Assembly: GCF_000301055.1 (NCBI RefSeq)
Contig: NZ_JH932300.1
Coordinates: 384,118 to 448,117, forward strand
Length of the DNA stretch: 64,000 bases
Reading direction: 5' to 3'
Source: Falseniella ignava CCUG 37419
GTDB lineage: Bacteria > Bacillota > Bacilli > Lactobacillales > Aerococcaceae
Below, piece after piece: positions 1-64,000 of the stretch. Made by a program: the position numbers and the translations under genes. Below the pieces are notes generated by a model. The model did no database searches and was not told the DNA's origin. It saw nothing but the letters and a program-made list of their open reading frames with translations. Every line of letters begins with the position of its first letter. Position 1 is the first letter of the stretch.

Positions 1-1
1 T

Positions 2-253
2 GATACCTTAAAAAAAGCTGGTGAAACATCCAGTCAAATTGGATTGGTTGTAGTTGCTATTCTATTTGGAATTGAAGCTTTTTTCTTTAATTCATTTAAT
101 TATGGTATATTGAGCATTTATTTTAGCATCGAAGCAACGAGAGAACTGGTAAAGTATGTAAACTTAAAAGAAAGAAAACAACTGATGATGGGGATAATAA
201 TGTCAATTATAGGGTTAGCTTTATTTGTGGCTCACCTCATAACTTTAAAGTAG
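2..253 (+). CDS. Small membrane protein, DUF6442-like (5' end outside window)
   Basis: The reading frame is open from base 2 to a TAG stop at 251-253, so the gene begins upstream and only its last 83 residues are visible. A TTG at 44 is probably internal, because the frame upstream reads on as DTLKKAGETSSQIG. Two hydrophobic helices are separated by a short loop with the pattern NYG-x-SIYFS and a basic stretch (KLKERKQ-like). This matches my recollection of DUF6442 proteins, small two-helix membrane proteins that often sit beside XRE regulators. An XRE gene follows 9 bases later, so the two are likely one operon. Molecular function is unknown; the family call comes from pattern memory only. 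Confidence 0.6.
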   Translation, partial: DTLKKAGETSSQIGLVVVAILFGIEAFFFNSFNYGILSIYFSIEATRELVKYVNLKERKQLMMGIIMSIIGLALFVAHLITLK

Positions 254-262
254 TGATAATTT

Positions 263-469
263 ATGGATGATAAATTAGTTCTCAAAAATAATTTGAAAGA
301 TGTCAGAAAAGAAAAAGGTTATTCGCAACAACAGCTTGCTGATGAAGTGGGTGTTTCAAGAAACACAATTAGTTCAATTGAAACTGGACAATTTAGTCCA
401 ACTGCTAAGTTAGCTTTGATACTTTGCATCGCTTTAGAAATGAAATTTGAAGATCTTTTCTATTTTTAG
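263..469 (+). CDS. XRE-family helix-turn-helix transcriptional regulator
   Basis: This 68-residue protein is almost entirely one Cro/CI-type helix-turn-helix. The pattern KDVRKEKGYSQQQLADEVGV followed by SRNTISSIETGQFSPT covers residues 11-48, with recognition helix VSRNTISSIE. It lacks a sensor or dimerisation domain, like YgzD-type short regulators. It starts 9 bases after the stop of the membrane protein gene and has no strong Shine-Dalgarno sequence, so translation may be coupled. It probably regulates its own two-gene operon with the membrane protein, an arrangement common in Firmicutes. The target is unknown. A terminator follows directly. Confidence 0.85.
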   Translation: MDDKLVLKNNLKDVRKEKGYSQQQLADEVGVSRNTISSIETGQFSPTAKLALILCIALEMKFEDLFYF

Positions 470-488
470 GTGAATATAGTTAGACTGA

Positions 489-535
489 AAATCTCCCTTC
501 ATCAGAGACTATTATTTCTGGAAGGGAGATTTAAT
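489..535 (+). terminator. Rho-independent terminator after the XRE gene
   Basis: A 12-bp perfect inverted repeat, AAATCTCCCTTC at 489-500 and GAAGGGAGATTT at 521-532, ends in a short T-rich tail. It closes the small operon at the window start. The interval between here and the end of uppP at 761 holds no gene that I can support; it contains only the minus-strand terminator described next. Confidence 0.75.
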
Positions 536-637
536 ATTTAAGTGACAGTAGATGTTAATATCACATCGATTTTCCAAAAGGCTTATTTGCTCATTAATAG
601 TTAGAAAAATTTTACACTCATATGTTTTCGCCTTTAT

Positions 638-686
638 AAAACAAAACGCTCCTAAGTGTGCTTGCAGAAGCAGAGGCCTAGGGGAG
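638..686 (-). terminator. Probable terminator of uppP (minus strand)
   Basis: On the minus strand CTCC(CC)TAGG pairs with CTTAGGAG and encloses a small GCTT-CTGC-AAGC hairpin. The structure is followed by CGTTTTGTTTT. It lies about 75 bases past the uppP stop. The stem has a two-base bulge, so the call is moderate. Confidence 0.45.
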
Positions 687-760
687 AAGTTATATATTTT
701 ATAGTATATTGGGAACTAAAAATTCAACCAACATAGATAGGGCCTTTGTAATGGAAAAGT

Positions 761-1600
761 TTATTTGAAGAACATTTGGTAGGCAATCAAAATTATTCCT
801 AAAACAATCCGATAGATACCGAAAGATTTGAAGTCATTGTGTTTAATATAGTTGAGTAAAAATTTAATGGAAATAATTGAAATTACAAATGCGACAAGCA
901 ACCCTACTGCTAAATAAATGACTTCAGAAAGGGTGAGAGCAATACTCAATTTCAAGAATTTATAGGCAGTTGCCCCAAACATAGCAGGAATACTCAGAAA
1001 GAATGAGAATTCTGTAGCTAAGCTGCGTGAAGTTCCTTCTAATAGTCCTCCGATAATGGTGGAACCGGAGCGGGAAGTTCCAGGAATAATGGATAAAGCT
1101 TGATAGATTCCAATTTTGAAAGCTCTTGAGAAACTTAGTTCATTAAAATATCGGATTTGACGTTGATGTCGGCCCGTTTGGCGGTTCTCAATAAGAATAA
1201 AGATAATTCCATAGGCAATTAGCGCAATCGCAACAACGAAAATATTATAGAAATATTCATCCATATAGTCATTCAACGCGACACCTAAAATCGCTACCGG
1301 GATACTTGCAAAAGCAACCTTGAACCATAGCATCCAAGTATTTTTTTGTTGGGCAGGCGTTTTCCTTAAGCTAAAGGGATTTAATTTGCTAAAGTATAAA
1401 ATAACGACCGCTAGGATAGACCCGAGCTGTACAGCAACAAAAAAGAATTCAACAAATTCTGGACGAAGATTAAGTGTTAAGAAATCTTCCAATATAATCA
1501 TGTGCCCTGTACTACTAATCGGCAGCCATTCAGTAATGCCTTGAACGACGCTTAAAATAATTATTTTTAATAATTCAACGAGATCAATTAATTGTTCCAT
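761..1600 (-). CDS. uppP: Undecaprenyl-diphosphatase (UppP/BacA)
   Basis: The integral membrane enzyme dephosphorylates undecaprenyl diphosphate so the lipid carrier can re-enter peptidoglycan synthesis; high copy gives bacitracin resistance. The 279-residue length is normal. Both family signatures are present: EWLPISSTGH at residues 24-33 and PGTSRSGST near residue 175, which form the active site with acidic residues. Several hydrophobic helices span the rest. The ATG at 1600 has a GAGG about nine bases upstream on the minus strand. The gene stands alone between two plus-strand blocks. It complements the lipid II genes of the dcw cluster further along. Confidence 0.97.
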   Translation of the reverse strand: MEQLIDLVELLKIIILSVVQGITEWLPISSTGHMIILEDFLTLNLRPEFVEFFFVAVQLGSILAVVILYFSKLNPFSLRKTPAQQKNTWMLWFKVAFASIPVAILGVALNDYMDEYFYNIFVVAIALIAYGIIFILIENRQTGRHQRQIRYFNELSFSRAFKIGIYQALSIIPGTSRSGSTIIGGLLEGTSRSLATEFSFFLSIPAMFGATAYKFLKLSIALTLSEVIYLAVGLLVAFVISIISIKFLLNYIKHNDFKSFGIYRIVLGIILIAYQMFFK

Positions 1601-1730
1601 TGGGTGAGCCTCATTTCACAAATAAGTTGGTATTATCTTATCATTTTTTTTTGCATTAATGAAGTATTCAAAGCAGATACTGAATGGTTAAGGTACTCTC
1701 ATTAAAATGTAACCGTATTCTTATTGGTTA

Positions 1731-1758
1731 TTGGCGCAAGTCACTGTATTCTTAATAT
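1731..1758 (+). promoter_or_regulatory. Possible promoter of the AI-2E family gene
   Basis: TTGGCG at 1731-1736 and TAATAT at 1753-1758 are separated by 16 bases, about 40 bases upstream of the GTG start at 1799. Both hexamers deviate from consensus, so this is a weak call. Confidence 0.4.
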
Positions 1759-1798
1759 AAGTGAATATGTTACACTGGAGATAGATAGGAGGGGTAGA

Positions 1799-2965
1799 GT
1801 GAAAAATACAGACTCAACGCCAGAACGTAAAAAGTCGGAACGAGAACGTCTCGGAATGCCGGTAAGCTTTATTAATTCAAGAGCTTTAACGACGTTAACT
1901 ACGATCTTATTAATTTTATTAATTATCCTCGTATTTACTCAGGTAGCATATGTGTTTCAACCGATTTGGCTATTTATTCGGTTCGTTTCTTTTCCGATTA
2001 TTGGTTCAGGTATTTTATATTATTTATTCTCGCCAATTGTTGAACGAGTTTCAGAGATGGGCGTTTCACGTCATATTCCAATTATTGGGATTTTTATTTT
2101 GTTAATCTTGTTAATTGTGTGGGGAATTTTCTCGCTCTATCCTGTCTTAGCCAAGCAGGCAGAAGCATTTCTAGCGAATATGCCAGAATATAATTCTCGA
2201 CTCAATGAAATGTTAGGTGATTTACCATTTAACGTTGAAAAGGCACTCAGTCAAGAGCCTTTGAGTCGTTTTGTCAGTCGCATTAATTGGAATAATATTA
2301 CCAACAATTTGCAAAATTTAGTTACATCGACTTTTGGTGGATTATCGACCTTTATCGGTTCGGTCACCCAAATCGCGGTCGGTCTGGTGACCATTCCGGT
2401 GATATTGTATTATTTATTGTTGGAAGGCGAGAAGTTGCCTTACAACATTTTAAGACTTGTTCCGCCAAGAATTGAACCTTATGTCGAACGAGTATTGCTT
2501 CAAGCAAACTATTATATATCTCAATTTGTTCGAAGTATTATTACTTTAGCAGTCTTAGTTGGAATTTTCTTTTGGATTAGCTACAAAATCATTGGTTTGG
2601 ATTATGCATTGTCGCTGGCATTTTTATCGGGTCTATTAAATTTAGTCCCCTACATTGGGTCGATTGTTTCAGTCATCCCAGCTTTGATTATTGCGCTCTT
2701 AACGTCACCGATGATGTTTGTCAAAGTGATCATTGTCTTAATGATTGAGCAGTTAGTTGAAAGCCGCTTATTGCAACCATTTATCATTGGCGGCAGTTTA
2801 AGTATTCATCCTTTAACAATATTGTTCCTTATTTTAGGAGCGGGACGTGTGTTTGGTGTAACAGGGGTTCTTTTAGTTGTACCAATTTATGCGGTCGTTA
2901 AAGTCATAGTAAAAGAAATTTATTACGCTTTTCGTCGGTATTCTAAGCTATATCCAGATAATTAG
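1799..2965 (+). CDS. AI-2E family transporter (membrane permease)
   Basis: This is a 388-residue polytopic membrane protein of the AI-2E transporter/YhhQ-PerM-like superfamily (PF01594). Members have been linked to quorum-signal export, Na+/H+ antiport or unspecified export, so the substrate is uncertain. I place the start at the GTG at 1799, because AGGAGGGG lies seven bases upstream. The longer reading frame from 1724 lacks such a site. Three helices in the first 140 residues are followed by a soluble amphipathic loop, then a C-terminal helix block with the family-typical Gly-Leu-Leu-Asn-Leu-x-Pro-Tyr-Ile-Gly segment. The DUF554 gene follows after 18 bases and is probably co-transcribed. 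Confidence 0.85.
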   Translation: MKNTDSTPERKKSERERLGMPVSFINSRALTTLTTILLILLIILVFTQVAYVFQPIWLFIRFVSFPIIGSGILYYLFSPIVERVSEMGVSRHIPIIGIFILLILLIVWGIFSLYPVLAKQAEAFLANMPEYNSRLNEMLGDLPFNVEKALSQEPLSRFVSRINWNNITNNLQNLVTSTFGGLSTFIGSVTQIAVGLVTIPVILYYLLLEGEKLPYNILRLVPPRIEPYVERVLLQANYYISQFVRSIITLAVLVGIFFWISYKIIGLDYALSLAFLSGLLNLVPYIGSIVSVIPALIIALLTSPMMFVKVIIVLMIEQLVESRLLQPFIIGGSLSIHPLTILFLILGAGRVFGVTGVLLVVPIYAVVKVIVKEIYYAFRRYSKLYPDN

Positions 2966-2983
2966 TAAAGGTAGAGGTGGAAT

Positions 2984-3670
2984 ATGGGAGTATTAGTAAA
3001 CTTTATATTGATTGTTGTTCCAGGTACGCTTGGCCTATTGATTCATTCGGGTATTCCAGTCAATCTGAATGAACGATTGATGGAAGCGATTGGGATTGCT
3101 GTTTTTGGTATTGCCATTGCTGGAATCATTCAAAATGAAAATCAATTGGTGATGATTTTATCTTTAGTGATTGGGACGTTCATCGGAGAAATGATTGATA
3201 TCGATAAACATATTCGAAAAGGTGTTAATGTCGTCAGTCGTAAATTTGTTCGTGGTGGAGGAGAAGGAGCGGATAAATTTTCAACGGGCTTTGTGAGCGC
3301 CACAATGATTTTCTGTATAGGTTCTTTAGCCATCCTTGGACCGTTAGAAAGTGGTTTAACAGGAAGTAATACGACTCTATACTTAAAGAGTATTTTCGAT
3401 TCGGTCACCTCGATTCTATTAGCATCTTCACTTGGCATTGGGGTCGTCTTTGCGGCCATCCCTGTTGTAGTAATTGAAAGTGCGATTATTCTATTATCCC
3501 GTGTAGTAGCTCCATATTTGCCACCTGTTGTGATTACTGAAATTGTGGCCGTCGGCTCGATCTTATTATTTGGAATGGGATTAAACTTACTTAATATTAC
3601 AAAGTTAAAGGTGATGAATTTTACACCCGCAATGATTATGCCGGTTATTTTAGTGCCACTATTAGGTTAA
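2984..3670 (+). CDS. DUF554 family membrane protein
   Basis: A 228-residue integral membrane protein with about seven hydrophobic helices. The Gly-rich segment VVGTFIGEM-like around residues 57-65, a central charged loop (RGGGEGADKFSTGF), and the C-terminal FGMGLNLL are typical of DUF554 (YdfK/YqgA-like). The function of the family is not established; a transport role is only suspected. The ATG at 2984 follows a GAGGTGG ribosome binding site. It lies 18 bases behind the AI-2E family gene and in front of a terminator, so the two make a short operon. Confidence 0.85.
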   Translation: MGVLVNFILIVVPGTLGLLIHSGIPVNLNERLMEAIGIAVFGIAIAGIIQNENQLVMILSLVIGTFIGEMIDIDKHIRKGVNVVSRKFVRGGGEGADKFSTGFVSATMIFCIGSLAILGPLESGLTGSNTTLYLKSIFDSVTSILLASSLGIGVVFAAIPVVVIESAIILLSRVVAPYLPPVVITEIVAVGSILLFGMGLNLLNITKLKVMNFTPAMIMPVILVPLLG

Positions 3671-3681
3671 TCATGGAAATT

Positions 3682-3722
3682 AAAGCTGTTTACATTTTTC
3701 ACAAAGTAAGCAGCTTTTTTTG
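3682..3722 (+). terminator. Rho-independent terminator after the DUF554 gene
   Basis: AAAGCTGTTTA at 3682-3692 pairs with TAAGCAGCTTT at 3707-3717 through one G-T wobble, and a T run follows. Confidence 0.75.
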
Positions 3723-3743
3723 TCTCATTAATGGGTCTGTGGA

Positions 3744-3772
3744 TTGACTAAAATGAGGGAATCTTCTATTAT
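3744..3772 (+). promoter_or_regulatory. Sigma-A type promoter of the tdk-prfA-prmC-tsaC operon
   Basis: TTGACT at 3744-3749 and TATTAT at 3767-3772 are separated by 17 bases, just after the preceding terminator and 34 bases before the tdk start. Confidence 0.7.
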
Positions 3773-3805
3773 TATAGATTGAGAACTTATCTAAGGAGCG
3801 ATGAA

Positions 3806-4384
3806 ATGGCCAAGCTATACTTTAAATATGGTGCGATGAATAGTGGGAAATCGATCGAGATTATTAAAGTAGCCCATAATTATGAAGAACAGAAAAAACC
3901 TGTTCGCTTGTATACAAGTGCTGTAGATCACCGCTCTGGAGTAGGTTATATCGCAAGTCGGACGGGATTTGAACGGCAAGCTGAGATTATTTATGATAAT
4001 ACTGATTTATTTGAGGATATTGTGTCTGTTAAGGAGAAATTGTACTGCATCTTAATTGATGAAGCGCAGTTTTTAAATAAAGTGCATATCTTGCAATTGG
4101 CTCGTGTGGTAGATGAACTAGATATTCCAGTCATGGCATTCGGTTTGAAAAACGATTTTTCGAATCAATTATTTGAAGGTTCAAAGTATTTGTTACTCTA
4201 TGCAGATAAAATTGAAGAGATAAAAACTATTTGTTGGTTCTGTCATAAAAAAGCGATTATGAATTTACGTTTTGCGGATGGAAAACCCGTTTATCATGGA
4301 GAGCAAATTCAAATTGGGGGGAATGAATCCTATATTCCTGTCTGTCGAAAATGCTATAAGAATCCTGGTACGATAGAGAATTAA
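3806..4384 (+). CDS. tdk: Thymidine kinase (TK1-type)
   Basis: Phosphorylates thymidine to dTMP in the pyrimidine salvage pathway. The 192-residue protein starts with a Walker A loop, GAMNSGKS (residues 9-16). It has the Walker B/active-site segment LIDEAQFL and a structural zinc site built from CWFC and CRKC near the C-terminus, all typical of type II kinases. I chose the ATG at 3806 because AAGGAG lies seven bases upstream; the frame extends upstream to 3779 without a ribosome site. As in Bacillus, it heads an operon with prfA, prmC and tsaC. Confidence 0.95.
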
Positions 4385-4397
4385 GAGAGGTACATAA

Positions 4398-5471
4398 ATG
4401 ATTGAACAATTAGATTCATTAATTATACGCTATGAAGAAATTACAGAGTTACTAAGTGACCCAGATGTGATTTCAAATACGGAACGACTCCGTGAATTGA
4501 CGATTGAAGAGAGTGAGCTCCGTCCAAAAGTTGAAAAAATCAAACGTTTTAAGACCGTTATTCAAGAAATTGAAGAAGCGGAAGAGATATTGAATGATTC
4601 ATCCGATGCCGAGATGATTGAACTAGCGAAAGAAGAATTAAATGAACTCAAAGATGAACGTGAATCTTTAGAACAAACCATTAAGTTAATGATGATTCCT
4701 GAAGATCCAAACGATAACAAAAATATTATTATGGAAATCCGCGGTGCAGCAGGTGGTGACGAAGCACAATTATTTGCAAAAGATTTATTAGATATGTACA
4801 CCAAGTATGCAAATAATCAAGGTTGGAAAGTCGAATTGTTGGATGCCAATATTACAGGAATTGGTGGCTATAAAGAAGTGTCGCTCATGATTACTGGCTC
4901 TAAAGTGTATTCAAAATTAAAATTTGAAAATGGGGCCCATCGTGTTCAACGTGTTCCTGAGACAGAATCGCAAGGCCGAGTTCATACGTCGACAGCGACG
5001 GTTGTTGTAATGCCTGAAGCTGAAGAAATTGATTTTGATTTGGATGAAAATGATATTCGCGTTGATATTTACCATGCGAGTGGAGCTGGTGGGCAACATG
5101 TTAACAAGACTGCCTCTGCAGTTCGTTTAACGCATATTCCTACGAATACGGTAGTCGCCATGCAAGATGAACGGTCACAGCTTAAAAACCGTGAAAAAGC
5201 GATGAAAGTTCTTAGAGCGCGTGTTTATGACTTACTACAATCGCAAGCACAATCTGAGTACGATTCAGAACGGAAATTAAAAGTCGGTACGGGGGATCGC
5301 TCTGAGCGAATTCGTACTTATAATTATCCACAAAATCGCGTAACCGATCACCGAATTGGTTTAACGATTCAACAGTTAGATGCGATTATGGACGGGCAAA
5401 TCGATGAGATCATAGATGCTTTGATTTTATACGATCAAACACAACAATTGGAGGAACTAAATGGTCAATAA
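4398..5471 (+). CDS. prfA: Peptide chain release factor 1 (RF1)
   Basis: Recognises UAA and UAG stop codons and triggers hydrolysis of peptidyl-tRNA. At 357 residues the length is standard. The catalytic GGQ lies in [10 protein letters not shown] near residue 230. The stop-codon reading PxT motif of RF1 appears as PET within [10 protein letters not shown], which separates it from RF2 (SPF). The N-terminal third is helical. The gene ends inside the start of prmC (11-base overlap), and prmC encodes the enzyme that methylates the GGQ glutamine, so coupling makes functional sense. Confidence 0.98.
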
Positions 5472-6339
5472 TACCATTTTGATTTATGAAGCTTTGCATA
5501 AAGCTTCTATTTTTTTAAGTCAGCATAAGAAAGACCCTCAATTAGCTCAAGCTATTTTTCTTCAGTGGAAAGATTGGACGTTAACAGATCTCGTTTCTCG
5601 AATGAACAGCCCTCTTACTTCGGATGAATCTGAAGCCTTTCAACAGATTTTAAGCCGATTTGTGGCCGATGAACCGTTAGCTTATATTTTGGGACGAAGT
5701 TATTTCAAAGATCAATGCTTTAAGGTGAATCCCCACACTTTAATTCCGAGAGAAGAGACTGAAGGAATCTTAGATTTATTAATTGAGCATCGTTCTAAAG
5801 AGCAAGTTCAGCGATTGATTGATATTGGAACGGGTACGGGTATTCTAGCGATATGCGCTGCACAATATTATCCAGCTGCAGAGGTGATAGGCACGGATAT
5901 TTCGGAAGGTGCACTCGAAGTTGCTAGAGAAAATGCTGCAGAACACCAAGTCGCTATTCGTTGGATAGAAAGTGATGTCTGGAATCAAGTACCATCCAAA
6001 CGTTATGATGTTATACTTTCGAATCCACCTTATATTAGCGAGGATGAACAGTCGGTCATGGATGCCAGTGTCTTAAAATATGAACCCACTAAAGCATTAT
6101 TTGCGAAATCGAATGGGCTTGCCATCTATCAACGCATTGCGTCAGGACTCCATTCTTATATTGCGTCGGAGGGGATTGCGATTCTTGAAATAGGCTATCG
6201 TCAAGGGGAGTCGGTGAGGGCAATCTTCCAAGAAGCTTGCCCAACAGCTGAAGTATCGGTTCACCAAGATTTTAATCAACTCGACCGTTATGTAGTAGTA
6301 GATTTTGGAACACCCGGAGAGGAGGGAAAAGATGAGTAA
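5461..6339 (+). CDS. prmC: Peptide chain release factor N5-glutamine methyltransferase
   Basis: Methylates the glutamine of the GGQ motif in release factors using S-adenosylmethionine. The protein has 292 residues: a helical N-terminal substrate-binding domain, then a Rossmann methyltransferase with the SAM loop [11 protein letters not shown] (about residues 121-131) and the catalytic NPPY motif (NPPYISE). The ATG at 5461 overlaps the end of prfA by 11 bases and is preceded by GGAGG inside prfA. It in turn overlaps tsaC by 8 bases, so the three genes are translationally linked. Confidence 0.96.
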
Positions 6340-7354
6340 ATTATTTTATCGTTCGGATATACCTGAGGCAGCACAGTTATTGCGCGCGGGCGAATTGGTT
6401 GCATTTCCAACCGAGACCGTCTTTGGGCTAGGTGCTCTGGCAAATGATGATCAAGCGATTCAGCGCGTCTTCCAAGTGAAGGGACGTCCAGGTGACAATC
6501 CATTGATTGTGCATGTGGATTCGATTCAACGTGTGGAACAGTTAGCCAGTGAGATTAGTCCGATTGCAAAGCAATTGATGCAAACATTCTGGCCAGGGCC
6601 ATTGACAATTATTTTTCCAGTCAAGCCAGGGATTGTATCGAATTTAGTAAGTGGTCTCCCAACGGTAGGAATTCGGATGCCTGATCAACCCTTGACTCTT
6701 GAACTTATTCGACAAGTTGATTTTCCATTAGTCGGTCCGAGTGCAAATCTATCGGGTAAACCGAGCCCTACACAATATACACATGTACTAGATGATTTTG
6801 GAGATCAAATTGCGGGAGTAATTGTACCAAGGACGCCGCTAACATCCATTGGAGTTGAGTCTACAGTTGTCGCGCTCGATACAGAAATCATTTATATTCT
6901 TCGACCGGGTGCAATTACTGCAGAGATGCTTCACCAATCAACGGGTGCAAAGGTCATTGAAAAAACAGCAAAAGAACAATTATCAGAGGAGCGGATTGCA
7001 AGCCCGGGTGTGAAATATAAGCACTACAGTCCTAAACAGCCTGTCTACATTATTCCACCCGATGCGACGCTTGAGCAGTGGGAAGAATGGATTTCGTCAA
7101 CGAGTCACGTCGGTGTGTTAGCAACACAGAAAACAATTGAAGCGTTGAAACTTCGTATGGCTAAACTTTCGATTATATATGAAACGCTCGGGACCATGGA
7201 TACGGTATCGCAGTATTTATATCGAGGATTGAGAGCGTTGGATCAAAGTGATGCAAAAATTATTTTTGTGGAATCATTTGAAGATGACGAGCGGACACAT
7301 GCTTACTTAAATCGACTAAATCGAGCAGGGCAACCTGCCGAAACATTAAAATAA
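6332..7354 (+). CDS. tsaC: L-threonylcarbamoyladenylate synthase (Sua5/YwlC type)
   Basis: Makes threonylcarbamoyl-AMP from threonine, bicarbonate and ATP, the first step of t6A37 modification in ANN-decoding tRNAs. The 340-residue length fits the two-domain Sua5 form: an N-terminal YrdC domain (FPTETVFGLG and KGRPGDNPL are diagnostic) and a C-terminal Sua5 domain after about residue 210, beginning at the conserved SPGVKYKHYSP. The start is set at ATG 6332, preceded by GAGGAGGG. The upstream TTG at 6305 has no ribosome site. Last gene of the tdk operon. Confidence 0.95.
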   Translation: MSKLFYRSDIPEAAQLLRAGELVAFPTETVFGLGALANDDQAIQRVFQVKGRPGDNPLIVHVDSIQRVEQLASEISPIAKQLMQTFWPGPLTIIFPVKPGIVSNLVSGLPTVGIRMPDQPLTLELIRQVDFPLVGPSANLSGKPSPTQYTHVLDDFGDQIAGVIVPRTPLTSIGVESTVVALDTEIIYILRPGAITAEMLHQSTGAKVIEKTAKEQLSEERIASPGVKYKHYSPKQPVYIIPPDATLEQWEEWISSTSHVGVLATQKTIEALKLRMAKLSIIYETLGTMDTVSQYLYRGLRALDQSDAKIIFVESFEDDERTHAYLNRLNRAGQPAETLK

Positions 7355-7407
7355 AATTAAATTAAAATGATTATTGTCTAAAAAATACGCAACAAAATGT
7401 GATATAG

Positions 7408-7435
7408 TTGTAAACGGTTTATTAAGTGGTATACT
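7408..7435 (+). promoter_or_regulatory. Promoter of glyA-upp with extended -10 and a cre-like overlap
   Basis: TTGTAA at 7408-7413 and TATACT at 7430-7435 are 16 bases apart, and TGG immediately before the -10 makes it an extended -10 promoter. The -35 region TTGTAAACGGTTTATT also matches 14 of 16 positions of the Bacillus catabolite-responsive element consensus. That is suggestive only, because the conserved CA near the 3' end is lost. Confidence 0.65.
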
Positions 7436-7467
7436 ATGAGTATCAAAAAATTGTAGGAGGCACATTA

Positions 7468-8694
7468 ATGAGCTTTAAAAAAGATGAATTTGTTTTTGAT
7501 TTAATTGATAAGGAATACGACCGTCAACTTCACGGGATCGAACTGATTGCATCAGAAAACTTCGTATCTCCAGAAGTGATGAAGGCTCAAGGTAGTATTT
7601 TAACAAATAAATACGCTGAAGGTTATCCGCGTCGTCGCTATTATGGTGGTTGCGAATTTGTTGACGAGATTGAACAAGCAGCAATCGACCGAGCGAAAGA
7701 ATTATTTGGAGCTGAATATGCGAACGTCCAACCTCACTCTGGATCAAGTGCAAACATGGCAGTTTACCGTACGTTCTTAGAGCCTGGTGACAAAGTATTG
7801 GGAATGGACTTATCTCAAGGAGGTCACTTAACACACGGTTCTCCAGTTAACTTCTCAGGGCAATCATATGATATGTACGCATATGGATTGGATCCAGAAA
7901 CAGAACAAATTGATTATGATAAGTTAGAAGAAATTGCTCGCGAAGTTAAACCTAAAATGATTATCGCTGGAGCAAGTGCTTATTCTCGTGTAATTGACTT
8001 CGAACGTATTGGTAAGGTTGCTAAAGAAGTCGGCGCAATCTACATGGTAGACATGGCGCATATTGCAGGACTTGTTGCAACGGGTGAACATCCAAACCCA
8101 GTTCCATTTGCAGACGTCGTCACTTCTACAACACACAAAACATTGCGCGGACCACGTGGTGGTTTAATCTTAGCGAAAAAAGAACATGCGAAAGCTTTAA
8201 ATAAAACAGTATTCCCTGGTATTCAAGGTGGACCTTTAGAGCATGTAATTGCAGCTAAAGCAGTTGCGTTTAACGAAGCATTACAACCTGCATTTAAAGA
8301 ATATGCAAAACAAGTTAAAGCGAATGCGAAAGCAATGGCTGAAGTCTTTGAAGATAGCCCACTACATATTATCTCAAATGGTACTGATAACCACTTAATG
8401 TTAATCGATGTAACTGGTATGGGTATCACTGGTAAATGGGCTCAAGAACGTCTTGATAAAGTAGCCATTACAGTCAATAAAAACTCAATCCCTAACGATA
8501 CTCAATCATTTGTGGAAACAAGTGGTATTCGTGTGGGTACCCCAGCTATTACAACACGTGGTATTAAAGAAGATGAAGCACGTGTTATTGCAAAATTAAT
8601 TATTGAGGCTTTACAAGCAGAAGAATCTGAATTAGAATCAATTAAGCAGCGCGTTCACGATATGATGGATGGACGCCCACTGTTCAATCAATAA
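7468..8694 (+). CDS. glyA: Serine hydroxymethyltransferase
   Basis: PLP enzyme interconverting serine and glycine with transfer of a one-carbon unit to tetrahydrofolate. It supplies glycine and 5,10-methylene-THF for purine and thymidylate synthesis. The protein has 408 residues. The pyridoxal lysine sits in [14 protein letters not shown], and the N-terminal ELIASEN and [14 protein letters not shown] segments are hallmarks. Start chosen at ATG 7468 after GGAGG; 14 extra in-frame codons upstream lie within the promoter and are not coding. upp follows after 24 bases, so glyA-upp form one nucleotide and one-carbon operon. Confidence 0.98.
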
Positions 8695-9357
<663 letters not shown>

Positions 9358-9378
9358 TATAAAACGAATCATTGATAC

Positions 9379-9413
9379 AACGAGCCATAATTTATTTGTG
9401 GCTCGTTTTTTTA
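9379..9413 (+). terminator. Rho-independent terminator after upp
   Basis: AACGAGCCA at 9379-9387 pairs perfectly with TGGCTCGTT at 9399-9407, followed by a run of T. Confidence 0.85.
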
Positions 9414-9440
9414 TTCGGAACGATGATAAGGAGGGCTAGC

Positions 9441-10700
9441 GTGAGTGAATTATTATCAAAATTCTATAAAAAGACGACCGCAGAGCGAAACAAGATTATC
9501 AAAGAACTTACCCACCAGGATTTTCAAAGCACTACGTTAAGTGAGGAGCAAGGGAGTCAACTGATTGAAAATTACTTGACCAATTATGCAGTTCCTCTGG
9601 GAGTGGGATTAAATGTGCAGGTCAATCATCAAGCCTATCTTGTCCCACTTGCTACGGAGGAACCTTCTGTAGTAGCGGCTCTCAGCAATGGGGGTAAAAT
9701 TTTAGGGAATATTGATGCGACCACAAAGGAACGACGAATTATTGGTCAAATTATTATGAAGTGTCACCCTGAAAATAATCTAGAACAAATGACACAGCAA
9801 ATAGAAAAAAATAAAGACCATTTACTTGAAGTAGCTAATCAATACTGTGAATCGATTCGCTCATATGGAGGAGGGCCAGTTGATATTTGGCTCAAAGGAT
9901 ATCCGGAAGATTTACCAGAATTCGCGACGATTTATTTATCATTTGACCCGGTAGATGCGATGGGAGCGAATCAATTAAATACGGTACTTGAAGCATTGGC
10001 ACCGGACGTTAGTCGGATAATTGATACAGAGGTTGTTATGGCAATTTTGTCGAATTACCAAGACTTAGCATTGACGCAAGCGATGGTTGAAGTTCCCATC
10101 GATCGGTTAAAATCAAACCAATATTCACCTGAACAATTAGCGCAGCGAATCGAATGGGCAAGTCATTATGCGCAATTGGATCCGTACCGAGCAGTAACCC
10201 ATAATAAAGGGATTATGAATGGTATCACGGCACTCGCTTTAGCAACGGGGAACGATACACGAGCAATCGAGGCAGCAGTTCATGCCCATGCGAGTCGGGA
10301 CGGGCAATATCGTGGATTAAGTCAATGGAACTATGATGCGGAAGATGGAGTACTAAAAGGGGAGTTAACAATCCCGATGCCTGTTGCGACGGTTGGGGGG
10401 ACTTTATCGAGTCACCCACAAAGTCAACAAGTGCTTAAAACACTCAATGTTACTTCGGCGAAAGAACTAGCGAATGTTATGGTTAGCGTCGGTCTGATTC
10501 AAAACTTTGCAGCATTAAGAGCGCTCGTGAGTGAAGGGATACAAGCAGGTCATATGCAACTACAAGCACGTTCGACAGCTCAACAAGTAGGTACGCTACC
10601 CGAAGAGCTACCAGATATGGTACACTTATTAATGCAACAGTCTGAAATCAATCAACGTGTTGCAGCACAACTTTTAGATAAAATAAGAAAAAATAAGTAG
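9441..10700 (+). CDS. mvaA: Hydroxymethylglutaryl-CoA reductase (class II)
   Basis: Reduces HMG-CoA to mevalonate for isopentenyl diphosphate and hence undecaprenyl phosphate. The 419-residue protein is the stand-alone bacterial class II form, without the acetoacetyl-CoA thiolase domain fused in enterococcal MvaE. Visible landmarks are DAMGAN at about residues 172-177 and the catalytic histidine in GHM at about 370-372. The start is the GTG at 9441, preceded by AAGGAGGG. The open frame further upstream runs through the upp terminator and cannot be coding. mvaS follows after 8 bases. The later mevalonate genes are not in this window. Confidence 0.95.
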   Translation: MSELLSKFYKKTTAERNKIIKELTHQDFQSTTLSEEQGSQLIENYLTNYAVPLGVGLNVQVNHQAYLVPLATEEPSVVAALSNGGKILGNIDATTKERRIIGQIIMKCHPENNLEQMTQQIEKNKDHLLEVANQYCESIRSYGGGPVDIWLKGYPEDLPEFATIYLSFDPVDAMGANQLNTVLEALAPDVSRIIDTEVVMAILSNYQDLALTQAMVEVPIDRLKSNQYSPEQLAQRIEWASHYAQLDPYRAVTHNKGIMNGITALALATGNDTRAIEAAVHAHASRDGQYRGLSQWNYDAEDGVLKGELTIPMPVATVGGTLSSHPQSQQVLKTLNVTSAKELANVMVSVGLIQNFAALRALVSEGIQAGHMQLQARSTAQQVGTLPEELPDMVHLLMQQSEINQRVAAQLLDKIRKNK

Positions 10701-10708
10701 GTGATAGA

Positions 10709-11869
10709 ATGCGAGTAGGAATTGATAAAATAAATTTAGCAGTCCCACATCATTATATCGATATGGTTGAATTAGCCAAGACACGCGGTGTTGACCCAGA
10801 TAAATTTACGATTGGGATAGGGCAAGATCGCATGAGTTATGCATTGCCGAATGAAGATGCGATTGCGATGGCTGCGAATGCCGCTGAGCCAATACTTACT
10901 TCGGCAGATAAAGAACAAATTGATCAAGTTATTTTTGCGACAGAGTCTGGAGTGGATTATTCCAAGTCTGGAGCTACTTTCTTAATGGAGTTATTGGGAA
11001 TCCAACCCTTTGCTCGTGCGTTTGAAATTAAACAAGCTTGTTATGGTGCCACAGCAGGTCTGTTGAATGCTTGTGACTATGTGGCATTAAGACCCGATCG
11101 CAAAGTATTAATTATTGCAAGTGATATTGCTAAATACGGACTGAATACAGGGGGAGAAGTGACTCAAGGGGCCGGTGCCGTCGCCATGCTCGTTTCTGCG
11201 AATCCGCAGTTATTAAATATTGAACGTGAAACGGTGGCAAAATCATACAATGAACATGATTTTTGGCGACCTAACGACCAGCCTTATCCACTCGTAGATG
11301 GCAAATACTCTACAGAACTCTATATACAAATGTTCCATGAAGTCTTAGCAGAGATGATTCAACGCTATCCAGATACGGTAAGTCAATATCAGACGCTTAT
11401 CTGCCATACGCCATTTACTAAAATGGGACGCAAAGCGATGGTAGCTGCGCAATCGCAACTTTCTGAGCCGTGGACATCTCGAATTGATCAGTGGTTGGAA
11501 CGTTACGATGCATCTGTAAGGTTAAATCGACAAGTAGGTAATATTTACACTGGGTCATTATTTTTAAGTTTAATTTCGCTTTTGATTCATGGAGATTTGC
11601 ACGTTCATGACAAAATTGGCTTGTTCAGTTATGGGTCGGGTGCCGTTGCTGAAATGTTTACAGCAGAAGTAGTAAATCCACCACTTGACATGATAGCGGA
11701 TTTAACAATTGAACAAAAATTAAACCAAAGAGAAAAATTATCGATTGATGACTATGAAGCGGTCTACGATGCATCATTAGAAGATGCTTCATGGCAGTCT
11801 TTACCAACTTCTTCTGGTTTTTATTTAGCGGAAATTAAAGAAGGACGCCGGATCTATCAGTCAAGATAA
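10709..11869 (+). CDS. mvaS: Hydroxymethylglutaryl-CoA synthase
   Basis: Condenses acetyl-CoA and acetoacetyl-CoA to HMG-CoA, the step before MvaA. The 386-residue protein has the thiolase fold. The acylated cysteine is Cys111 (IKQACYGATAG), matching the numbering known for staphylococcal HMG-CoA synthase, and the general acid/base Glu is in FATESGVDYSK at about residue 79. The C-terminal FSYGSGAVAEMF is also typical. Eight bases separate it from mvaA, with GGTGAT as ribosome site, so the two early mevalonate genes are co-expressed. I see no clear terminator after it. Confidence 0.97.
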   Translation: MRVGIDKINLAVPHHYIDMVELAKTRGVDPDKFTIGIGQDRMSYALPNEDAIAMAANAAEPILTSADKEQIDQVIFATESGVDYSKSGATFLMELLGIQPFARAFEIKQACYGATAGLLNACDYVALRPDRKVLIIASDIAKYGLNTGGEVTQGAGAVAMLVSANPQLLNIERETVAKSYNEHDFWRPNDQPYPLVDGKYSTELYIQMFHEVLAEMIQRYPDTVSQYQTLICHTPFTKMGRKAMVAAQSQLSEPWTSRIDQWLERYDASVRLNRQVGNIYTGSLFLSLISLLIHGDLHVHDKIGLFSYGSGAVAEMFTAEVVNPPLDMIADLTIEQKLNQREKLSIDDYEAVYDASLEDASWQSLPTSSGFYLAEIKEGRRIYQSR

Positions 11870-11905
11870 TTAGAAAATAACTTTAAGAAACTTTGTATTT
11901 TGTAT

Positions 11906-11961
11906 GCACTCCTTTAATTTGTATGCTATAATTATTTATAACAATTACAAATAAGGAGTGC
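11906..11961 (+). promoter_or_regulatory. Extended -10 promoter inside a 16-bp inverted repeat with a PerR/Fur-like core
   Basis: TATAAT at 11927-11932 is preceded by TGC, making a strong extended -10. Around it, GCACTCCTT (11906-11914) is the perfect reverse complement of AAGGAGTGC (11953-11961), and ATTTGTA (11917-11923) that of TACAAAT (11946-11952). The centre, CTATAATTATTTATAA (11926-11941), matches 11 of 14 defined positions of the Per box TTATAATNATTATAA; the right half fits better with a one-base insertion. The right arm contains the ribosome binding site of the metal ATPase gene. A PerR/Fur-type operator is an inference from this match and from the gene family downstream. Confidence 0.55.
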
Positions 11962-11966
11962 GTTTT

Positions 11967-13799
11967 ATGTTTCGCTATATCATAAAAAATAAGGAAGGCC
12001 GATTTTTATTAATTGGAACGGTGCTGATGATAATTGGATTTATCTTAACGGGGATGAACTCTAGTCTCAGTCGACCCGTATTTATTGTTTCGATGTTTTT
12101 CTTAGGTTACTATGCCGCAAAGAATGCATTAGTGGAGACGATTGAACAAAAATCACCCAATGTAGACTTACTAATGATATTAGCGGCCGTTGGTGCGATG
12201 GCGATTCAGTATGAATCAGAAGGTGCGATGCTACTTTTTATTTTTGCAACGGCAGAAATGTTGGAAGAATACGCAATGAACAAAACTTCCAGTGCGATTG
12301 AAGGATTGATGTCACATGTTCCTTCAGTGGCCCAGAAACTCCTCGACAACGGTGAGGTGGTAGAAGTTCCAACATATTCGCTTGAAATTGGAGATGTAGT
12401 TGTTGTCTCGAAGGGTGATCAAATTCCAATTGATGGTGAAATTGACCGAAGTGCGATGCTAAACGAAGCGGCTCTGACCGGAGAATCGATTCCGATTGAG
12501 AAAGAAAAAGGAGATGCAGCTTTTGCTGGGACTATCAATGAAGGGAACGCATTTTATCTTAAAGTGACGACCGCGTATGATGAGACCGTCTTCTCAAATA
12601 TTGTTCGGATGGTTGAGGAAGCCCAAGGACGTCCTTCTAAAATTTCAAGTTTTATTGATCGTTTTGAGTCAAAATACGTTATTACAACATTGACCGTCGT
12701 TCCGCTTTTTATAGCCTTACTTTATTTCTGGCGAGGATATTCTTTCCAAGATGCATTTTATCGGGGAATGGTATTATTAACGGTAGCGAGCCCATGTGCT
12801 TTGGTTGCTTCGGCGACACCTGCTACACTATCAGCTATTTCGAATGGTGCGCGTAATGGTGTGCTCTTCAAAGGTGGGGCAGCCATGGAAGCATTCAGTA
12901 CGATGGATATTCTCTACTCTGATAAAACCGGAACAATCACGGAAGGTGTTTTTAAAGTTGTTGAATACCAGTTGGCGGATTCAATCTTAGCGGAAGTAGT
13001 CTATATGGAACAGCAATCTAACCATCCGATTGCAGAAGCAATTGTAAATTCGTTCTCAGATATTTCATTGAGCCAAGTTAATACGACACAAGAAGTTGAA
13101 GAGGTGGCAGGATCTGGCTTAAAAAAAGGTGATATTCTTATTGGTAAGCCAAGCAGCTTCTTAAATTATAAAGATTATGATCATTTTGCTGAACATTTAG
13201 AATCAAGTTTTACGACAGTATTTGTAGCAAAAGGAAAGCAAGTAGTAGGGTTCTTAACCTTGCAAGACCAAGTCCGTGAAGAATCAGCAGAAGCAATTCG
13301 TCTATTTACGGATAGCGGTGTCCATGTCCAAATGGTGACAGGGGATAATGAATCGGTTGCTAAAGAAGTTTCGCAACACGTTGCAATCGAACATTATTAT
13401 GCTAACTGCTTACCAGAAGACAAAATAGAGTTTGTTCAACGAGATCAACAAGCAGGACACGTTGTAGGAATGATTGGTGATGGTATCAATGATGCGCCAG
13501 CGTTAGCTAATGCAGATATTGGTATCGCTATGGGAAGTGGTTCATCGGTTGCGATGGAATCCTCTGATGTTGTGATTGTGCAAAATGATTTACTTAAACT
13601 TTTCTATAGTTACGACTTGAGTCATCGTTTAAATCGGATTATTCGTCAAAATATTATTTTCGCAGTCGGCGTGATTATCGCTCTGATTGTCTTGAACTTA
13701 ATTGGCTGGTTAGATCTTCCAACCGGTGTTGTATTCCATGAGGGATCAACAATCTTAGTAATTCTCAACGGATTGAGAATTTTAAAAACAAAAAAATAG
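11967..13799 (+). CDS. P1B-4 type heavy-metal transporting ATPase (ZosA/PmtA-like)
   Basis: A 610-residue metal-pumping P-type ATPase. Core motifs are TGES (actuator), SPC at residues 275-277 in the transport helix, the phosphorylated DKTGT at 319-323, and GDGINDAPALA. The C-terminal membrane segment carries HEGST from His591. SPC plus HEG(G/S)T without an N-terminal metal-binding domain is the signature of subclass P1B-4, which includes Bacillus ZosA, streptococcal PmtA and listerial FrvA. PmtA and FrvA export iron(II), and these genes are under PerR or Fur control. The start is ATG 11967 rather than the GTG at 11958, which lies within the AAGGAG site. Iron or zinc/cobalt specificity cannot be read from sequence. 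Confidence 0.9.
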   Translation: MFRYIIKNKEGRFLLIGTVLMIIGFILTGMNSSLSRPVFIVSMFFLGYYAAKNALVETIEQKSPNVDLLMILAAVGAMAIQYESEGAMLLFIFATAEMLEEYAMNKTSSAIEGLMSHVPSVAQKLLDNGEVVEVPTYSLEIGDVVVVSKGDQIPIDGEIDRSAMLNEAALTGESIPIEKEKGDAAFAGTINEGNAFYLKVTTAYDETVFSNIVRMVEEAQGRPSKISSFIDRFESKYVITTLTVVPLFIALLYFWRGYSFQDAFYRGMVLLTVASPCALVASATPATLSAISNGARNGVLFKGGAAMEAFSTMDILYSDKTGTITEGVFKVVEYQLADSILAEVVYMEQQSNHPIAEAIVNSFSDISLSQVNTTQEVEEVAGSGLKKGDILIGKPSSFLNYKDYDHFAEHLESSFTTVFVAKGKQVVGFLTLQDQVREESAEAIRLFTDSGVHVQMVTGDNESVAKEVSQHVAIEHYYANCLPEDKIEFVQRDQQAGHVVGMIGDGINDAPALANADIGIAMGSGSSVAMESSDVVIVQNDLLKLFYSYDLSHRLNRIIRQNIIFAVGVIIALIVLNLIGWLDLPTGVVFHEGSTILVILNGLRILKTKK

Positions 13800-13811
13800 A
13801 GGGTATTGATC

Positions 13812-13847
13812 AACCGTATTGATTTTAATGAATCAATACGGTTTTTT
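13812..13847 (+). terminator. Rho-independent terminator after the metal ATPase gene
   Basis: A 13-bp perfect stem, AACCGTATTGATT at 13812-13824 with AATCAATACGGTT at 13831-13843, then a T run. Confidence 0.9.
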
Positions 13848-13883
13848 GAATGATTAGGAATCAATGAGAGTCTAGTTATTTGT

Positions 13884-13911
13884 TTGCATGATGGGTAAAT
13901 TATGCTATGAT
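13884..13911 (+). promoter_or_regulatory. Promoter of the DUF1146-murA-mbl operon
   Basis: TTGCAT at 13884-13889 and TATGAT at 13906-13911 are separated by 16 bases, with TGC directly upstream of the -10 (extended -10). Confidence 0.65.
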
Positions 13912-13938
13912 GAAAATATATTAGAAAGGGGCGCAACG

Positions 13939-14169
13939 ATGACAACACTATATGGTATGGCAGTACTTTTAGTTTATCTCGTATGTATCCTGTTAAGTTA
14001 TAGTGTGTTTAAAGACTTTAACTTAAAGCACTTCTATCCAATGGAGAAAGAAGAATTCGCCCAATATGCGATCTGGCTGATTAGTATTTCGATTGGATCA
14101 GGGCTCGCAACTTTCTTATTATCGATCATTGAGACGGTTCAAAATATTACGTTAACCTATCTCAATTAA
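13939..14169 (+). CDS. DUF1146 family small membrane protein (YwzB-like)
   Basis: A 76-residue protein with two membrane helices (about residues 4-22 and 44-66) joined by a loop containing DFNLKHFYP, which fits the DUF1146/TIGR02327 family. In Bacillus subtilis the homologue ywzB also lies just upstream of murAA, so the context supports the call. The true start is ATG 13939 after AGAAAGGGGCG; the longer frame from 13888 runs through the promoter. Function is unknown, and conserved linkage to murA suggests a cell-envelope role. Confidence 0.8.
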
Positions 14170-14234
14170 CTACTATACATTTTACTCTCTCGTCCGCTCC
14201 AAAACGACAGGGGATTAAAAGGGGATTTTTTGTA

Positions 14235-15545
14235 ATGCAAGAGATTATTGTTCAAGGTGGGCAACGCCTGGAAGGATCTGTCAAAGTTGAAGGTGCGAAG
14301 AACGCCGTATTACCGATTTTAGCTGCATCGCTCTTGGCAGAGGAAGGTGTAACTGAATTATCGAATGTTCCAGTACTTTCAGATGTAACCTTGATGAATG
14401 AATTATTAAGTAATTTAAATGCTGGAGTAAACTTTAATGAAACGGAAAACACCGTTACTATCGACGCAACTGAGACATTGAGAACGGTTGCGGATTATGA
14501 TTTTGTTAGCAAGATGCGCGCGTCAATTGTTGTAATGGGACCATTATTAGCGCGTTATGGACATGCAAAAGTAGCAATGCCAGGTGGATGCGCAATTGGC
14601 ACACGTCCGATTGACCTCCACTTAAAAGGATTTGAAGCACTCGGTGCAACAATCAATAATCAAGCTGGGTATGTCGAAGCGACAGCGACCCGGCTAAAAG
14701 GTGCGCGCATTTATTTAGACTTCCCAAGTGTAGGTGCCACTCAAAACATTATGATGGCAGCTGTTTTAGCAGAAGGTGTGACGATTCTTGAGAACGTAGC
14801 CCGTGAACCAGAAATCGTAGACCTAGCCAACTTCTTAAATAAAATGGGCGCGGAAATTACAGGTGCCGGAACTGAAACACTAAAAATTACAGGTGTAGAA
14901 CGTCTCCATGGTACGGATCATGCGATTATTGCAGATCGTATTGAAGCCGGAACCTTTATGATTGCAGCAGCTGTTACACAAGGAGATGTATTTGTAGAAG
15001 GCGCATTACGTGAACATAATAAACCACTCATAAGTAAATTAATCGAAATGGGCGTTGAAATCGAAGAATACGCTGAAGGCATTCGTGTAATGGGTCCTAA
15101 AACTTTAAAAGCGACAGATGTTAAGACACTGCCTTATCCAGGCTTCCCAACGGATTTACAATCACCAATGTCGATTGCTCAACTTCTTGCAGATGGAACG
15201 AGTGTGCTTACTGAAACAGTTTTTGAAAATCGTTTTATGCATTTTGAAGAATTGCGTCGCATGGGTGCACGTTTTACGATTGATCGTCAAACATGCGTTA
15301 TGTACGGTCCGGCTGATTTTAGCGGATCTAGTGTTAAAGCGTCCGATTTAAGATCTGCTGCAGCCTTAATTATTGCAGGATTAACTGCAAAAGGTTTGAC
15401 GCGTGTTTCAGAATTGAAATATTTAGATCGTGGATATTATAAGTTTCATGAAAAATTAGCAGCTTTAGGAGCCGATATCGAGCGTGTTGAAATCAATCCA
15501 ATTGGAAGTCGTCATGCTGAACGCACGCTAGCTGAGGCTAAATAG
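14235..15545 (+). CDS. murA: UDP-N-acetylglucosamine 1-carboxyvinyltransferase
   Basis: Cytoplasmic first committed step of peptidoglycan synthesis: transfers enolpyruvate from PEP to UDP-GlcNAc. Target of fosfomycin. The 436-residue protein has the EPT fold. The catalytic cysteine is Cys119 in [14 protein letters not shown], so wild-type fosfomycin sensitivity is expected; enzymes with Asp at this position are resistant. The N-terminal [16 protein letters not shown] is also diagnostic. The ATG at 14235 follows an AAGGGGA element about ten bases upstream. It is the second gene of an operon that continues into mbl. Confidence 0.97.
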
Positions 15546-15554
15546 GAGATTACC

Positions 15555-16619
15555 ATGGCAAAAGAAATCGGAATAGACTTAGGGACCACAAATGTTGTGA
15601 TACATTTGAAAGGTCGTGGCGTCGTTTTAAACGAGCCTTCCGTAATAGCGGTAGATCGCTATACTCAAGAGATTGTTGCTGTTGGGCGCGATGCATATGA
15701 TTTGATTGGCCGAACAGGAAATGCCTATGAAATTGTCTATCCGCTGGAACGCGGGGTTATTGCTGATTATGAGCGGACGGAAGCTTTACTCGTCATGTTC
15801 TTTCAACGTATTTATCGTCCAAGTTTCTTTAGCAAGCCAAACGTCTTAGTTTCTCGTCCTTCTGTTATTAGTGAAGTCGAAGAACGCGCACTGATTGAAG
15901 CGGTAGAACGTGCTGGAGCAGGGCGCGTCTTTATGGATATTGAACCGAAGGTCGCTGGGATAGGAGCAGGCATTTCGCATGATAGCCCAGAGGGACATAT
16001 GGTGATTGATATTGGCGGTGGTACGACTGATATCGCCATTATTTCAAAAGGCTCGGTTGTTGTGAGTGAAACATTGCCCCTGGCAGGTCGAGATATGGAC
16101 GAAGCGGTATGCGATTATTTTCGTAAACAGCGAAAATTATTGCTTGGTGAACGCTCTGCAGAACAATTGAAGATTCAAATTGCTTCTGCAATCGAAGTGC
16201 CGGAAAGTGAGGTCGTTACGGCGACGGTAAAAGGGCGCAACCTATTAACGGGATTACCAATGTCAATTAATGCAACGTCAAATGATTTATACAATGCTAT
16301 TTTACCGATTATTGATAAAATTGCTTGCAATGCAAAAATGCTAATTGAAGAAGTCGATCCCGAGTTAGCGGGGGATATTATGGAACGAGGTATTATCTTA
16401 ACGGGTGGTGGAGCATTGATTCGGTCACTCGATGACTATTTGTCAAATGAATTAGAAGTTTCAGTGATTGCTTCAGACCAGCCGATGCAATGCGTGGCTA
16501 TCGGCACGGGTGTGATGTTAGATACAATTGGAACTAATAAATTGATGCGACGGAATCCTTCTCCAATCCAACGTCTGAAGCAAACAATCCAATCTAGCTT
16601 TAGACGAATTGTAAAATAA
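15555..16619 (+). CDS. mbl: MreB/Mbl-type actin homologue
   Basis: A bacterial actin that organises lateral wall synthesis at the membrane. The 354-residue protein has the actin ATPase signatures: phosphate 1 loop GIDLGTTNVVIHLKG, phosphate 2 loop DIGGGTTDIAI and the adenosine motif TGGGALIRSLDDYL. The position behind murA matches mbl in B. subtilis (murAA-...-mbl). A second paralogue with mreC and mreD lies at 51418. This copy has a longer C-terminus ending in a basic stretch, QSSFRRIVK, which may help bind membrane. The ATG at 15555 has AGGAG upstream. It could equally be labelled mreB; I use mbl because of context. Confidence 0.88.
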   Translation: MAKEIGIDLGTTNVVIHLKGRGVVLNEPSVIAVDRYTQEIVAVGRDAYDLIGRTGNAYEIVYPLERGVIADYERTEALLVMFFQRIYRPSFFSKPNVLVSRPSVISEVEERALIEAVERAGAGRVFMDIEPKVAGIGAGISHDSPEGHMVIDIGGGTTDIAIISKGSVVVSETLPLAGRDMDEAVCDYFRKQRKLLLGERSAEQLKIQIASAIEVPESEVVTATVKGRNLLTGLPMSINATSNDLYNAILPIIDKIACNAKMLIEEVDPELAGDIMERGIILTGGGALIRSLDDYLSNELEVSVIASDQPMQCVAIGTGVMLDTIGTNKLMRRNPSPIQRLKQTIQSSFRRIVK

Positions 16620-16639
16620 TTAAAAATGAGGTGATACCA

Positions 16640-16837
16640 ATGGAACAGACTACGTTGAAAGATTCTGTTTGGAAAAATATATCGAAAGTAACGTTCTTTG
16701 TAATATTAATTTTGTTGCTGGTAATTATTTTTTTCATTGTAGGATTGTTTATTGGGTATGCTGGCATCGGGGATGGACATTTCTGGGAAGTTGTTAATAC
16801 GGATACTTGGCGTCATATTATTGACTTTGTCCAGTAA
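16640..16837 (+). CDS. epuA: EpuA-family protein (RNA polymerase beta-subunit-associated annotation)
   Basis: A 65-residue protein with one N-terminal membrane helix (about residues 17-40) followed by GYAGIGDGHFWEV and TWRHIIDFV, the signature of the EpuA family (PF11772). Databases often label it a DNA-directed RNA polymerase beta subunit, although it is a tiny membrane protein. In streptococci epuA also sits next to murA, so the neighbourhood is conserved. Its role is unknown. Start at ATG 16640 with GAGGTG six bases upstream. Confidence 0.8.
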   Translation: MEQTTLKDSVWKNISKVTFFVILILLLVIIFFIVGLFIGYAGIGDGHFWEVVNTDTWRHIIDFVQ

Positions 16838-16871
16838 TATTAGTCTCTCTAAGAGGAAATGAGGGAATAAC

Positions 16872-17252
16872 GTGACCAGTCCATTTAAGCTTTCTGAGCT
16901 ACTAATTTATCTGTTGCCCCCTATTATTATTTATATCGTTCATTCCTATTTTCGCCGAGAATTAGCGACAGGACTTCCGTTTAAAGTGACTTTAGCCATG
17001 TTACTGATTCCAATTTGGATCGTGAATATTGTACTGTTATCAAAATTGATTTATGGCTTTAGTATTATCCATTATGTTTTGTTGATGGTATCTTTTGCTT
17101 TGGCGATTCACTTGTATGATTATGTTCGATTTATTGACTATTTTTCATTGCAAAAATATAGTATTAAAGCGAGTAAACTAGCCTTCTTTCTACTCTCGAT
17201 ATTTTTAATATCCTTAATTATCTTGAGGGTAATCACTTATTTTATAGTATAA
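16872..17252 (+). CDS. DUF3397 family membrane protein
   Basis: A 126-residue hydrophobic protein with four predicted helices (about residues 8-25, 40-60, 64-85 and 104-125) and a positively charged YFRRELATG loop. Length, helix pattern and position directly upstream of mraZ match DUF3397, which occupies the same slot in lactobacilli and enterococci. It starts with GTG at 16872, preceded by GAGGGA. Function is unknown; location between murA/mbl and the dcw cluster suggests an envelope role. It is the last gene before the terminator at 17260. Confidence 0.75.
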   Translation: MTSPFKLSELLIYLLPPIIIYIVHSYFRRELATGLPFKVTLAMLLIPIWIVNIVLLSKLIYGFSIIHYVLLMVSFALAIHLYDYVRFIDYFSLQKYSIKASKLAFFLLSIFLISLIILRVITYFIV

Positions 17253-17259
17253 AAATTCG

Positions 17260-17293
17260 AAAAGCACTTTGCGAAATGCAAAGTGTTTTTTTG
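17260..17293 (+). terminator. Rho-independent terminator ending the murA-mbl operon
   Basis: AAAAGCACTTTGC (17260-17272) pairs with GCAAAGTGTTTTT (17278-17290) with one wobble, then T and G. The 3' arm also contains the first of the GTG(G/T) repeats described for the mraZ promoter. Confidence 0.8.
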
Positions 17294-17343
17294 TGGAGAA
17301 AAATGGATTTAAAGTGGTAGATTGTGGGGGGATGTGGTATACT
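17280..17343 (+). promoter_or_regulatory. mraZ promoter with an array of putative MraZ boxes
   Basis: The extended -10 is TATACT at 17338-17343 preceded by TGG; no good -35 is present. Upstream, three adjacent decamers read AAAGTGGTAG (17311-17320), ATTGTGGGGG (17321-17330) and GATGTGGTAT (17331-17340). Weaker copies occur at 17280 (AAAGTGT), 17290 (TTTGTGG) and 17300 (AAAATGG), also in 10-base steps. MraZ is known to bind tandem decamers upstream of its own gene (three TGGGN repeats in E. coli, AAAGTGK-N3 repeats in mollicutes), so this array is very likely the autoregulatory operator of the dcw cluster. Confidence 0.7.
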
Positions 17344-17378
17344 TTATGTATCTTAAACTGGAGGAGGTATAATTAGCG

Positions 17379-17810
17379 ATGTTAATCGGGGAATATCAGC
17401 ATAATATTGACGCGAAAGGTCGCTTAATTATGCCAGCCAAATTCAGACAAGATTTAGGTTATAGTTTTATTGTAACGAGAGGATTGGATGGCTGCTTGTT
17501 CGGTTATCCTTTAGAAAATTGGGCGAAAGTTGAAGCGAAACTTGAACAATTACCTCTCTCTAAAAAAGATGCACGAAAATTTACTCGATTTTTCTATTCA
17601 GCTGCCACTGAGGTAGAAGTCGATAAACAAGGAAGAATTAATTTACCGCAAACGCTCATAGATTTCGCTAAAATCGATAAGTCCTGTCGCGTGATCGGCG
17701 TATCAGATCGAATCGAGATTTGGAGCAGTGAAGTTTGGGAAGCTTTTGCGGCAGATATGGAAGATGATTTTGAATCATTAGCTGAAGATATGATTGATTT
17801 TGGATTGTAA
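17379..17810 (+). CDS. mraZ: Transcriptional regulator MraZ
   Basis: First gene of the division and cell-wall cluster; an AbrB-like DNA-binding protein that forms ring-shaped oligomers and controls its own operon. The 143-residue protein shows the two swapped SpoVT/AbrB repeats: [20 protein letters not shown] at the N-terminus and [18 protein letters not shown] at about residues 76-93. GGAGGAGG lies 11 bases before the ATG at 17379. The reading frame ends in a C-terminal acidic helix ([16 protein letters not shown]). Autoregulation is supported here by the GTGG repeats in the promoter. Confidence 0.97.
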
Positions 17811-17823
17811 TGGAGGAGTTTTA

Positions 17824-18771
17824 ATGACTTTTAATCATGAGACAGTCCTATTACACGAGACGATTGATTCATTAAATGTTGTACCTAATGGGATTTATGT
17901 GGATTGCACCTTGGGCGGGTGTGGTCATGCTCAATATTTATTGAGTCTACTGGATGAAGAGGGACATCTTTATGCGTTTGATCAAGACTTGACAGCATTA
18001 GAAAATGCAAAGCAAGTCTTAGCTGACGACATTCAAAGAGGGCGTGTTACGCTAATTCATAGTAATTTTTCAAATTTAAAAGATGAACTAGAAAAATATA
18101 ATGTCAATCAAGTCGACGGCATTTACTACGATTTAGGTGTTTCTTCTCCACAATTTGATATTGCAGAACGTGGTTTTAGTTACCAACACGAAGGCCAATT
18201 GGATATGCGAATGAATCAATCGCAAGCACTGGATGCCCATCAAATTGTTAATGAATGGTCAGAGTCGGAATTAAGTCGGATTATTCGTCGATATGGAGAA
18301 GAACGATTTTCAGGGCGGATTGCACGTCAAATTGTCGAATCACGTAAAAATGCATCAATTGATACAACGTTAGAGTTAAGTGAACTTGTTAAACAAGCGA
18401 TTCCTGCTGCGACGCGACGTAAAGGCGGGCATCCTGCGAAACGAACATTTCAAGCGATTCGCATTGCGGTAAATAATGAATTGGGTGTCTTAGAAGCATC
18501 ACTAGAAGCTGCTGTTCAATTACTCAAAGAGGGCGGACGTATATCGGTTATTTCATTCCATTCGTTAGAAGATCGCATTGTAAAAGGTTATTTCAGAGAA
18601 TTGAGTGCGATGCCTGAGACACCGCCAAATATGCCAATGATTCCAGAAGAATTGTTGCCAAAATATCGAATGGTATCAAGAAAACCCATTGAAGCGACAC
18701 AAGATGAATTAGAGCAAAATCGACGGGCAAGAAGTGCACGTCTACGGGTACTCGAGCGTATTCGAGCATAA
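17824..18771 (+). CDS. rsmH: 16S rRNA (cytosine(1402)-N(4))-methyltransferase
   Basis: Methylates N4 of C1402 in 16S rRNA in the ribosomal P site; formerly mraW. The 315-residue protein begins [11 protein letters not shown], has the SAM loop [14 protein letters not shown], the motif [10 protein letters not shown] and the conserved [18 protein letters not shown] and [12 protein letters not shown] segments. Start at ATG 17824, 13 bases after the mraZ stop and behind GGAGGAG; the frame extends back into mraZ from a poor start. Second gene of the dcw cluster. Confidence 0.97.
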
Positions 18772-18801
18772 AAGAGTTATGAAGGAAGGTAGGTGAAAGT
18801 C

Positions 18802-19206
18802 ATGACTGCTGTAAAAAAATATTCGCATTATGAAACGCCAGAATATACGAATTCTGGGAGTTTAGCGAGAAAACCGATCCCAGCCAATGACGATTACACG
18901 ATACCTTCATCAAGCGACGTCCTATCTTTGCAACGGCGCTGGTTGTATCTTATTTATACTTTAACAACTTTAATTTGTGGGGTGTTATTAGTCCTTGCGA
19001 TGACCACCCAATTCGAAGTTCGTAAAATAAATCATGCGATTGAGCAAATTGAAGCTCGAAATGAAAAACAGATTTCTCAAATTAAACATTATCAAAGTTT
19101 AATGGTGGATCAATACAATTACGAAGCGATTAAAGCATCTGCCGAAAGCGAAGGAATGTCAATTAGTAGCGAACGAGTTAAGGAATTAGATTATGAGAAT
19201 AGATAA
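18802..19206 (+). CDS. ftsL: Cell division protein FtsL
   Basis: Bitopic divisome protein that complexes with DivIB and DivIC and helps activate FtsW/FtsI. The 134-residue protein has a cytoplasmic N-terminus, one membrane helix (RRWLYLIYTLTTLICGVLLV region, about residues 47-70) and an extracellular leucine-zipper-like coiled coil (INHAIEQIEARNEKQISQIK). Sequence conservation in this family is poor, so identity rests on topology and its place between rsmH and ftsI. The start could be GTG 18793 or ATG 18802; I prefer ATG, which has AGGTG six bases upstream. It overlaps ftsI by 14 bases. Confidence 0.9.
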   Translation: MTAVKKYSHYETPEYTNSGSLARKPIPANDDYTIPSSSDVLSLQRRWLYLIYTLTTLICGVLLVLAMTTQFEVRKINHAIEQIEARNEKQISQIKHYQSLMVDQYNYEAIKASAESEGMSISSERVKELDYENR

Positions 19207-20887
19207 CAATACTTCAAATAAGTTTTTATTAAACCATATTTTTATCGTTGTTGTAATGGCACTTATCGTGATGGGACGCTTTGTGCAACTCGGGATATTT
19301 AAAAGTACAAATGGAATCGATTTAACGGAACTATCGATGTCATCTATAGTAGGAAGTAGTATCAATGATATACCTAGAGGAACGATTTATGATCAAAATG
19401 GGGTTCCTTTAGCCATTGATGCTACTTCCTATTCGCTTTTTGCAATTGTTGATAATGAGGGGTTATCAACCGTTAGTCGTCCGATAGAAACGGCAAACAT
19501 GTTGAGTGAACATTTAAATATGAGTGCACAAGAGATTTATGATATTTTACAAACCGAAGATGTTGTTCAAGTAGAGTTTGGTCCTGCTGGAAAAAACATT
19601 TCACGAGAGTTGAAGGAATCAATCGAATCCGAAGGGTTTTCGGGACTAGGCTTTTATGAGAATCAGCAACGGAAATATATTAATAATTATTTTGCCTCAC
19701 ATCTTATTGGTTATTTATCCGAAGACGAGCAATATTTGTATAATGGTGAGGCTGTCCGAACTCGAGTCGGTAAAAGTGGTGTAGAAGCTGCTTTTAATGA
19801 TCAATTGAGCGGTATTGATGATTTTTATTTGATGCAGACTCATGAAAAGCTATTGCGCGGACGCGATGTCTATTTAACAATTAATAGTCAGTTACAAAAT
19901 CACCTTGAGCAACTGTTAACGACGGCTTACGAAAAATATGAACCCGAACTGATAAGTGGTTATCTTGTCGAGTTGGGAACAGGCAAATTACTTTCTGCTG
20001 GACAGCGCCCTTCTTACAATTTAAATACGTTAGAAGGCATTGACCAAGACTGGGAAGGACAATTTGTGAGTGAAGCTTATGAGCCAGGTTCTACTTTGAA
20101 AATTTTGACACAAAGTATCGCCTATGACCGAAATATTTATCAACCTAACGAGCTTGTTATGACTGGATCAATCGAGATTGAAGATACCGTCGTCAAAGAC
20201 TATAATTTATATGGTTGGGGAGAAATTCCATTCGATGAGGCGCTCGCGCGCTCAAGTAACGTATCTATGGTGGAATTGGTCCGCCGAATGGGATTGGAAA
20301 GCTGGGAGCAAACTTTAGAAGAATTAGGCTTTGGACAATCAACACATTCAGATTTGCCAGGTGAAAATACTGGCTTTATCGATTTTGATAATCCAGTTTC
20401 TGTCTATATGTCAGGCTTTGGACAAGCAATATCTGCCACTCCGATTCAATTGATGCAAGCTTATTCAATGATCGGTAACCAAGGAGATATTATAAAAATT
20501 CAATATGCCTATGGCAGCGACACGTCGGATTATGAAACGCAGAAAATAAAAACAATGATCCGCCCAGAATCCGCGCAGCATATCTTGGATATTTTAATGG
20601 ACGCTGTAGAACAACCGTATGGTACGGCACAAGATTTTAAAATGCCGAATGTACGTATCGCGGCTAAAACTGGGACCGCTCAAATTGCTAATCCTACGGG
20701 AGCAGGCTATTTGGCGGGGCCTAATGATTACTATTTTTCGGTCGTATCATTTTTCCCGGCAGAACAACCAGAATATATGCTTTATTTGACCTTGAAGCGT
20801 CCCGAGAATAATCAAGGACGTATGGGAAGTCAGATTTTAGCCGAGGTCTTTAAACCGTTCGTAGATTATGTGTTATTAAATAACTAA
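19193..20887 (+). CDS. ftsI: Division-specific penicillin-binding protein (FtsI/PBP2X type)
   Basis: Septal DD-transpeptidase that cross-links new peptidoglycan and is a beta-lactam target. A signal-anchor helix (about residues 10-30) is followed by the dimerisation domain, with RGTIYDQNG near residue 63. The transpeptidase motifs are STLK at 300-303, SSN in LARSSNVSMV and KTGT at 492-495. At 564 residues the chain stops soon after the transpeptidase domain, so the C-terminal PASTA domains usual in streptococcal PBP2X and Bacillus PBP2B are absent. The ATG at 19193 lies inside ftsL. Confidence 0.95.
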   Translation: MRIDNNTSNKFLLNHIFIVVVMALIVMGRFVQLGIFKSTNGIDLTELSMSSIVGSSINDIPRGTIYDQNGVPLAIDATSYSLFAIVDNEGLSTVSRPIETANMLSEHLNMSAQEIYDILQTEDVVQVEFGPAGKNISRELKESIESEGFSGLGFYENQQRKYINNYFASHLIGYLSEDEQYLYNGEAVRTRVGKSGVEAAFNDQLSGIDDFYLMQTHEKLLRGRDVYLTINSQLQNHLEQLLTTAYEKYEPELISGYLVELGTGKLLSAGQRPSYNLNTLEGIDQDWEGQFVSEAYEPGSTLKILTQSIAYDRNIYQPNELVMTGSIEIEDTVVKDYNLYGWGEIPFDEALARSSNVSMVELVRRMGLESWEQTLEELGFGQSTHSDLPGENTGFIDFDNPVSVYMSGFGQAISATPIQLMQAYSMIGNQGDIIKIQYAYGSDTSDYETQKIKTMIRPESAQHILDILMDAVEQPYGTAQDFKMPNVRIAAKTGTAQIANPTGAGYLAGPNDYYFSVVSFFPAEQPEYMLYLTLKRPENNQGRMGSQILAEVFKPFVDYVLLNN

Positions 20888-20908
20888 GACAGATAAGGAG
20901 ACTTGATA

Positions 20909-22420
20909 GTGAATCAAACGGAATTATTAAAGCCACTTTATAACTATACTATATTAAAAGATATTGCTTTAGATGAATCGGTGACATCATTAACGAATGA
21001 TTCCCGAAAAATAACACCAGGGTGTGGTTTTATTGCGATTCAAGGAGAACAATTTGATGGTCATCGAGTTCTAGCAGAAGTGATTGAAGCAGGCGCACGG
21101 TTGATAATTGTTGAAAAGAAACCTAAAAATATTGAGAGCTTAAATGCGACCATCGTTCATGTTCCATCAACGGTAAAGGCTCAGGCAATTTTGGGGAATC
21201 AATTTTATCAAGAACCTTCAAAGAAAATGGATGTGGTGGCAGTTACCGGAACCAACGGTAAAACGACCATTACGCATATGATTAATTTTATGCTTGAGCG
21301 AATAGGACATCGGACGGGATTAATTGGGACGGTGCAATATAAGATTGATCAGCAAATTTTACCAGCGATTAATACGACACCCGACTCATTAAGTTTACAA
21401 CAGATGTATCATCAAATGGTTGAAGCATCATGTCAAGATGTTTTACTCGAAGCTTCTTCTCACGCATTAATGTTAGGACGTTTATGGTATACATCGGTTA
21501 ATTGTGCTATTTTTACGAATTTAACACGTGAGCATTTAGATTTCCATAAAACAATGGATGGCTATGCTCAAGCGAAAAGTCTTCTATTTAGTCAATTAGG
21601 TCAACAATTTAATGTTGGTAGAGCGCCTCTGGCAATTATTAATCAAGATGATGGTGCGGGTGAACTGATGAGCGCTGTAACTTCAGCGGATATTGTAACG
21701 TATAGCTTGCAAGATAAGGGTGCAACAGCTTATGCGCACTCGATTACTTCTTCATCGGGACGCACAGATTTTGTGATGGAATTCCAAGGAGAAAGTTACG
21801 AAGTGATGATTCCAGTGCGAGGGAGCTATAATGTTTCAAACTTTTTAGCGAGTTGTTTATGCTTAGTGTATTATTATGATTATGATGTCACTAAAGTGAT
21901 TGAAATGATGCAACACTTTGAAGGGGTCTCTGGTCGAATGCAATCCATTCAAGAGGGCCAACCTTATGAGGTGATTGTTGATTTTGCCCATACGACCGAT
22001 GCTTTGGAACGTGTGCTTAGTGAATTAGTAGCACATAAATCGGATAATCAACGTCTTATTACGTTGATGGGTCACAGTGGAGGGAATCGTGACAGTGAAG
22101 CTCGGCCTGAATTGGGTAATATACTATTTAAGTATAGTGATCTTGTTATTTTAACAGCTGATAACCCGCGTTATGAAGATGTGACGAAAATTTGTCAGGA
22201 GATGATTGGCTCTCACAATGATAAAGCCTATCATATTGTAGTTGATAGAAAAGAAGCCATTCAATTCGCTGTGGATCAAGCCCAAACGAATGATATCTTA
22301 GTATTTCTAGGTAAGGGTGGAGAACCATATCAAGTAATTGAAAACCAGTATTTACCATATGATGAAGCGAGTGTAGTCCGGCAAACTATTCAAGATAAAT
22401 TATCGAAAAGTGAGGGGTAG
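20909..22420 (+). CDS. murE: UDP-N-acetylmuramoyl-tripeptide synthetase (probable meso-diaminopimelate-adding MurE)
   Basis: Adds the third stem-peptide residue to UDP-MurNAc-L-Ala-D-Glu. The 503-residue Mur ligase has the ATP loop VTGTNGKTT and the carbamylated-lysine region. Specificity motifs are visible: DNPR (bases 22160-22171) and GKGGE. In characterised MurE enzymes DNPR and the Glu of GKGxE contact meso-diaminopimelate, whereas lysine enzymes usually have D(D/N)P(N/A), so a DAP-type wall is predicted. Start is GTG 20909 with AAGGAG eight bases upstream; the TTG at 20903 is too close to it. murE lying inside the dcw cluster also resembles DAP-type bacilli. Confidence 0.93.
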   Translation: MNQTELLKPLYNYTILKDIALDESVTSLTNDSRKITPGCGFIAIQGEQFDGHRVLAEVIEAGARLIIVEKKPKNIESLNATIVHVPSTVKAQAILGNQFYQEPSKKMDVVAVTGTNGKTTITHMINFMLERIGHRTGLIGTVQYKIDQQILPAINTTPDSLSLQQMYHQMVEASCQDVLLEASSHALMLGRLWYTSVNCAIFTNLTREHLDFHKTMDGYAQAKSLLFSQLGQQFNVGRAPLAIINQDDGAGELMSAVTSADIVTYSLQDKGATAYAHSITSSSGRTDFVMEFQGESYEVMIPVRGSYNVSNFLASCLCLVYYYDYDVTKVIEMMQHFEGVSGRMQSIQEGQPYEVIVDFAHTTDALERVLSELVAHKSDNQRLITLMGHSGGNRDSEARPELGNILFKYSDLVILTADNPRYEDVTKICQEMIGSHNDKAYHIVVDRKEAIQFAVDQAQTNDILVFLGKGGEPYQVIENQYLPYDEASVVRQTIQDKLSKSEG

Positions 22421-22428
22421 ACATAACG

Positions 22429-23382
22429 ATGAAAGATTTAATACCAGTAATTTCAAGTGCCTTTTTAAGCCTTATTTTTGTTCCATTTTTTATTAAGTTA
22501 TTTATGAATAAAAAAATTGGCCAAGTGACTCGAGAAGAGGGGCCAAGTTGGCATGAAGTAAAAACAGGAACACCTACAATGGGAGGGACCGTTTTTATTC
22601 TAGTTTCTCTAGTTTTATCACTCATCTTTGCTGTACTATCACGATATTTTGACGGTTCTTTTTGGATGGTATGGTTAGCACTCTTGTTATTTGGTGGTAT
22701 CGGTTTTATCGATGATTTTATTGCTGTTTTCCATCAAAAAAATGAAGGCCTGACCGCACGTCAGAAATTTTTAGCTCAAATTGCCTTCTCGGGGATTATT
22801 GCTTTAATCGGTTGGCTAACACAGCAATTAATAACGATTCCTCTATTTGCTTTTAATATCCAAAATTACTTTTTAATTACAATTTTTATGTTTGTTTGGA
22901 TTACAGGTTTTTCAAATGCGGTTAATTTAACAGATGGCTTAGATGGTTTAGCTACCGGATTGAATATTATTGCCTATCTCACCTATTATTTCATTGCGAA
23001 ATCGCATGGCTATTTTGATATTGCTTTAATTTGCTTGATTGTGGTAGGGGCTTTAAGTGGATTTTTAATTTACAATGTTAAACCAGCGAAGATTTTTATG
23101 GGGGATGTGGGATCTCTGGCGCTAGGCGCGGGACTCGCAGTTATCTCGATTGTTTTAAATAAACCTTGGAGCCTATTATTAATCGGTCTTGTCTTTGTAC
23201 TTGAGACGTTAAGTGTGATTATTCAAGTAATTTCATTTAAAACTACCGGTAAACGGGTCTTTAAAATGAGCCCAATCCACCATCATTTTGAAATGTCAGG
23301 GTGGAGCGAATTGAAAGTGGTATACGTATTTTGGAGTGTTGGTGCGATTTGTGCGATTATCTCATTGATTCTTTTTACATAA
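22429..23382 (+). CDS. mraY: Phospho-N-acetylmuramoyl-pentapeptide-transferase
   Basis: Membrane enzyme that transfers phospho-MurNAc-pentapeptide to undecaprenyl phosphate, forming lipid I. The 317-residue protein has about ten helices and all active-site signatures: GFIDDF with the catalytic aspartates, the downstream KNEGLTARQK, NLTDGLDGLATG, KIFMGDVGSL and the HHH loop in PIHHHFE. GAGGGG at the end of murE supplies the ribosome site for the ATG at 22429. Confidence 0.98.
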   Translation: MKDLIPVISSAFLSLIFVPFFIKLFMNKKIGQVTREEGPSWHEVKTGTPTMGGTVFILVSLVLSLIFAVLSRYFDGSFWMVWLALLLFGGIGFIDDFIAVFHQKNEGLTARQKFLAQIAFSGIIALIGWLTQQLITIPLFAFNIQNYFLITIFMFVWITGFSNAVNLTDGLDGLATGLNIIAYLTYYFIAKSHGYFDIALICLIVVGALSGFLIYNVKPAKIFMGDVGSLALGAGLAVISIVLNKPWSLLLIGLVFVLETLSVIIQVISFKTTGKRVFKMSPIHHHFEMSGWSELKVVYVFWSVGAICAIISLILFT

Positions 23383-23399
23383 AAAAGGGAGTAGACGGA

Positions 23400-24797
23400 A
23401 TGAACCAGGAATTGTTTGATCAAAAAAACATATTAATTATCGGTTATGCGATGACAGGGCAATCTGTGGCAGAATTTCTTGTTCGAAAAGGGGCCAATGT
23501 CACGGTCAATGACCGAGGAAATTTAAATGAAGACGAATCGGTCGATGCTTTAATTCGACAAGGTGCTAAGTTCGTGACTGGCGGTCACCCGCTGTCGTTA
23601 TTGGAACAACCGTGGGACTATATTATAAAGAATCCTGGCATTCCTTATTCAATTGATATTATACAAGCCGCTAAGCAACAAAATATTCCAATCTATACTG
23701 ATGTAGAAATTGCGAGTTGGATCGCATCAGGCGATATTATTGGTATTACCGGGAGTAATGGTAAGACGACAACGACCCAATTGATTTACAATTTGTTGAA
23801 AGCAAGTGACCAATTTGAAACCTACTTATCAGGTAACATTGGCATTCCGGTGCTATCACAAGTTGATAATCTTAACCCAAAAAATCAATTGGTAATGGAG
23901 TTATCGAGTTTTCAATTAGAGGGAACGCAAAAATTCCACCCACACATTGCGATTATTTGTAATATTTATGAAGCACATCTAGATTACCATCAAACGCATG
24001 ATAATTATATTCAAGCAAAATTAAAAATTACCCAAAACCAAACGGAGAATGACTATTTAATTTATCGTTATGACCAAGGTGAATTAACTCAGTTAATTAA
24101 AGAAAGTGGAACTCAAGCAATCCTTATTCCTTTTAGTGTCCAATGTATTGATGATGTCGTTCGAAAAACGGGAGTTTATTTTGAGAATGAGGCGATTTAT
24201 TATCAAGGTGAATTTGTGATGTCTACTCAACATATCCAATTACCTGGACAACATAACTTGGAAAATATTTTAGCTGCTATTGCGGTTGCAAAATTAAAAA
24301 AACTTGATTCAAAAATCATTGCAGATGTTATCAATCAGTATACAGGGGTTGCACATCGAATTCAGGTCATCGAGCGAGTAAAAGGCCGCACATTTGTGAA
24401 TGATTCTAAAGCAACAAATATTATAGCAACAATTACGGCATTAAAGAGCTTTAAAGAACCCATTCGCTATATAGGTGGCGGATTAGATCGCGGTAATGGA
24501 TTTGATGAATTAATACCATATATTGGGCAAATTCAAGGTGCATATCTCTATGGAGAGACGAAGCATAAGATGAAAGAGACCTTTGATAAACTTCCAGGGG
24601 TTAAAGTGCACTTGTTTGACAACCTTGAACAAGCAACAGAACAAGCCTACTATGATGCGCAAGCGGGAGAGGTTATTTTACTGTCACCGTGCTGTGCGAG
24701 TTGGGATCAATTCGATCATTTTGAACAAAGAGGGGATTGCTTTGTAAAAACAGTCAAGGCTTTACTAAAGCAACAGCCTTATAAAAAGGAGAATTAA
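23400..24797 (+). CDS. murD: UDP-N-acetylmuramoylalanine--D-glutamate ligase
   Basis: Adds D-glutamate to UDP-MurNAc-L-Ala in the cytoplasm. The 465-residue Mur ligase has an N-terminal Rossmann UDP-binding domain (IIGYAMTGQSVAEFL), the ATP loop GITGSNGKTTTTQL, the central ELSSFQLEG and the C-terminal DSKATN, RYIGGGLDRG and LSPCCASWDQF segments. I start at ATG 23400, 17 bases after the mraY stop, with AAGGGAG upstream. The frame extends about 100 bases back into mraY, which I regard as non-coding. Confidence 0.98.
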   Translation: MNQELFDQKNILIIGYAMTGQSVAEFLVRKGANVTVNDRGNLNEDESVDALIRQGAKFVTGGHPLSLLEQPWDYIIKNPGIPYSIDIIQAAKQQNIPIYTDVEIASWIASGDIIGITGSNGKTTTTQLIYNLLKASDQFETYLSGNIGIPVLSQVDNLNPKNQLVMELSSFQLEGTQKFHPHIAIICNIYEAHLDYHQTHDNYIQAKLKITQNQTENDYLIYRYDQGELTQLIKESGTQAILIPFSVQCIDDVVRKTGVYFENEAIYYQGEFVMSTQHIQLPGQHNLENILAAIAVAKLKKLDSKIIADVINQYTGVAHRIQVIERVKGRTFVNDSKATNIIATITALKSFKEPIRYIGGGLDRGNGFDELIPYIGQIQGAYLYGETKHKMKETFDKLPGVKVHLFDNLEQATEQAYYDAQAGEVILLSPCCASWDQFDHFEQRGDCFVKTVKALLKQQPYKKEN

Positions 24798-24800
24798 TTT

Positions 24801-25922
24801 ATGACAATAAAACGCATTGTACTAAGTGGCGGTGGAACAGGAGGACACGTCTATCCAGGTCTATCTGTTTATCAAGAACTTAAACGACGTTACCCAGATT
24901 TAGAATGCCTTTTTATAGGAACAGCAAAAGGACTTGAGGCTGAAATTTTAAAACAACATCCAGATATTCAATTTAAAACGATTGAGATTTCTGGGTTTAA
25001 ACGTAAATTAACATTGAGCAACTTTAAGGTTATTTTCCAAATGCTCAACAGTACGCATAAAGCTAAAAAAATGATTCGCGACTTTAATCCCGACGTTGTG
25101 ATTGGAACTGGAGGATTTGTTTGTGGACCTGTACTCTGGGCAGCCACTCAGCTGAAGGTCCCAACCTTAATTCATGAACAAAATAGTGTTGCGGGTGTGA
25201 CAAATAAATTTTTAGCGAGTAAAGTTGATAAAATCGCGACTTCTTTTAAAGAAGTACACCGAGATTTTGCTCAGCATCCACAAAAATTAGTCTATACTGG
25301 AAATCCACGAGGACAAGAGGTATTGGATAAAGTTAGTGAAATAGATCGTTTAACCTCACAATTTGGGTTGAACCCGGATTTGGGCACGGTCTTAATCTTT
25401 GGTGGAAGTCGGGGTGCACCCGCAATTAATCAAGCAGCAATCGAATCAGTAGAAGCTTTTGCTTCTGCACCATATCAAGTCATTATTGGGACTGGGAAAG
25501 TCCATTATGATGAATGGATCCAATATTTAGCTGAGCGTAAGGTGACGGTGCCAGCGAATGTTAAAATTATAAACTATATCGACCAAATGCCGAGCTTGAT
25601 GAATCAAATTGACTTGATTGTATCACGAAGTGGCGCAACAACTTTAGCGGAGATTACTGCTTTGGGTCTACCGAGTATCTTAATTCCAAGTCCTTATGTA
25701 ACAAATAATCATCAAGTAAAAAATGCTTTAGCATTAGTCAATCAGCAAGCCGCCGTAATGATTGAGGAAAAAGATTTAACGGCTCAAACACTTAAGGAGC
25801 AAATTGATGAATTAATGGCTTCACCAAGTCAGCTCAAACAAATGTCTGAAAAAGCCAAAAACTTGGGGAAACCAGATGCGATTGATGCACTAGTAGTTGA
25901 AATTGAAAAATTAGTTAAGTAG
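24801..25922 (+). CDS. murG: Lipid II synthase (undecaprenyldiphospho-muramoylpentapeptide GlcNAc transferase)
   Basis: Peripheral membrane glycosyltransferase that adds GlcNAc to lipid I to give lipid II. At 373 residues it shows the GT-B fold signatures: GGGTGGHVYPG (about residues 10-20), HEQNSVAGVTNK, the donor-site GGSRGAPAINQAA and SRSGATTLAEITALG, and PYVTNNHQVKNA. AAGGAG lies about ten bases before ATG 24801, and only three bases separate it from murD. Confidence 0.98.
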   Translation: MTIKRIVLSGGGTGGHVYPGLSVYQELKRRYPDLECLFIGTAKGLEAEILKQHPDIQFKTIEISGFKRKLTLSNFKVIFQMLNSTHKAKKMIRDFNPDVVIGTGGFVCGPVLWAATQLKVPTLIHEQNSVAGVTNKFLASKVDKIATSFKEVHRDFAQHPQKLVYTGNPRGQEVLDKVSEIDRLTSQFGLNPDLGTVLIFGGSRGAPAINQAAIESVEAFASAPYQVIIGTGKVHYDEWIQYLAERKVTVPANVKIINYIDQMPSLMNQIDLIVSRSGATTLAEITALGLPSILIPSPYVTNNHQVKNALALVNQQAAVMIEEKDLTAQTLKEQIDELMASPSQLKQMSEKAKNLGKPDAIDALVVEIEKLVK

Positions 25923-25954
25923 AATGATGCGAAAGTATGAGAGGAGGTATAGAG

Positions 25955-27043
25955 ATGAGGTACGATTCAAAAGAACGATTTAATTTTAATACGTCCAATA
26001 ATCAAGGGAATCACTCTATTTATGGCCATCGTACCTCATTGAATACCTCTGGCCCTTCGCAAAACAAGGTAATTTCAATGCGACACCCTGCACGCAGACA
26101 AGAATGGGATATGCGTGTTCAACAGCCTCGAGAACGAAATTTTAATCCTTATGAGCGCACGCATTATCATTTCGATGATTTTCAACCTTGGCGCAATGAA
26201 GCATCATTGCAAGGTTTTAGGTCAACATCGTTTAACTCTCGAAAAAAGACCCCACATTCACACGTACAACGTATTTCTAAAGTTGAAAAGTTAAAGCGTT
26301 GGTTCGACTCAGAATTAGAACGAGGACGACATGACCCCTATCCAAAAGGAATCGTAAAAGCAGGTGCAGTCTACTTATTTTTATTAATCATGGTTATGGT
26401 AAATGGTATTAAAATAAACCCTTATCAATTTGTTAACCAAGTCACGGTTTCGGGTAATGAATTAGTTGTTGATGCATTAATTCAACAATCGTCACGAATT
26501 GAACCTTTTGATCGGGTGAAAGAAGTATTCCGTCAACGTGAAGCGATTGAACGGGTAATTGTTTCGGAAAATCCAATGGTTGAATCCGTCACGTTTGGAC
26601 GTCCTAATGGATCGGCATTAAATATAAAAGTAAGTGAACATCGTTTCGTAGGGTTAACAGAGATTAATTCTAATTTCTATCCAGTGAGTTCGAGTGGCGA
26701 GGTAATCAGCACAGAAAGACCGGAACTGGATTTAGCCGTTGCTGCTGATAAGTTACCGATACTTGAGGGATTTAATAATACTGGTGAATTACGAACAATT
26801 GCTGAGAGTTTAGAACAAATACCGCCAGAAATTTTAGCGCAAATGCAAAATATTCGTGCATCCACGGATATTAATAAACCTCAGGGGATTGAAGTTCAAA
26901 TGAAAGATGGCAATATCATTATGGCTATTGCTTCAACGTTTGCTCAAAAAGTACAACATTACCCCAAAATTTTAAATCAATTGGAAGGTCGTACGGGAAT
27001 TATTAATTTAGAAGTGGGCGCTTATTTTACACCGTTCGAATAA
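25955..27043 (+). CDS. divIB: Cell division protein DivIB/FtsQ
   Basis: Bitopic divisome protein acting with FtsL and DivIC. The 362-residue protein has an unusually long basic, disordered cytoplasmic tail (about 130 residues rich in Arg, Asn, His and Ser). One membrane helix follows (KAGAVYLFLLIMVMVNGIKI region), then a POTRA domain starting at NPYQFVNQVTVSGNELV, and a beta domain ending in GIINLEVGAYFTPFE. ATG 25955 sits behind GAGGAGGT. It is the last gene of the mraZ transcription unit; about 140 bases separate it from ftsA. Confidence 0.93.
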   Translation: MRYDSKERFNFNTSNNQGNHSIYGHRTSLNTSGPSQNKVISMRHPARRQEWDMRVQQPRERNFNPYERTHYHFDDFQPWRNEASLQGFRSTSFNSRKKTPHSHVQRISKVEKLKRWFDSELERGRHDPYPKGIVKAGAVYLFLLIMVMVNGIKINPYQFVNQVTVSGNELVVDALIQQSSRIEPFDRVKEVFRQREAIERVIVSENPMVESVTFGRPNGSALNIKVSEHRFVGLTEINSNFYPVSSSGEVISTERPELDLAVAADKLPILEGFNNTGELRTIAESLEQIPPEILAQMQNIRASTDINKPQGIEVQMKDGNIIMAIASTFAQKVQHYPKILNQLEGRTGIINLEVGAYFTPFE

Positions 27044-27061
27044 AACCAATTAACACTAAAG

Positions 27062-27126
27062 TTCCATTAATAAAGATAACTATTATTAGATTTCTATGTC
27101 GATAATGGTTTCTTCTTCTAATGGAA
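27062..27126 (+). terminator. Nested hairpin between divIB and ftsA, possible weak terminator
   Basis: The inner stem AACTATTAT (27078-27086) with ATAATGGTT (27102-27110) is followed by a pyrimidine-rich tail TTCTTCTTCT. An outer 8-bp stem TTCCATTA with TAATGGAA encloses it. It could attenuate read-through from the mraZ operon into ftsAZ; the U-tract is imperfect. Confidence 0.35.
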
Positions 27127-27135
27127 TGTTGATTA

Positions 27136-27144
27136 TGCTAAGAT
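27136..27144 (+). promoter_or_regulatory. Possible extended -10 promoter of ftsA-ftsZ
   Basis: TGC followed by TAAGAT (27139-27144) resembles an extended -10 element 38 bases before the ftsA ATG. A -35 is not convincing (TTCTAA at 27116). Confidence 0.4.
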
Positions 27145-27181
27145 ATATAAGAATATGAACTAGATTAAGGAGGCTCCCTCG

Positions 27182-28759
27182 ATGCGACAACATGAGACTT
27201 TTGTGAGCTTAGATATCGGGACAACTTCAATTAAAGTAGTTGTAGCGGAATATATTAATGGATCTGTTAACATCATTGGTGTCGGCAATGAAAAATCTCG
27301 CGGGTTAAGCCGAGGTGTTATTGTTGATATAGATGAAACTGTCTATTCCATTCAAAGGGCAGTAGATCAAGCATCACGCAAAGCGAATTATCAAATTCGT
27401 TCAGTGATTGTAGGTGTACCAAGTAACCAAATTATGATTGAAGAATGTCATGGAATGGTTGCAGTGGCTAGCGAAAACCGTGAAATCACCAATCGTGATG
27501 TGGATAATGTTATTTCAGCAGCAAAGGTACGTTCAGTACCGCCTGAGCGCGATATTATTTCAATTATTCCAGAAGAATTTATTGTGGATGGCTTTAATGG
27601 AATTAAAGACCCAAGAGGTATGCTCGGTGTCCGATTAGAATTATATGCTCGACTTGTAACAGGACCCCGCACAATTATTCATAATATTAAACGCTGTGTG
27701 CAAAAAGCAGGACTTGAGATTGCAGAATTAGTAGTTCAACCCCAAGCCATTGCATCCGTTGCCTTATCACGCGATGAACGTGAGTTTGGTACGGTAATTA
27801 TTGATATGGGTGGTGGACAGACCACTGCATCGATTATTCATGATAACCAATTGAAGTACACAATGGTAGATCAAGAGGGTGGGGATTTCGTTACCAAAGA
27901 TATCTCAATTATTTTAAACACCTCAATTGAAAGTGCTGAACGCATTAAACGTGAATATGGCTATGCGGTCAGTGCTGACACCTCAGATCAAGAGTATTTT
28001 CCTGTTGAAACGGTTGGAAAGAAAGAGCCGGTACGTGTCGATGAACATTTCTTAGCTGAAATTATTGAAGCACGTATGGTTCAAATTTTCGAAACGCTAC
28101 ATGACGAACTTCAACGCGTAGATGGCTTAGATTTGCCAGGAGGGTTTGTAATGACCGGTGGTGGTGTAAGTCTACCTGGTGTCGTTGAATTAGCGAAACG
28201 CTACTTCGGCAATCAAATTCGCGTCTTTATTCCTGATGAGATGGGAATGCGTAATCCAATTTATGCAACGAGCCTAGGGTTGATTAATTACGTAGCTCAA
28301 CTTGATGATATTCATCGAATCGCTCAAGGAACTTATTCAAATCTTGCATACTCAAACCAAGAGATGCACCCACCTTATGCGCAAAGTAGACAAATGGAAG
28401 GGCCTGTAGGGCGTTCGACACCAGCGGCATCTTCCCAACAGTCTCACGCTCAAACATGGCGTGATGATGATTATTTCTCTGCGGAATCTGAATATGAACA
28501 ACGAAACTCAGCTGAGGATAACCGTTCGCAATTGACAAATCGTTTCCCTAATTTATTTGGTCAACGAGAAAAGAATCAAGTTAGAGATGAGCAGTACCCA
28601 TATCAAGATTATAATGCTTATCCGTCATCTTCAGTAAGAGGTCCGGTGGAAGAATCAAATGATTATCGAGATAACTACTACCGAGAAGAATCCTACCCGA
28701 AAGATGAAAATAATTTTATGGCACGAATTCGTAATTATTTCAATACATTTTTTGATTAA
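27182..28759 (+). CDS. ftsA: Cell division protein FtsA with long disordered C-terminal linker
   Basis: Actin-fold membrane anchor of the Z ring. The actin core (about residues 1-385) has LDIGTTSIKVVV at the N-terminus, the phosphate 2 loop DMGGGQTTASI and the adenosine loop TGGGVSLPGV. The chain is 525 residues, about 90-100 longer than common FtsA. The excess is a low-complexity Gln/Ser/Tyr/Asp/Arg linker from about residue 385 to 505. The end, ENNFMARIRNYFNTFFD, is a clear amphipathic membrane-targeting helix. AAGGAGG lies nine bases before the ATG. ftsZ follows after 32 bases. Confidence 0.97.
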   Translation: MRQHETFVSLDIGTTSIKVVVAEYINGSVNIIGVGNEKSRGLSRGVIVDIDETVYSIQRAVDQASRKANYQIRSVIVGVPSNQIMIEECHGMVAVASENREITNRDVDNVISAAKVRSVPPERDIISIIPEEFIVDGFNGIKDPRGMLGVRLELYARLVTGPRTIIHNIKRCVQKAGLEIAELVVQPQAIASVALSRDEREFGTVIIDMGGGQTTASIIHDNQLKYTMVDQEGGDFVTKDISIILNTSIESAERIKREYGYAVSADTSDQEYFPVETVGKKEPVRVDEHFLAEIIEARMVQIFETLHDELQRVDGLDLPGGFVMTGGGVSLPGVVELAKRYFGNQIRVFIPDEMGMRNPIYATSLGLINYVAQLDDIHRIAQGTYSNLAYSNQEMHPPYAQSRQMEGPVGRSTPAASSQQSHAQTWRDDDYFSAESEYEQRNSAEDNRSQLTNRFPNLFGQREKNQVRDEQYPYQDYNAYPSSSVRGPVEESNDYRDNYYREESYPKDENNFMARIRNYFNTFFD

Positions 28760-28791
28760 TAAGTTAAGTAACTACATAGGAGGTTATTGAG

Positions 28792-30087
28792 ATGGAATTA
28801 TCGTTCGATACAACATTAAATCACGATGGCGCAAATATTAAAGTAATTGGTGTCGGTGGAGCAGGCGGCAATGCGGTTAACCGTATGATTGAAGAACACG
28901 TCCAAGGTGTCGAGTTTATTGTAGCGAATACCGATACACAAGCATTAAATTTATCCAATGCGGATACTAAAATTCAATTAGGTCAAAAAATTACAAAAGG
29001 ACTGGGTGCAGGTGCGCTACCAGAAATCGGTCTGAAAGCGGCTGAAGAAAGTGAAGAGCAAATTCGCAAATCACTTGAAGGCGCAGACTTAGTCTTTGTT
29101 ACAGCAGGAATGGGTGGTGGTACTGGGACAGGTGCCGCACCCGTTGTAGCGAAAATTGCTAAAGAATTAGGCGCATTGACGGTCGGAGTTGTTACACGTC
29201 CATTCACATTTGAAGGACCAAAACGTGGTCGTGCAGCTGCAGAAGGTCTTAAGAACTTAAAAGAGAATGTTGATACACTGGTGACTATCTCCAATAATCG
29301 TTTGTTAGAGATTGTTGATCGCAAGACCCCAATGCTTGAAGCATTCCGTGAAGCAGATAACGTGCTGCGTCAAGGTGTACAAGGAATCTCTGATTTAATT
29401 ACTTCACCAGGTTACGTTAACTTAGACTTCGCTGACGTCAAAACTGTTATGAAAGATCAAGGCACCGCATTAATGGGAATTGGTCAAGCTTCTGGTGAAA
29501 ATCGTACAGCTGAAGCAACAAAGAAAGCTATTTCTTCTCCATTATTAGAAGTATCAATCGATGGAGCAGAGCAAATTCTATTAAATATTACGGGCGGCGC
29601 AGACTTAAGTCTATATGAGGCACAGGATGCAAGTGAAATTGTTGCAAATGCGTCAAGTAGTGATGTAAACATTATCTTTGGTACGTCAATTAACGAAGAA
29701 CTCGGAGATGAAGTTGTTGTCACAGTCATCGCAACGGGTATTGAGCATGAAAAGTCTGATACGAGTCATTCTATAAAACAGCCTCGTAGATCATTTGGTT
29801 CAAAAGAAGCAACAGGCCAACCTCAACGCACAAGTGAAGCAGGACAACGTGAATCTAATGCGAATACTAATTATACTCGTGAAAAACGTCCCGAACGTGA
29901 TTTATTCAGCGACTGGGAAATTAACCGAGAGCAAAGTACACGAGATATTAGTGATATTGAAGCTGAAGCACCAACAGAGCGCCAGTTTGAATCTACTCCA
30001 TCTCATGTAAACCAACAACCGAGCGAAGTGAATGATTCCGAAGAATTAGATACTCCGCCATTTTTCAGAAAACGTCACCGTAATTAA
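28792..30087 (+). CDS. ftsZ: Cell division protein FtsZ
   Basis: Tubulin-like GTPase that forms the Z ring. The 431-residue protein has the nucleotide loop [13 protein letters not shown] near the N-terminus and the tubulin signature [10 protein letters not shown] at about residues 107-116. The T7 loop is [12 protein letters not shown] charged linker of about 100 residues runs to the C-terminal conserved peptide, seen as [12 protein letters not shown], which binds FtsA, EzrA and other partners. AGGAGG precedes ATG 28792. It is co-transcribed with ftsA. Confidence 0.99.
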
Positions 30088-30098
30088 TTTAACTTAGC

Positions 30099-30126
30099 GA
30101 GGAAGCATTCGCTTCCTCCTCATTTT
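30099..30126 (+). terminator. Hairpin after ftsZ, possible terminator
   Basis: GAGGAAGC (30099-30106) and GCTTCCTC (30111-30118) form a perfect 8-bp stem with an ATTC loop, followed by CTCATTTTAT. The T stretch is short, so it may attenuate rather than stop transcription into ylmG. Confidence 0.5.
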
Positions 30127-30149
30127 ATATGGAATGAAAGGAGTTACGA

Positions 30150-30425
30150 ATGAAACTAGTGATCATAATTAATTATTTGTTTAGAGCGTACTCCATGGTT
30201 TTAGTTTTATATGCGTTATTATCATGGTTACCTGGAGCGAGAGAGAGTAGTTTAGGGAAGTTAATATCGAAGTTAGCTGAACCTTATATCGGGATATTCG
30301 ATCGTTATATTCCATCAATTGGTGGCATTAGTTTTAACGTAATTATTGCCTTGTTCGTTTTAAATTTAGTTCAACGCGGCTTTATCACGTTGGTCTTTAA
30401 CTTGGTGAGTCGGTCGATTCGATGA
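30150..30425 (+). CDS. ylmG: YggT family protein (YlmG)
   Basis: A 91-residue protein with two membrane helices (about residues 3-25 and 62-85). The family motif WLPGARESSLGKLISKLAEPYI-like lies between them (residues 26-47), followed by FDRYIPSIGGISFN. YggT/YlmG proteins are linked to cell division and membrane protein organisation, and the gene is conserved between ftsZ and ylmH in Firmicutes. GAAAGGAG precedes ATG 30150. It overlaps ylmH by 4 bases (ATGA). Confidence 0.93.
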   Translation: MKLVIIINYLFRAYSMVLVLYALLSWLPGARESSLGKLISKLAEPYIGIFDRYIPSIGGISFNVIIALFVLNLVQRGFITLVFNLVSRSIR

Positions 30426-31204
30426 ACGAACAAGTCTATCAACATTACCGGCCGGAAGAAGCCGAATTTATTGATTTGGTCTACGATGGGTTACACAGAG
30501 TAGATAACCATTATGTTCCTGTCTTGTTACATTTTTTAACACCACGCGAGCAAATGATTGCGCAACAAATTGTTGAAGAGTATGGCGATTTTAAAATTGC
30601 CTTTTACGGTGGAATTCATGCGACGGAACGGCGTCGAGGTCTTATTTATCCAGATTATTATCAACCAACCGATGTTGATTACGGTTTGACACTTTTACAG
30701 TTACATTATCCTGTGAAGTTTGCAGATATTTCTCACGGAAAAATATTGGGAACATTGATGTCTCAAGGAGTTGATCGCAACCGTATTGGAGATATTATAA
30801 GTGATGGTGAGCAATGGCAAGTCGTTGTTGAACATGAAATAAGCACGTATTTAATCCATTCAATTGATAAAATTAGCAATGTAGGAGTTCGATTGGAAGA
30901 GATGCCTGCTGAATTAATGTTGATATCCCAAGAAGAATGGGAAACGGAGTCCATTGTTGTGAGCTCGATGCGCCTTGACACTTTAATTAGCAATGTCTAT
31001 AATTTTTCTAGACAGCGTGCAAAAGATTTGATTCAACAAGGAAATATAAAAGTTAACTTTACGTTGACGGAACGACCAGATATTGAAGTCAGTGAACAAG
31101 ATATTATCTCAGTACGTAAATTTGGCCGTTTCTGGATTGAGAGTATTAATGGAAGAACAAAAAAGGATAATGTCCATTTAACGGTTAATGTATTGAAACG
31201 ATAA
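30422..31204 (+). CDS. ylmH: YlmH family S4-domain RNA-binding protein
   Basis: A 260-residue protein with an N-terminal YlmH-specific domain (the segment FYGGIHATERRRGLIYPDYY at about residues 61-80 is typical) and a C-terminal S4 RNA-binding domain from about residue 180, with RLDTLISNVYNFSRQRAKDL. Recent work links YlmH to ribosome rescue (RqcH/RqcP-like) and older work to division. Only the S4 fold and the gene order are visible here. Its start overlaps ylmG by 4 bases, indicating translational coupling. divIVA follows after 36 bases. Confidence 0.92.
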   Translation: MNEQVYQHYRPEEAEFIDLVYDGLHRVDNHYVPVLLHFLTPREQMIAQQIVEEYGDFKIAFYGGIHATERRRGLIYPDYYQPTDVDYGLTLLQLHYPVKFADISHGKILGTLMSQGVDRNRIGDIISDGEQWQVVVEHEISTYLIHSIDKISNVGVRLEEMPAELMLISQEEWETESIVVSSMRLDTLISNVYNFSRQRAKDLIQQGNIKVNFTLTERPDIEVSEQDIISVRKFGRFWIESINGRTKKDNVHLTVNVLKR

Positions 31205-31240
31205 TTAGAAGGACTTAGTTTGAATAGAAAGGGAGATAGT

Positions 31241-31984
31241 ATGGCGATTACACCGAATGAAATCTTAACTAAAGAATTTGATTCACGTTTTAGAGGATAT
31301 GATGCGAATCAAGTTAATGATTTCTTAGATATGATTGTGGCAGATTACGATCAACTGATAGTAGAGAGTGAGCGATTAAAGGAACAATTAGCACAAGCGC
31401 ATGAGAAAAATGCTTACTTCGCTCAATTACAAGAATCATTAAATAGTTCTATTTTAGTAGCTCAAGAAGCTGCTGAAAGATTAAAACAAAATGCACGTAA
31501 AGAAGCAGAATTAATTCTTTTTGAAGCAGAGCGTGAAGCAGATTTAATTATTGATCGCGCTTCGACTACGGCAAAAGATATTGTCAAAGAATCAGATGTA
31601 TTACGCCGCTCAAGTAAAAGCTATCGAGCTAAGTTAGAACAAATCATCCGTGAACAATTAGCAGAAGTAACAAGCTCAGAATACCACCGTCTATTTGATG
31701 AAGAATTAGACACCACTTATGACGATGAGCATCTGAAAGAAGCAAATCAACGTGCAATCGATCGTGTTGATTATTTGGAACAACAAGACCCTGAAGGGTT
31801 CAACCAAATCAATGAAATTGCTGAACAAATTAAAGAAGATCAGCAAACTGAACTTTATAATTTTGAAGATGTAGCAGTAGATCCAGCGCAGGAAGTGGCT
31901 ACGAAATTGCAAGAAGAATATTCACAAGAACACGACGATGAGGATTTACTCGGCGAAACAATTCAAATCAATCCCAAAAATTAA
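31241..31984 (+). CDS. divIVA: Cell division initiation protein DivIVA
   Basis: Coiled-coil protein that senses negative membrane curvature at poles and septa and recruits partners. The 247-residue protein starts with the conserved lipid-binding domain: ITPNEILTKEFDSRFRGYDA and NQVNDFLDMIVADYD. Residues 45-150 form coiled coils rich in Glu, Lys and Ala (AERLKQNARKEAELILFEAE region). The C-terminus is acidic. I start at ATG 31241 after AAAGGGAGA; seven in-frame codons upstream from 31220 lack a site. A T-box leader follows. Confidence 0.95.
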   Translation: MAITPNEILTKEFDSRFRGYDANQVNDFLDMIVADYDQLIVESERLKEQLAQAHEKNAYFAQLQESLNSSILVAQEAAERLKQNARKEAELILFEAEREADLIIDRASTTAKDIVKESDVLRRSSKSYRAKLEQIIREQLAEVTSSEYHRLFDEELDTTYDDEHLKEANQRAIDRVDYLEQQDPEGFNQINEIAEQIKEDQQTELYNFEDVAVDPAQEVATKLQEEYSQEHDDEDLLGETIQINPKN

Positions 31985-31997
31985 ATAATATAAATTA

Positions 31998-32217
31998 TGA
32001 TGATGAAGGACCAGTGCCTCCTAGGATACTCCAAGCGAATTGAGATGGGTGCGAGCTCAATAGTTACTCGTAGGGGTCATATCACCTTTATTTAAACACT
32101 TCTAAGTGAAGTCGCTCTAACGAGCGTTATCAAAGATGAGTGAATAGAATGGTTAATTCTATTAATTTTGGGTGGTACCACGCCGACTGCGTCCCGATTT
32201 TTCGGGGCGTTTTTTTA
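31998..32217 (+). promoter_or_regulatory. T-box riboswitch controlling ileS (isoleucine)
   Basis: The leader carries a Stem I region, a candidate specifier ATC at 32081-32083 (context TCAT-ATC-ACC), the T-box core GGTGGTACCACG at 32171-32182 and a terminator stem CGTCCCGA/TCGGGGCG (32190-32209) with a T run. T-boxes sense uncharged tRNA; an ATC specifier fits isoleucine and the synthetase gene 30 bases downstream. I see no separate promoter, so read-through from divIVA is possible. Confidence 0.9.
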
Positions 32218-32246
32218 TTTTTCAGGATGATTTAAAGGAGAAGAGT

Positions 32247-35030
32247 ATGAAAGTAAAAGACACATTACATTTAGGTCAAACAAAATTTGATATGCGAGCT
32301 AATTTACCGCAAAAAGAAGTCGCTTTGCAAGAAGAATGGGAAAAAGAATCAATCTATCAAAAAATCCAACAAAAAAATGAAGGGAAACCTACCTTTATTC
32401 TTCATGATGGTCCTCCATATGCGAATGGCCAGTTACATATGGGGCACGCGTTAAATAAAATTTCTAAAGATTTTATTGTGCGCTATTATTCGATGAATGG
32501 TCATCGTGCACCGTACGTGCCAGGTTGGGATACACATGGATTGCCAATCGAACAAGCGCTAGTTAATTCTGATAAAGTAGATCGTAAAAGCTTATCGACG
32601 GCAGAATTTAGAAAACTATGTGAAGCCTATGCTTTAAAACAAGTTGAAAATCAAAAAGCAGACTTTAAACGTCTCGGAGTCACAGGAGATTGGGACCATC
32701 CTTATTTAACGCTTACGCCAGAGTATGAAGCGCAACAACTACGTGTTTTCGGTAAGATGGCAGAGCGTGGGTATATTTATAAGGGATTAAAGCCGATTTA
32801 TTGGTCGCCATCGAGTGAATCTTCGCTCGCAGAAGCTGAAATTGAGTATAAAGATGTGAAGTCTCCATCAATCTACGTTGCATTTCCAGTTCGATCTGGT
32901 TCTGGTGTTGTACCTGATCATGCAGAATTTGTTATTTGGACGACGACACCATGGACATTACCTGCTAACTTAGGAATCTCTGTTTTGGGTGAAGCAACCT
33001 ATGTCGCAGTTGAAGTAGGCACGAGAATATTTATTGTTGCTAAAGATTTATTAGAAACCATTGCAAATGAAATTGGTTGGGAAAATTACCAAGTTGTCAA
33101 AGAGTACCAAGGAGCAGAATTTGATCGCCTTAAAGTAAAACATCCATTCTACGACCGGGATTCATTAGTTATGGTTGGAGATCATGTTACCTTAGAATCT
33201 GGGACTGGCTTAGTTCATACCGCACCAGGGCATGGGGAAGACGACTTTATTATTGGACAACGTTATGGCTTGGAAGTATTAAGTCCAGTTGATAATCGTG
33301 GCCATTTTACCGATGAAGCACCAGGTTTTGAAGGAATGTTCTACTTAAAAGGCCAAAAAGAAGTCTTAAAAATCATTGAAGAAAATGGCACTTTACTTTA
33401 TTTAAGTGAAATTGAACATAGCTACCCACATGATTGGCGTACGAAGCAACCGGTTATTTTCCGTGCGACACCACAATGGTTTGCTTCAATTGATAAATTC
33501 CGTGATCAGTTACTCGATGCAGTTGAAAATGAGGTAACGTGGTATCACCCATCAGGTCTTCGCCGTATTTATAATATGATTCGTGATCGTGGGGACTGGG
33601 TTATTTCAAGACAACGCGTTTGGGGTGTGCCACTACCAATTTTCTATGGTGAAGATGGCGAGCCAATTATTGATCGACAAGTGATTGATCATGTGGCGGA
33701 CCTCGTTGAAGAGCATGGCACAAATATTTGGTTCGAATGGGAACCAAAGGATTTATTACCAGAAGGCTACCAACATCCATCAAGCCCGAACGGCCAATTT
33801 ACTAAAGAATTAGATATTATGGATGTGTGGTTCGATTCTGGTAGTTCTTGGTCGGGTGTGTTAGAGACGCGCGAAGAATTAAGCTATCCAGCGGACCTAT
33901 ATCTTGAAGGGTCTGACCAATATCGTGGTTGGTTTAACTCAAGCTTTACGACTTCCGTTGCAACGCGCGATATGCCTCCTTACAAGGCGGTCTTATCTCA
34001 AGGCTTTGTGATGGATGGTAAAGGACAAAAAATGAGTAAGTCGATCGGTAATGTGATTACGCCAGAAGAAATTACGCAAGATCTTGGAGCGGATATTATC
34101 CGTCTTTGGGTTTCAAGTGTTGACTATGAAAATGATGTACGAATTTCGCGTGACATATTAAATCAAGTTGCTGAGGCTTATCGTAAAATTCGTAACACTT
34201 TCCGCTTTATCTTATCGAATATTGAAGCTGATTTTGACCCAGCGGTTGATTGTGTTCAAGAAGAGGAGATGGAACCGGTCGATCGCTATATGATGAGTCA
34301 ATATCGCCTATTGGTTCACGACATGCATGAAGCCTATACGCATTATGAATTTAACCGAGTTTATAAACGATTAATTAATTTCGTGACAGTCGATCTATCG
34401 GCTTTCTATTCCGATATTGCGAAAGATATTGTCTATATTGAACAAATGAATAATCGTAAGCGTCGCAGTATTCAAACCGTCTTTTATGAAATATTATCTG
34501 GTTTAACTCGCATGCTAACACCGATTTTACTGCATACCATGGAAGAAATTTGGCAATTTATTCCAGGAGCAGAGAATTATATTCAACTTCAAGAGATGCC
34601 ACATTTTGTTAATGTTGATGCAGATCAAGAGCTTGTTGATCAATGGGAAACATTCTTCAAAGTTAAAGAAGGTGTCGATAAAGCGAAAGAATTAGCGAAA
34701 GACGATGAGCATGCACCAGTTAAAAAAGGTTTTGAAGCGAAAGTTACCTTGTATTGTGATACAGATCTAGCCCAAGCATTAGCACAGTATAGTGAGCACT
34801 TAGATCAATTATTGATTGTGTCAGAATTGGATATTCAGCCATTCAGTGAACGTGATACATCCGCAGTTGATTTTGATGATTTTGCAGTGAAAGTTGAACC
34901 TGCGAAAGGCCATATTTGCGATCGCTGCCGTGCGGTACGTCCTGAAGTAGGAACAATTGAAGCAGCACCTGAATTCTGTCAACGCTGCTACGATATCGTT
35001 AAAGAAGAAACGCCAGAGTTTTTCCAATAA
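32247..35030 (+). CDS. ileS: Isoleucyl-tRNA synthetase
   Basis: Class I synthetase charging tRNA-Ile, with an editing domain that hydrolyses Val-tRNA. At 927 residues it is full length. The HIGH-type motif is GHALN within DGPPYANGQLHMGHALN, the KMSKS loop is GQKMSKSIGN, and the editing domain holds WTTTPWTLPANL. The C-terminal zinc site has CDRC and CQRC. The start is ATG 32247 after AAAGGAG; the in-frame extension to 32172 lies inside the T-box terminator. Expression is controlled by the preceding T-box. Confidence 0.98.
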   Translation: MKVKDTLHLGQTKFDMRANLPQKEVALQEEWEKESIYQKIQQKNEGKPTFILHDGPPYANGQLHMGHALNKISKDFIVRYYSMNGHRAPYVPGWDTHGLPIEQALVNSDKVDRKSLSTAEFRKLCEAYALKQVENQKADFKRLGVTGDWDHPYLTLTPEYEAQQLRVFGKMAERGYIYKGLKPIYWSPSSESSLAEAEIEYKDVKSPSIYVAFPVRSGSGVVPDHAEFVIWTTTPWTLPANLGISVLGEATYVAVEVGTRIFIVAKDLLETIANEIGWENYQVVKEYQGAEFDRLKVKHPFYDRDSLVMVGDHVTLESGTGLVHTAPGHGEDDFIIGQRYGLEVLSPVDNRGHFTDEAPGFEGMFYLKGQKEVLKIIEENGTLLYLSEIEHSYPHDWRTKQPVIFRATPQWFASIDKFRDQLLDAVENEVTWYHPSGLRRIYNMIRDRGDWVISRQRVWGVPLPIFYGEDGEPIIDRQVIDHVADLVEEHGTNIWFEWEPKDLLPEGYQHPSSPNGQFTKELDIMDVWFDSGSSWSGVLETREELSYPADLYLEGSDQYRGWFNSSFTTSVATRDMPPYKAVLSQGFVMDGKGQKMSKSIGNVITPEEITQDLGADIIRLWVSSVDYENDVRISRDILNQVAEAYRKIRNTFRFILSNIEADFDPAVDCVQEEEMEPVDRYMMSQYRLLVHDMHEAYTHYEFNRVYKRLINFVTVDLSAFYSDIAKDIVYIEQMNNRKRRSIQTVFYEILSGLTRMLTPILLHTMEEIWQFIPGAENYIQLQEMPHFVNVDADQELVDQWETFFKVKEGVDKAKELAKDDEHAPVKKGFEAKVTLYCDTDLAQALAQYSEHLDQLLIVSELDIQPFSERDTSAVDFDDFAVKVEPAKGHICDRCRAVRPEVGTIEAAPEFCQRCYDIVKEETPEFFQ

Positions 35031-35041
35031 AATATTCAATA

Positions 35042-35079
35042 AAAACGCCAGTCATTTTAATGTGACTGGCGTTGATTAT
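35042..35079. terminator. Bidirectional terminator between ileS and the AbgT-family gene
   Basis: AACGCCAGTCA (35044-35054) and TGACTGGCGTT (35062-35072) form a perfect 11-bp stem. T-rich tracts follow on both strands, so it can end ileS on plus and the transporter on minus. Confidence 0.85.
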
Positions 35080-35100
35080 TTTGATAAGAATCAATATGGA

Positions 35101-36666
35101 TTATAACAAAATAGAGATAATCGCTTGCATCGATACGGGTGCTCCAGGTCCTAATGGAAGGTTTAGAGCAAACCAAATGATTAATAGAATACTCCAAATA
35201 ATTAAGAATGCCATTGAGTAGGGTAACATCACTGAAATCAGTGTACCCATCCCGCTCTTCTTATCATAGCGTTGCATAAAGACAAGAACCATTGCAAAAT
35301 ATGTCATTAACGGTGAAATAATATTCGTTGCTGAGTCCGCTACACGGTAGGCCATTTGAGTCATTTCAGGTGATAGACCGACAGCCATAAACATTGGTAC
35401 AAAAATCGGAGCTAAAATAGCCCATTTCGCGGAAGCAGAACCAATAAATAAGTTAATAAAGGCTGATAAAATAATAAAGACTAAGACAAGTGGAATACCT
35501 GTAAAGTTAGCACGTTCGAGTAAGTCTGCTCCTGAACTGGCAAGTAAAACGCCTAAGTTGGTGTAGTTAAAGTAGGCGATGAGTTGAGAAGCAAAGAACG
35601 CTAAAACAATAAATCCAGCTAATGATTTTACAGCTTGTGTTAAGCCTTCAACAATATCATTTGTTGATTGGTATTTTCCAACTGTTTTACCATAAACATA
35701 GCCTGGTATACCAAAGAGGAAGAATACCATTAAAATTAATCCATTATTCATAAATGGTTGAATCGTTTTTTGTTGTGTTTCAGGATCAATTTCTTGTAAA
35801 GGCCCAAACCATGGGTTCATCAAAATAGCAAAAACTACTAAAGTCACTAATAAAGCTTTACCCGCTTTCGCTAAAGCTTCGTTCTCTAATGGAGTGATAT
35901 CTTCTTGTTCATGCTCAGAATAATCTCCCTCATAAGTTCCAAGGAAAGGTTCTACCACCCATTCGGTCACAAGCGTACCGGCTATGGTTAAAATGAAGGT
36001 GGATACAATTAAGAAGTACCAGTTTCCACTCACATCAACCGTATACCCTGACGTTGTTCCCGCTAAAGCTGCATTGGTAATACCACTTAGCATGGCATCC
36101 GTTGGACCAAAAATTAAGTTGGCTGAGAAACCACCAGATACACCGGCAAATGCTGCTGCCAATCCTGCAATTGGATGACGCTTGGCACTAGCAAAAACTA
36201 AAGCACCTAAAGGAATGACCACGACATATCCAGCATCGCTAGCGATGTTGGAAATAATACCTGCAAAAACAATCACCGTCGTTAGTAATGAGTGTGGAAC
36301 ACGCGTAATTAATTTCTTTAATGCAGTCGCAATTAATCCGCCCCATTCAGCAATTCCTACCCCTAGCATCGCGACAATCACGGTACCTAAAGGTGCGAAA
36401 TTGGTAAAGTTTTTAACGGCTGTGTTAAAAATGTGCCGTAATCCTTCCGCATTCATTAATGAAATCGCAGCAACCGTTCGTTCAGCTTCTTCTTTCGCAT
36501 CGTAGAAACTCACTGTCACGCCGAGGCGATAAATAATTTCTGATACCACTATGGTAATCAGTGCTAAAATAATAAAAATAAAGACAGGGTGTGGCAACTT
36601 ATTCCCCACGCGTTCGATAAAGTCTAAACCACGCTGGACAAAGCTTTTTTTCTCTTTTTCTTTCAT
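35101..36666 (-). CDS. AbgT family transporter
   Basis: A 521-residue polytopic membrane protein of the AbgT/MtrF family. E. coli AbgT takes up p-aminobenzoyl-glutamate, a folate breakdown product, while gonococcal MtrF exports sulfonamides; the substrate here is unknown. Family landmarks include the N-terminal ERVGNKLPHPVFIF, the re-entrant loop around SNIASDAGYVVVIPLGALVF, and SASAKWAILAPIFVPMFM in the C-terminal half. The minus-strand ATG at 36666 is preceded by AAAGGAG. Single gene between two terminators. Confidence 0.93.
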   Translation of the reverse strand: MKEKEKKSFVQRGLDFIERVGNKLPHPVFIFIILALITIVVSEIIYRLGVTVSFYDAKEEAERTVAAISLMNAEGLRHIFNTAVKNFTNFAPLGTVIVAMLGVGIAEWGGLIATALKKLITRVPHSLLTTVIVFAGIISNIASDAGYVVVIPLGALVFASAKRHPIAGLAAAFAGVSGGFSANLIFGPTDAMLSGITNAALAGTTSGYTVDVSGNWYFLIVSTFILTIAGTLVTEWVVEPFLGTYEGDYSEHEQEDITPLENEALAKAGKALLVTLVVFAILMNPWFGPLQEIDPETQQKTIQPFMNNGLILMVFFLFGIPGYVYGKTVGKYQSTNDIVEGLTQAVKSLAGFIVLAFFASQLIAYFNYTNLGVLLASSGADLLERANFTGIPLVLVFIILSAFINLFIGSASAKWAILAPIFVPMFMAVGLSPEMTQMAYRVADSATNIISPLMTYFAMVLVFMQRYDKKSGMGTLISVMLPYSMAFLIIWSILLIIWFALNLPLGPGAPVSMQAIISILL

Positions 36667-36695
36667 ATCATTCTCCTTTGCAAAAAATTGTATAA

Positions 36696-36724
36696 TCTAT
36701 ACTCTTTCAGTATATTTAATTCAA
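36696..36724 (-). promoter_or_regulatory. Possible promoter of the AbgT-family gene
   Basis: Read on minus: TTGAAT (36724-36719) and TATAGA (36701-36696) separated by 17 bases, about 30 bases before the ATG. Confidence 0.45.
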
Positions 36725-36739
36725 ACAAGTATGTAAAGG

Positions 36740-36776
36740 AGAAAAAATCTCCCCTGCGCGAATCGCAAAGGAGATT
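36740..36776 (-). terminator. Terminator of xpaC-telA operon (minus strand)
   Basis: On minus the stem AATCTCCTTTGCG pairs with CGCAGGGGAGATT through wobble pairs and is followed by TTTTTT. It lies just beyond the telA stop and in front of the next minus-strand promoter. Confidence 0.75.
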
Positions 36777-36780
36777 ATAT

Positions 36781-37974
36781 TTAATGGTTTGCTTGTTTAT
36801 TTTGAGTAATCGATAGCAGTTGATTACGCAGATCATTTTCCATTTCAATCAATTCAGTTTCAGCTTGGATTCGCTGTTGGCGACCCGTTTGCTGGATTTG
36901 TAATGTTTCAGAGAGGGCAGACAAAAGATTGTTCTGTGTTTGTCGTAAAGTTTCAATATCAATCACGCCGCGCTCTGCTTCGCGAGCAACATCAATGGTA
37001 CTTTGTTTTAACATCTCTGAATTTTTAAGCAAAAGATTGTTCGTAGTATCTGACACCATTTGTTGTGATACTGCAGCATTTTGCTGTCTCAAGATGGCTA
37101 ATGCAATTGTTATTTGGTTCTCCCACAGTGGGATAGCCGTCATAATAGAAGCTTGTATCTTTTCAGCTAGGAGCTGATTTGTATTTTGAATCATCCGAAT
37201 TTGTGGGGCCTGTTGGATTGTCAGTTGTCGTGTTAAGCGCAAATCATGGGTCCGTTTATCCAATCGTTCAAGAAATTGATTGAGATCATTGACTTTTTGA
37301 ATATCCATCGCGTCTTGACTTGCTTGCGCTTTTTCCAAAGCAGCTGGGATTGTTTTTTCTTGGAGTTCTTGCATTTTTACTTCACTCGCAGCAATGTAAA
37401 CATTGAGTGCTTCAAAATAATCCCGATTTTTCTCATAAAAGGACTCAAGCATCACATTATCATTAAGGAGCTCATTTTGATCGCGCTCTAATCGAATCGC
37501 CACGCGATCAATTTGGGTACTAATTTGTTGATACCGCAATGTCGTCTCAGAGATTGACGTTTTCACTTTACCGAATACCTTTTGCAGTAAATTTGGACGA
37601 GCACTTAACTCTTTTGGGTCGTTTTGCTGCAATTGAGTCATTAAATCGACAATTGCATCACCAATCCCGGTTACATCTTTTACTTGAATGTGCTCTAGCA
37701 TCGCATTTGAAAAATCTTTCAGTTGACTTTGAGCATTGGCACCATAAGTAATAATGGATTGCATATCTTCTTCATTAATTTGTTTCGCTAATTCTCGTGC
37801 CTGTTGTTGTCGATGTTCAGGCAGTTGTTGAATCAACTGATGGTTTGTGATGACTTTATTTGAAATGACTCCTAAATCATCAAATTTTTGAGATGATTCG
37901 TGGGTTGGATCGAGAAAAGGATTTTGGATTAAATCTTCAATGGTTTGAGGTGAATTAGATGTAGGTTGTGTCAT
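36781..37974 (-). CDS. telA: TelA-family protein (toxic anion resistance protein)
   Basis: A 397-residue, mostly alpha-helical soluble protein of the TelA/YaaN family (PF05816). Characteristic parts are the Q-rich N-terminal region, the central KVFGKVKTSISETTLRYQ segment (about residues 128-145), and the C-terminal half with MTAIPLWENQITIAL and QTQNNLLSALSETLQIQ. Family members are tied to tellurite tolerance and cell-envelope stress, but the biochemical role is unclear. It follows xpaC by about 20 bases with GGAGGG as ribosome site; in Bacillus the yaaN-xpaC pair is equally linked. Confidence 0.92.
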   Translation of the reverse strand: MTQPTSNSPQTIEDLIQNPFLDPTHESSQKFDDLGVISNKVITNHQLIQQLPEHRQQQARELAKQINEEDMQSIITYGANAQSQLKDFSNAMLEHIQVKDVTGIGDAIVDLMTQLQQNDPKELSARPNLLQKVFGKVKTSISETTLRYQQISTQIDRVAIRLERDQNELLNDNVMLESFYEKNRDYFEALNVYIAASEVKMQELQEKTIPAALEKAQASQDAMDIQKVNDLNQFLERLDKRTHDLRLTRQLTIQQAPQIRMIQNTNQLLAEKIQASIMTAIPLWENQITIALAILRQQNAAVSQQMVSDTTNNLLLKNSEMLKQSTIDVAREAERGVIDIETLRQTQNNLLSALSETLQIQQTGRQQRIQAETELIEMENDLRNQLLSITQNKQANH

Positions 37975-37994
37975 AAGAACCCCTCCTAAATATT

Positions 37995-38963
37995 TTATAA
38001 GTTCGATGTGTCATTGAAATCATGTTGAGAGCGATGAATATTTTTTTCAGCAAACTTAATCTCATCATCAAGATCATTAATCATTTCTTGATGGAAAGCT
38101 AGATATTCTTCGGTCAATTGTTCGGATAATTCTTCAATTGTTTGAACGGTGCGTTCAAGTAGTAAATAAGTCTGCTTAGTCTTAGCAATATGATGATTGA
38201 TCTCGTTGTATTTTGCAGCTAAATCGGCTAATGATGGAATGGTTCGGTAAATTGTATTACTAGCATTGACAATGCGCGTTGGGTCTTTAACAATTGCTTG
38301 AAAGAATTTTTGCGCGACATCAATCGTATTATGACGTACATTGACTGCTTTTAATTTAGCTGCTTGATTCATCTCATCTTCTAATTGAATGATTAAATCT
38401 CGTAGGACAGACATTTCTTGTCGGAAATACTGAATATCTTCATCGCTTAATCCAGCATCGTGATAATGTTTGGTTAATGTCGAATTTTTCTTAAAGGAAC
38501 TAGCTGTGTTATGTTTAAACAGACGATTAAAGTCGATTGAACCTTTTTGGTTGAGCCACAAAATCAATAGTGTTGGGATAGCGATGGTACCGTAGGTTAT
38601 TATTAAACTCATAAGGTGGCCAGTGCCCATGTAGGGGGTATTCTCAATCGCTAATAGCGTGGCTAGCGTCACGACACCTACCATCCCTCCGTAGATTAGA
38701 TGTCGCAATCTTACGTTGCTTTTTTTAAAATATTTTCGGTAAACATGGGCAAGTAAGTCTAAAAAGATAAAGCCAGTAAACCAAACAGTAATATGAGCTG
38801 CTGAAAGACCCGTTAGAAAAGTAAACATCAATGCTATAATAATGTAGGCGCCATAGTGTTGTAGAACAAATAGACTTAATGGGTAAGTGGCGTTAAGTCG
38901 GACATAGTAATATCCTTGGTAAATGAAGCATGCTAACGCTAGCATTAGAATAATTGTATCCAT
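37995..38963 (-). CDS. xpaC: XpaC-family protein (5-bromo-4-chloroindolyl phosphate hydrolysis protein)
   Basis: A 322-residue protein with four to five membrane helices in the first 140 residues and a soluble helical, coiled-coil domain after about residue 165 (LSDEDIQYFRQEMSVLRDLI, then VQTIEELSEQLTEEYLAFH). This matches the XpaC family (PF10112). The name comes from a colony-staining phenotype; a real phosphatase activity is doubtful. GGAGGAA lies before the ATG at 38963 on the minus strand. It is the first gene of the xpaC-telA operon; divergent -10-like sequences (TACAAT, TATAAT) occupy 39005-39025 between it and nudF. Confidence 0.88.
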   Translation of the reverse strand: MDTIILMLALACFIYQGYYYVRLNATYPLSLFVLQHYGAYIIIALMFTFLTGLSAAHITVWFTGFIFLDLLAHVYRKYFKKSNVRLRHLIYGGMVGVVTLATLLAIENTPYMGTGHLMSLIITYGTIAIPTLLILWLNQKGSIDFNRLFKHNTASSFKKNSTLTKHYHDAGLSDEDIQYFRQEMSVLRDLIIQLEDEMNQAAKLKAVNVRHNTIDVAQKFFQAIVKDPTRIVNASNTIYRTIPSLADLAAKYNEINHHIAKTKQTYLLLERTVQTIEELSEQLTEEYLAFHQEMINDLDDEIKFAEKNIHRSQHDFNDTSNL

Positions 38964-39092
38964 ATCGAAATTCCTCCTATTCGAGTAGGTAGATAATCTT
39001 AGTTATTGTATAATAATTGTAGCATAGCTTTGGGTGCTGGTTATCGGACTCAAGGCTGATATTCTAAAAAATAAGAGTGGATGTGAGAGAGT

Positions 39093-39659
39093 ATGTTAGA
39101 AGCAGAGTTTATGAAAAGTGACCGTTTACGTGCGAGTGAACTGATTTATGACGGGCAAATTATTCAGCTATATCGTAATCAAGTTGAAATTCATCCGCAA
39201 GTTGTGGTGGCGCGTGAATTGGTTAACCATCAGAACGCGGTAGTAATTCTTCCTATTACCGACACCGATGAAATTATTTTAGTCTCACAGTATCGTCCAG
39301 CAGTAGATCAAGTATTACTCGAATTACCTGCAGGGTTGATTGATATTCATCAGTTGGCAGCTGAAGATCCATTGATAGCGGCTAAACGCGAGCTCGAAGA
39401 AGAGACTGGGATGCAATCCGATTGTTGGGAGTATTATGGCAAGTTAGATTGCTCACCGGGATTTTGTAATGAGGCGATGGAATTCTATATTGCTAGAGAT
39501 GTTAAAGGAGTTCCACATCCGATAGCAGGGGACGAGGATGAGTTTATTACGGTTAAAAAATATTCTCGCTCAACTATTCAATCTATGTTGGATGAGAGAC
39601 TTATTTCAGATATGAAGACACATCTAATTCTTAAACTATGGCTATTAGGAGGGATATAA
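39093..39659 (+). CDS. nudF: NUDIX hydrolase, ADP-ribose pyrophosphatase type
   Basis: Hydrolyses ADP-ribose and related nucleoside diphosphates. The 188-residue protein carries a complete Nudix box at about residues 85-113, ending in AAKRELEEETGM, plus the upstream SQYRPAVDQVLLELPAGLID strand typical of ADPRase. The ATG at 39093 has only a GAGAGAG-like site; an alternative ATG is six codons further. It overlaps the next gene by one base and shares an operon with mtnN, an arrangement also common in bacilli and streptococci. Confidence 0.92.
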   Translation: MLEAEFMKSDRLRASELIYDGQIIQLYRNQVEIHPQVVVARELVNHQNAVVILPITDTDEIILVSQYRPAVDQVLLELPAGLIDIHQLAAEDPLIAAKRELEEETGMQSDCWEYYGKLDCSPGFCNEAMEFYIARDVKGVPHPIAGDEDEFITVKKYSRSTIQSMLDERLISDMKTHLILKLWLLGGI

Positions 39660-39934
39660 TGCCATTGAATCAAAAAAAATCAGATTCACTGTACCAAGAT
39701 TATTTGGATTACCAATCGAATGCATCAGAACCGCCGTTAGATGAAATGCCATACTCAATGGATTCAAAGCCCCAATCAGAACGGGGGGAAATCCCATTGC
39801 AAGAAGACTTTGAAGAGGAGCTTCCGGAGCAACGACTTCACTATAGTGCGAAGATTGATTACTTTTTAAACAATAGCATTGTCGTTACAGCGGTACTTCT
39901 AATTTTAGTATTAGTAATAGCATTTTTAATTTAA
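39659..39934 (+). CDS. Hypothetical protein with acidic N-terminus and C-terminal membrane anchor
   Basis: I do not recognise a named family. The 91-residue product has a polar, acidic, probably disordered first 65 residues (SLYQDYLDYQSN, then EDFEEELPEQRLHYS). The last 20 residues are a single hydrophobic helix (VVTAVLLILVLVIAFLI) with no tail, so it resembles a tail-anchored cytoplasmic protein. ATG 39659 overlaps the nudF stop (TAATG), with AGGAGGG upstream. A small protein of this kind often lies between nudF and mtnN in Lactobacillales. Function unknown. Confidence 0.85.
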   Translation: MPLNQKKSDSLYQDYLDYQSNASEPPLDEMPYSMDSKPQSERGEIPLQEDFEEELPEQRLHYSAKIDYFLNNSIVVTAVLLILVLVIAFLI

Positions 39935-39955
39935 CGAGAGGAGTTACTTATAGAG

Positions 39956-40657
39956 ATGATTGGAATTATTGGGGCAATGGCCCAAGAAGTTGCAATATTA
40001 AAGGAGCAGTTACAAAACCGTCAATTGATTGAACATTACGAGCATCAATTTTATACAGGACAATTGGGAGAACAGGAGGTGGTAGTGGTTCAATCCGGGA
40101 TTGGGAAAGTTAATGCAGCCATCGTCGTTCCGCTACTCAAGATGCTCTTTGAAGTCGATTATATTATTAATACTGGAAGTGCCGGAGCACTTGATTCAGC
40201 TTTAAGTATAGGTGATGTCGTCATCGCTCATTCACTCGTATATCATGATGTGGATGTCACGAGTTTCGGCTATAAATATGGACAAATGGCTGGGATGCCT
40301 GAAGCGTATTATCCGGATTCTCAGCTACAATCCTTAGCGAAAGAAGCGAGTCATCATATTGGAATCGAGCCTTATGTTGGAATGATCGTCTCTGGCGATC
40401 AATTTGTGGCTGGTGCCGAGGAACGTCAAGCAATTCTTGAGAAACTGCCTTTTGCTCGAGCCTGTGAAATGGAATCCACTGCCATTGCGCAAGCGTGCTA
40501 TCGATTTGATATTCCATTTATTATTATTCGGGCAATTTCAGATCAAGCAGATGGACAAGCGCATCTCAGCTTTGATGAATTTCTGGAGGTTGCGAGTCAA
40601 TCTTCTGCTACGCTAGTTATGTATTTAGTGGAACAAATAGGAACTTTAACAAAATAA
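39956..40657 (+). CDS. mtnN: 5'-methylthioadenosine/S-adenosylhomocysteine nucleosidase
   Basis: Cleaves adenine from methylthioadenosine and S-adenosylhomocysteine, the step that feeds LuxS and methionine recycling. The 233-residue protein has the family start MIGIIGAMAQEVAILKEQL, the phosphate/ribose segment NTGSAGALDSALSIGDVVI, the substrate loop FVAGAEE, the ribose-binding CEMESTAIAQAC, and the catalytic Asp in AISDQADG. Its GAGGAG lies about 13 bases before ATG 39956, a slightly long spacing. Last gene of the nudF operon. Confidence 0.97.
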   Translation: MIGIIGAMAQEVAILKEQLQNRQLIEHYEHQFYTGQLGEQEVVVVQSGIGKVNAAIVVPLLKMLFEVDYIINTGSAGALDSALSIGDVVIAHSLVYHDVDVTSFGYKYGQMAGMPEAYYPDSQLQSLAKEASHHIGIEPYVGMIVSGDQFVAGAEERQAILEKLPFARACEMESTAIAQACYRFDIPFIIIRAISDQADGQAHLSFDEFLEVASQSSATLVMYLVEQIGTLTK

Positions 40658-40666
40658 GAAATAAAG

Positions 40667-40695
40667 TTGCAAGACTTGAATATATCTGATACAAT
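40667..40695 (+). promoter_or_regulatory. Strong promoter of rpsD
   Basis: TTGCAA (40667-40672) and TACAAT (40690-40695) are 17 bases apart, and TG precedes the -10. The match to consensus is among the best in the window, as expected for a ribosomal protein gene. Confidence 0.85.
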
Positions 40696-40701
40696 AGCGA
40701 T

Positions 40702-40870
40702 TGTGTAAAATAATGCAGCATTGAAGATAGAGTAAGGCTTTCATTCGGAATCCATACGGAGAGTGAGTAACTGCGGCTGCTAAATGTGAAAGCTTATAAG
40801 AAGAATGTACTTATTCGGATTTTCATCGAATTATTTTACTCCAAAATGAAATTAATGGAGGAATTTAAAT
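40702..40870 (+). promoter_or_regulatory. Structured 5' leader of rpsD, probable S4 autoregulatory element
   Basis: About 170 untranslated bases separate the promoter from rpsD. AAG(G)CTTTCA at 40734-40743 can pair with TGAAAGCTT at 40787-40795, enclosing smaller GC-rich stems (CTGCGGCTGC region). S4 represses its own mRNA in Bacillus through a leader structure, so this is a likely counterpart; no exact match to a known leader can be confirmed by eye. Confidence 0.5.
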
Positions 40871-41476
40871 ATGGCACGTTATACAGGACCAGCATGGAAA
40901 AAATCACGTCGTCTTGGTATTTCTTTAACAGAAACTGGAAAGGAAATTGCAAAACGCAACTACCCACCAGGACAGCATGGTAACCAACGTAAAAAATTAT
41001 CAGAATACGCATTACAACTTCAAGAGAAGCAAAAACTTCGCTTTATGTATGGTATTAACGAACGTCAATTCCGTAAGTTATACGACCGTGCAGGTAAGAT
41101 GGAAGGGAAACATGGTGAAAACTTCCTTATCTTACTTGAAACACGCTTAGATAACTTAGTTTATCGTTTAGGATTTGCGAACACACGTCGCCAAGCACGT
41201 CAATTAGTTAACCACGGTCATATTCAAGTTGATGGATCACGTGTTGATATTCCATCTTACTTAGTAGAACCAGGTCAAGTGATTGGTCTACGTGAGCGTT
41301 CAGAAAGCTTAGCATTGATTAAAGATAACTTAGAAAACACAGTAACTCGTTTAGAATTTATCGAGTTTGATGAAAATTCTAAATCTGGTAAAATGACTCG
41401 TTTACCTGAACGTAGCGAATTAAACGCTGAAATCGACGAATCATTCGTTGTTGAATACTACAACAAATTAGGTTAA
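40871..41476 (+). CDS. rpsD: 30S ribosomal protein S4
   Basis: Primary 16S rRNA binding protein that nucleates assembly of the 30S body. The 201-residue protein begins [15 protein letters not shown]. It lacks the four-cysteine zinc cluster, so it is the C-minus form, and has the S4 domain signature [20 protein letters not shown] at about residues 90-110. Codon use is strongly biased, as usual for ribosomal proteins. GGAGGAA precedes the ATG at 40871. Monocistronic, between its own promoter and a terminator. Confidence 0.98.
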
Positions 41477-41488
41477 TTACAAAAACGC

Positions 41489-41532
41489 ACCACTTAGAAA
41501 TGTTGGTTTCAAGATTTCTAAGTGGTTTTTTT
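41489..41532 (+). terminator. Rho-independent terminator after rpsD
   Basis: A 13-bp perfect stem ACCACTTAGAAAT (41489-41501) with ATTTCTAAGTGGT (41514-41526), then a T run. Confidence 0.9.
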
Positions 41533-41655
41533 CTGAGTTAATTCGAATGAAAAACGCTGTGTGTCAAAAATTATCAAAAAATACGGTATGTATAGGCTCA
41601 ACCAGGGTAAAATACGTTTAATTAATGAGAAATACTTTTATTTAGCGATGGTCAA

Positions 41656-41664
41656 TGGTATACT
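41656..41664 (+). promoter_or_regulatory. Extended -10 promoter of ezrA
   Basis: TGG followed by TATACT (41659-41664), about 50 bases before the ezrA ATG. The -35 position reads TTTTAT (41636) and is weak. Confidence 0.5.
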
Positions 41665-41716
41665 TTAAAAGGAATTATATAATCATTATGTACGAGTGTT
41701 AGAAGGGACGTAGACA

Positions 41717-43441
41717 ATGAGTGTGACTTTCACAGATATCCTATTTGCGATTGTTGTTATCTTCTTGGTCATATCAGGAATTGTCTTTTTCATGAAAACT
41801 CAACGAACAAAAGAAGTTCGTGAGTTAGAGAATCGAAAAGATGAGATGATGACAGTTTCAATAGCGGATCAATTATTTACCTTAAAAAATATGGAGTTAT
41901 CCGGTCAGACTAAACGGAAATATGAAAGTTTAGTAGCGACATGGCAAACTTTAACCAATTATCAATTTACTGAGATAGAATCTACGATTATTATTGCTGA
42001 ACAGTACATTGATCAAATGAAATTAATTAAAGCCAAAAATGCAATGAATGAAGCAGCCGATTTACTCGAATCGACGGAAATTGAAGTCAATGAGTTGCAT
42101 GATGAATTGACGAAGTTAATTGATGTGACGGAATCAAATCAAGTTCGCTATGAAAGCTTACTTGAACGATACAATACATCCCGCAAAAATATTATGAACC
42201 ATTCTTTTGACTACGGTCCAGCGATCGAGACATTAGAAAAGAATTTACAGTATTTAGAGTTGAACTTTACTCGTTACAATGAATTAATGAGTGAAGGAGA
42301 TTATCTTGAGGCGCAAGATATGCTTGGCAAAACTGATTCAGATTTATCTACGTTAGAGGAAATTTTAGAAAAATTACCTAAGATGTATTCGAAGATCACC
42401 AGTGAGTATGAGGAGAATCTAGAAGATATTGCCCAAGGCTATAAGCGCATGGAAGAGAGCAAGTTCAAATTTGATGATGTCCATGTCTTAGAACGTGTAG
42501 ATGAGATTCAAGAACGTTTGAATGAAGCAAAAACGCATATTAAGAATGCCGACTTAGCTGAAGCACAGACACTGATGGATAAATCTGAACGCGATATTAA
42601 CGCCATGTACGATTTCTTACAAGCAGAAATTGATGCTAAAGAGGCTGTACAGGGATTAATGCATCAATTAACTCAATCATTAGCACAAATTAAAGATGAT
42701 AATCGCTATACGACTATTGAAGTAGATCGGATTGCGCAAAGTTATGTTTTGCATGATAATCAAGAAGACCGGATTGCGAATATTACCGAAAACATCCAAC
42801 GTGATCAGGAAGAATTTGCTCAATTAAGCCAAGAAGTTAAAGAACATGAAGCGATTTATACCAAGGTATTACAACGGCTTAAGCGTATTGAAAAGAGAAT
42901 CGATGAATATCTCACACAACAACAAGGAATTATCCAAAGTCTTGCTTCGTTGAGTCAACGCGAAAAAGATGCAAAGAGCAATTTAGATTTATTTGAACTT
43001 GATTTACGAAATATGAAGCGACGTTTGGAAAAACAACATCTACCTGGATTGTCGCAATCATTTTACGATAAGTTCTACTTAGTGACTGATCAAATCGAGT
43101 ATATGTCTAAAGAACTTAATCGGGTCCAAGTCGATATGAATGAAGTAGAAGCATTAGAACAAGATTTGGCCGAAAATATGGCGACATTAGAAGAGATGGC
43201 GGAAGAATACATTGATAATGCAACACTCACGGAATATATGATTCAACATAGTAATCGATTCCGTTATGATATTCCAGAAATGGAACAAGCGATTCGTGAA
43301 GCAGAGTTTCTATTTTATGAGCAATTCCGCTACGGTGAAGCTTTAAATGTAATTGAAAAAGCACTTTATCGTGTTGATCGAGAAGGACCAACTCAAGTTC
43401 GTCGTATGTATCAACAAGAAAAACAACATCGAATTTATTAA
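41717..43441 (+). CDS. ezrA: Septation ring formation regulator EzrA
   Basis: Membrane-anchored negative regulator of FtsZ polymerisation, also linking division to PBP1 activity. The 574-residue protein has one N-terminal membrane helix (residues 7-25) oriented with a long cytoplasmic domain. That domain is almost wholly coiled coil, arranged as spectrin-like repeats. The C-terminal region holds FRYGEALNVIEKALYRVDREG, matching the QNR-like end of EzrA. GAAGGGA precedes ATG 41717. Spatially apart from the dcw cluster but functionally part of it. Confidence 0.95.
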   Translation: MSVTFTDILFAIVVIFLVISGIVFFMKTQRTKEVRELENRKDEMMTVSIADQLFTLKNMELSGQTKRKYESLVATWQTLTNYQFTEIESTIIIAEQYIDQMKLIKAKNAMNEAADLLESTEIEVNELHDELTKLIDVTESNQVRYESLLERYNTSRKNIMNHSFDYGPAIETLEKNLQYLELNFTRYNELMSEGDYLEAQDMLGKTDSDLSTLEEILEKLPKMYSKITSEYEENLEDIAQGYKRMEESKFKFDDVHVLERVDEIQERLNEAKTHIKNADLAEAQTLMDKSERDINAMYDFLQAEIDAKEAVQGLMHQLTQSLAQIKDDNRYTTIEVDRIAQSYVLHDNQEDRIANITENIQRDQEEFAQLSQEVKEHEAIYTKVLQRLKRIEKRIDEYLTQQQGIIQSLASLSQREKDAKSNLDLFELDLRNMKRRLEKQHLPGLSQSFYDKFYLVTDQIEYMSKELNRVQVDMNEVEALEQDLAENMATLEEMAEEYIDNATLTEYMIQHSNRFRYDIPEMEQAIREAEFLFYEQFRYGEALNVIEKALYRVDREGPTQVRRMYQQEKQHRIY

Positions 43442-43483
43442 ATTAAAGCACATTTTTTCGGACAATTTGATATTAAATATTTT

Positions 43484-43521
43484 AAATTGAACAAGACACC
43501 TGTTTTGTTCAATTTTTTATT
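43484..43521 (+). terminator. Rho-independent terminator after ezrA
   Basis: AAATTGAACAA (43484-43494) pairs perfectly with TTGTTCAATTT (43505-43515), followed by T residues. Confidence 0.8.
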
Positions 43522-43538
43522 GAAAAGAGGGGATCATC

Positions 43539-44687
43539 GTGAATTATTTTGACCATAGTGCCACGACTCAGCCACTACCTGAAGTGATGGGAACGTATCA
43601 GCAAGTAGCTACCCAGTTTTTCGCCAATCCATCGAGTGCGCATGAACTAGGGCAAAGGGCTCGTCAATTATTAGAACAAGCTCGCAAGCAAGTTGCTGAA
43701 ATACTATCGTATCGTAGCGATGAAATTTACTTTGCTTCAAGTGGAACGGAAGTAAATAATTGGGTCATTAAAGCGATTGCGCCATCCTATATAAGTGGTG
43801 CAAAAAAAGCAACTCTAATTACAACGTCTTATGAGCACCCATCGATTCGTGAATCCGTCCAATATTTGCAATCATCGGGCCACTCGATTGAATACTTACC
43901 GATTGATTCTAGCGGTGCTTGTGATTATGAAACGTTAGAAAAGTTGTTAACCGATAAACCGATTGGAATGTTATCAACGATGGGCGTCAATAATGAAGTA
44001 GGCAGCCTACTAGATTTTGATCGAATTGCGAAGTTGCTAGAGCCGTATCCGCAAGTGATTTGGCATGTGGATGCGGTCCAATGTTTGACGACCCAATTAG
44101 ATTCAATCCTTCACCCAAGAATTGATATGTTAACTTTATCAGGGCATAAGTTCCATAGTGGGCGAGGCACCGGAATTTTAGCTTGTCGACAACGGGTAAA
44201 TCTCCTACCTTTCTTGGACGGGGGAGGTCAAGAGATGGGGATGCGAAGTAGTACAGAAAACCTAGCCAGCATTGTCGCAACTGCCAAAGCTCTTCGCCTC
44301 ACTGCTGAAAGACAAGCAGTGGCAAAGGCTACGTTGGTACAATTTAAAGACCAAATTATACACCAATTATCTCAGTATGGCTGGCAACTATTTAATCCAA
44401 CGCATAGTAGTGAACATATTATTTGTGCAGCATTGCCACCAATTCCTGGTGAAGTTTTAGTGCATGCTTTTGAAGAAAACGAAATTTACCTTTCTACTAC
44501 GAGCGCTTGCTCAAGTCGTAAACATCAACCTCACGCTACGCTCAGAGCCATGGGTGTAAACGATGTAATCAGTCAATCGGCTATTCGTATTAGTCTATCA
44601 CAACACACTTCACCACAAGAGGTGGATTCACTTATTCAAGCGATTGCGAAAGTCAGTCAACAATTACAGCTCAGGAAGGAGTCATAG
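43539..44687 (+). CDS. Cysteine desulfurase (NifS/IscS family; NifZ-like partner of ThiI)
   Basis: PLP enzyme that removes sulfur from cysteine as an enzyme-bound persulfide. The 382-residue protein starts YFDHSATTQPLP, binds PLP through Lys204 (LSGHKFHSG) and has the catalytic Cys324 in TSACSSRKHQ. Because it is directly followed by thiI, with one base between stop and start, it is probably the dedicated sulfur donor for tRNA 4-thiouridine and thiazole synthesis, as Bacillus NifZ is for ThiI. Starts with GTG 43539 behind AGAGGGGA. Confidence 0.93.
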   Translation: MNYFDHSATTQPLPEVMGTYQQVATQFFANPSSAHELGQRARQLLEQARKQVAEILSYRSDEIYFASSGTEVNNWVIKAIAPSYISGAKKATLITTSYEHPSIRESVQYLQSSGHSIEYLPIDSSGACDYETLEKLLTDKPIGMLSTMGVNNEVGSLLDFDRIAKLLEPYPQVIWHVDAVQCLTTQLDSILHPRIDMLTLSGHKFHSGRGTGILACRQRVNLLPFLDGGGQEMGMRSSTENLASIVATAKALRLTAERQAVAKATLVQFKDQIIHQLSQYGWQLFNPTHSSEHIICAALPPIPGEVLVHAFEENEIYLSTTSACSSRKHQPHATLRAMGVNDVISQSAIRISLSQHTSPQEVDSLIQAIAKVSQQLQLRKES

Positions 44688-44688
44688 A

Positions 44689-45906
44689 ATGACAACCAAA
44701 CGACTTAAAATTCATTATGGGGAATTGTCAACTAAAGGGAAAAATCGTCGAATGTTTCAGCAGAAATTAGCCGAACAAATTCGCTATAAGACCAAATCAC
44801 TCGAAAAAATTAAAATCATAGCTAATTTTGATTTTATGTATTTAGAGTGGGAAACAACACCTTATGAATCAATCATTGAAATTATTAAAACAATTCCTGG
44901 AATTGCTCGATTTGAACCGGTTTATCAAGTCGAAAAAAATCTGGGAGCGATTCAATCACGTGCAGTAGAATTATTTAACGAATTATCTATTGAACCAGGA
45001 GATTCCTTTAAAGTTGTAGCAAAACGTTCGGATAAAAATTTTGTTTACGATACTTATGATATACAGCGTGAAGTTGGGCATGTCATCGGAGAAATTTTTC
45101 CACAACTCAAAGTTGAAATGCGCCAACCGACTTATCGCTTAGCCGTTCAAATTGATCAAGGGAACCATGCTTATTTAAGCTTAGTGACTTATCTAGGATT
45201 GCAAGGAATGCCATACGGTTCCAGCGGGCGTGGTCTACTGATGTTATCAGGTGGGTTTGATTCACCAGTGGCAGGGTATCTAATGATGAAGCGCGGTCTC
45301 GAGATTGAAGCTGTTCACTTTAGTAGCCCTCCTTATACGAGTCCTCAGGCATTAGACAAAGCAAAACGGTTAGCGGGTGCTTTAGCACATTACGGGATGC
45401 CGATTCAATTTATTAATATCCCCTTTGCTAAGATTCAAGAGTCAATTAAAGCTCATGTTCATGATCAAGCGTCGATGACGGTCATGCGGCGAATGATGTT
45501 ACGAATTATGGATCGCTTAATTGTGTTACGAAAAGCTGATGCGATTGTGAATGGGGAATCCCTCGGACAAGTAGCCTCTCAAACGATTCAAAGTATGCGA
45601 GTGATTAATGAAGTGACACACACACCGATTTTAAGGCCTTTAATTGCTTATGATAAAAATGACATTATCGATATTGCCCAAAATATCGGGACGCATGATA
45701 TTTCAAATGAGCCTTTTGAAGATTGTTGTACAGTTTTTGCTCCAGCATCTCCACATACTAAGCCGAGAATTGAGAAGATTGAAGAACTGGAATCACGATT
45801 GCCGATTGAAGTGCTCGTTGAAGATGCGATTAATAATTTAACGATTGAAGTTATTGATGAGCATTATCAAGCGAGACAAATAGAGCAATACGATCAGTTC
45901 TTATAA
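44689..45906 (+). CDS. thiI: tRNA 4-thiouridine synthase ThiI
   Basis: Adenylates U8 of tRNA and inserts sulfur to form s4U, and takes part in thiamine thiazole synthesis in some bacteria. The 405-residue protein has an N-terminal ferredoxin-like domain, a THUMP domain (about residues 60-165) and the PP-loop ATP pyrophosphatase motif SGGFDS at 187-192. It ends without the rhodanese domain seen in E. coli ThiI, as in Bacillus, so sulfur transfer must use the desulfurase directly. Start ATG 44689 with AAGGAG upstream; the extension to 44644 is inside the previous gene. Confidence 0.96.
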   Translation: MTTKRLKIHYGELSTKGKNRRMFQQKLAEQIRYKTKSLEKIKIIANFDFMYLEWETTPYESIIEIIKTIPGIARFEPVYQVEKNLGAIQSRAVELFNELSIEPGDSFKVVAKRSDKNFVYDTYDIQREVGHVIGEIFPQLKVEMRQPTYRLAVQIDQGNHAYLSLVTYLGLQGMPYGSSGRGLLMLSGGFDSPVAGYLMMKRGLEIEAVHFSSPPYTSPQALDKAKRLAGALAHYGMPIQFINIPFAKIQESIKAHVHDQASMTVMRRMMLRIMDRLIVLRKADAIVNGESLGQVASQTIQSMRVINEVTHTPILRPLIAYDKNDIIDIAQNIGTHDISNEPFEDCCTVFAPASPHTKPRIEKIEELESRLPIEVLVEDAINNLTIEVIDEHYQARQIEQYDQFL

Positions 45907-45939
45907 TGACACCCTCTCAAAACTTACTTGTTTATTAGG

Positions 45940-45969
45940 GTGACATCTGCTAAACTAGGCGTATATAAT
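45940..45969 (+). promoter_or_regulatory. Promoter of the valS T-box unit
   Basis: GTGACA at 45940-45945 and TATAAT at 45964-45969 with an 18-base spacer, just after thiI and before the T-box leader. Confidence 0.65.
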
Positions 45970-45976
45970 TGAAGCG

Positions 45977-46182
45977 AAGAAGAGAAGAGTAGTTAACAAA
46001 TATTAGAGAGAAGACGGATGGTGAAAGTCTTTACGTTGACGAAGGTAGCTCGGAGCAATAGTGTACGAATAATTGAGTGCATTACGGATAGATTTCCGTT
46101 ATCAACATTGAGAATGACAGATGTCATTAAATTAGGTGGTACCACGATTCACAGCGTCCTATGTTATGTAGGACGTTTTTTT
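45977..46182 (+). promoter_or_regulatory. T-box riboswitch controlling valS (valine)
   Basis: The leader shows the AGTA motif and the distal GGATGGTGAAAG typical of Stem I, then a candidate specifier GTA at 46045-46047 (GAAG-GTA-GC). The T-box core is GGTGGTACCACG at 46135-46146, and the terminator stem CGTCCTA/TAGGACG (46155-46175) has a T run. GTA encodes valine, matching the downstream gene, but the exact specifier codon should be checked by folding. Confidence 0.9.
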
Positions 46183-46204
46183 ATTGAGAAAGGAAGGCGA
46201 TACA

Positions 46205-48838
46205 ATGGTTGAAATGGCCAGTAAATATAATCAGCATGATGTAGAAAAAGGTAGATATCAAAAATGGGTTGACCAAGACGTGTTTAAACCGTCAGGAGAT
46301 GTTAAAGCCGCTCCGTATTCGATTGTTATTCCACCGCCGAACGTGACAGGTAAGTTGCACTTAGGTCACGCATGGGATGTGACGTTGCAAGATATGATTA
46401 TCCGCCAAAAGCGTATGCAAGGGTACGACACACTTTATCTCCCAGGGATGGACCACGCTGGGATTGCGACCCAAGCGCGTGTTGAGGCACGTTTACGCGA
46501 ACAAGGAATTAGCCGATATGATTTAGGTCGTGAAAAATTCCTCGATAAAGTTTGGGAATGGAAAAATGAATATGCTGCAACAATCCGCGAACAATGGGCA
46601 AAAATGGGGATTTCAGTAGATTATAGCCGTGAACGATTTACTTTAGATGAGGGCTTAAATAAAGCAGTTAATAAGGTATTTGTTGAATTATATCGCAAGG
46701 GACTTATTTATCGTGGGGAATATATTATTAACTGGGATCCTGAAGCTCAAACAGCATTATCGGATATTGAAGTAATTTATAAAGATATTCAAGGGGCTTT
46801 TTATCATATTGAATATCCTATTGTTGACTCAGATGAACGCGTTGAAATCGCAACGACGCGTCCAGAAACGATGCTCGGAGACACTGCGATTGCGGTTCAT
46901 CCAGATGATGAACGCTATCAACATTTGATTGGTAAGAAAGTTTTATTACCACTCGTCAATCGTGAAATTCCTATCGTGGCGGATACTTATGTCGACATGG
47001 AATTTGGAACAGGTGTTGTTAAAATTACACCAGCTCATGATCCGAATGACTTTGAAGTTGGAAATCGTCATGACTTACCGCGCATCAATATTATGGATAC
47101 AGCGGGAGTGATTAATGAAGCCGGAGGTCCTTATGCAAATCTTGATCGCTTTGAAGCTAGAAAACGAGTGGTAGCAGATCTTAAAGAGCAAGGGTACCTT
47201 ATTAAGATTGAAGAGATGGTCCATAGTGTTGGCCATTCTGAACGATCTGGCGCAGTGGTGGAGCCATATTTATCAACGCAATGGTTTGTTAAGATGGAGC
47301 CATTAGCAAAACAAGCTCTCGAAAATCAAATGACAGACGATCGAGTCGATTTTTATCCACCACGTTTTGAAGATACTTTCCGCCAATGGATGGAAAATGT
47401 ACACGATTGGGTAATATCACGTCAATTATGGTGGGGACATCAAATTCCGGCATGGTATCATAATGAAACTGGTGAAATCTACGTTGGTGAGGAACCTCCT
47501 ACTAATATTGAAGAGTACACTCAAGATCCGGATGTATTGGATACTTGGTTCTCTAGTGCACTATGGCCATTTTCAACGATGGGCTGGCCAGATGAATCAG
47601 CAGCTGACTATCAACGTTATTTCCCAACGAACACGTTAGTGACGGGTTATGACATTATTTTCTTCTGGGTTAGCCGAATGATTTTCCAATCGCTGGAATT
47701 TACAGATAAAGCACCTTTCAAAAATGTTCTGCTTCACGGATTAATTCGTGATAGCGAAGGCCGTAAGATGAGTAAATCGTTAGGTAATGGAATTGACCCA
47801 ATGGACGTCATCGAAGAATATGGCGTTGATGCATTGCGCTGGTTCTTAGCCAATGGTTCCGCTCCAGGGCAAGACGTGCGTTATATGCCTGAAAAATTGT
47901 CCTCTGCTTGGAATTTTATCAATAAAATATGGAATGCGAGCCGCTACGTATTGATGAACGTCGACGGAAAAACATTCGATGAAATTGATCTTTCGGGTGA
48001 GAAAACATTAGCTGACCGTTGGATTTTATCGCGACTTCAGTCAACCATTGAATCTGTTACGCGACTATTTGAAAAATTTGAATTTGGTGAAGCGGGTCGA
48101 TTATTATTCCACTTTATTTGGGATGACTATTGTGATTGGTATATTGAGATGACTAAGGAAGTCTTACAAAGTGAGACATCTGACAAAACAACGACACAAA
48201 GTATTTTAATTTATGTGTTAGACCAATTTTTACGCCTACTACATCCGATTATGCCATTTGTAACTGAAGAAATTTGGGGGCATCTAGCGGGTGATGATCG
48301 TTCAATTGTGGTCGCAGATTACCCGGTAGTTCAATCAGAATTTATCGATCAAACGAGTGAAAAAGCGATGGGACAATTGATGGATGTCATTATTGCTGTT
48401 CGTCAAATTCGTAATGAAATGAATACCCCATTGAGTAAACCGGTTGATATGATGATACAAGTTAAAAATGAAGAGAGTCTAGCAATTTTAACATCCAATG
48501 AAGAGTATATTCGCCGATTCTGTAATCCAAATGATCTACAAATTGCCCTTGAAGTAGAAACGCCTGAAGAGGTCGTTACTCAAAGTCTCGCTTTTGCTCA
48601 AATTTATATGCCCCTGAAGGGATTAGTTGTTTTAGAGGATGAAATTAAGCGATTAACAAAAGAACAACAAAAATTAAAGCAAGAAGTGAAGCGAGCACAA
48701 GGTAAGCTGAACAATGAAAAATTTGTTCAAAATGCGCCAGAAAAGTTAGTGAATCAAGAAAGAGAAAAACTTGAAAACTATGAGACTCAGTTAGCGGGCG
48801 TGGTTCAACAAATTCAAAAATTACAAGCGATGTTATAA
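46205..48838 (+). CDS. valS: Valyl-tRNA synthetase
   Basis: Class I synthetase charging tRNA-Val with an editing domain against threonine. Full length at 877 residues. HIGH-type motif GHAWD in [21 protein letters not shown] in [10 protein letters not shown], editing segment [19 protein letters not shown], and a C-terminal coiled-coil arm from about residue 815 ([19 protein letters not shown]). The ATG at 46205 has AAGGAAGG upstream; the frame extending to 46184 overlaps the leader terminator. Controlled by the T-box. folC follows after 22 bases. Confidence 0.98.
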
Positions 48839-48860
48839 AAACAAGCAGTAGGAGTAAAGT

Positions 48861-50186
48861 ATGAAATTTGAGACGTTAGAAGCAGGATTAAAATGGTTAG
48901 AGTCACAGCATAATAACGAATCCAAACGATTCAACGAAAAAATAAAAGTCGCGATGGATTTTTTTAATAATCCACACGAAACTTTTCCAATTATTCATGT
49001 AACTGGAACCAATGGTAAGGGTTCTGTTACGAGTTATTTAAGAGACTTACTGATGAGTCAAGGACTTACAGTAGGGACGTTTACTTCACCACATATCGAA
49101 CGAATCAACGAACGGATTGCGGTGAACGGACAACCTATCTCAGACGAAGATTTATTGGCGATTATTGAAAAGATGTATGATGTGAATGAATATTTATCGA
49201 CTACTGAATACGGACGACTAGTGTTTTTTGAAAACTATACCGTGATGATGGCTCTATATTTTCAACAGGTCCAGCCAGATATTGTCGTCGTCGAAGTAGG
49301 GATTGGTGGCTTACATGATTCGACCAATATTATGGATGGTGAAGTTGCAGTTATTACGACTGTGGGTATTGATCATGCAGATCGTTTAGGTAATACCTTT
49401 GAAGAAGTCGCTTACCAAAAAGCGGGTATTATCAAACCAGGAGCCATTGCGGTAGTTGGAGATGTCCCATCTGAAGCGCTCAGTGTGATAAAGCAATTTT
49501 CTAACGAGCAAGATGCGACATTACGTGTCTATCACGAAGACTTTGATGCAATAGATATCCAAGTTAACCCTGGCGAAGGTGCTGAATACACTTATCAATT
49601 TGGAGGACAAGCTTGGAGAGATTGGAAAATTTCGATGCTTGGCGCTTATCAAGTAGATAATAGTGCAGTAGCGTTAACCGCGTTCTATGAGTGGATGCAA
49701 CAGCATCAACGTGCTATCAATTGGGATGCCGCACGACAAGCGTTGAGTCAAACCCATTGGATTGGTCGGATGGAACGCGTGCATCAAATGCCATTAATCT
49801 ATATTGACGGAGCCCATAATGTACAAGGCTTAGAAGCAGTTAAACAGTTGATTGAGGAGAACTTTTCAGATAAACATATCCACGTTCTTTATGCGGGACT
49901 TGAACGAAAAAATCAAGAAGCACAACTGGAAATATTACGACAATTTTCAAGCGAAGAAGTTGATTTAACGACGTTTGATCACTTCGAAGCGATGTCGCTT
50001 GAACAATTCGATGCGCTTATTAAATCACATCACTTGCCACGTGAACAATTTCACTTAGTGGCGGATTGGCGACAATTAATTCAACAATTTTTTACTGAAA
50101 ATAAACAGGACTCGTTGTTGTTGATTACAGGTTCATTGTACTTTATCTCAGCGGTCCGAAAATTTATTTTAGAAACTTTAAATTAA
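48861..50186 (+). CDS. folC: Bifunctional folylpolyglutamate synthase/dihydrofolate synthase
   Basis: Adds glutamate to dihydropteroate and extends the polyglutamate tail of folates. The 441-residue Mur-ligase-like protein has the P-loop HVTGTNGKGSVTSYL (about residues 46-60), the omega loop FTSPHIERINERI, the EVGIGGLHDSTNI segment and the C-terminal DGAHNVQGLEAVKQLI. It is downstream of valS, as in many bacilli (valS-folC), and may be under the same T-box. AGTAGGAG precedes the ATG at 48861. Confidence 0.95.
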   Translation: MKFETLEAGLKWLESQHNNESKRFNEKIKVAMDFFNNPHETFPIIHVTGTNGKGSVTSYLRDLLMSQGLTVGTFTSPHIERINERIAVNGQPISDEDLLAIIEKMYDVNEYLSTTEYGRLVFFENYTVMMALYFQQVQPDIVVVEVGIGGLHDSTNIMDGEVAVITTVGIDHADRLGNTFEEVAYQKAGIIKPGAIAVVGDVPSEALSVIKQFSNEQDATLRVYHEDFDAIDIQVNPGEGAEYTYQFGGQAWRDWKISMLGAYQVDNSAVALTAFYEWMQQHQRAINWDAARQALSQTHWIGRMERVHQMPLIYIDGAHNVQGLEAVKQLIEENFSDKHIHVLYAGLERKNQEAQLEILRQFSSEEVDLTTFDHFEAMSLEQFDALIKSHHLPREQFHLVADWRQLIQQFFTENKQDSLLLITGSLYFISAVRKFILETLN

Positions 50187-50200
50187 AATAAGTATTTATC

Positions 50201-50237
50201 TCCCCTCCAGTGTATTTATTATGCAGGAGGGGAAAAT
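50201..50237 (+). promoter_or_regulatory. Hairpin covering the radC ribosome binding site
   Basis: TCCCCTCC (50201-50208) is the exact complement of GGAGGGGA (50226-50233), which is the only ribosome binding site of radC (ATG 50238). The stem has a 17-base AT-rich loop. It is not followed by a T run, so it is not a terminator. In RNA it would mask the Shine-Dalgarno sequence. Confidence 0.55.
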
Positions 50238-50933
50238 ATGTTTAAACAAAATTATATTCAAGAAGTTGCCATCAATTCACAACCGCGTGAAAGGTTATTA
50301 GCTTATGGGGAGAAAGCCCTAGCTGATCATGAATTGCTTGCAATCTTACTTCGAACTGGGACGCGACAAAAGAATGTATTTCATTTAGCAATGAAATTAT
50401 TACATCATTTCGAGCATCTATATGGCCTTAAAAATGCCAGTCTCGAAGAGTTGCAAGAAGTGTCTGGGATAGGACCTGTAAAAGCGGTGGAATTAAAAGC
50501 CGCAATCGAGTTAGGTGGTCGAATTCACCGCGCAGAACTACCTAAGTTAGGGCATATTTTATCAACGCAAGATGCTGGGAAGTGGTTTATTAGTGAGATG
50601 GGTGATTTGCACCAAGAACATTTAAGTGTTGTTTTTCTAAATTCTAAAAATCATATTATTCGTAAAAAAACTATTTTTATTGGAACCGTCAATAGTTCCG
50701 TAGCACATCCACGGGAAATTTTTAAAGAAGCATGTAAGTATCCAACAGCACGGATGATTGTGGCCCATAATCATCCATCCGGAGATATTATGCCAAGCCA
50801 GGCAGACCTTTATTTTACCGAGCGGTTAATTCAATGCGGTGAACTGATGGGGATTGAGTTATTAGATCATTTAATTATCGGACATGACAAATATTTAAGT
50901 TTACGTGAAAAGACAAACGTATTTGATGAATAG
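50238..50933 (+). CDS. radC: RadC family protein (JAB-domain)
   Basis: A 231-residue protein with an N-terminal UPF0758/HhH-like region (EVSGIGPVKAVELKAAIELG, about residues 73-92) and a C-terminal RadC/JAMM domain. The metal motif reads VAHNHPSGD with a following acidic residue, and the upstream glutamate is in the HLSVVFLNSKN strand region. RadC was named for a repair phenotype later disputed; competence- and replication-linked roles have been proposed, and activity is unknown. Translation may be limited by the hairpin over its GGAGGGG. The last gene of a possible valS-folC-radC unit. Confidence 0.95.
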   Translation: MFKQNYIQEVAINSQPRERLLAYGEKALADHELLAILLRTGTRQKNVFHLAMKLLHHFEHLYGLKNASLEELQEVSGIGPVKAVELKAAIELGGRIHRAELPKLGHILSTQDAGKWFISEMGDLHQEHLSVVFLNSKNHIIRKKTIFIGTVNSSVAHPREIFKEACKYPTARMIVAHNHPSGDIMPSQADLYFTERLIQCGELMGIELLDHLIIGHDKYLSLREKTNVFDE

Positions 50934-50940
50934 CTTTAAC

Positions 50941-50968
50941 TTGCAATTATTTGACAGTATGCTACAAT
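50941..50968 (+). promoter_or_regulatory. Promoter of the cold-shock gene
   Basis: TTGCAA (50941-50946) and TACAAT (50963-50968), 16-base spacer, with TGC before the -10 (extended). Transcription would give a 5' leader of about 100 bases. Confidence 0.75.
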
Positions 50969-50974
50969 AATAAT

Positions 50975-51076
50975 GTGTTTTTGTATTAGATTGATTGTTA
51001 GAGGTTTAACTCCAATTCATACTATGCAAGAATATCAATAAAGAACATGCATTGCATGAATAGGAGGAATTAGCCC
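50975..51076 (+). promoter_or_regulatory. Long 5' leader of the cold-shock gene
   Basis: About 100 untranslated, AU-rich bases precede AGGAGG and the ATG at 51077. Long leaders that refold with temperature are known for csp mRNAs in several bacteria; whether this one does so cannot be seen directly. Confidence 0.4.
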
Positions 51077-51277
51077 ATGGCAGAAGGTAAAGTAAAATGG
51101 TTTAATGCAGAAAAAGGTTTTGGATTTATTGAACGTGAAGATGGAGATGACGTATTCGTTCATTTCTCAGCAATTCAAAGTGAAGGATTCAAAACTTTAG
51201 AAGAAGGTCAAGAAGTGACTTTTGATATTGAAGAAGGCGCACGTGGCCCTCAAGCTGCAAACGTTGTAAAACAATAA
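51077..51277 (+). CDS. Cold-shock protein (CspA family)
   Basis: A 66-residue single-stranded nucleic acid chaperone with the OB-fold. RNP1 is KGFGFIE (residues 14-20) and RNP2 is VFVHFSAI (about 27-34). The chain [15 protein letters not shown] at the start is nearly identical to Bacillus CspB/D. Strong AGGAGG ribosome site and biased codons point to high expression. It is a single gene with its own promoter and terminator. I cannot say which of the csp paralogues it is. Confidence 0.97.
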
Positions 51278-51298
51278 TTTTAAAAACATTAAACATTT

Positions 51299-51328
51299 AA
51301 ACCTACTATTTTTAGTAGGTTTTTAATT
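51299..51328 (+). terminator. Rho-independent terminator after the cold-shock gene
   Basis: AAACCTACTA and TAGTAGGTTT form a stem around a TTTT loop (51299-51322), then T-rich sequence. Confidence 0.8.
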
Positions 51329-51372
51329 TTTTATTAAACAAAACAAGGATAGTAGTTTTCATTTGTTGAGTT

Positions 51373-51381
51373 TGCTATAAT
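51373..51381 (+). promoter_or_regulatory. Extended -10 promoter of mreBCD
   Basis: TGC followed by a perfect TATAAT (51376-51381), 37 bases before the mreB ATG; no good -35 at the expected place. Confidence 0.55.
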
Positions 51382-51417
51382 GGTTGAAGTATTACTACAG
51401 CACGGAGGGATGACGTA

Positions 51418-52422
51418 ATGATATTCAATCGACAGCGCCTAGGTATTGATTTGGGCACCGTAAATACTGTAATTTATATTGAAGATCGCGGAGTCGCGCT
51501 AAGAGAGCCCTCATTAGTCGTAGTAGATCATCAGACGAATCAAATAATTGCCTTTGGAAAAGAAGCCGCAGCAATGATTGGACATCTTCCAGAACATTGT
51601 GAAGTGATATCTCCCTTAGTGAATGGTGTTATTGCCCATTTGAATTATACTAAAGAAATGCTCGCATTTTTTATTCGTAAAGCTTTGATCCGAAAATTGT
51701 CTAATCCTGATGTTGTTATCTGTGTGCCTAGCAACATTACTAAATTAGAACATAAAGCTTTAACTGATACGATCAAAGGTTTGGGAATCACTCGTGCGAT
51801 GATTATTGAAGAACCCTATGCTGCAGCACTAGGTGCAAAGTTAAATATAGAAGCAGCTGAAGGACAATTAATTTGTGATATTGGCGGAGGTACGACCGAT
51901 ATTGCGATTTTATCATATCAACACATTATAAAATCACAGATGCTCAAAATAGCTGGCAATCAATTTGATGATGCCATTCGGATGGCAATCCGTCAACATT
52001 ATCAAATTAAAGTTTCGCCAGAAGATGCTGAGGCATTAAAAATCAAATTAGCTAGCGCAATCGTGTTTGATGACGAGAGAGAAATTTCTGAAAAAGTTCA
52101 AGGACGTCATATTGTGACACAATTGCCAACTGAACAAGCGATTACGAAGCAATTTATCTTAGAATCCATTGATCCTTTATTTTTAGAGATTATTACAGCG
52201 ATTCAAAAAGTTTTAGAATTAGTGGATGTTGAATTATCCGTTGACATCTTATCTAATGGTATTACCTTAACGGGAGGCGGCGCTTTACTCCCACGTCTTG
52301 GTGAAAGAATTGAAAAAGTGTTAAAAATTCCGGTAAATATAACAGATTCACCGTTAGATGCTGTTGCGATGGGGGCGGGACAATTGATTAAAAATATGAC
52401 CTCAATGAGCAAACAGGGATAA
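51418..52422 (+). CDS. mreB: Rod shape-determining protein MreB
   Basis: Actin homologue directing lateral wall synthesis. The 334-residue protein has the phosphate 1 loop GIDLGTVNTVIYIE, the phosphate 2 loop DIGGGTTDIAILSY and the adenosine motif TGGGALLPRLGERI. It is the classical copy, being followed by mreC and mreD. It differs considerably from the paralogue at 15555, for example EDRGVALREP against KGRGVVLNEP, so the two are old duplicates. The ATG at 51418 lies behind GGAGGGATG. The mreC ATG lies about 30 bases past its stop. Confidence 0.96.
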   Translation: MIFNRQRLGIDLGTVNTVIYIEDRGVALREPSLVVVDHQTNQIIAFGKEAAAMIGHLPEHCEVISPLVNGVIAHLNYTKEMLAFFIRKALIRKLSNPDVVICVPSNITKLEHKALTDTIKGLGITRAMIIEEPYAAALGAKLNIEAAEGQLICDIGGGTTDIAILSYQHIIKSQMLKIAGNQFDDAIRMAIRQHYQIKVSPEDAEALKIKLASAIVFDDEREISEKVQGRHIVTQLPTEQAITKQFILESIDPLFLEIITAIQKVLELVDVELSVDILSNGITLTGGGALLPRLGERIEKVLKIPVNITDSPLDAVAMGAGQLIKNMTSMSKQG

Positions 52423-52453
52423 TTTGAGATTACAATATATAAGGATGAATAAA

Positions 52454-53296
52454 ATGTTAAATAATAAAAAAATAATTGGAGCCTTGATTGGAAGTATCGT
52501 GGTTATCGCGTTACTATTTTACTCCATAACCAACGGTACAAGTAATGTTATATCAAGTGCCTTTAATGAAACAGGGGCTTGGGTAGGACGAGTCTTTTCA
52601 AATCCAGTCAATGGCGTAGTGCGTTTTGTCGATTCAATCGATAATTTAATTAATACTCACGAAGAAAATCAACGTTTGAAGTTGAAAATTGATGAAATTG
52701 ATGAGCTTCAAGTGAAAGTGGTTGATTTAGAAACTGAAAATGAGAAGATGCGTCAGGAATTAAAATTAACTGAAGTTCTAGGAAATTATGATATTATTCA
52801 TGGCACCGTTATTTCACGAAATCCAGACCAATGGATGGAAACATTGACGATTAACTTAGGACAAAATGATGGCATCACTAAGGATATGGCTGTGATGGCA
52901 GGGAATGGTCTTATCGGACGAATTGTTGAGGTGAATCCAACCAGTTCTAAAGTTGAATTATTGACAACACAACAACAGAACAATAGTATGGTAGCAGCAC
53001 GTGTTCAAACCCAAGGGGAGTCCTCAGCGAATGGGGTTATTAGTAGTTATAATCGCCGGAACGGACATTACTTAATGACACAGGTTGATCCATCTGCAGA
53101 AATTATGCCGGGGGATATGGTGATTACATCTGGTCTGGGTGGTGTGATTCCAAGTCGTTTATTGATTGGGAAAGTAGCGGAGACTTATATGGATGAGTAT
53201 GGGCTCTTTCAAGTTGTCGAAGTGATTCCGGCTGGTGAAATGACGGATATTCGTTTTGTGACCGTTATTCGTCGAGAAGGGCGGAATGAATCTTGA
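52454..53296 (+). CDS. mreC: Rod shape-determining protein MreC
   Basis: Bitopic elongasome protein that connects MreB and MreD to penicillin-binding proteins outside the membrane. The 280-residue protein has one N-terminal helix (IIGALIGSIVVIALLFYSI), a coiled coil at about residues 65-110 (HEENQRLKLKIDEIDELQVK) and the paired beta-barrel MreC domain with DGITKDMAVMAGNGLIGRI and GDMVITSGLGGVIPSRLLIG. Start is uncertain: ATG 52445 sits on the AAGGA itself, so I prefer ATG 52454, about eight bases after it. The stop overlaps mreD by one base. Confidence 0.94.
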   Translation: MLNNKKIIGALIGSIVVIALLFYSITNGTSNVISSAFNETGAWVGRVFSNPVNGVVRFVDSIDNLINTHEENQRLKLKIDEIDELQVKVVDLETENEKMRQELKLTEVLGNYDIIHGTVISRNPDQWMETLTINLGQNDGITKDMAVMAGNGLIGRIVEVNPTSSKVELLTTQQQNNSMVAARVQTQGESSANGVISSYNRRNGHYLMTQVDPSAEIMPGDMVITSGLGGVIPSRLLIGKVAETYMDEYGLFQVVEVIPAGEMTDIRFVTVIRREGRNES

Positions 53297-53838
53297 TGAA
53301 ATTTAATCGCTGGCATCGTCTAAAGTGGACGATTCCACTTATATTATTTTTGACAACGATTATTGATGCGGTCCTACCGGCTATTTTTCCAAAAGCCTTT
53401 ATCAGTCCAGGTCAGATCATTATTCCGCATATTACGCTATACTTTATCATTGTTTTTGCGTTTTATTTTCGAGATAGCAATATCTTGCTGTATAGTTTTA
53501 TTTTCGGATTATTTTACGATTCGTATAATACAATGATTTTAGGGTTATATGCCGCAATATATTTTATCATTGCTTATTCCGTCGTCCATACGAAAAAATA
53601 TTTCCCTAAAAATAGTTGGATTTTAGCTTCATTCTTTGTCATTTCGTTTGCTCTATTAGACTTAATTGTCTATTTGTTCTATCTCAAGTTTGGCTATACT
53701 ACGATCGGAATCAATACATTCCTGGCCAGTCGATTGGCTCCAACATTTATCTTTAATATTGTGCTGATTATTGTATTATATTATCCGACTAAGTGGGTAT
53801 TAAGGCAGTTAGGTTATGAAGACTATTTAATTTTTTAA
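53296..53838 (+). CDS. mreD: Rod shape-determining protein MreD
   Basis: A 180-residue integral membrane protein with five to six helices, the small polytopic partner of MreC. The motif YSFIFGLFYDSYNTMILGLYA at about residues 73-93 (FG-x-x-YD) is typical of the family. ATG 53296 overlaps the mreC stop (TGATG), so the genes are translationally coupled. Poor sequence conservation is normal; gene order makes the call safe. A strong terminator follows. Confidence 0.92.
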   Translation: MKFNRWHRLKWTIPLILFLTTIIDAVLPAIFPKAFISPGQIIIPHITLYFIIVFAFYFRDSNILLYSFIFGLFYDSYNTMILGLYAAIYFIIAYSVVHTKKYFPKNSWILASFFVISFALLDLIVYLFYLKFGYTTIGINTFLASRLAPTFIFNIVLIIVLYYPTKWVLRQLGYEDYLIF

Positions 53839-53842
53839 ACAC

Positions 53843-53880
53843 AAAAAGGATTAACTTCCACTGGAAGTTAATCCTTTTAT
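53843..53880. terminator. Bidirectional terminator between mreD and the symporter gene
   Basis: A 17-bp perfect inverted repeat (53844-53860 with 53862-53878) based on AAAAGGATTAACTTCC, with A-rich and T-rich flanks for both strands. It separates convergent genes. Confidence 0.85.
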
Positions 53881-53891
53881 ATTGCATGGAA

Positions 53892-55319
53892 CTAATGAAG
53901 CGATTCGTATTGGTAATGATAGTGAAGCGCTTCGCCATTTTTGATCTGGTAATCGTAGTCTTCGGTAAGTTTTTTCGCTTCCTTAACTAAGATATAGAGA
54001 CCAATAATATTCGGGATAACCATCAGGCCGTTGAACAAGTCGGCTAACTCCCAAACAAATCCAATTTCTAATACTGTTCCGATAATAATGAATCCAAATA
54101 CTAAAATTTGATAGATACGAACAGCAATCGGTGATTTGAATAAGTACTTAATATTCGCTTCTCCGAAGTAGTACCATCCAATTACCGTTGTGAAAGCGAA
54201 GAAGAGCAAGGCGATGGCTAAGAATTTACCACCGATACCAGGGATTGCGGTGTTAAACGCTTGCATTGTAATTTGTGCCCCAGCAATACCTTCAACTTTA
54301 TATGATTCTGTTACTAAAATAATTAAAGCAGTTGCAGTACATACAACCATCGTATCAATAAATACTCCAATCATCGCAACAGAACCTTGGACAACAGGGT
54401 GTGGAACGTCGGCTACACCATGTGAGTTTGGTGTTGAACCCATCCCTGCTTCGTTAGAGAAGAGCCCACGAGCAACCCCATAACGAATTGCAGTACGAAT
54501 GGAGTAACCAGCAACCCCACCTACAACCGCTTCGGTTTTGAAGGCTTCTTCAAAAATTAATTTCAATGTTGGGACAAGATGACTTGAATAAGTAACAATA
54601 ATTACAATTGCTGCAATAAAGTAAATAAATGCCATAATAGGTACGACTAATTCAGCGAATTTACCAATTCGACTCATCCCACCGATAAAGATTAATGCCG
54701 AAGCGACGGCTAAAGCGATTCCGATTGGTAAGTGTGGAATATTGAATGCTTCTGTCATTACACTGGCAATGGAGTTCGATTGGGTCATATTCCCGATAAA
54801 TCCAAGCGCCACGATAATTAAAACTGAGAAAGCACCCGCTAAGAACTTACCAAAACCACCTAAGTTATGATTTTTAAGACCTTGACTTAAGTAGAAAGCA
54901 GGTCCTGCAACGAGTTCACCATTGCGTGTTTGACGGTATTTTTGAGCAAGTAATGCTTCGACGAAAATCGTTCCCATACCAACAAGCGCAGTAATCCACA
55001 TCCAGAAGATCGCTCCAGGTCCCCCAGTAAGGATCGCTCCAGCAACCCCACCAATGTTCCCCGTACCGACCTGTGCAGCTACGGCAGTTGCTAATGATTG
55101 GAAAGAAGACATTGAACCCTCTTTGTTACTCTTGTCACGCTTAAAAATTTGACCAAAACTGTTATCCCAACCTAATTTAGATTTTTTAAATTGCGGGAAA
55201 CCTAAGTATAATGTCGATAATAACCCAAAACCGATTAATATGATCATCATCGGCCATCCCCATAGTTGTTTATTGATTGCTTTAACTATGGGATCTATCG
55301 TCTGAAGAAAATTATCCAT
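53892..55319 (-). CDS. Sodium:alanine symporter family protein (AGCS)
   Basis: A 475-residue membrane transporter of the alanine/glycine:cation symporter family (AgcS/AlsT type). Landmarks are SFQSLATAVAAQVGTGNIGGVAGAI-like near residue 70-90, the conserved AGMGSTPNSHGVADVPHPVVQG loop after the middle, and GWYYFGEANIKYL near residue 375. Eleven or so helices are predicted. AAGGAGG precedes the minus-strand ATG at 55319. A related gene lies at 57381 on the other strand. Substrate could be alanine, glycine or glutamine. Confidence 0.95.
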   Translation of the reverse strand: MDNFLQTIDPIVKAINKQLWGWPMMIILIGFGLLSTLYLGFPQFKKSKLGWDNSFGQIFKRDKSNKEGSMSSFQSLATAVAAQVGTGNIGGVAGAILTGGPGAIFWMWITALVGMGTIFVEALLAQKYRQTRNGELVAGPAFYLSQGLKNHNLGGFGKFLAGAFSVLIIVALGFIGNMTQSNSIASVMTEAFNIPHLPIGIALAVASALIFIGGMSRIGKFAELVVPIMAFIYFIAAIVIIVTYSSHLVPTLKLIFEEAFKTEAVVGGVAGYSIRTAIRYGVARGLFSNEAGMGSTPNSHGVADVPHPVVQGSVAMIGVFIDTMVVCTATALIILVTESYKVEGIAGAQITMQAFNTAIPGIGGKFLAIALLFFAFTTVIGWYYFGEANIKYLFKSPIAVRIYQILVFGFIIIGTVLEIGFVWELADLFNGLMVIPNIIGLYILVKEAKKLTEDYDYQIKNGEALHYHYQYESLH

Positions 55320-55425
55320 TTAAATAGCCTCCTTATTTTCAAAATTATTCAGATATTTCAACTAAAGCCAGATCTCCTTTCCAATATTTTTTTATAAATA
55401 TGATAGCGCATACTTATATGATTTC

Positions 55426-55434
55426 ATTATAGCA
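55426..55434 (-). promoter_or_regulatory. Extended -10 promoter of the minus-strand symporter gene
   Basis: On minus, TGC followed by TATAAT (55431-55426), about 105 bases before the ATG. The 367-base gap between 55320 and 55686 is explained by this promoter and by the rplU promoter and leader on the other strand. Confidence 0.55.
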
Positions 55435-55530
55435 CTGTTTTTTTTTAAAGTAAATTAGAAATTAAAAGATCATGAGTTTCTTTTAACATTATATCGAGTC
55501 TCTCAGACACTCAATTAAGTTATTTATGAT

Positions 55531-55559
55531 TTGACAAGCGTGAATAATTTTGTTAATAT
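55531..55559 (+). promoter_or_regulatory. Promoter of rplU-prp-rpmA
   Basis: A consensus TTGACA (55531-55536) and TAATAT (55554-55559), spacer 17 bases. Confidence 0.8.
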
Positions 55560-55566
55560 TTGTCTG

Positions 55567-55684
55567 TTGTATTTGTGCACCCAACTGCAACCGCTCAGGT
55601 AAAGTTTAAGAATTGGCAGCAATCACTTTACATGGCGAGTATCGGTGTAGGATATCTATCCTTAAAATAATATAGGAGGTGCTT
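55567..55684 (+). promoter_or_regulatory. Structured leader of rplU (L21-leader-like)
   Basis: About 120 untranslated bases precede rplU. GTAAAGT (55599-55605) pairs with ACTTTAC (55625-55631), and AGGATATCTATCCT forms a small hairpin near 55650. Conserved L21 leaders upstream of rplU are known in Firmicutes (Rfam L21_leader), so this is a likely member; I could not align it to the covariance model. Confidence 0.5.
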
Positions 55685-55686
55685 AA

Positions 55687-55995
55687 ATGTACGCAATTAT
55701 TAAAACAGGTGGTAAGCAACTGAAAGTAGAAGTAGGTCAAACAATTTTTGTTGAAAAATTAGACGCTGCTGAAGGAGACAAAGTTACTTTTGATGAAGTT
55801 GTCTTCGTTGGTGGAGATTCTGTTAAAGTTGGTAAACCATTCGTTGAAGGTGCGACAGTCGAAGCTACGGTAGAAAAGCAAGGTCGCGGTAAGAAAGTAA
55901 CAATCTTCAAATACCGTCGTCGCAAAGACTCTAGCTCCAAAAAAGGTCATAGACAACCTTATACTAAGCTGGTAGTTGACGCGATTAACGCTTAA
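55687..55995 (+). CDS. rplU: 50S ribosomal protein L21
   Basis: A 102-residue ribosomal protein. It starts [18 protein letters not shown] and has the C-terminal signature [20 protein letters not shown], both standard. AGGAGG precedes the ATG. prp follows after 2 bases and rpmA behind that, the usual Firmicute order rplU-prp-rpmA. Confidence 0.99.
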
Positions 55996-55997
55996 TA

Positions 55998-56345
55998 ATG
56001 ATTCAAATTGAATTTGAGAGTGAGAAAGAGACGATAAAATCCGTTACAGTATCTGGCCACGCTAATTATAGCGAGTATGGTGAAGATATAATCTGTGCAG
56101 CGGTATCGAGTCAAATTATTTCGGTTGAAAATTCTTTGCAGTTGTTGATAGATCATCAACTAGAAACGGAAGCGGATGAGCAGCAAGGAGGTTTTGTAAA
56201 AATAACATTGCCTGATGAATTGACTCGTTCTCAAGCTCATGATAGTCAAGTTTTGCTAAAGCATTTATATTTAGCATATCAAGTCTTAGCTGATAATTAT
56301 CCAGAATATATTCAGCTAAATAATCATCAAGTTAACCAACAATAG
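55998..56345 (+). CDS. prp: Ribosomal-processing cysteine protease Prp
   Basis: Cleaves the N-terminal extension of ribosomal protein L27 in Firmicutes and related phyla. The 115-residue protein shows the catalytic pair His21 (VSGHANY) and Cys33 ([11 protein letters not shown]), the established active site of staphylococcal Prp. It is encoded between its substrate gene rpmA and rplU. The start is ATG 55998, nearly touching rplU. The L27 encoded next carries the matching cleavable extension. Confidence 0.95.
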
Positions 56346-56356
56346 GAGGTGCAACA

Positions 56357-56647
56357 ATGTTAAAATTAAATCTTCAATTATTTGCGACGAAAAAAGGTGG
56401 AGGTTCGACTCAAAATGGTCGTGACTCAATTGCCAAACGTCTTGGCGCTAAAGCAGCGGATGGAGAAGTTATCACAGGTGGATCAATTATCTACCGTCAA
56501 CGTGGTACAAAAATTCACCCAGGACATAACGTAGGTCGTGGTGGCGATGATACATTATTCGCTAAAATTGATGGCGTTGTAAAATTCGAACGCAAAGGTA
56601 AAAACAAAAAACAAGTATCTGTTTATCCTGTAGCAATGGAAGCTTAG
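56357..56647 (+). CDS. rpmA: 50S ribosomal protein L27 with Prp-cleavable N-terminus
   Basis: A 96-residue ribosomal protein of the peptidyl transferase centre. The N-terminus [15 protein letters not shown] includes the extension known from Staphylococcus and relatives, which Prp removes after nine residues (between F9 and A10) to expose the functional N-terminus. The core has [18 protein letters not shown] and [26 protein letters not shown] precedes ATG 56357. Terminator follows. Confidence 0.99.
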
Positions 56648-56686
56648 TTACTAGATTGATTCAGTACGAATAAAATAACAAAGGGT

Positions 56687-56732
56687 AACACTCATGTGAG
56701 GCAGTTTAGTGATCACATGGGTGTTTCTTTTT
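56687..56732 (+). terminator. Rho-independent terminator after rpmA
   Basis: AACACTCATGTGA (56687-56699) pairs with TCACATGGGTGTT (56713-56725) through one wobble, then T-rich sequence. Confidence 0.8.
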
Positions 56733-56772
56733 ATTATCTGAAATCAAGAGGATAGCGATGATTGAAAGCGAA

Positions 56773-56801
56773 TTAGTATTTTTAATATTCTATGGTATAA
56801 T
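56773..56801 (+). promoter_or_regulatory. Promoter of the membrane protein/symporter pair
   Basis: TTAGTA (56773-56778) and a perfect TATAAT (56796-56801) with a 17-base spacer and TGG before the -10. Confidence 0.6.
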
Positions 56802-56836
56802 GAACGATGTATTTTAAAAAAATAGGAGGTGCAAGA

Positions 56837-57358
56837 ATGAATAATAAGTATTTGATTGGCTTACTAGCAGCCTTCGCTTCATTATTTAGTCTTCAAATTG
56901 GGACAGGTTATTTACGGGTGACACTCGGTATTGTTATCGTTATTGTCGCACTGTTATCTAATCCAGCTCTCGATGTTTTATCTACAGTCGCAGTTTCAGG
57001 GGTGATGGTCTTTTTAATGCGAGTATTCGTATCGGTTTTATCAACCCACGAATTTTCGCCTAATTTAATTCTTTTATATGCTTTGGAATTATTGTTTTAT
57101 TTAGGTTATGGCTTGTTCTTTAAATATTTAGTCCGAAACGAAAAGACTGGGAAAGAAAATTCACTGATTATCTTATTAATTTTATGTGACTTTGCAGGGA
57201 ATACGATTGAATATTTAGTTCGTTTCTTCTTTGCGGATGGTGCATTGCTTCAGACGGATTTTACGTCATTATTCTTATCAGCATTTATTCGTTCAGCAGT
57301 AATTTGGTTAGTTTATGAATTTGTCGTAACACCGCGTCAAATGACATCGGATGTTTAG
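56837..57358 (+). CDS. Unidentified integral membrane protein
   Basis: I do not recognise this 173-residue protein with confidence. It has about six hydrophobic helices (roughly residues 5-20, 27-45, 48-68, 76-97, 110-130, 144-165) and few charged residues. The helix layout recalls the N-terminal membrane sensor part of some histidine kinases, or an ECF-transporter S component, but no kinase domain follows and no signature motif is visible. The start is ATG 56837 after AGGAGGTG; the frame to 56807 lacks a site. It is probably co-transcribed with the symporter gene 22 bases downstream, which hints at a link to amino-acid transport. Confidence 0.85.
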   Translation: MNNKYLIGLLAAFASLFSLQIGTGYLRVTLGIVIVIVALLSNPALDVLSTVAVSGVMVFLMRVFVSVLSTHEFSPNLILLYALELLFYLGYGLFFKYLVRNEKTGKENSLIILLILCDFAGNTIEYLVRFFFADGALLQTDFTSLFLSAFIRSAVIWLVYEFVVTPRQMTSDV

Positions 57359-57380
57359 ACAATAGGAGGAAATTTTATTT

Positions 57381-58793
57381 ATGGATGGGTTATTGAAGTT
57401 TGTTGAAATTGTCAATGTAATTTTGTGGGAATATGTTCTATTATTTGGTTTAGTTGGTTTAGGAATCTATTTAACGATTCGTCTCAAATTCCCACAATTT
57501 AAACGAGTATTTCCAGCGTTAGGCAGGATGATTAAAGATATTAAGGATGGTGTGCCCGCACCTCCTGGTGGTATGACCCCCTTTCAATCTTTAGCCACAG
57601 CGATTGCTGCACAAGTTGGAACGGGGAATATTGTTGGGGTTGCCTCCGCGATTGCAGCAGGAGGACCTGGATCAGCCTTTTGGATGCTTTTATCAGCTTT
57701 CTTCGGAATGTCTACGATTTTTGCAGAAGGGGTTCTAGCGCAAGTTTATCGTCATCGTGATGACGAAGGTGAACTATGCGGGGGGCCAGCTTATTACATT
57801 AAAGATGGCTTGAAATCTAGCATTTTAGCAAAAGTTTTTGCGGTACTATGTATTTTAGCACTTGGTGTTGTTGGGATAATGGTTCAATCGAATTCCGTTA
57901 TTGATTCGATTAATAGTGCTTTCGGAATTAACAAATCGATTGTAACGATTGCATTAATTGTTATTGTGGCATCCATCTTGTTAGGTGGAATGGATCGAAT
58001 TGCTGCTTTTACTGAAAAAGTAGTTCCAACAATGGCATTCCTTTATATCTTCTCAGCGCTACTTATTATCATTATGCATGCCGATAAATTCGGAGCCGCA
58101 ATCGGTTATATTATCCAAGGGGCCTTTACACCGCAAGCAATTAGCGGGGGAGTGTTAGGTGTGACCGTTCAAGAGTCGATTCGTTTCGGCCTATCACGTG
58201 GACTCTTCTCGAACGAAGCTGGGATGGGATCTACACCTCATTCACACGCTGTAGAGACGACGAAGCATCCGGCAGAACAAGGGTTTGTAGCGATGATTGG
58301 TGTATTTATTTCTACATTCTTAATTTGTATGGCAACGGTATTGGTCAATATGTTATCAGGTAGTTATGACCTTACTGTACCTGCTAGCGAAATGACTTCT
58401 GTTGCGAATTTAATTACACAAACAGGATTTGAGAATTCATTCGGTACGTTAGGTGCAGGTTTCCTTTCAATCTCACTATCTTGTTTTGCGTTAACAACGA
58501 TTGTGGGATGGTATTTCTTTGCCGAATCGAACATGAAGTTTTTAACGAATAATAAGTTTATTATTAAAAACTTTAAAATTGTCGCACTGTTCTTTATTTT
58601 CTGTGGTTTATTGGTAACACCTGGTTTAGTGTGGGACTTAGCAGATATGTTTATGGGATTAATGGCGGTGCCTAACTTAATCGCTATTTTCTTCCTAACA
58701 AACCAAGTTGTGCGTGTCTTGAAACATTATGATGAACAGACTTTAGAAGGCCAATATCATTGGGAATATGAATATGAACATGAACATAACTAA
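57381..58793 (+). CDS. Sodium:alanine symporter family protein (AGCS), second copy
   Basis: A 470-residue symporter of the same family as the gene at 53892 on the opposite strand. Shared landmarks are FQSLATAIAAQVGTGNIVGVASAI (about residues 68-91), NEAGMGSTPHSHAVE and GWYFFAESNMKFL. The two are clearly paralogues but have diverged, so they may differ in substrate or affinity. AGGAGG precedes ATG 57381. The upstream neighbour is the unidentified membrane protein. Confidence 0.95.
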   Translation: MDGLLKFVEIVNVILWEYVLLFGLVGLGIYLTIRLKFPQFKRVFPALGRMIKDIKDGVPAPPGGMTPFQSLATAIAAQVGTGNIVGVASAIAAGGPGSAFWMLLSAFFGMSTIFAEGVLAQVYRHRDDEGELCGGPAYYIKDGLKSSILAKVFAVLCILALGVVGIMVQSNSVIDSINSAFGINKSIVTIALIVIVASILLGGMDRIAAFTEKVVPTMAFLYIFSALLIIIMHADKFGAAIGYIIQGAFTPQAISGGVLGVTVQESIRFGLSRGLFSNEAGMGSTPHSHAVETTKHPAEQGFVAMIGVFISTFLICMATVLVNMLSGSYDLTVPASEMTSVANLITQTGFENSFGTLGAGFLSISLSCFALTTIVGWYFFAESNMKFLTNNKFIIKNFKIVALFFIFCGLLVTPGLVWDLADMFMGLMAVPNLIAIFFLTNQVVRVLKHYDEQTLEGQYHWEYEYEHEHN

Positions 58794-58802
58794 TGAACTT
58801 TC

Positions 58803-58848
58803 GTGTAACTTTATCTTCTTTTAGTAGATAAAGTTACACATTTTTTTT
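58803..58848 (+). terminator. Rho-independent terminator after the second AGCS gene
   Basis: GTGTAACTTTATCT (58803-58816) pairs perfectly with AGATAAAGTTACAC (58826-58839), then a long T run. Confidence 0.9.
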
Positions 58849-58856
58849 GCCTCAGG

Positions 58857-58862
58857 TATAAT
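58857..58862 (+). promoter_or_regulatory. Possible -10 of the MATE gene
   Basis: Perfect TATAAT; the -35 position (TTACAC, 58834) falls within the preceding terminator stem. Confidence 0.45.
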
Positions 58863-58930
58863 GTTAAAATGAATGAGTGATGAATCTTATATCATTCAGT
58901 GAATCTATAATGAATTTGGTGATGTTTTTA

Positions 58931-60319
58931 ATGAAAGGAAATCAACGAACAAATTTTATTTTATCTGAATCGATTACGAAAGTTATATTTACAATCTCAG
59001 TCCCTTTAATGTTGAATAATATTGTGATGACAATGTACAACTTAGTGGACGGGTTATTTGTTGCACAACTATCGCCAGAAGATTTTGCAGCGACCGCCTT
59101 TATATGGCCTTTACACTTTTTATTTATTGCAATCGGTATGGGGGTTGGTGTCGGAGGGACGGCGCTATTATCACAATTTATTGGAGCAGAACGAATGGAT
59201 ACGGCACATCGTTATGCCAGTAATATGCTACTGATTGTGTTAAGTTTAGCTACTTTGTTTTCGATATTCGGCTTTCTTGCAGCACCTTGGATGCTATCTG
59301 CAATGGGGGCAACGGGAACACTATATAATAAGTCTTTAATTTATTTGCAGATTAATTTTATAGGTATCTTTTTTGACTTTATTTATTTTGCATATCAAGC
59401 GATGTTAAATTCTCAAGGTCTAACCAAAGATATTACTTTTATTAGTATTATTTCTTCGGTCGTCAATATTATCCTAGACCCTCTCTTTATCTTTGAACAA
59501 GTGCCATTTATTGGAATTTCAGGATTAGGACTGGGAATCGCAGGCGCAGCTTGGGCTACGGTGATTTCTAAAATTGTATTACTAATTTTAGCCGTGATTG
59601 TAGTGACAAAAGATTCCCAAGTTCCATTAACAATTAGGCGAGATCATTTTAATTTACCAATTATTCAACGAATTTTTCGAATTTCAATTCCATCCGCACT
59701 AGGCTACAGTGGCTCTGCGTTAGGTTTTACGGTATTGAATGGGTTGATCACCACTTATGGAACCGATACATTGGCAGCTTACTCGATGGTAAACCGAGTG
59801 ACCGATATCTTAACCCAACCGCAAATGGCGATTGGAGCAGCTTTAACTTCAATTATTGGTCAGCATATGGGAGCGGGATTAATTGAACGAGGTAAACAAG
59901 TCTTTAATCGAGCGATTGTCATTGTAATTTTAATGTCAGTGATTTCCTCGGTATTAGTTGTAGTATTTCGTATTCCATTACTCAGTATTTTTATTAAAAC
60001 CGGAAGTAGCGATCATTTATGGAGTCAGGCAATTGAGTATTTAATGTTTTCAGCATTTATCATCTTCTTTATGGGACTATTCTCGATTATTAATGGTTAT
60101 TTCCAAGGGTGTGGTCAGACTCAGTATTCAATGCTTATGACGATGGGAAGATTATGGTTTGTTCGATTACCTCTAATCTGGTTGTTCAGTACTTTCACCT
60201 CCCTAGGTTCAACCGGAATTTGGATTTCGATGTTGTTATCGAACGCTTTAATTGTATTCTTTGGTCTATATATATATAAAACAAGAGACTGGGAGTACCT
60301 AGTATCTTACAAATCCTAA
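58931..60319 (+). CDS. MATE family efflux transporter
   Basis: Cation-coupled exporter of the multidrug and toxic compound extrusion family. The 462-residue protein has 12 predicted helices in two halves, with the family start FTISVPLMLNNIVMTMYNLVD and NIILDPLFIF in the first half. The second half has AAYSMVNRVTDILTQPQMAIG and GCGQTQYSM. Several ATGs are in frame from 58877; I choose ATG 58931, which has GGTGAT about seven bases upstream. Substrate unknown. Single gene. Confidence 0.93.
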   Translation: MKGNQRTNFILSESITKVIFTISVPLMLNNIVMTMYNLVDGLFVAQLSPEDFAATAFIWPLHFLFIAIGMGVGVGGTALLSQFIGAERMDTAHRYASNMLLIVLSLATLFSIFGFLAAPWMLSAMGATGTLYNKSLIYLQINFIGIFFDFIYFAYQAMLNSQGLTKDITFISIISSVVNIILDPLFIFEQVPFIGISGLGLGIAGAAWATVISKIVLLILAVIVVTKDSQVPLTIRRDHFNLPIIQRIFRISIPSALGYSGSALGFTVLNGLITTYGTDTLAAYSMVNRVTDILTQPQMAIGAALTSIIGQHMGAGLIERGKQVFNRAIVIVILMSVISSVLVVVFRIPLLSIFIKTGSSDHLWSQAIEYLMFSAFIIFFMGLFSIINGYFQGCGQTQYSMLMTMGRLWFVRLPLIWLFSTFTSLGSTGIWISMLLSNALIVFFGLYIYKTRDWEYLVSYKS

Positions 60320-60327
60320 ATTCGATT

Positions 60328-60360
60328 AAGAGACTTTTCTTAGAGAAGTCTCTTTTATTT
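60328..60360 (+). terminator. Rho-independent terminator after the MATE gene
   Basis: AAGAGACTT (60328-60336) pairs with AAGTCTCTT (60346-60354), followed by TTATTTT. Confidence 0.75.
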
Positions 60361-60404
60361 TAAGAAAAGCCTTTCATTACATTCGAATTCATATTAGAAT
60401 AGTA

Positions 60405-60420
60405 TTATAAGCGTTTACAT
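60405..60420 (+). promoter_or_regulatory. cre-like site in the arcA promoter region
   Basis: TTATAAGCGTTTACAT matches 15 of 16 positions of the Bacillus cre consensus WTGNAANCGNWWNCAW; the only mismatch is A for G at position 3. It overlaps AT-rich sequence that could serve as the -10 (TATTAT at 60403). CcpA repression of arginine deiminase genes is documented in several Lactobacillales, so the placement is sensible. Confidence 0.65.
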
Positions 60421-60470
60421 TTTATGGAAGCGAAAATAAGTTTTATATGCTATTTAGAAAGGAATCAGCT

Positions 60471-61694
60471 ATGGGCAATCAACCGATCCATGTATTTAAT
60501 GAAATTGGAAAACTTCGAAAAGTAATTTTGCATCGTCCAGGCAAAGAACTCAATAATTTAATGCCGGATTATTTAGGGAGATTACTTTTTGATGATATTC
60601 CTTTTTTAGAAGAAGCTCAAAAAGAGCATGACTACTTTGCTCAAGTTTTACGCGAAGAAGGGGTAGAGGTAGTCTATCTTGAAGATTTAGTATCAGAAGC
60701 GATTGATGCAGCAAATGTAAAAGAGCAGTTTATCGATGAGTGGTTGGATGAATCAGGGATTGTATCCGAAACCCTCAGAGCTCAAGTGCGCCAAGATTTA
60801 TTATCGATGTCAACTTATGACATGATTTTGAAGACAATGGAAGGCTATCGAAAAAATGAGATTGATATGTCACATCACGACTCACTCGCTGATTTGATTG
60901 AAAGTGATTATCCATTATTAGTTGATCCGATGCCAAGTCTTTATTTTACGCGAGATCCTTTTGCATTGATTGGTCATGGTGTTGCCATTAACCATATGCA
61001 TGAAGTGACGCGCAATCGTGAGACGATTTACGGCGATTATATTTTTAGATACCATCCTGCCTATGCCAACCAAGTCAGACGCTACTACTACCGTGATGAT
61101 GAAACGGATATTGAAGGTGGAGATATTTTAGTTCTATCGCCGGAGGTCGTTGCGGTCGGAATCTCTCAACGAACAGATTCACGTTCAATTGAATTGCTTG
61201 CACGTCGTCTTTTTGAACAAGGGCAGTTTAAGCAAGTGTTAGCATTTTTAATTGGAGAAAATCGTAAATTTATGCATTTAGATACCGTCTTCACGATGGT
61301 TGATTATGACAAGTTCACCATTCACCCAGAAATTAATGCTGGACTTAGAGTGGTTTCAATTGTTGATGCTGGAGATGGTTCGGTCATAATTGATGAGCAA
61401 GATTCTACGAAGCTGGATAATGTCCTCGCAAAGGCACTTAGATTGGAAAAAGTAACTTTAATTTCTTGTGGTGGTGGCGATATTGTTGATGCGGCTCGAG
61501 AACAGTGGAATGATGGGTCCAATACGTTAGCGATTGCGCCAGGGGTTGTCGTTGTCTATGACCGGAACACGATAACGAATCAGTTACTTGAAGATCATGG
61601 AATTCGACTCGTTAAAATTAAAGGCAGTGAATTGGTCCGAGGTCGTGGTGGCCCACGTTGTATGTCAATGCCATTAATTCGTGACGATATATAA
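60471..61694 (+). CDS. arcA: Arginine deiminase
   Basis: Converts arginine to citrulline and ammonia, the first step of the ADI pathway that yields ATP and raises pH. The 407-residue protein has [21 protein letters not shown] and the catalytic Cys397 in GGPRCMSMP, all diagnostic. The start is ATG 60471 after AAAGGAA; the frame to 60447 lacks a site. No arcB, arcC or arcD is adjacent; the next gene is argS. A cre-like site upstream suggests glucose repression. Confidence 0.97.
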
Positions 61695-61734
61695 ATCTGT
61701 TTATTCTTTAACTTAAGAGAACGCTGTTCCGTGA

Positions 61735-61764
61735 TTGAAATATCAAATACATTCATGCTATAAT
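61735..61764 (+). promoter_or_regulatory. Promoter of the argS T-box unit
   Basis: TTGAAA (61735-61740) and TATAAT (61759-61764), spacer 18 bases, with TGC before the -10. Confidence 0.7.
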
Positions 61765-61771
61765 TAGGCTA

Positions 61772-62007
61772 TAGTTTAAAGGTGAGAAGAGAGTAGTTTA
61801 TATACTTTTAGATACAGCGACTTGGGTAGTTGAGAGCCAAGCAAGAGGTATAAATGAAGCGCGCTTCTTATATCGCTTAAGCGAATGATTGAGCTTAAGC
61901 CGGTTTCATACCGTTAGCATGAGAAAGTTGATTGTTTTTACAATTAATTAGAGTGGTACCGTGGATTTTAAATTCGCCTCTAAGACCTGTGTCTTGGAGG
62001 CTTTTTA
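61772..62007 (+). promoter_or_regulatory. T-box riboswitch controlling argS (arginine)
   Basis: Stem I begins with GAGAAGAGAGTAGTT. A candidate specifier CGC lies at 61860-61862 (ATGAAG-CGC-GC). The T-box core GAGTGGTACCGTGG is at 61951-61964, and the terminator stem GCCTCTAAGAC/GTCTTGGAGGC (61976-62001) runs into T residues. CGC encodes arginine, which fits argS directly downstream. The leader fills the 342-base gap between arcA and argS. Confidence 0.9.
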
Positions 62008-62036
62008 TTTATTAAATATATGATAGGAGAAAGAGT

Positions 62037-63728
62037 ATGAATCAACGAGAAATAATCGCCAAAGAGCTTCACGCCATATTATATGAACATTTATCTTATG
62101 AACAAGTTGAAGCACTTATCGAAGTACCTAATAATACCGAACATGGCGACTTAGCTTTTCCAGTCTTTACATTAGCCAAAGCTTTTCGTAAAGCACCGAA
62201 TCTGATTGCTGAAGAATTAGTCGAACAAATCGATACAACAGCATTTTCGCAAGTTGCATCGGTAGGACCTTATATTAACTTCAAATTAGATCGACAAAAG
62301 ATATCCGATCAAATTATTAAAGAGGTCAATCAAGCCGGTGAAAATTATGGTTCATTAGATATTGGTCAAGGAAAAAATGTCACCATCGATATGTCCTCAC
62401 CAAATATTGCCAAACCTATGTCAATGGGGCATTTGAGATCGACTGTTATTGGGAATGCATTGTCTTTAATCTTAAAGAAAATAAATTATCATACAATTAA
62501 TATTAACCACTTGGGTGATTGGGGAACGCAATTTGGTAAGTTGATTGTGGCTTATCAGAAATGGGGAGATGAAGCGAAAGTAAAAGCAGACCCAGTGAAT
62601 GAGCTCGTTAAATTATATGTTGAATTCCATGAACGTGCTGAAGAAGACCCAAGTTTAGATGACGAAGGTCGCGCTGCTTTTAAACGTTTAGAAGAGCATG
62701 ATCCTGAGATGATTCAACTTTGGACTTGGTTTAAAGATGAGTCATTAAAAGAATTTGATAAAGTTTATAAGATGTTGAATGTTCATTTTGACCATTATAC
62801 GGGCGAATCTTTCTATAATGATAAAATGGACGAGATTGTTGACTTGCTCGAAGAAAAAGGGCTATCCGAAATTGATCAAGGGTCTTTAATCGTGCGTCTA
62901 GATGAGTATGATCTGCCACCTGCACTAATAAAAAAATCTGATGGGGCGACACTTTATATTACGCGAGATTTGGCAACAGCGTACTACCGCCATCGCACAT
63001 ATCATTTCGATCAAAGCTTGTATGTGGTTGGTAATGAACAATCGAATCACTTTAAGCAGTTAAAAGCTGTACTTGAAAAAATGGGCAATGATTGGGCACA
63101 GTCAATGCACCACATCCCATTTGGCTTAATTACAGTCGGAGGTAAAAAACTTTCAACCCGTAAAGGAAAAATTATTCTACTTGAAGAAGTTTTAAATGAA
63201 GCGATTCGTTTGGCAAGTGAGCAGATTGAAGCGAAAAACCCTGATTTACCAAATAAAGAAGAGGTAGCGCACCAAGTCGGTGTTGGAGCCGTCGTCTTTC
63301 ATGATTTGAAAAACGATCGTACGAATAACTTTGACTTTGAATTAGAAGAAGTTGTTCAGTTTGAAGGTGAGACTGGGCCCTATGTTCAATATACTCATGC
63401 GAGAATTCATAGTATTTTAAGCCGTTATGAACAAAACATTGATTTGACTGCAGCGCTATCATTAACAGATGACTATAGTTGGGAACTCGTGAAGAAATTG
63501 CAAGCTTATCCATCTACCATTGTTCGTGCAGCAGAACGCTATGAGCCTTCAATTATTTCAAAATATGTTATCCAATTGGCACAACTTTTCAATCGCTATT
63601 ATGCCAATGTTCGTATCTTAAATGATGATGAAGAATTGAACGCGCGGATGGCTTTATTGAACGCTGTAGCTACTGTAATTAAGGATGGACTCTCATTGCT
63701 TGGGGTAGCTGCACCGGAGAGAATGTAA
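62037..63728 (+). CDS. argS: Arginyl-tRNA synthetase
   Basis: Class I synthetase that needs tRNA for arginine activation. Length 563 residues. The N-terminal additional domain (about residues 1-110) is present. The HIGH-type motif is MGHLRST in SPNIAKPMSMGHLRST, the KMSKS equivalent is KKLSTRKG, and the C-terminal DALR anticodon domain includes YVQYTHARIHSIL. ATG 62037 lies behind GATAGGAG. Regulated by the T-box upstream. Confidence 0.98.
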   Translation: MNQREIIAKELHAILYEHLSYEQVEALIEVPNNTEHGDLAFPVFTLAKAFRKAPNLIAEELVEQIDTTAFSQVASVGPYINFKLDRQKISDQIIKEVNQAGENYGSLDIGQGKNVTIDMSSPNIAKPMSMGHLRSTVIGNALSLILKKINYHTININHLGDWGTQFGKLIVAYQKWGDEAKVKADPVNELVKLYVEFHERAEEDPSLDDEGRAAFKRLEEHDPEMIQLWTWFKDESLKEFDKVYKMLNVHFDHYTGESFYNDKMDEIVDLLEEKGLSEIDQGSLIVRLDEYDLPPALIKKSDGATLYITRDLATAYYRHRTYHFDQSLYVVGNEQSNHFKQLKAVLEKMGNDWAQSMHHIPFGLITVGGKKLSTRKGKIILLEEVLNEAIRLASEQIEAKNPDLPNKEEVAHQVGVGAVVFHDLKNDRTNNFDFELEEVVQFEGETGPYVQYTHARIHSILSRYEQNIDLTAALSLTDDYSWELVKKLQAYPSTIVRAAERYEPSIISKYVIQLAQLFNRYYANVRILNDDEELNARMALLNAVATVIKDGLSLLGVAAPERM

Positions 63729-63783
63729 TTATATAAGTTTATCAGATTAGAATGAAGCATAGCATTTTCAGATGAATTAAAGT

Positions 63784-63789
63784 ATAATA
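63784..63789 (+). promoter_or_regulatory. Possible -10 of ackA
   Basis: Perfect TATAAT about 100 bases before the ackA ATG; the -35 is poor. Between it and the start lies GATATT...AATATC, an imperfect inverted repeat without a clear role. Confidence 0.45.
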
Positions 63790-63888
63790 AACTTAGCTAT
63801 GACGTTATCGTATGGTAGTGTCATAAATGATATTCGAAGCCGCAGCTGACAAATATCGTAAGAAAACAAAATAGATAGGAGATTCTAA

Positions 63889-64000
<112 letters not shown>

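Follow-up and report, generated by a model that had tools for sequence, protein, structure and literature searches.

In Mollicutes, the MraZ site consists of three repeats, (AAAGTGKN3)3 with K being G or T, and binding of the MraZ octamer was observed in gel shifts (PMC5282649). The site was described by Fisunov et al. (2016), as quoted in PMC5282649 and PMC8475190. In M. genitalium, mraZ is the only place where the (AAAGTGKN3)3 motif is found, and mraW, MG_223 and ftsZ are raised when mraZ is lost (PMC8475190). For M. gallisepticum, an association of increased FtsZ with MraZ overexpression is cited in PMC8475190. B. cenocepacia has four 7-nt repeats with 3-nt spacers; as in E. coli, they are located on the downstream side of the -10 (PMC7761207).

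The array of GTGG repeats analyzed here lies upstream of mraZ in Falseniella ignava CCUG 37419 (Aerococcaceae), within a window of 64,000 nucleotides, by which the whole analyzed stretch of DNA is meant. It shares with the Mollicutes site the direct orientation of the repeats, a GTG core after an A/T triplet, the 10-bp step, the number of three copies, the location at the mraZ promoter and the fact that it is the sole such site in the genome. The original prediction, which was made from the DNA letters alone, had matched the array to the mollicute AAAGTGK-N3 type, and this agrees with the published (AAAGTGK-N3)3 (PMC5282649, PMC8475190). Unlike the mollicute consensus AAA, however, the leading triplets are AAA only in box 1, ATT in box 2 and GAT in box 3 (the family consensus is A/T-rich), and each of the three cores ends in G. 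Further differences are the merging of box 3 with an extended -10 and the presence of extra weak copies upstream. The sites of Burkholderia cenocepacia and E. coli resemble the array in their 7-nt repeats with 3-nt spacers (a 10-bp step) and in their location at the dcw promoter (PMC7761207). Yet, those repeats follow the -10 and extend over the start site, whereas the array in F. ignava is located upstream of the -10 and overlaps it. The kind of site is already known, and the array is very probably a further example of it in a little-studied family.

Results

The gene downstream of the array, mraZ (17379..17810, + strand), is the first gene of the dcw cluster and encodes a transcriptional regulator of 143 aa, which scores 165 bits against TIGR00242, above the cut-off. 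The protein contains two tandem MraZ domains (two PF02381 stretches) with the DxxxR motifs D11-R15 and D82-R86, and phmmer yielded full-length matches to the MraZ structures 1n0e, 9qlr, 9qlg and 9sx6. Judged from its sequence, it is a full-length member of the MraZ family. The second gene of the operon, rsmH (mraW; 17824..18771, + strand), matches TIGR00006 with 392 bits and is followed by more dcw genes. Between an mbl-like gene and mraZ lies an unnamed reading frame (16872-17252) with a GTG start, whose hydrophobic 126-aa product gave no match in NCBIfam or Pfam.

The array itself, as read from the sequence, consists of three WWW-GTGG-NNN units in an exact 10-bp step on the + strand, with GTGG starting at 17314, 17324 and 17334. 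Box 1 (17311..17320, AAAGTGGTAG) has its GTGG core at 17314-17317, and box 2 (17321..17330, ATTGTGGGGG), with the core at 17324-17327, falls within the -35 region; the positions of both are conserved in the family alignment. Box 3 (17331..17340, GATGTGGTAT) has its core at 17334-17337, overlaps the extended -10 and is followed by ACT. The three decamers at 17311, 17321 and 17331 with the subsequent ACT are thereby exactly as predicted, to the base. The extended -10 of mraZ (17335..17343, + strand, TGGTATACT) reads TGG-TATACT, which corresponds to TGn-TATACT, and its TGn is supplied by positions 17335-17337, the TGG of box 3. The prediction that the decamers end exactly at the extended -10 was therefore right about the adjacency, but they do not merely end there, as box 3 contributes its TGG to the extended -10 itself. 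Also correct was the idea that the array replaces the -35 region: boxes 1 and 2 fill this region, and no -35 consensus of mraZ was found at the proper distance in the family, the best match to TTGACA being 2-4 of 6 positions at spacers of 15-19 bp in 69 family loci. A canonical -35/-10 promoter for mraZ was rejected on the basis of this poor match. Scans for sigma-70 promoters and for terminators had picked up neither the extended -10 promoter, which lacks a -35, nor the terminator of the upstream operon, whose T run was probably absorbed by the greedy stem; the former was identified by visual inspection and the latter by inspection and folding.

Within the 1.77-Mb genome, GTGG-N6-GTGG-N6-GTGG has one exact match, which is the array at mraZ, and the reversed control has none. 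With up to one mismatch allowed, the window contains one match (the exact one) against 0.04 expected, and the GTGG triple was absent from all of 5000 dinucleotide-shuffled versions of the intergenic region. A looser search for WWWGTGG triples with up to two mismatches yielded two matches in the genome, namely the array and the weak upstream triple adjoining it.

Across the family, mraZ was detected in 75 of 76 genomes (21 genera), and its start could be read automatically in 70 loci, with five loci remaining unread. A [GA]TGG triple in exact 10-bp steps, running into the TA of the -10, is present upstream of mraZ in 69 of the 70 readable loci from 20 genera; as the family alignment was anchored on these triples, the invariance of the core is partly given by construction, and the informative figure is the 69 of 70 loci which meet the anchor. 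TA directly follows box 3 on its 3' side in all 69 anchored loci, and the distance from box 3 to the mraZ start is about 40 bp in most relatives. In the 70th locus (G037; L022 1179-1500), array and -10 are likewise present but are located about 300 bp upstream of mraZ, which leaves an unusually long leader of about 260 bp. An exact triple is also present at two of the five unread loci (G028 and G057), the remaining three being those of G005, G012 and G013. Altogether, 64 of the 76 family genomes contain the exact triple, and among the matches listed nearly all are located at mraZ. The genomes without it belong mostly to one genus (g3), in which box 3 is often ATGG; there the first G is lost and TGG, which the -10 needs, is kept.

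In other families of Bacilli, a 10-bp triple was found within 250 bp of mraZ in all 87 loci with a readable start. Loss of the repeats in relatives that keep the -10 would speak against an operator, as the original prediction had pointed out, but repeats, 10-bp step and -10 are kept together throughout the 20 genera, and the 87 loci of other Bacilli likewise have the triple. As box 3 is under a double constraint, its conservation alone is no proof of MraZ binding, and it is boxes 1 and 2 that carry the argument. In the Lactobacillales and several other families of Bacilli, the array runs into the -10 (GTGGTA...T). Other families (f12, f14, f19, f22, f30 and more) have no TA after box 3; there, visual inspection places a -10-like element upstream of the repeats. 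The position relative to the -10 thus differs between families, the array being found before or after it, and occlusion of the promoter is compatible with either arrangement.

Some relatives showed additional features upstream of mraZ. In G015 (L057), a second partial box/-10 unit, AAAGTGGGGGATGTGGTAAAAT, is found beyond the main array and resembles a duplicated promoter. Of 69 family genomes, 57 have a run of at least six T within 70 bp upstream, and its distance from box 1 varies little (median 19 bp). By eye, these T runs are mostly terminators within the family. As some relatives outside the family have a T run without an obvious hairpin, it could also serve as an upstream promoter element.

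In order to follow array and gene together, 300 genomes were drawn evenly from the class Bacilli and searched for mraZ (TIGR00242) and, independently, for the exact triple; the two lists were matched by hand. Both were present in 244 genomes, mraZ only in three, the triple only in 11 and neither in 42 (Fisher p = 2.5e-37, which overstates the evidence, as related genomes are not independent; the losses nevertheless fall in several families). The exact triple is accordingly found in 244 of 247 genomes with mraZ versus 11 of 53 without it, and 42 of these 53 lack it. Among the three mraZ-only genomes (G019, G236 and G218), G019 has ATGG as box 3 and G236 a near-miss third unit. Ten of the 11 triple-only matches have no rsmH nearby, four of them being situated inside long open frames, and these ten look like chance matches. 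The eleventh, in G334 (L167 1470-1620), is a triple-GTGG array, GTGGAGAAAAGTGGGTGGTTGTGGTAGAGT, upstream of rsmH in a genome from which mraZ is absent by two models; this is a putative dcw promoter that retained its operator after mraZ was lost. Both mraZ and the array are missing from G238, another member of that genus. In genus g24 of the same order, mraZ is absent from all 17 sampled genomes, 16 of which also lack the triple.

Discussion

As the array is conserved at mraZ, tracks the mraZ gene and matches the published (AAAGTGK-N3)3, it is very probably the MraZ operator, that is, a predicted binding site which most likely serves autorepression by promoter occlusion. It comprises at least three direct GTG(G/T) repeats with 3-nt spacers in a 10-bp step at the mraZ/dcw promoter; these are kept in relatives with mraZ and are missing where mraZ is missing (42 of 53 genomes, with one relic at rsmH). 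With one WWWGTGG-N3 half-site per helical turn, the three GTGG cores would face the same side of the DNA, where neighbouring subunits of a ring-shaped MraZ oligomer could read them, provided that this MraZ binds here and forms such a ring. Since the extended -10 takes its TGG from half-site 3 and the -35 region is occupied by half-sites 1 and 2, MraZ and the RNA polymerase holoenzyme should exclude each other, so that negative autoregulation of the operon appears most likely, repression being presumed here over activation. In this family, the affinity is probably increased by a degenerate fourth half-site, which lies one step of 10 or 11 bp further upstream.

The original prediction had proposed six copies instead of three. 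Its weaker copies at 17280, 17290 and 17300, with an 11-base step from the last of them to 17311, agree with the sequence, and they occupy 17280..17289 (AAAGTGTTTT), 17290..17299 (TTTGTGGAGA) and 17300..17309 (AAAATGGATT), all on the + strand. Also borne out by folding is that the first of them lies inside the terminator of the previous operon. This intrinsic terminator (17259..17292, + strand) has the core stem CACTTTGC-GAAAT-GCAAAGTG (17265-17285) and a T run, and it forms a perfect hairpin of -16.7 kcal/mol with a z-score of -4.2; the copy at 17280 consists of its 3' arm and the first T residues. The weak triple (17280-17306) is the only other WWWGTGG triple with up to two mismatches in the genome and adjoins the main array, and a triple as good (up to two mismatches) did not arise in 5000 dinucleotide shuffles of the 58 bp upstream, so that it is unlikely to be a product of chance in this genome.

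These findings raise the idea of a bipartite operator, in which the six copies would accommodate either a pair of MraZ rings or a single ring making additional contacts, and in which MraZ at the outer copies would touch the terminator. The best upstream triples in 68 relatives have 5-9 mismatches, which sets the F. ignava triple apart, and the fourth unit is enriched in the family: genus-weighted, NTGG occurs there in 21% at the 10-bp step and in 24% at the 11-bp step (about 45% together), over a background averaging 1.7% over all distances. The enrichment is weaker elsewhere, with 8% at 10 bp in other Lactobacillales and 12% at 10 bp in other Bacilli. However, the outer two copies (17280 and 17290) are not conserved in register in relatives, the outermost one is accounted for by the terminator arm, the 11-bp step shifts the register by one base, and the genus was sampled by a single genome. 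In the family, the half-site score peaks at 31 bp before box 1; conservation of the outermost copy was considered as the cause and was rejected, as the peak involves about 10% of genera and terminator arms lie at that distance. A bipartite operator is hence rather improbable. As only the nearest copy has a counterpart, a degenerate one, in the family and the outermost one is a terminator arm, the operator is taken as three boxes plus a degenerate fourth. Of the six predicted copies, the three-unit core and the enriched fourth unit stand, but the outer two are confined to this species, one of them being the terminator arm. There is a small chance that in F. ignava itself the operator may have been expanded to six half-sites, arranged as two triples with an 11-bp junction, with a terminator arm as the outermost half-site and with either two rings or a coupling of termination to dcw control as the consequence.

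The sign of the regulation is not fixed by the sequence, and activation is a live rival, albeit an unlikely one. MraZ bound at boxes 1 and 2 would then recruit RNA polymerase to the extended -10. The missing -35 match in the family and the location of the boxes, which occupy the position of a class II activator, fit with this idea, as does the link between MraZ overexpression and FtsZ that PMC8475190 cites for M. gallisepticum. However, the TG of the extended -10, which is contacted by sigma, is also contained in box 3, a -35 is dispensable for extended -10 promoters, and in M. genitalium the operon is de-repressed upon mraZ loss (PMC8475190).

It is quite improbable that conservation of the G-rich repeats reflects a G-quadruplex in the mraZ promoter instead of a binding site for a protein. 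Such a structure is reported for the mraZ promoter of S. aureus, on the basis of in-vitro and reporter experiments, and is described as conserved in other species (PMC11796246). That element is likewise a G-rich stretch at the mraZ promoter and may cover the same repeats. The array here is G-rich as well, but it contains a single run of at least three G, and what is conserved is GTGG with its internal T at an exact 10-bp step and not the length of G runs. The array is moreover missing from most genomes without mraZ, which a G-quadruplex element does not predict. While the S. aureus element is explained as a DNA structure in that study, the way in which the array is conserved is consistent with recognition by a protein. 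A G-quadruplex was rejected as the object of conservation, as it is the spacing that is conserved and the array tracks mraZ. The last alternative, a chance run or simple-repeat artefact, has nothing in its favor beyond the low complexity of G-rich decamers and is practically negligible, as it is already refuted by the conservation and is opposed by the uniqueness in the genome, the shuffle tests and the excess over expectation.

With the array as the predicted MraZ operator, the operator of a nearly universal division regulator is now placed in a little-studied family. The fusion of box 3 with the extended -10 occurs in the Lactobacillales and some other families of Bacilli and not in the remaining Bacilli, E. 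coli and Burkholderia. The lineage-specific extension of the array and the relic in G334 offer natural test cases for the number of half-sites that an MraZ ring needs and for possible other readers of the site. If the expansion to six half-sites were true, MraZ at the terminator arm would load two rings or tie termination of the upstream operon to the control of the dcw cluster.
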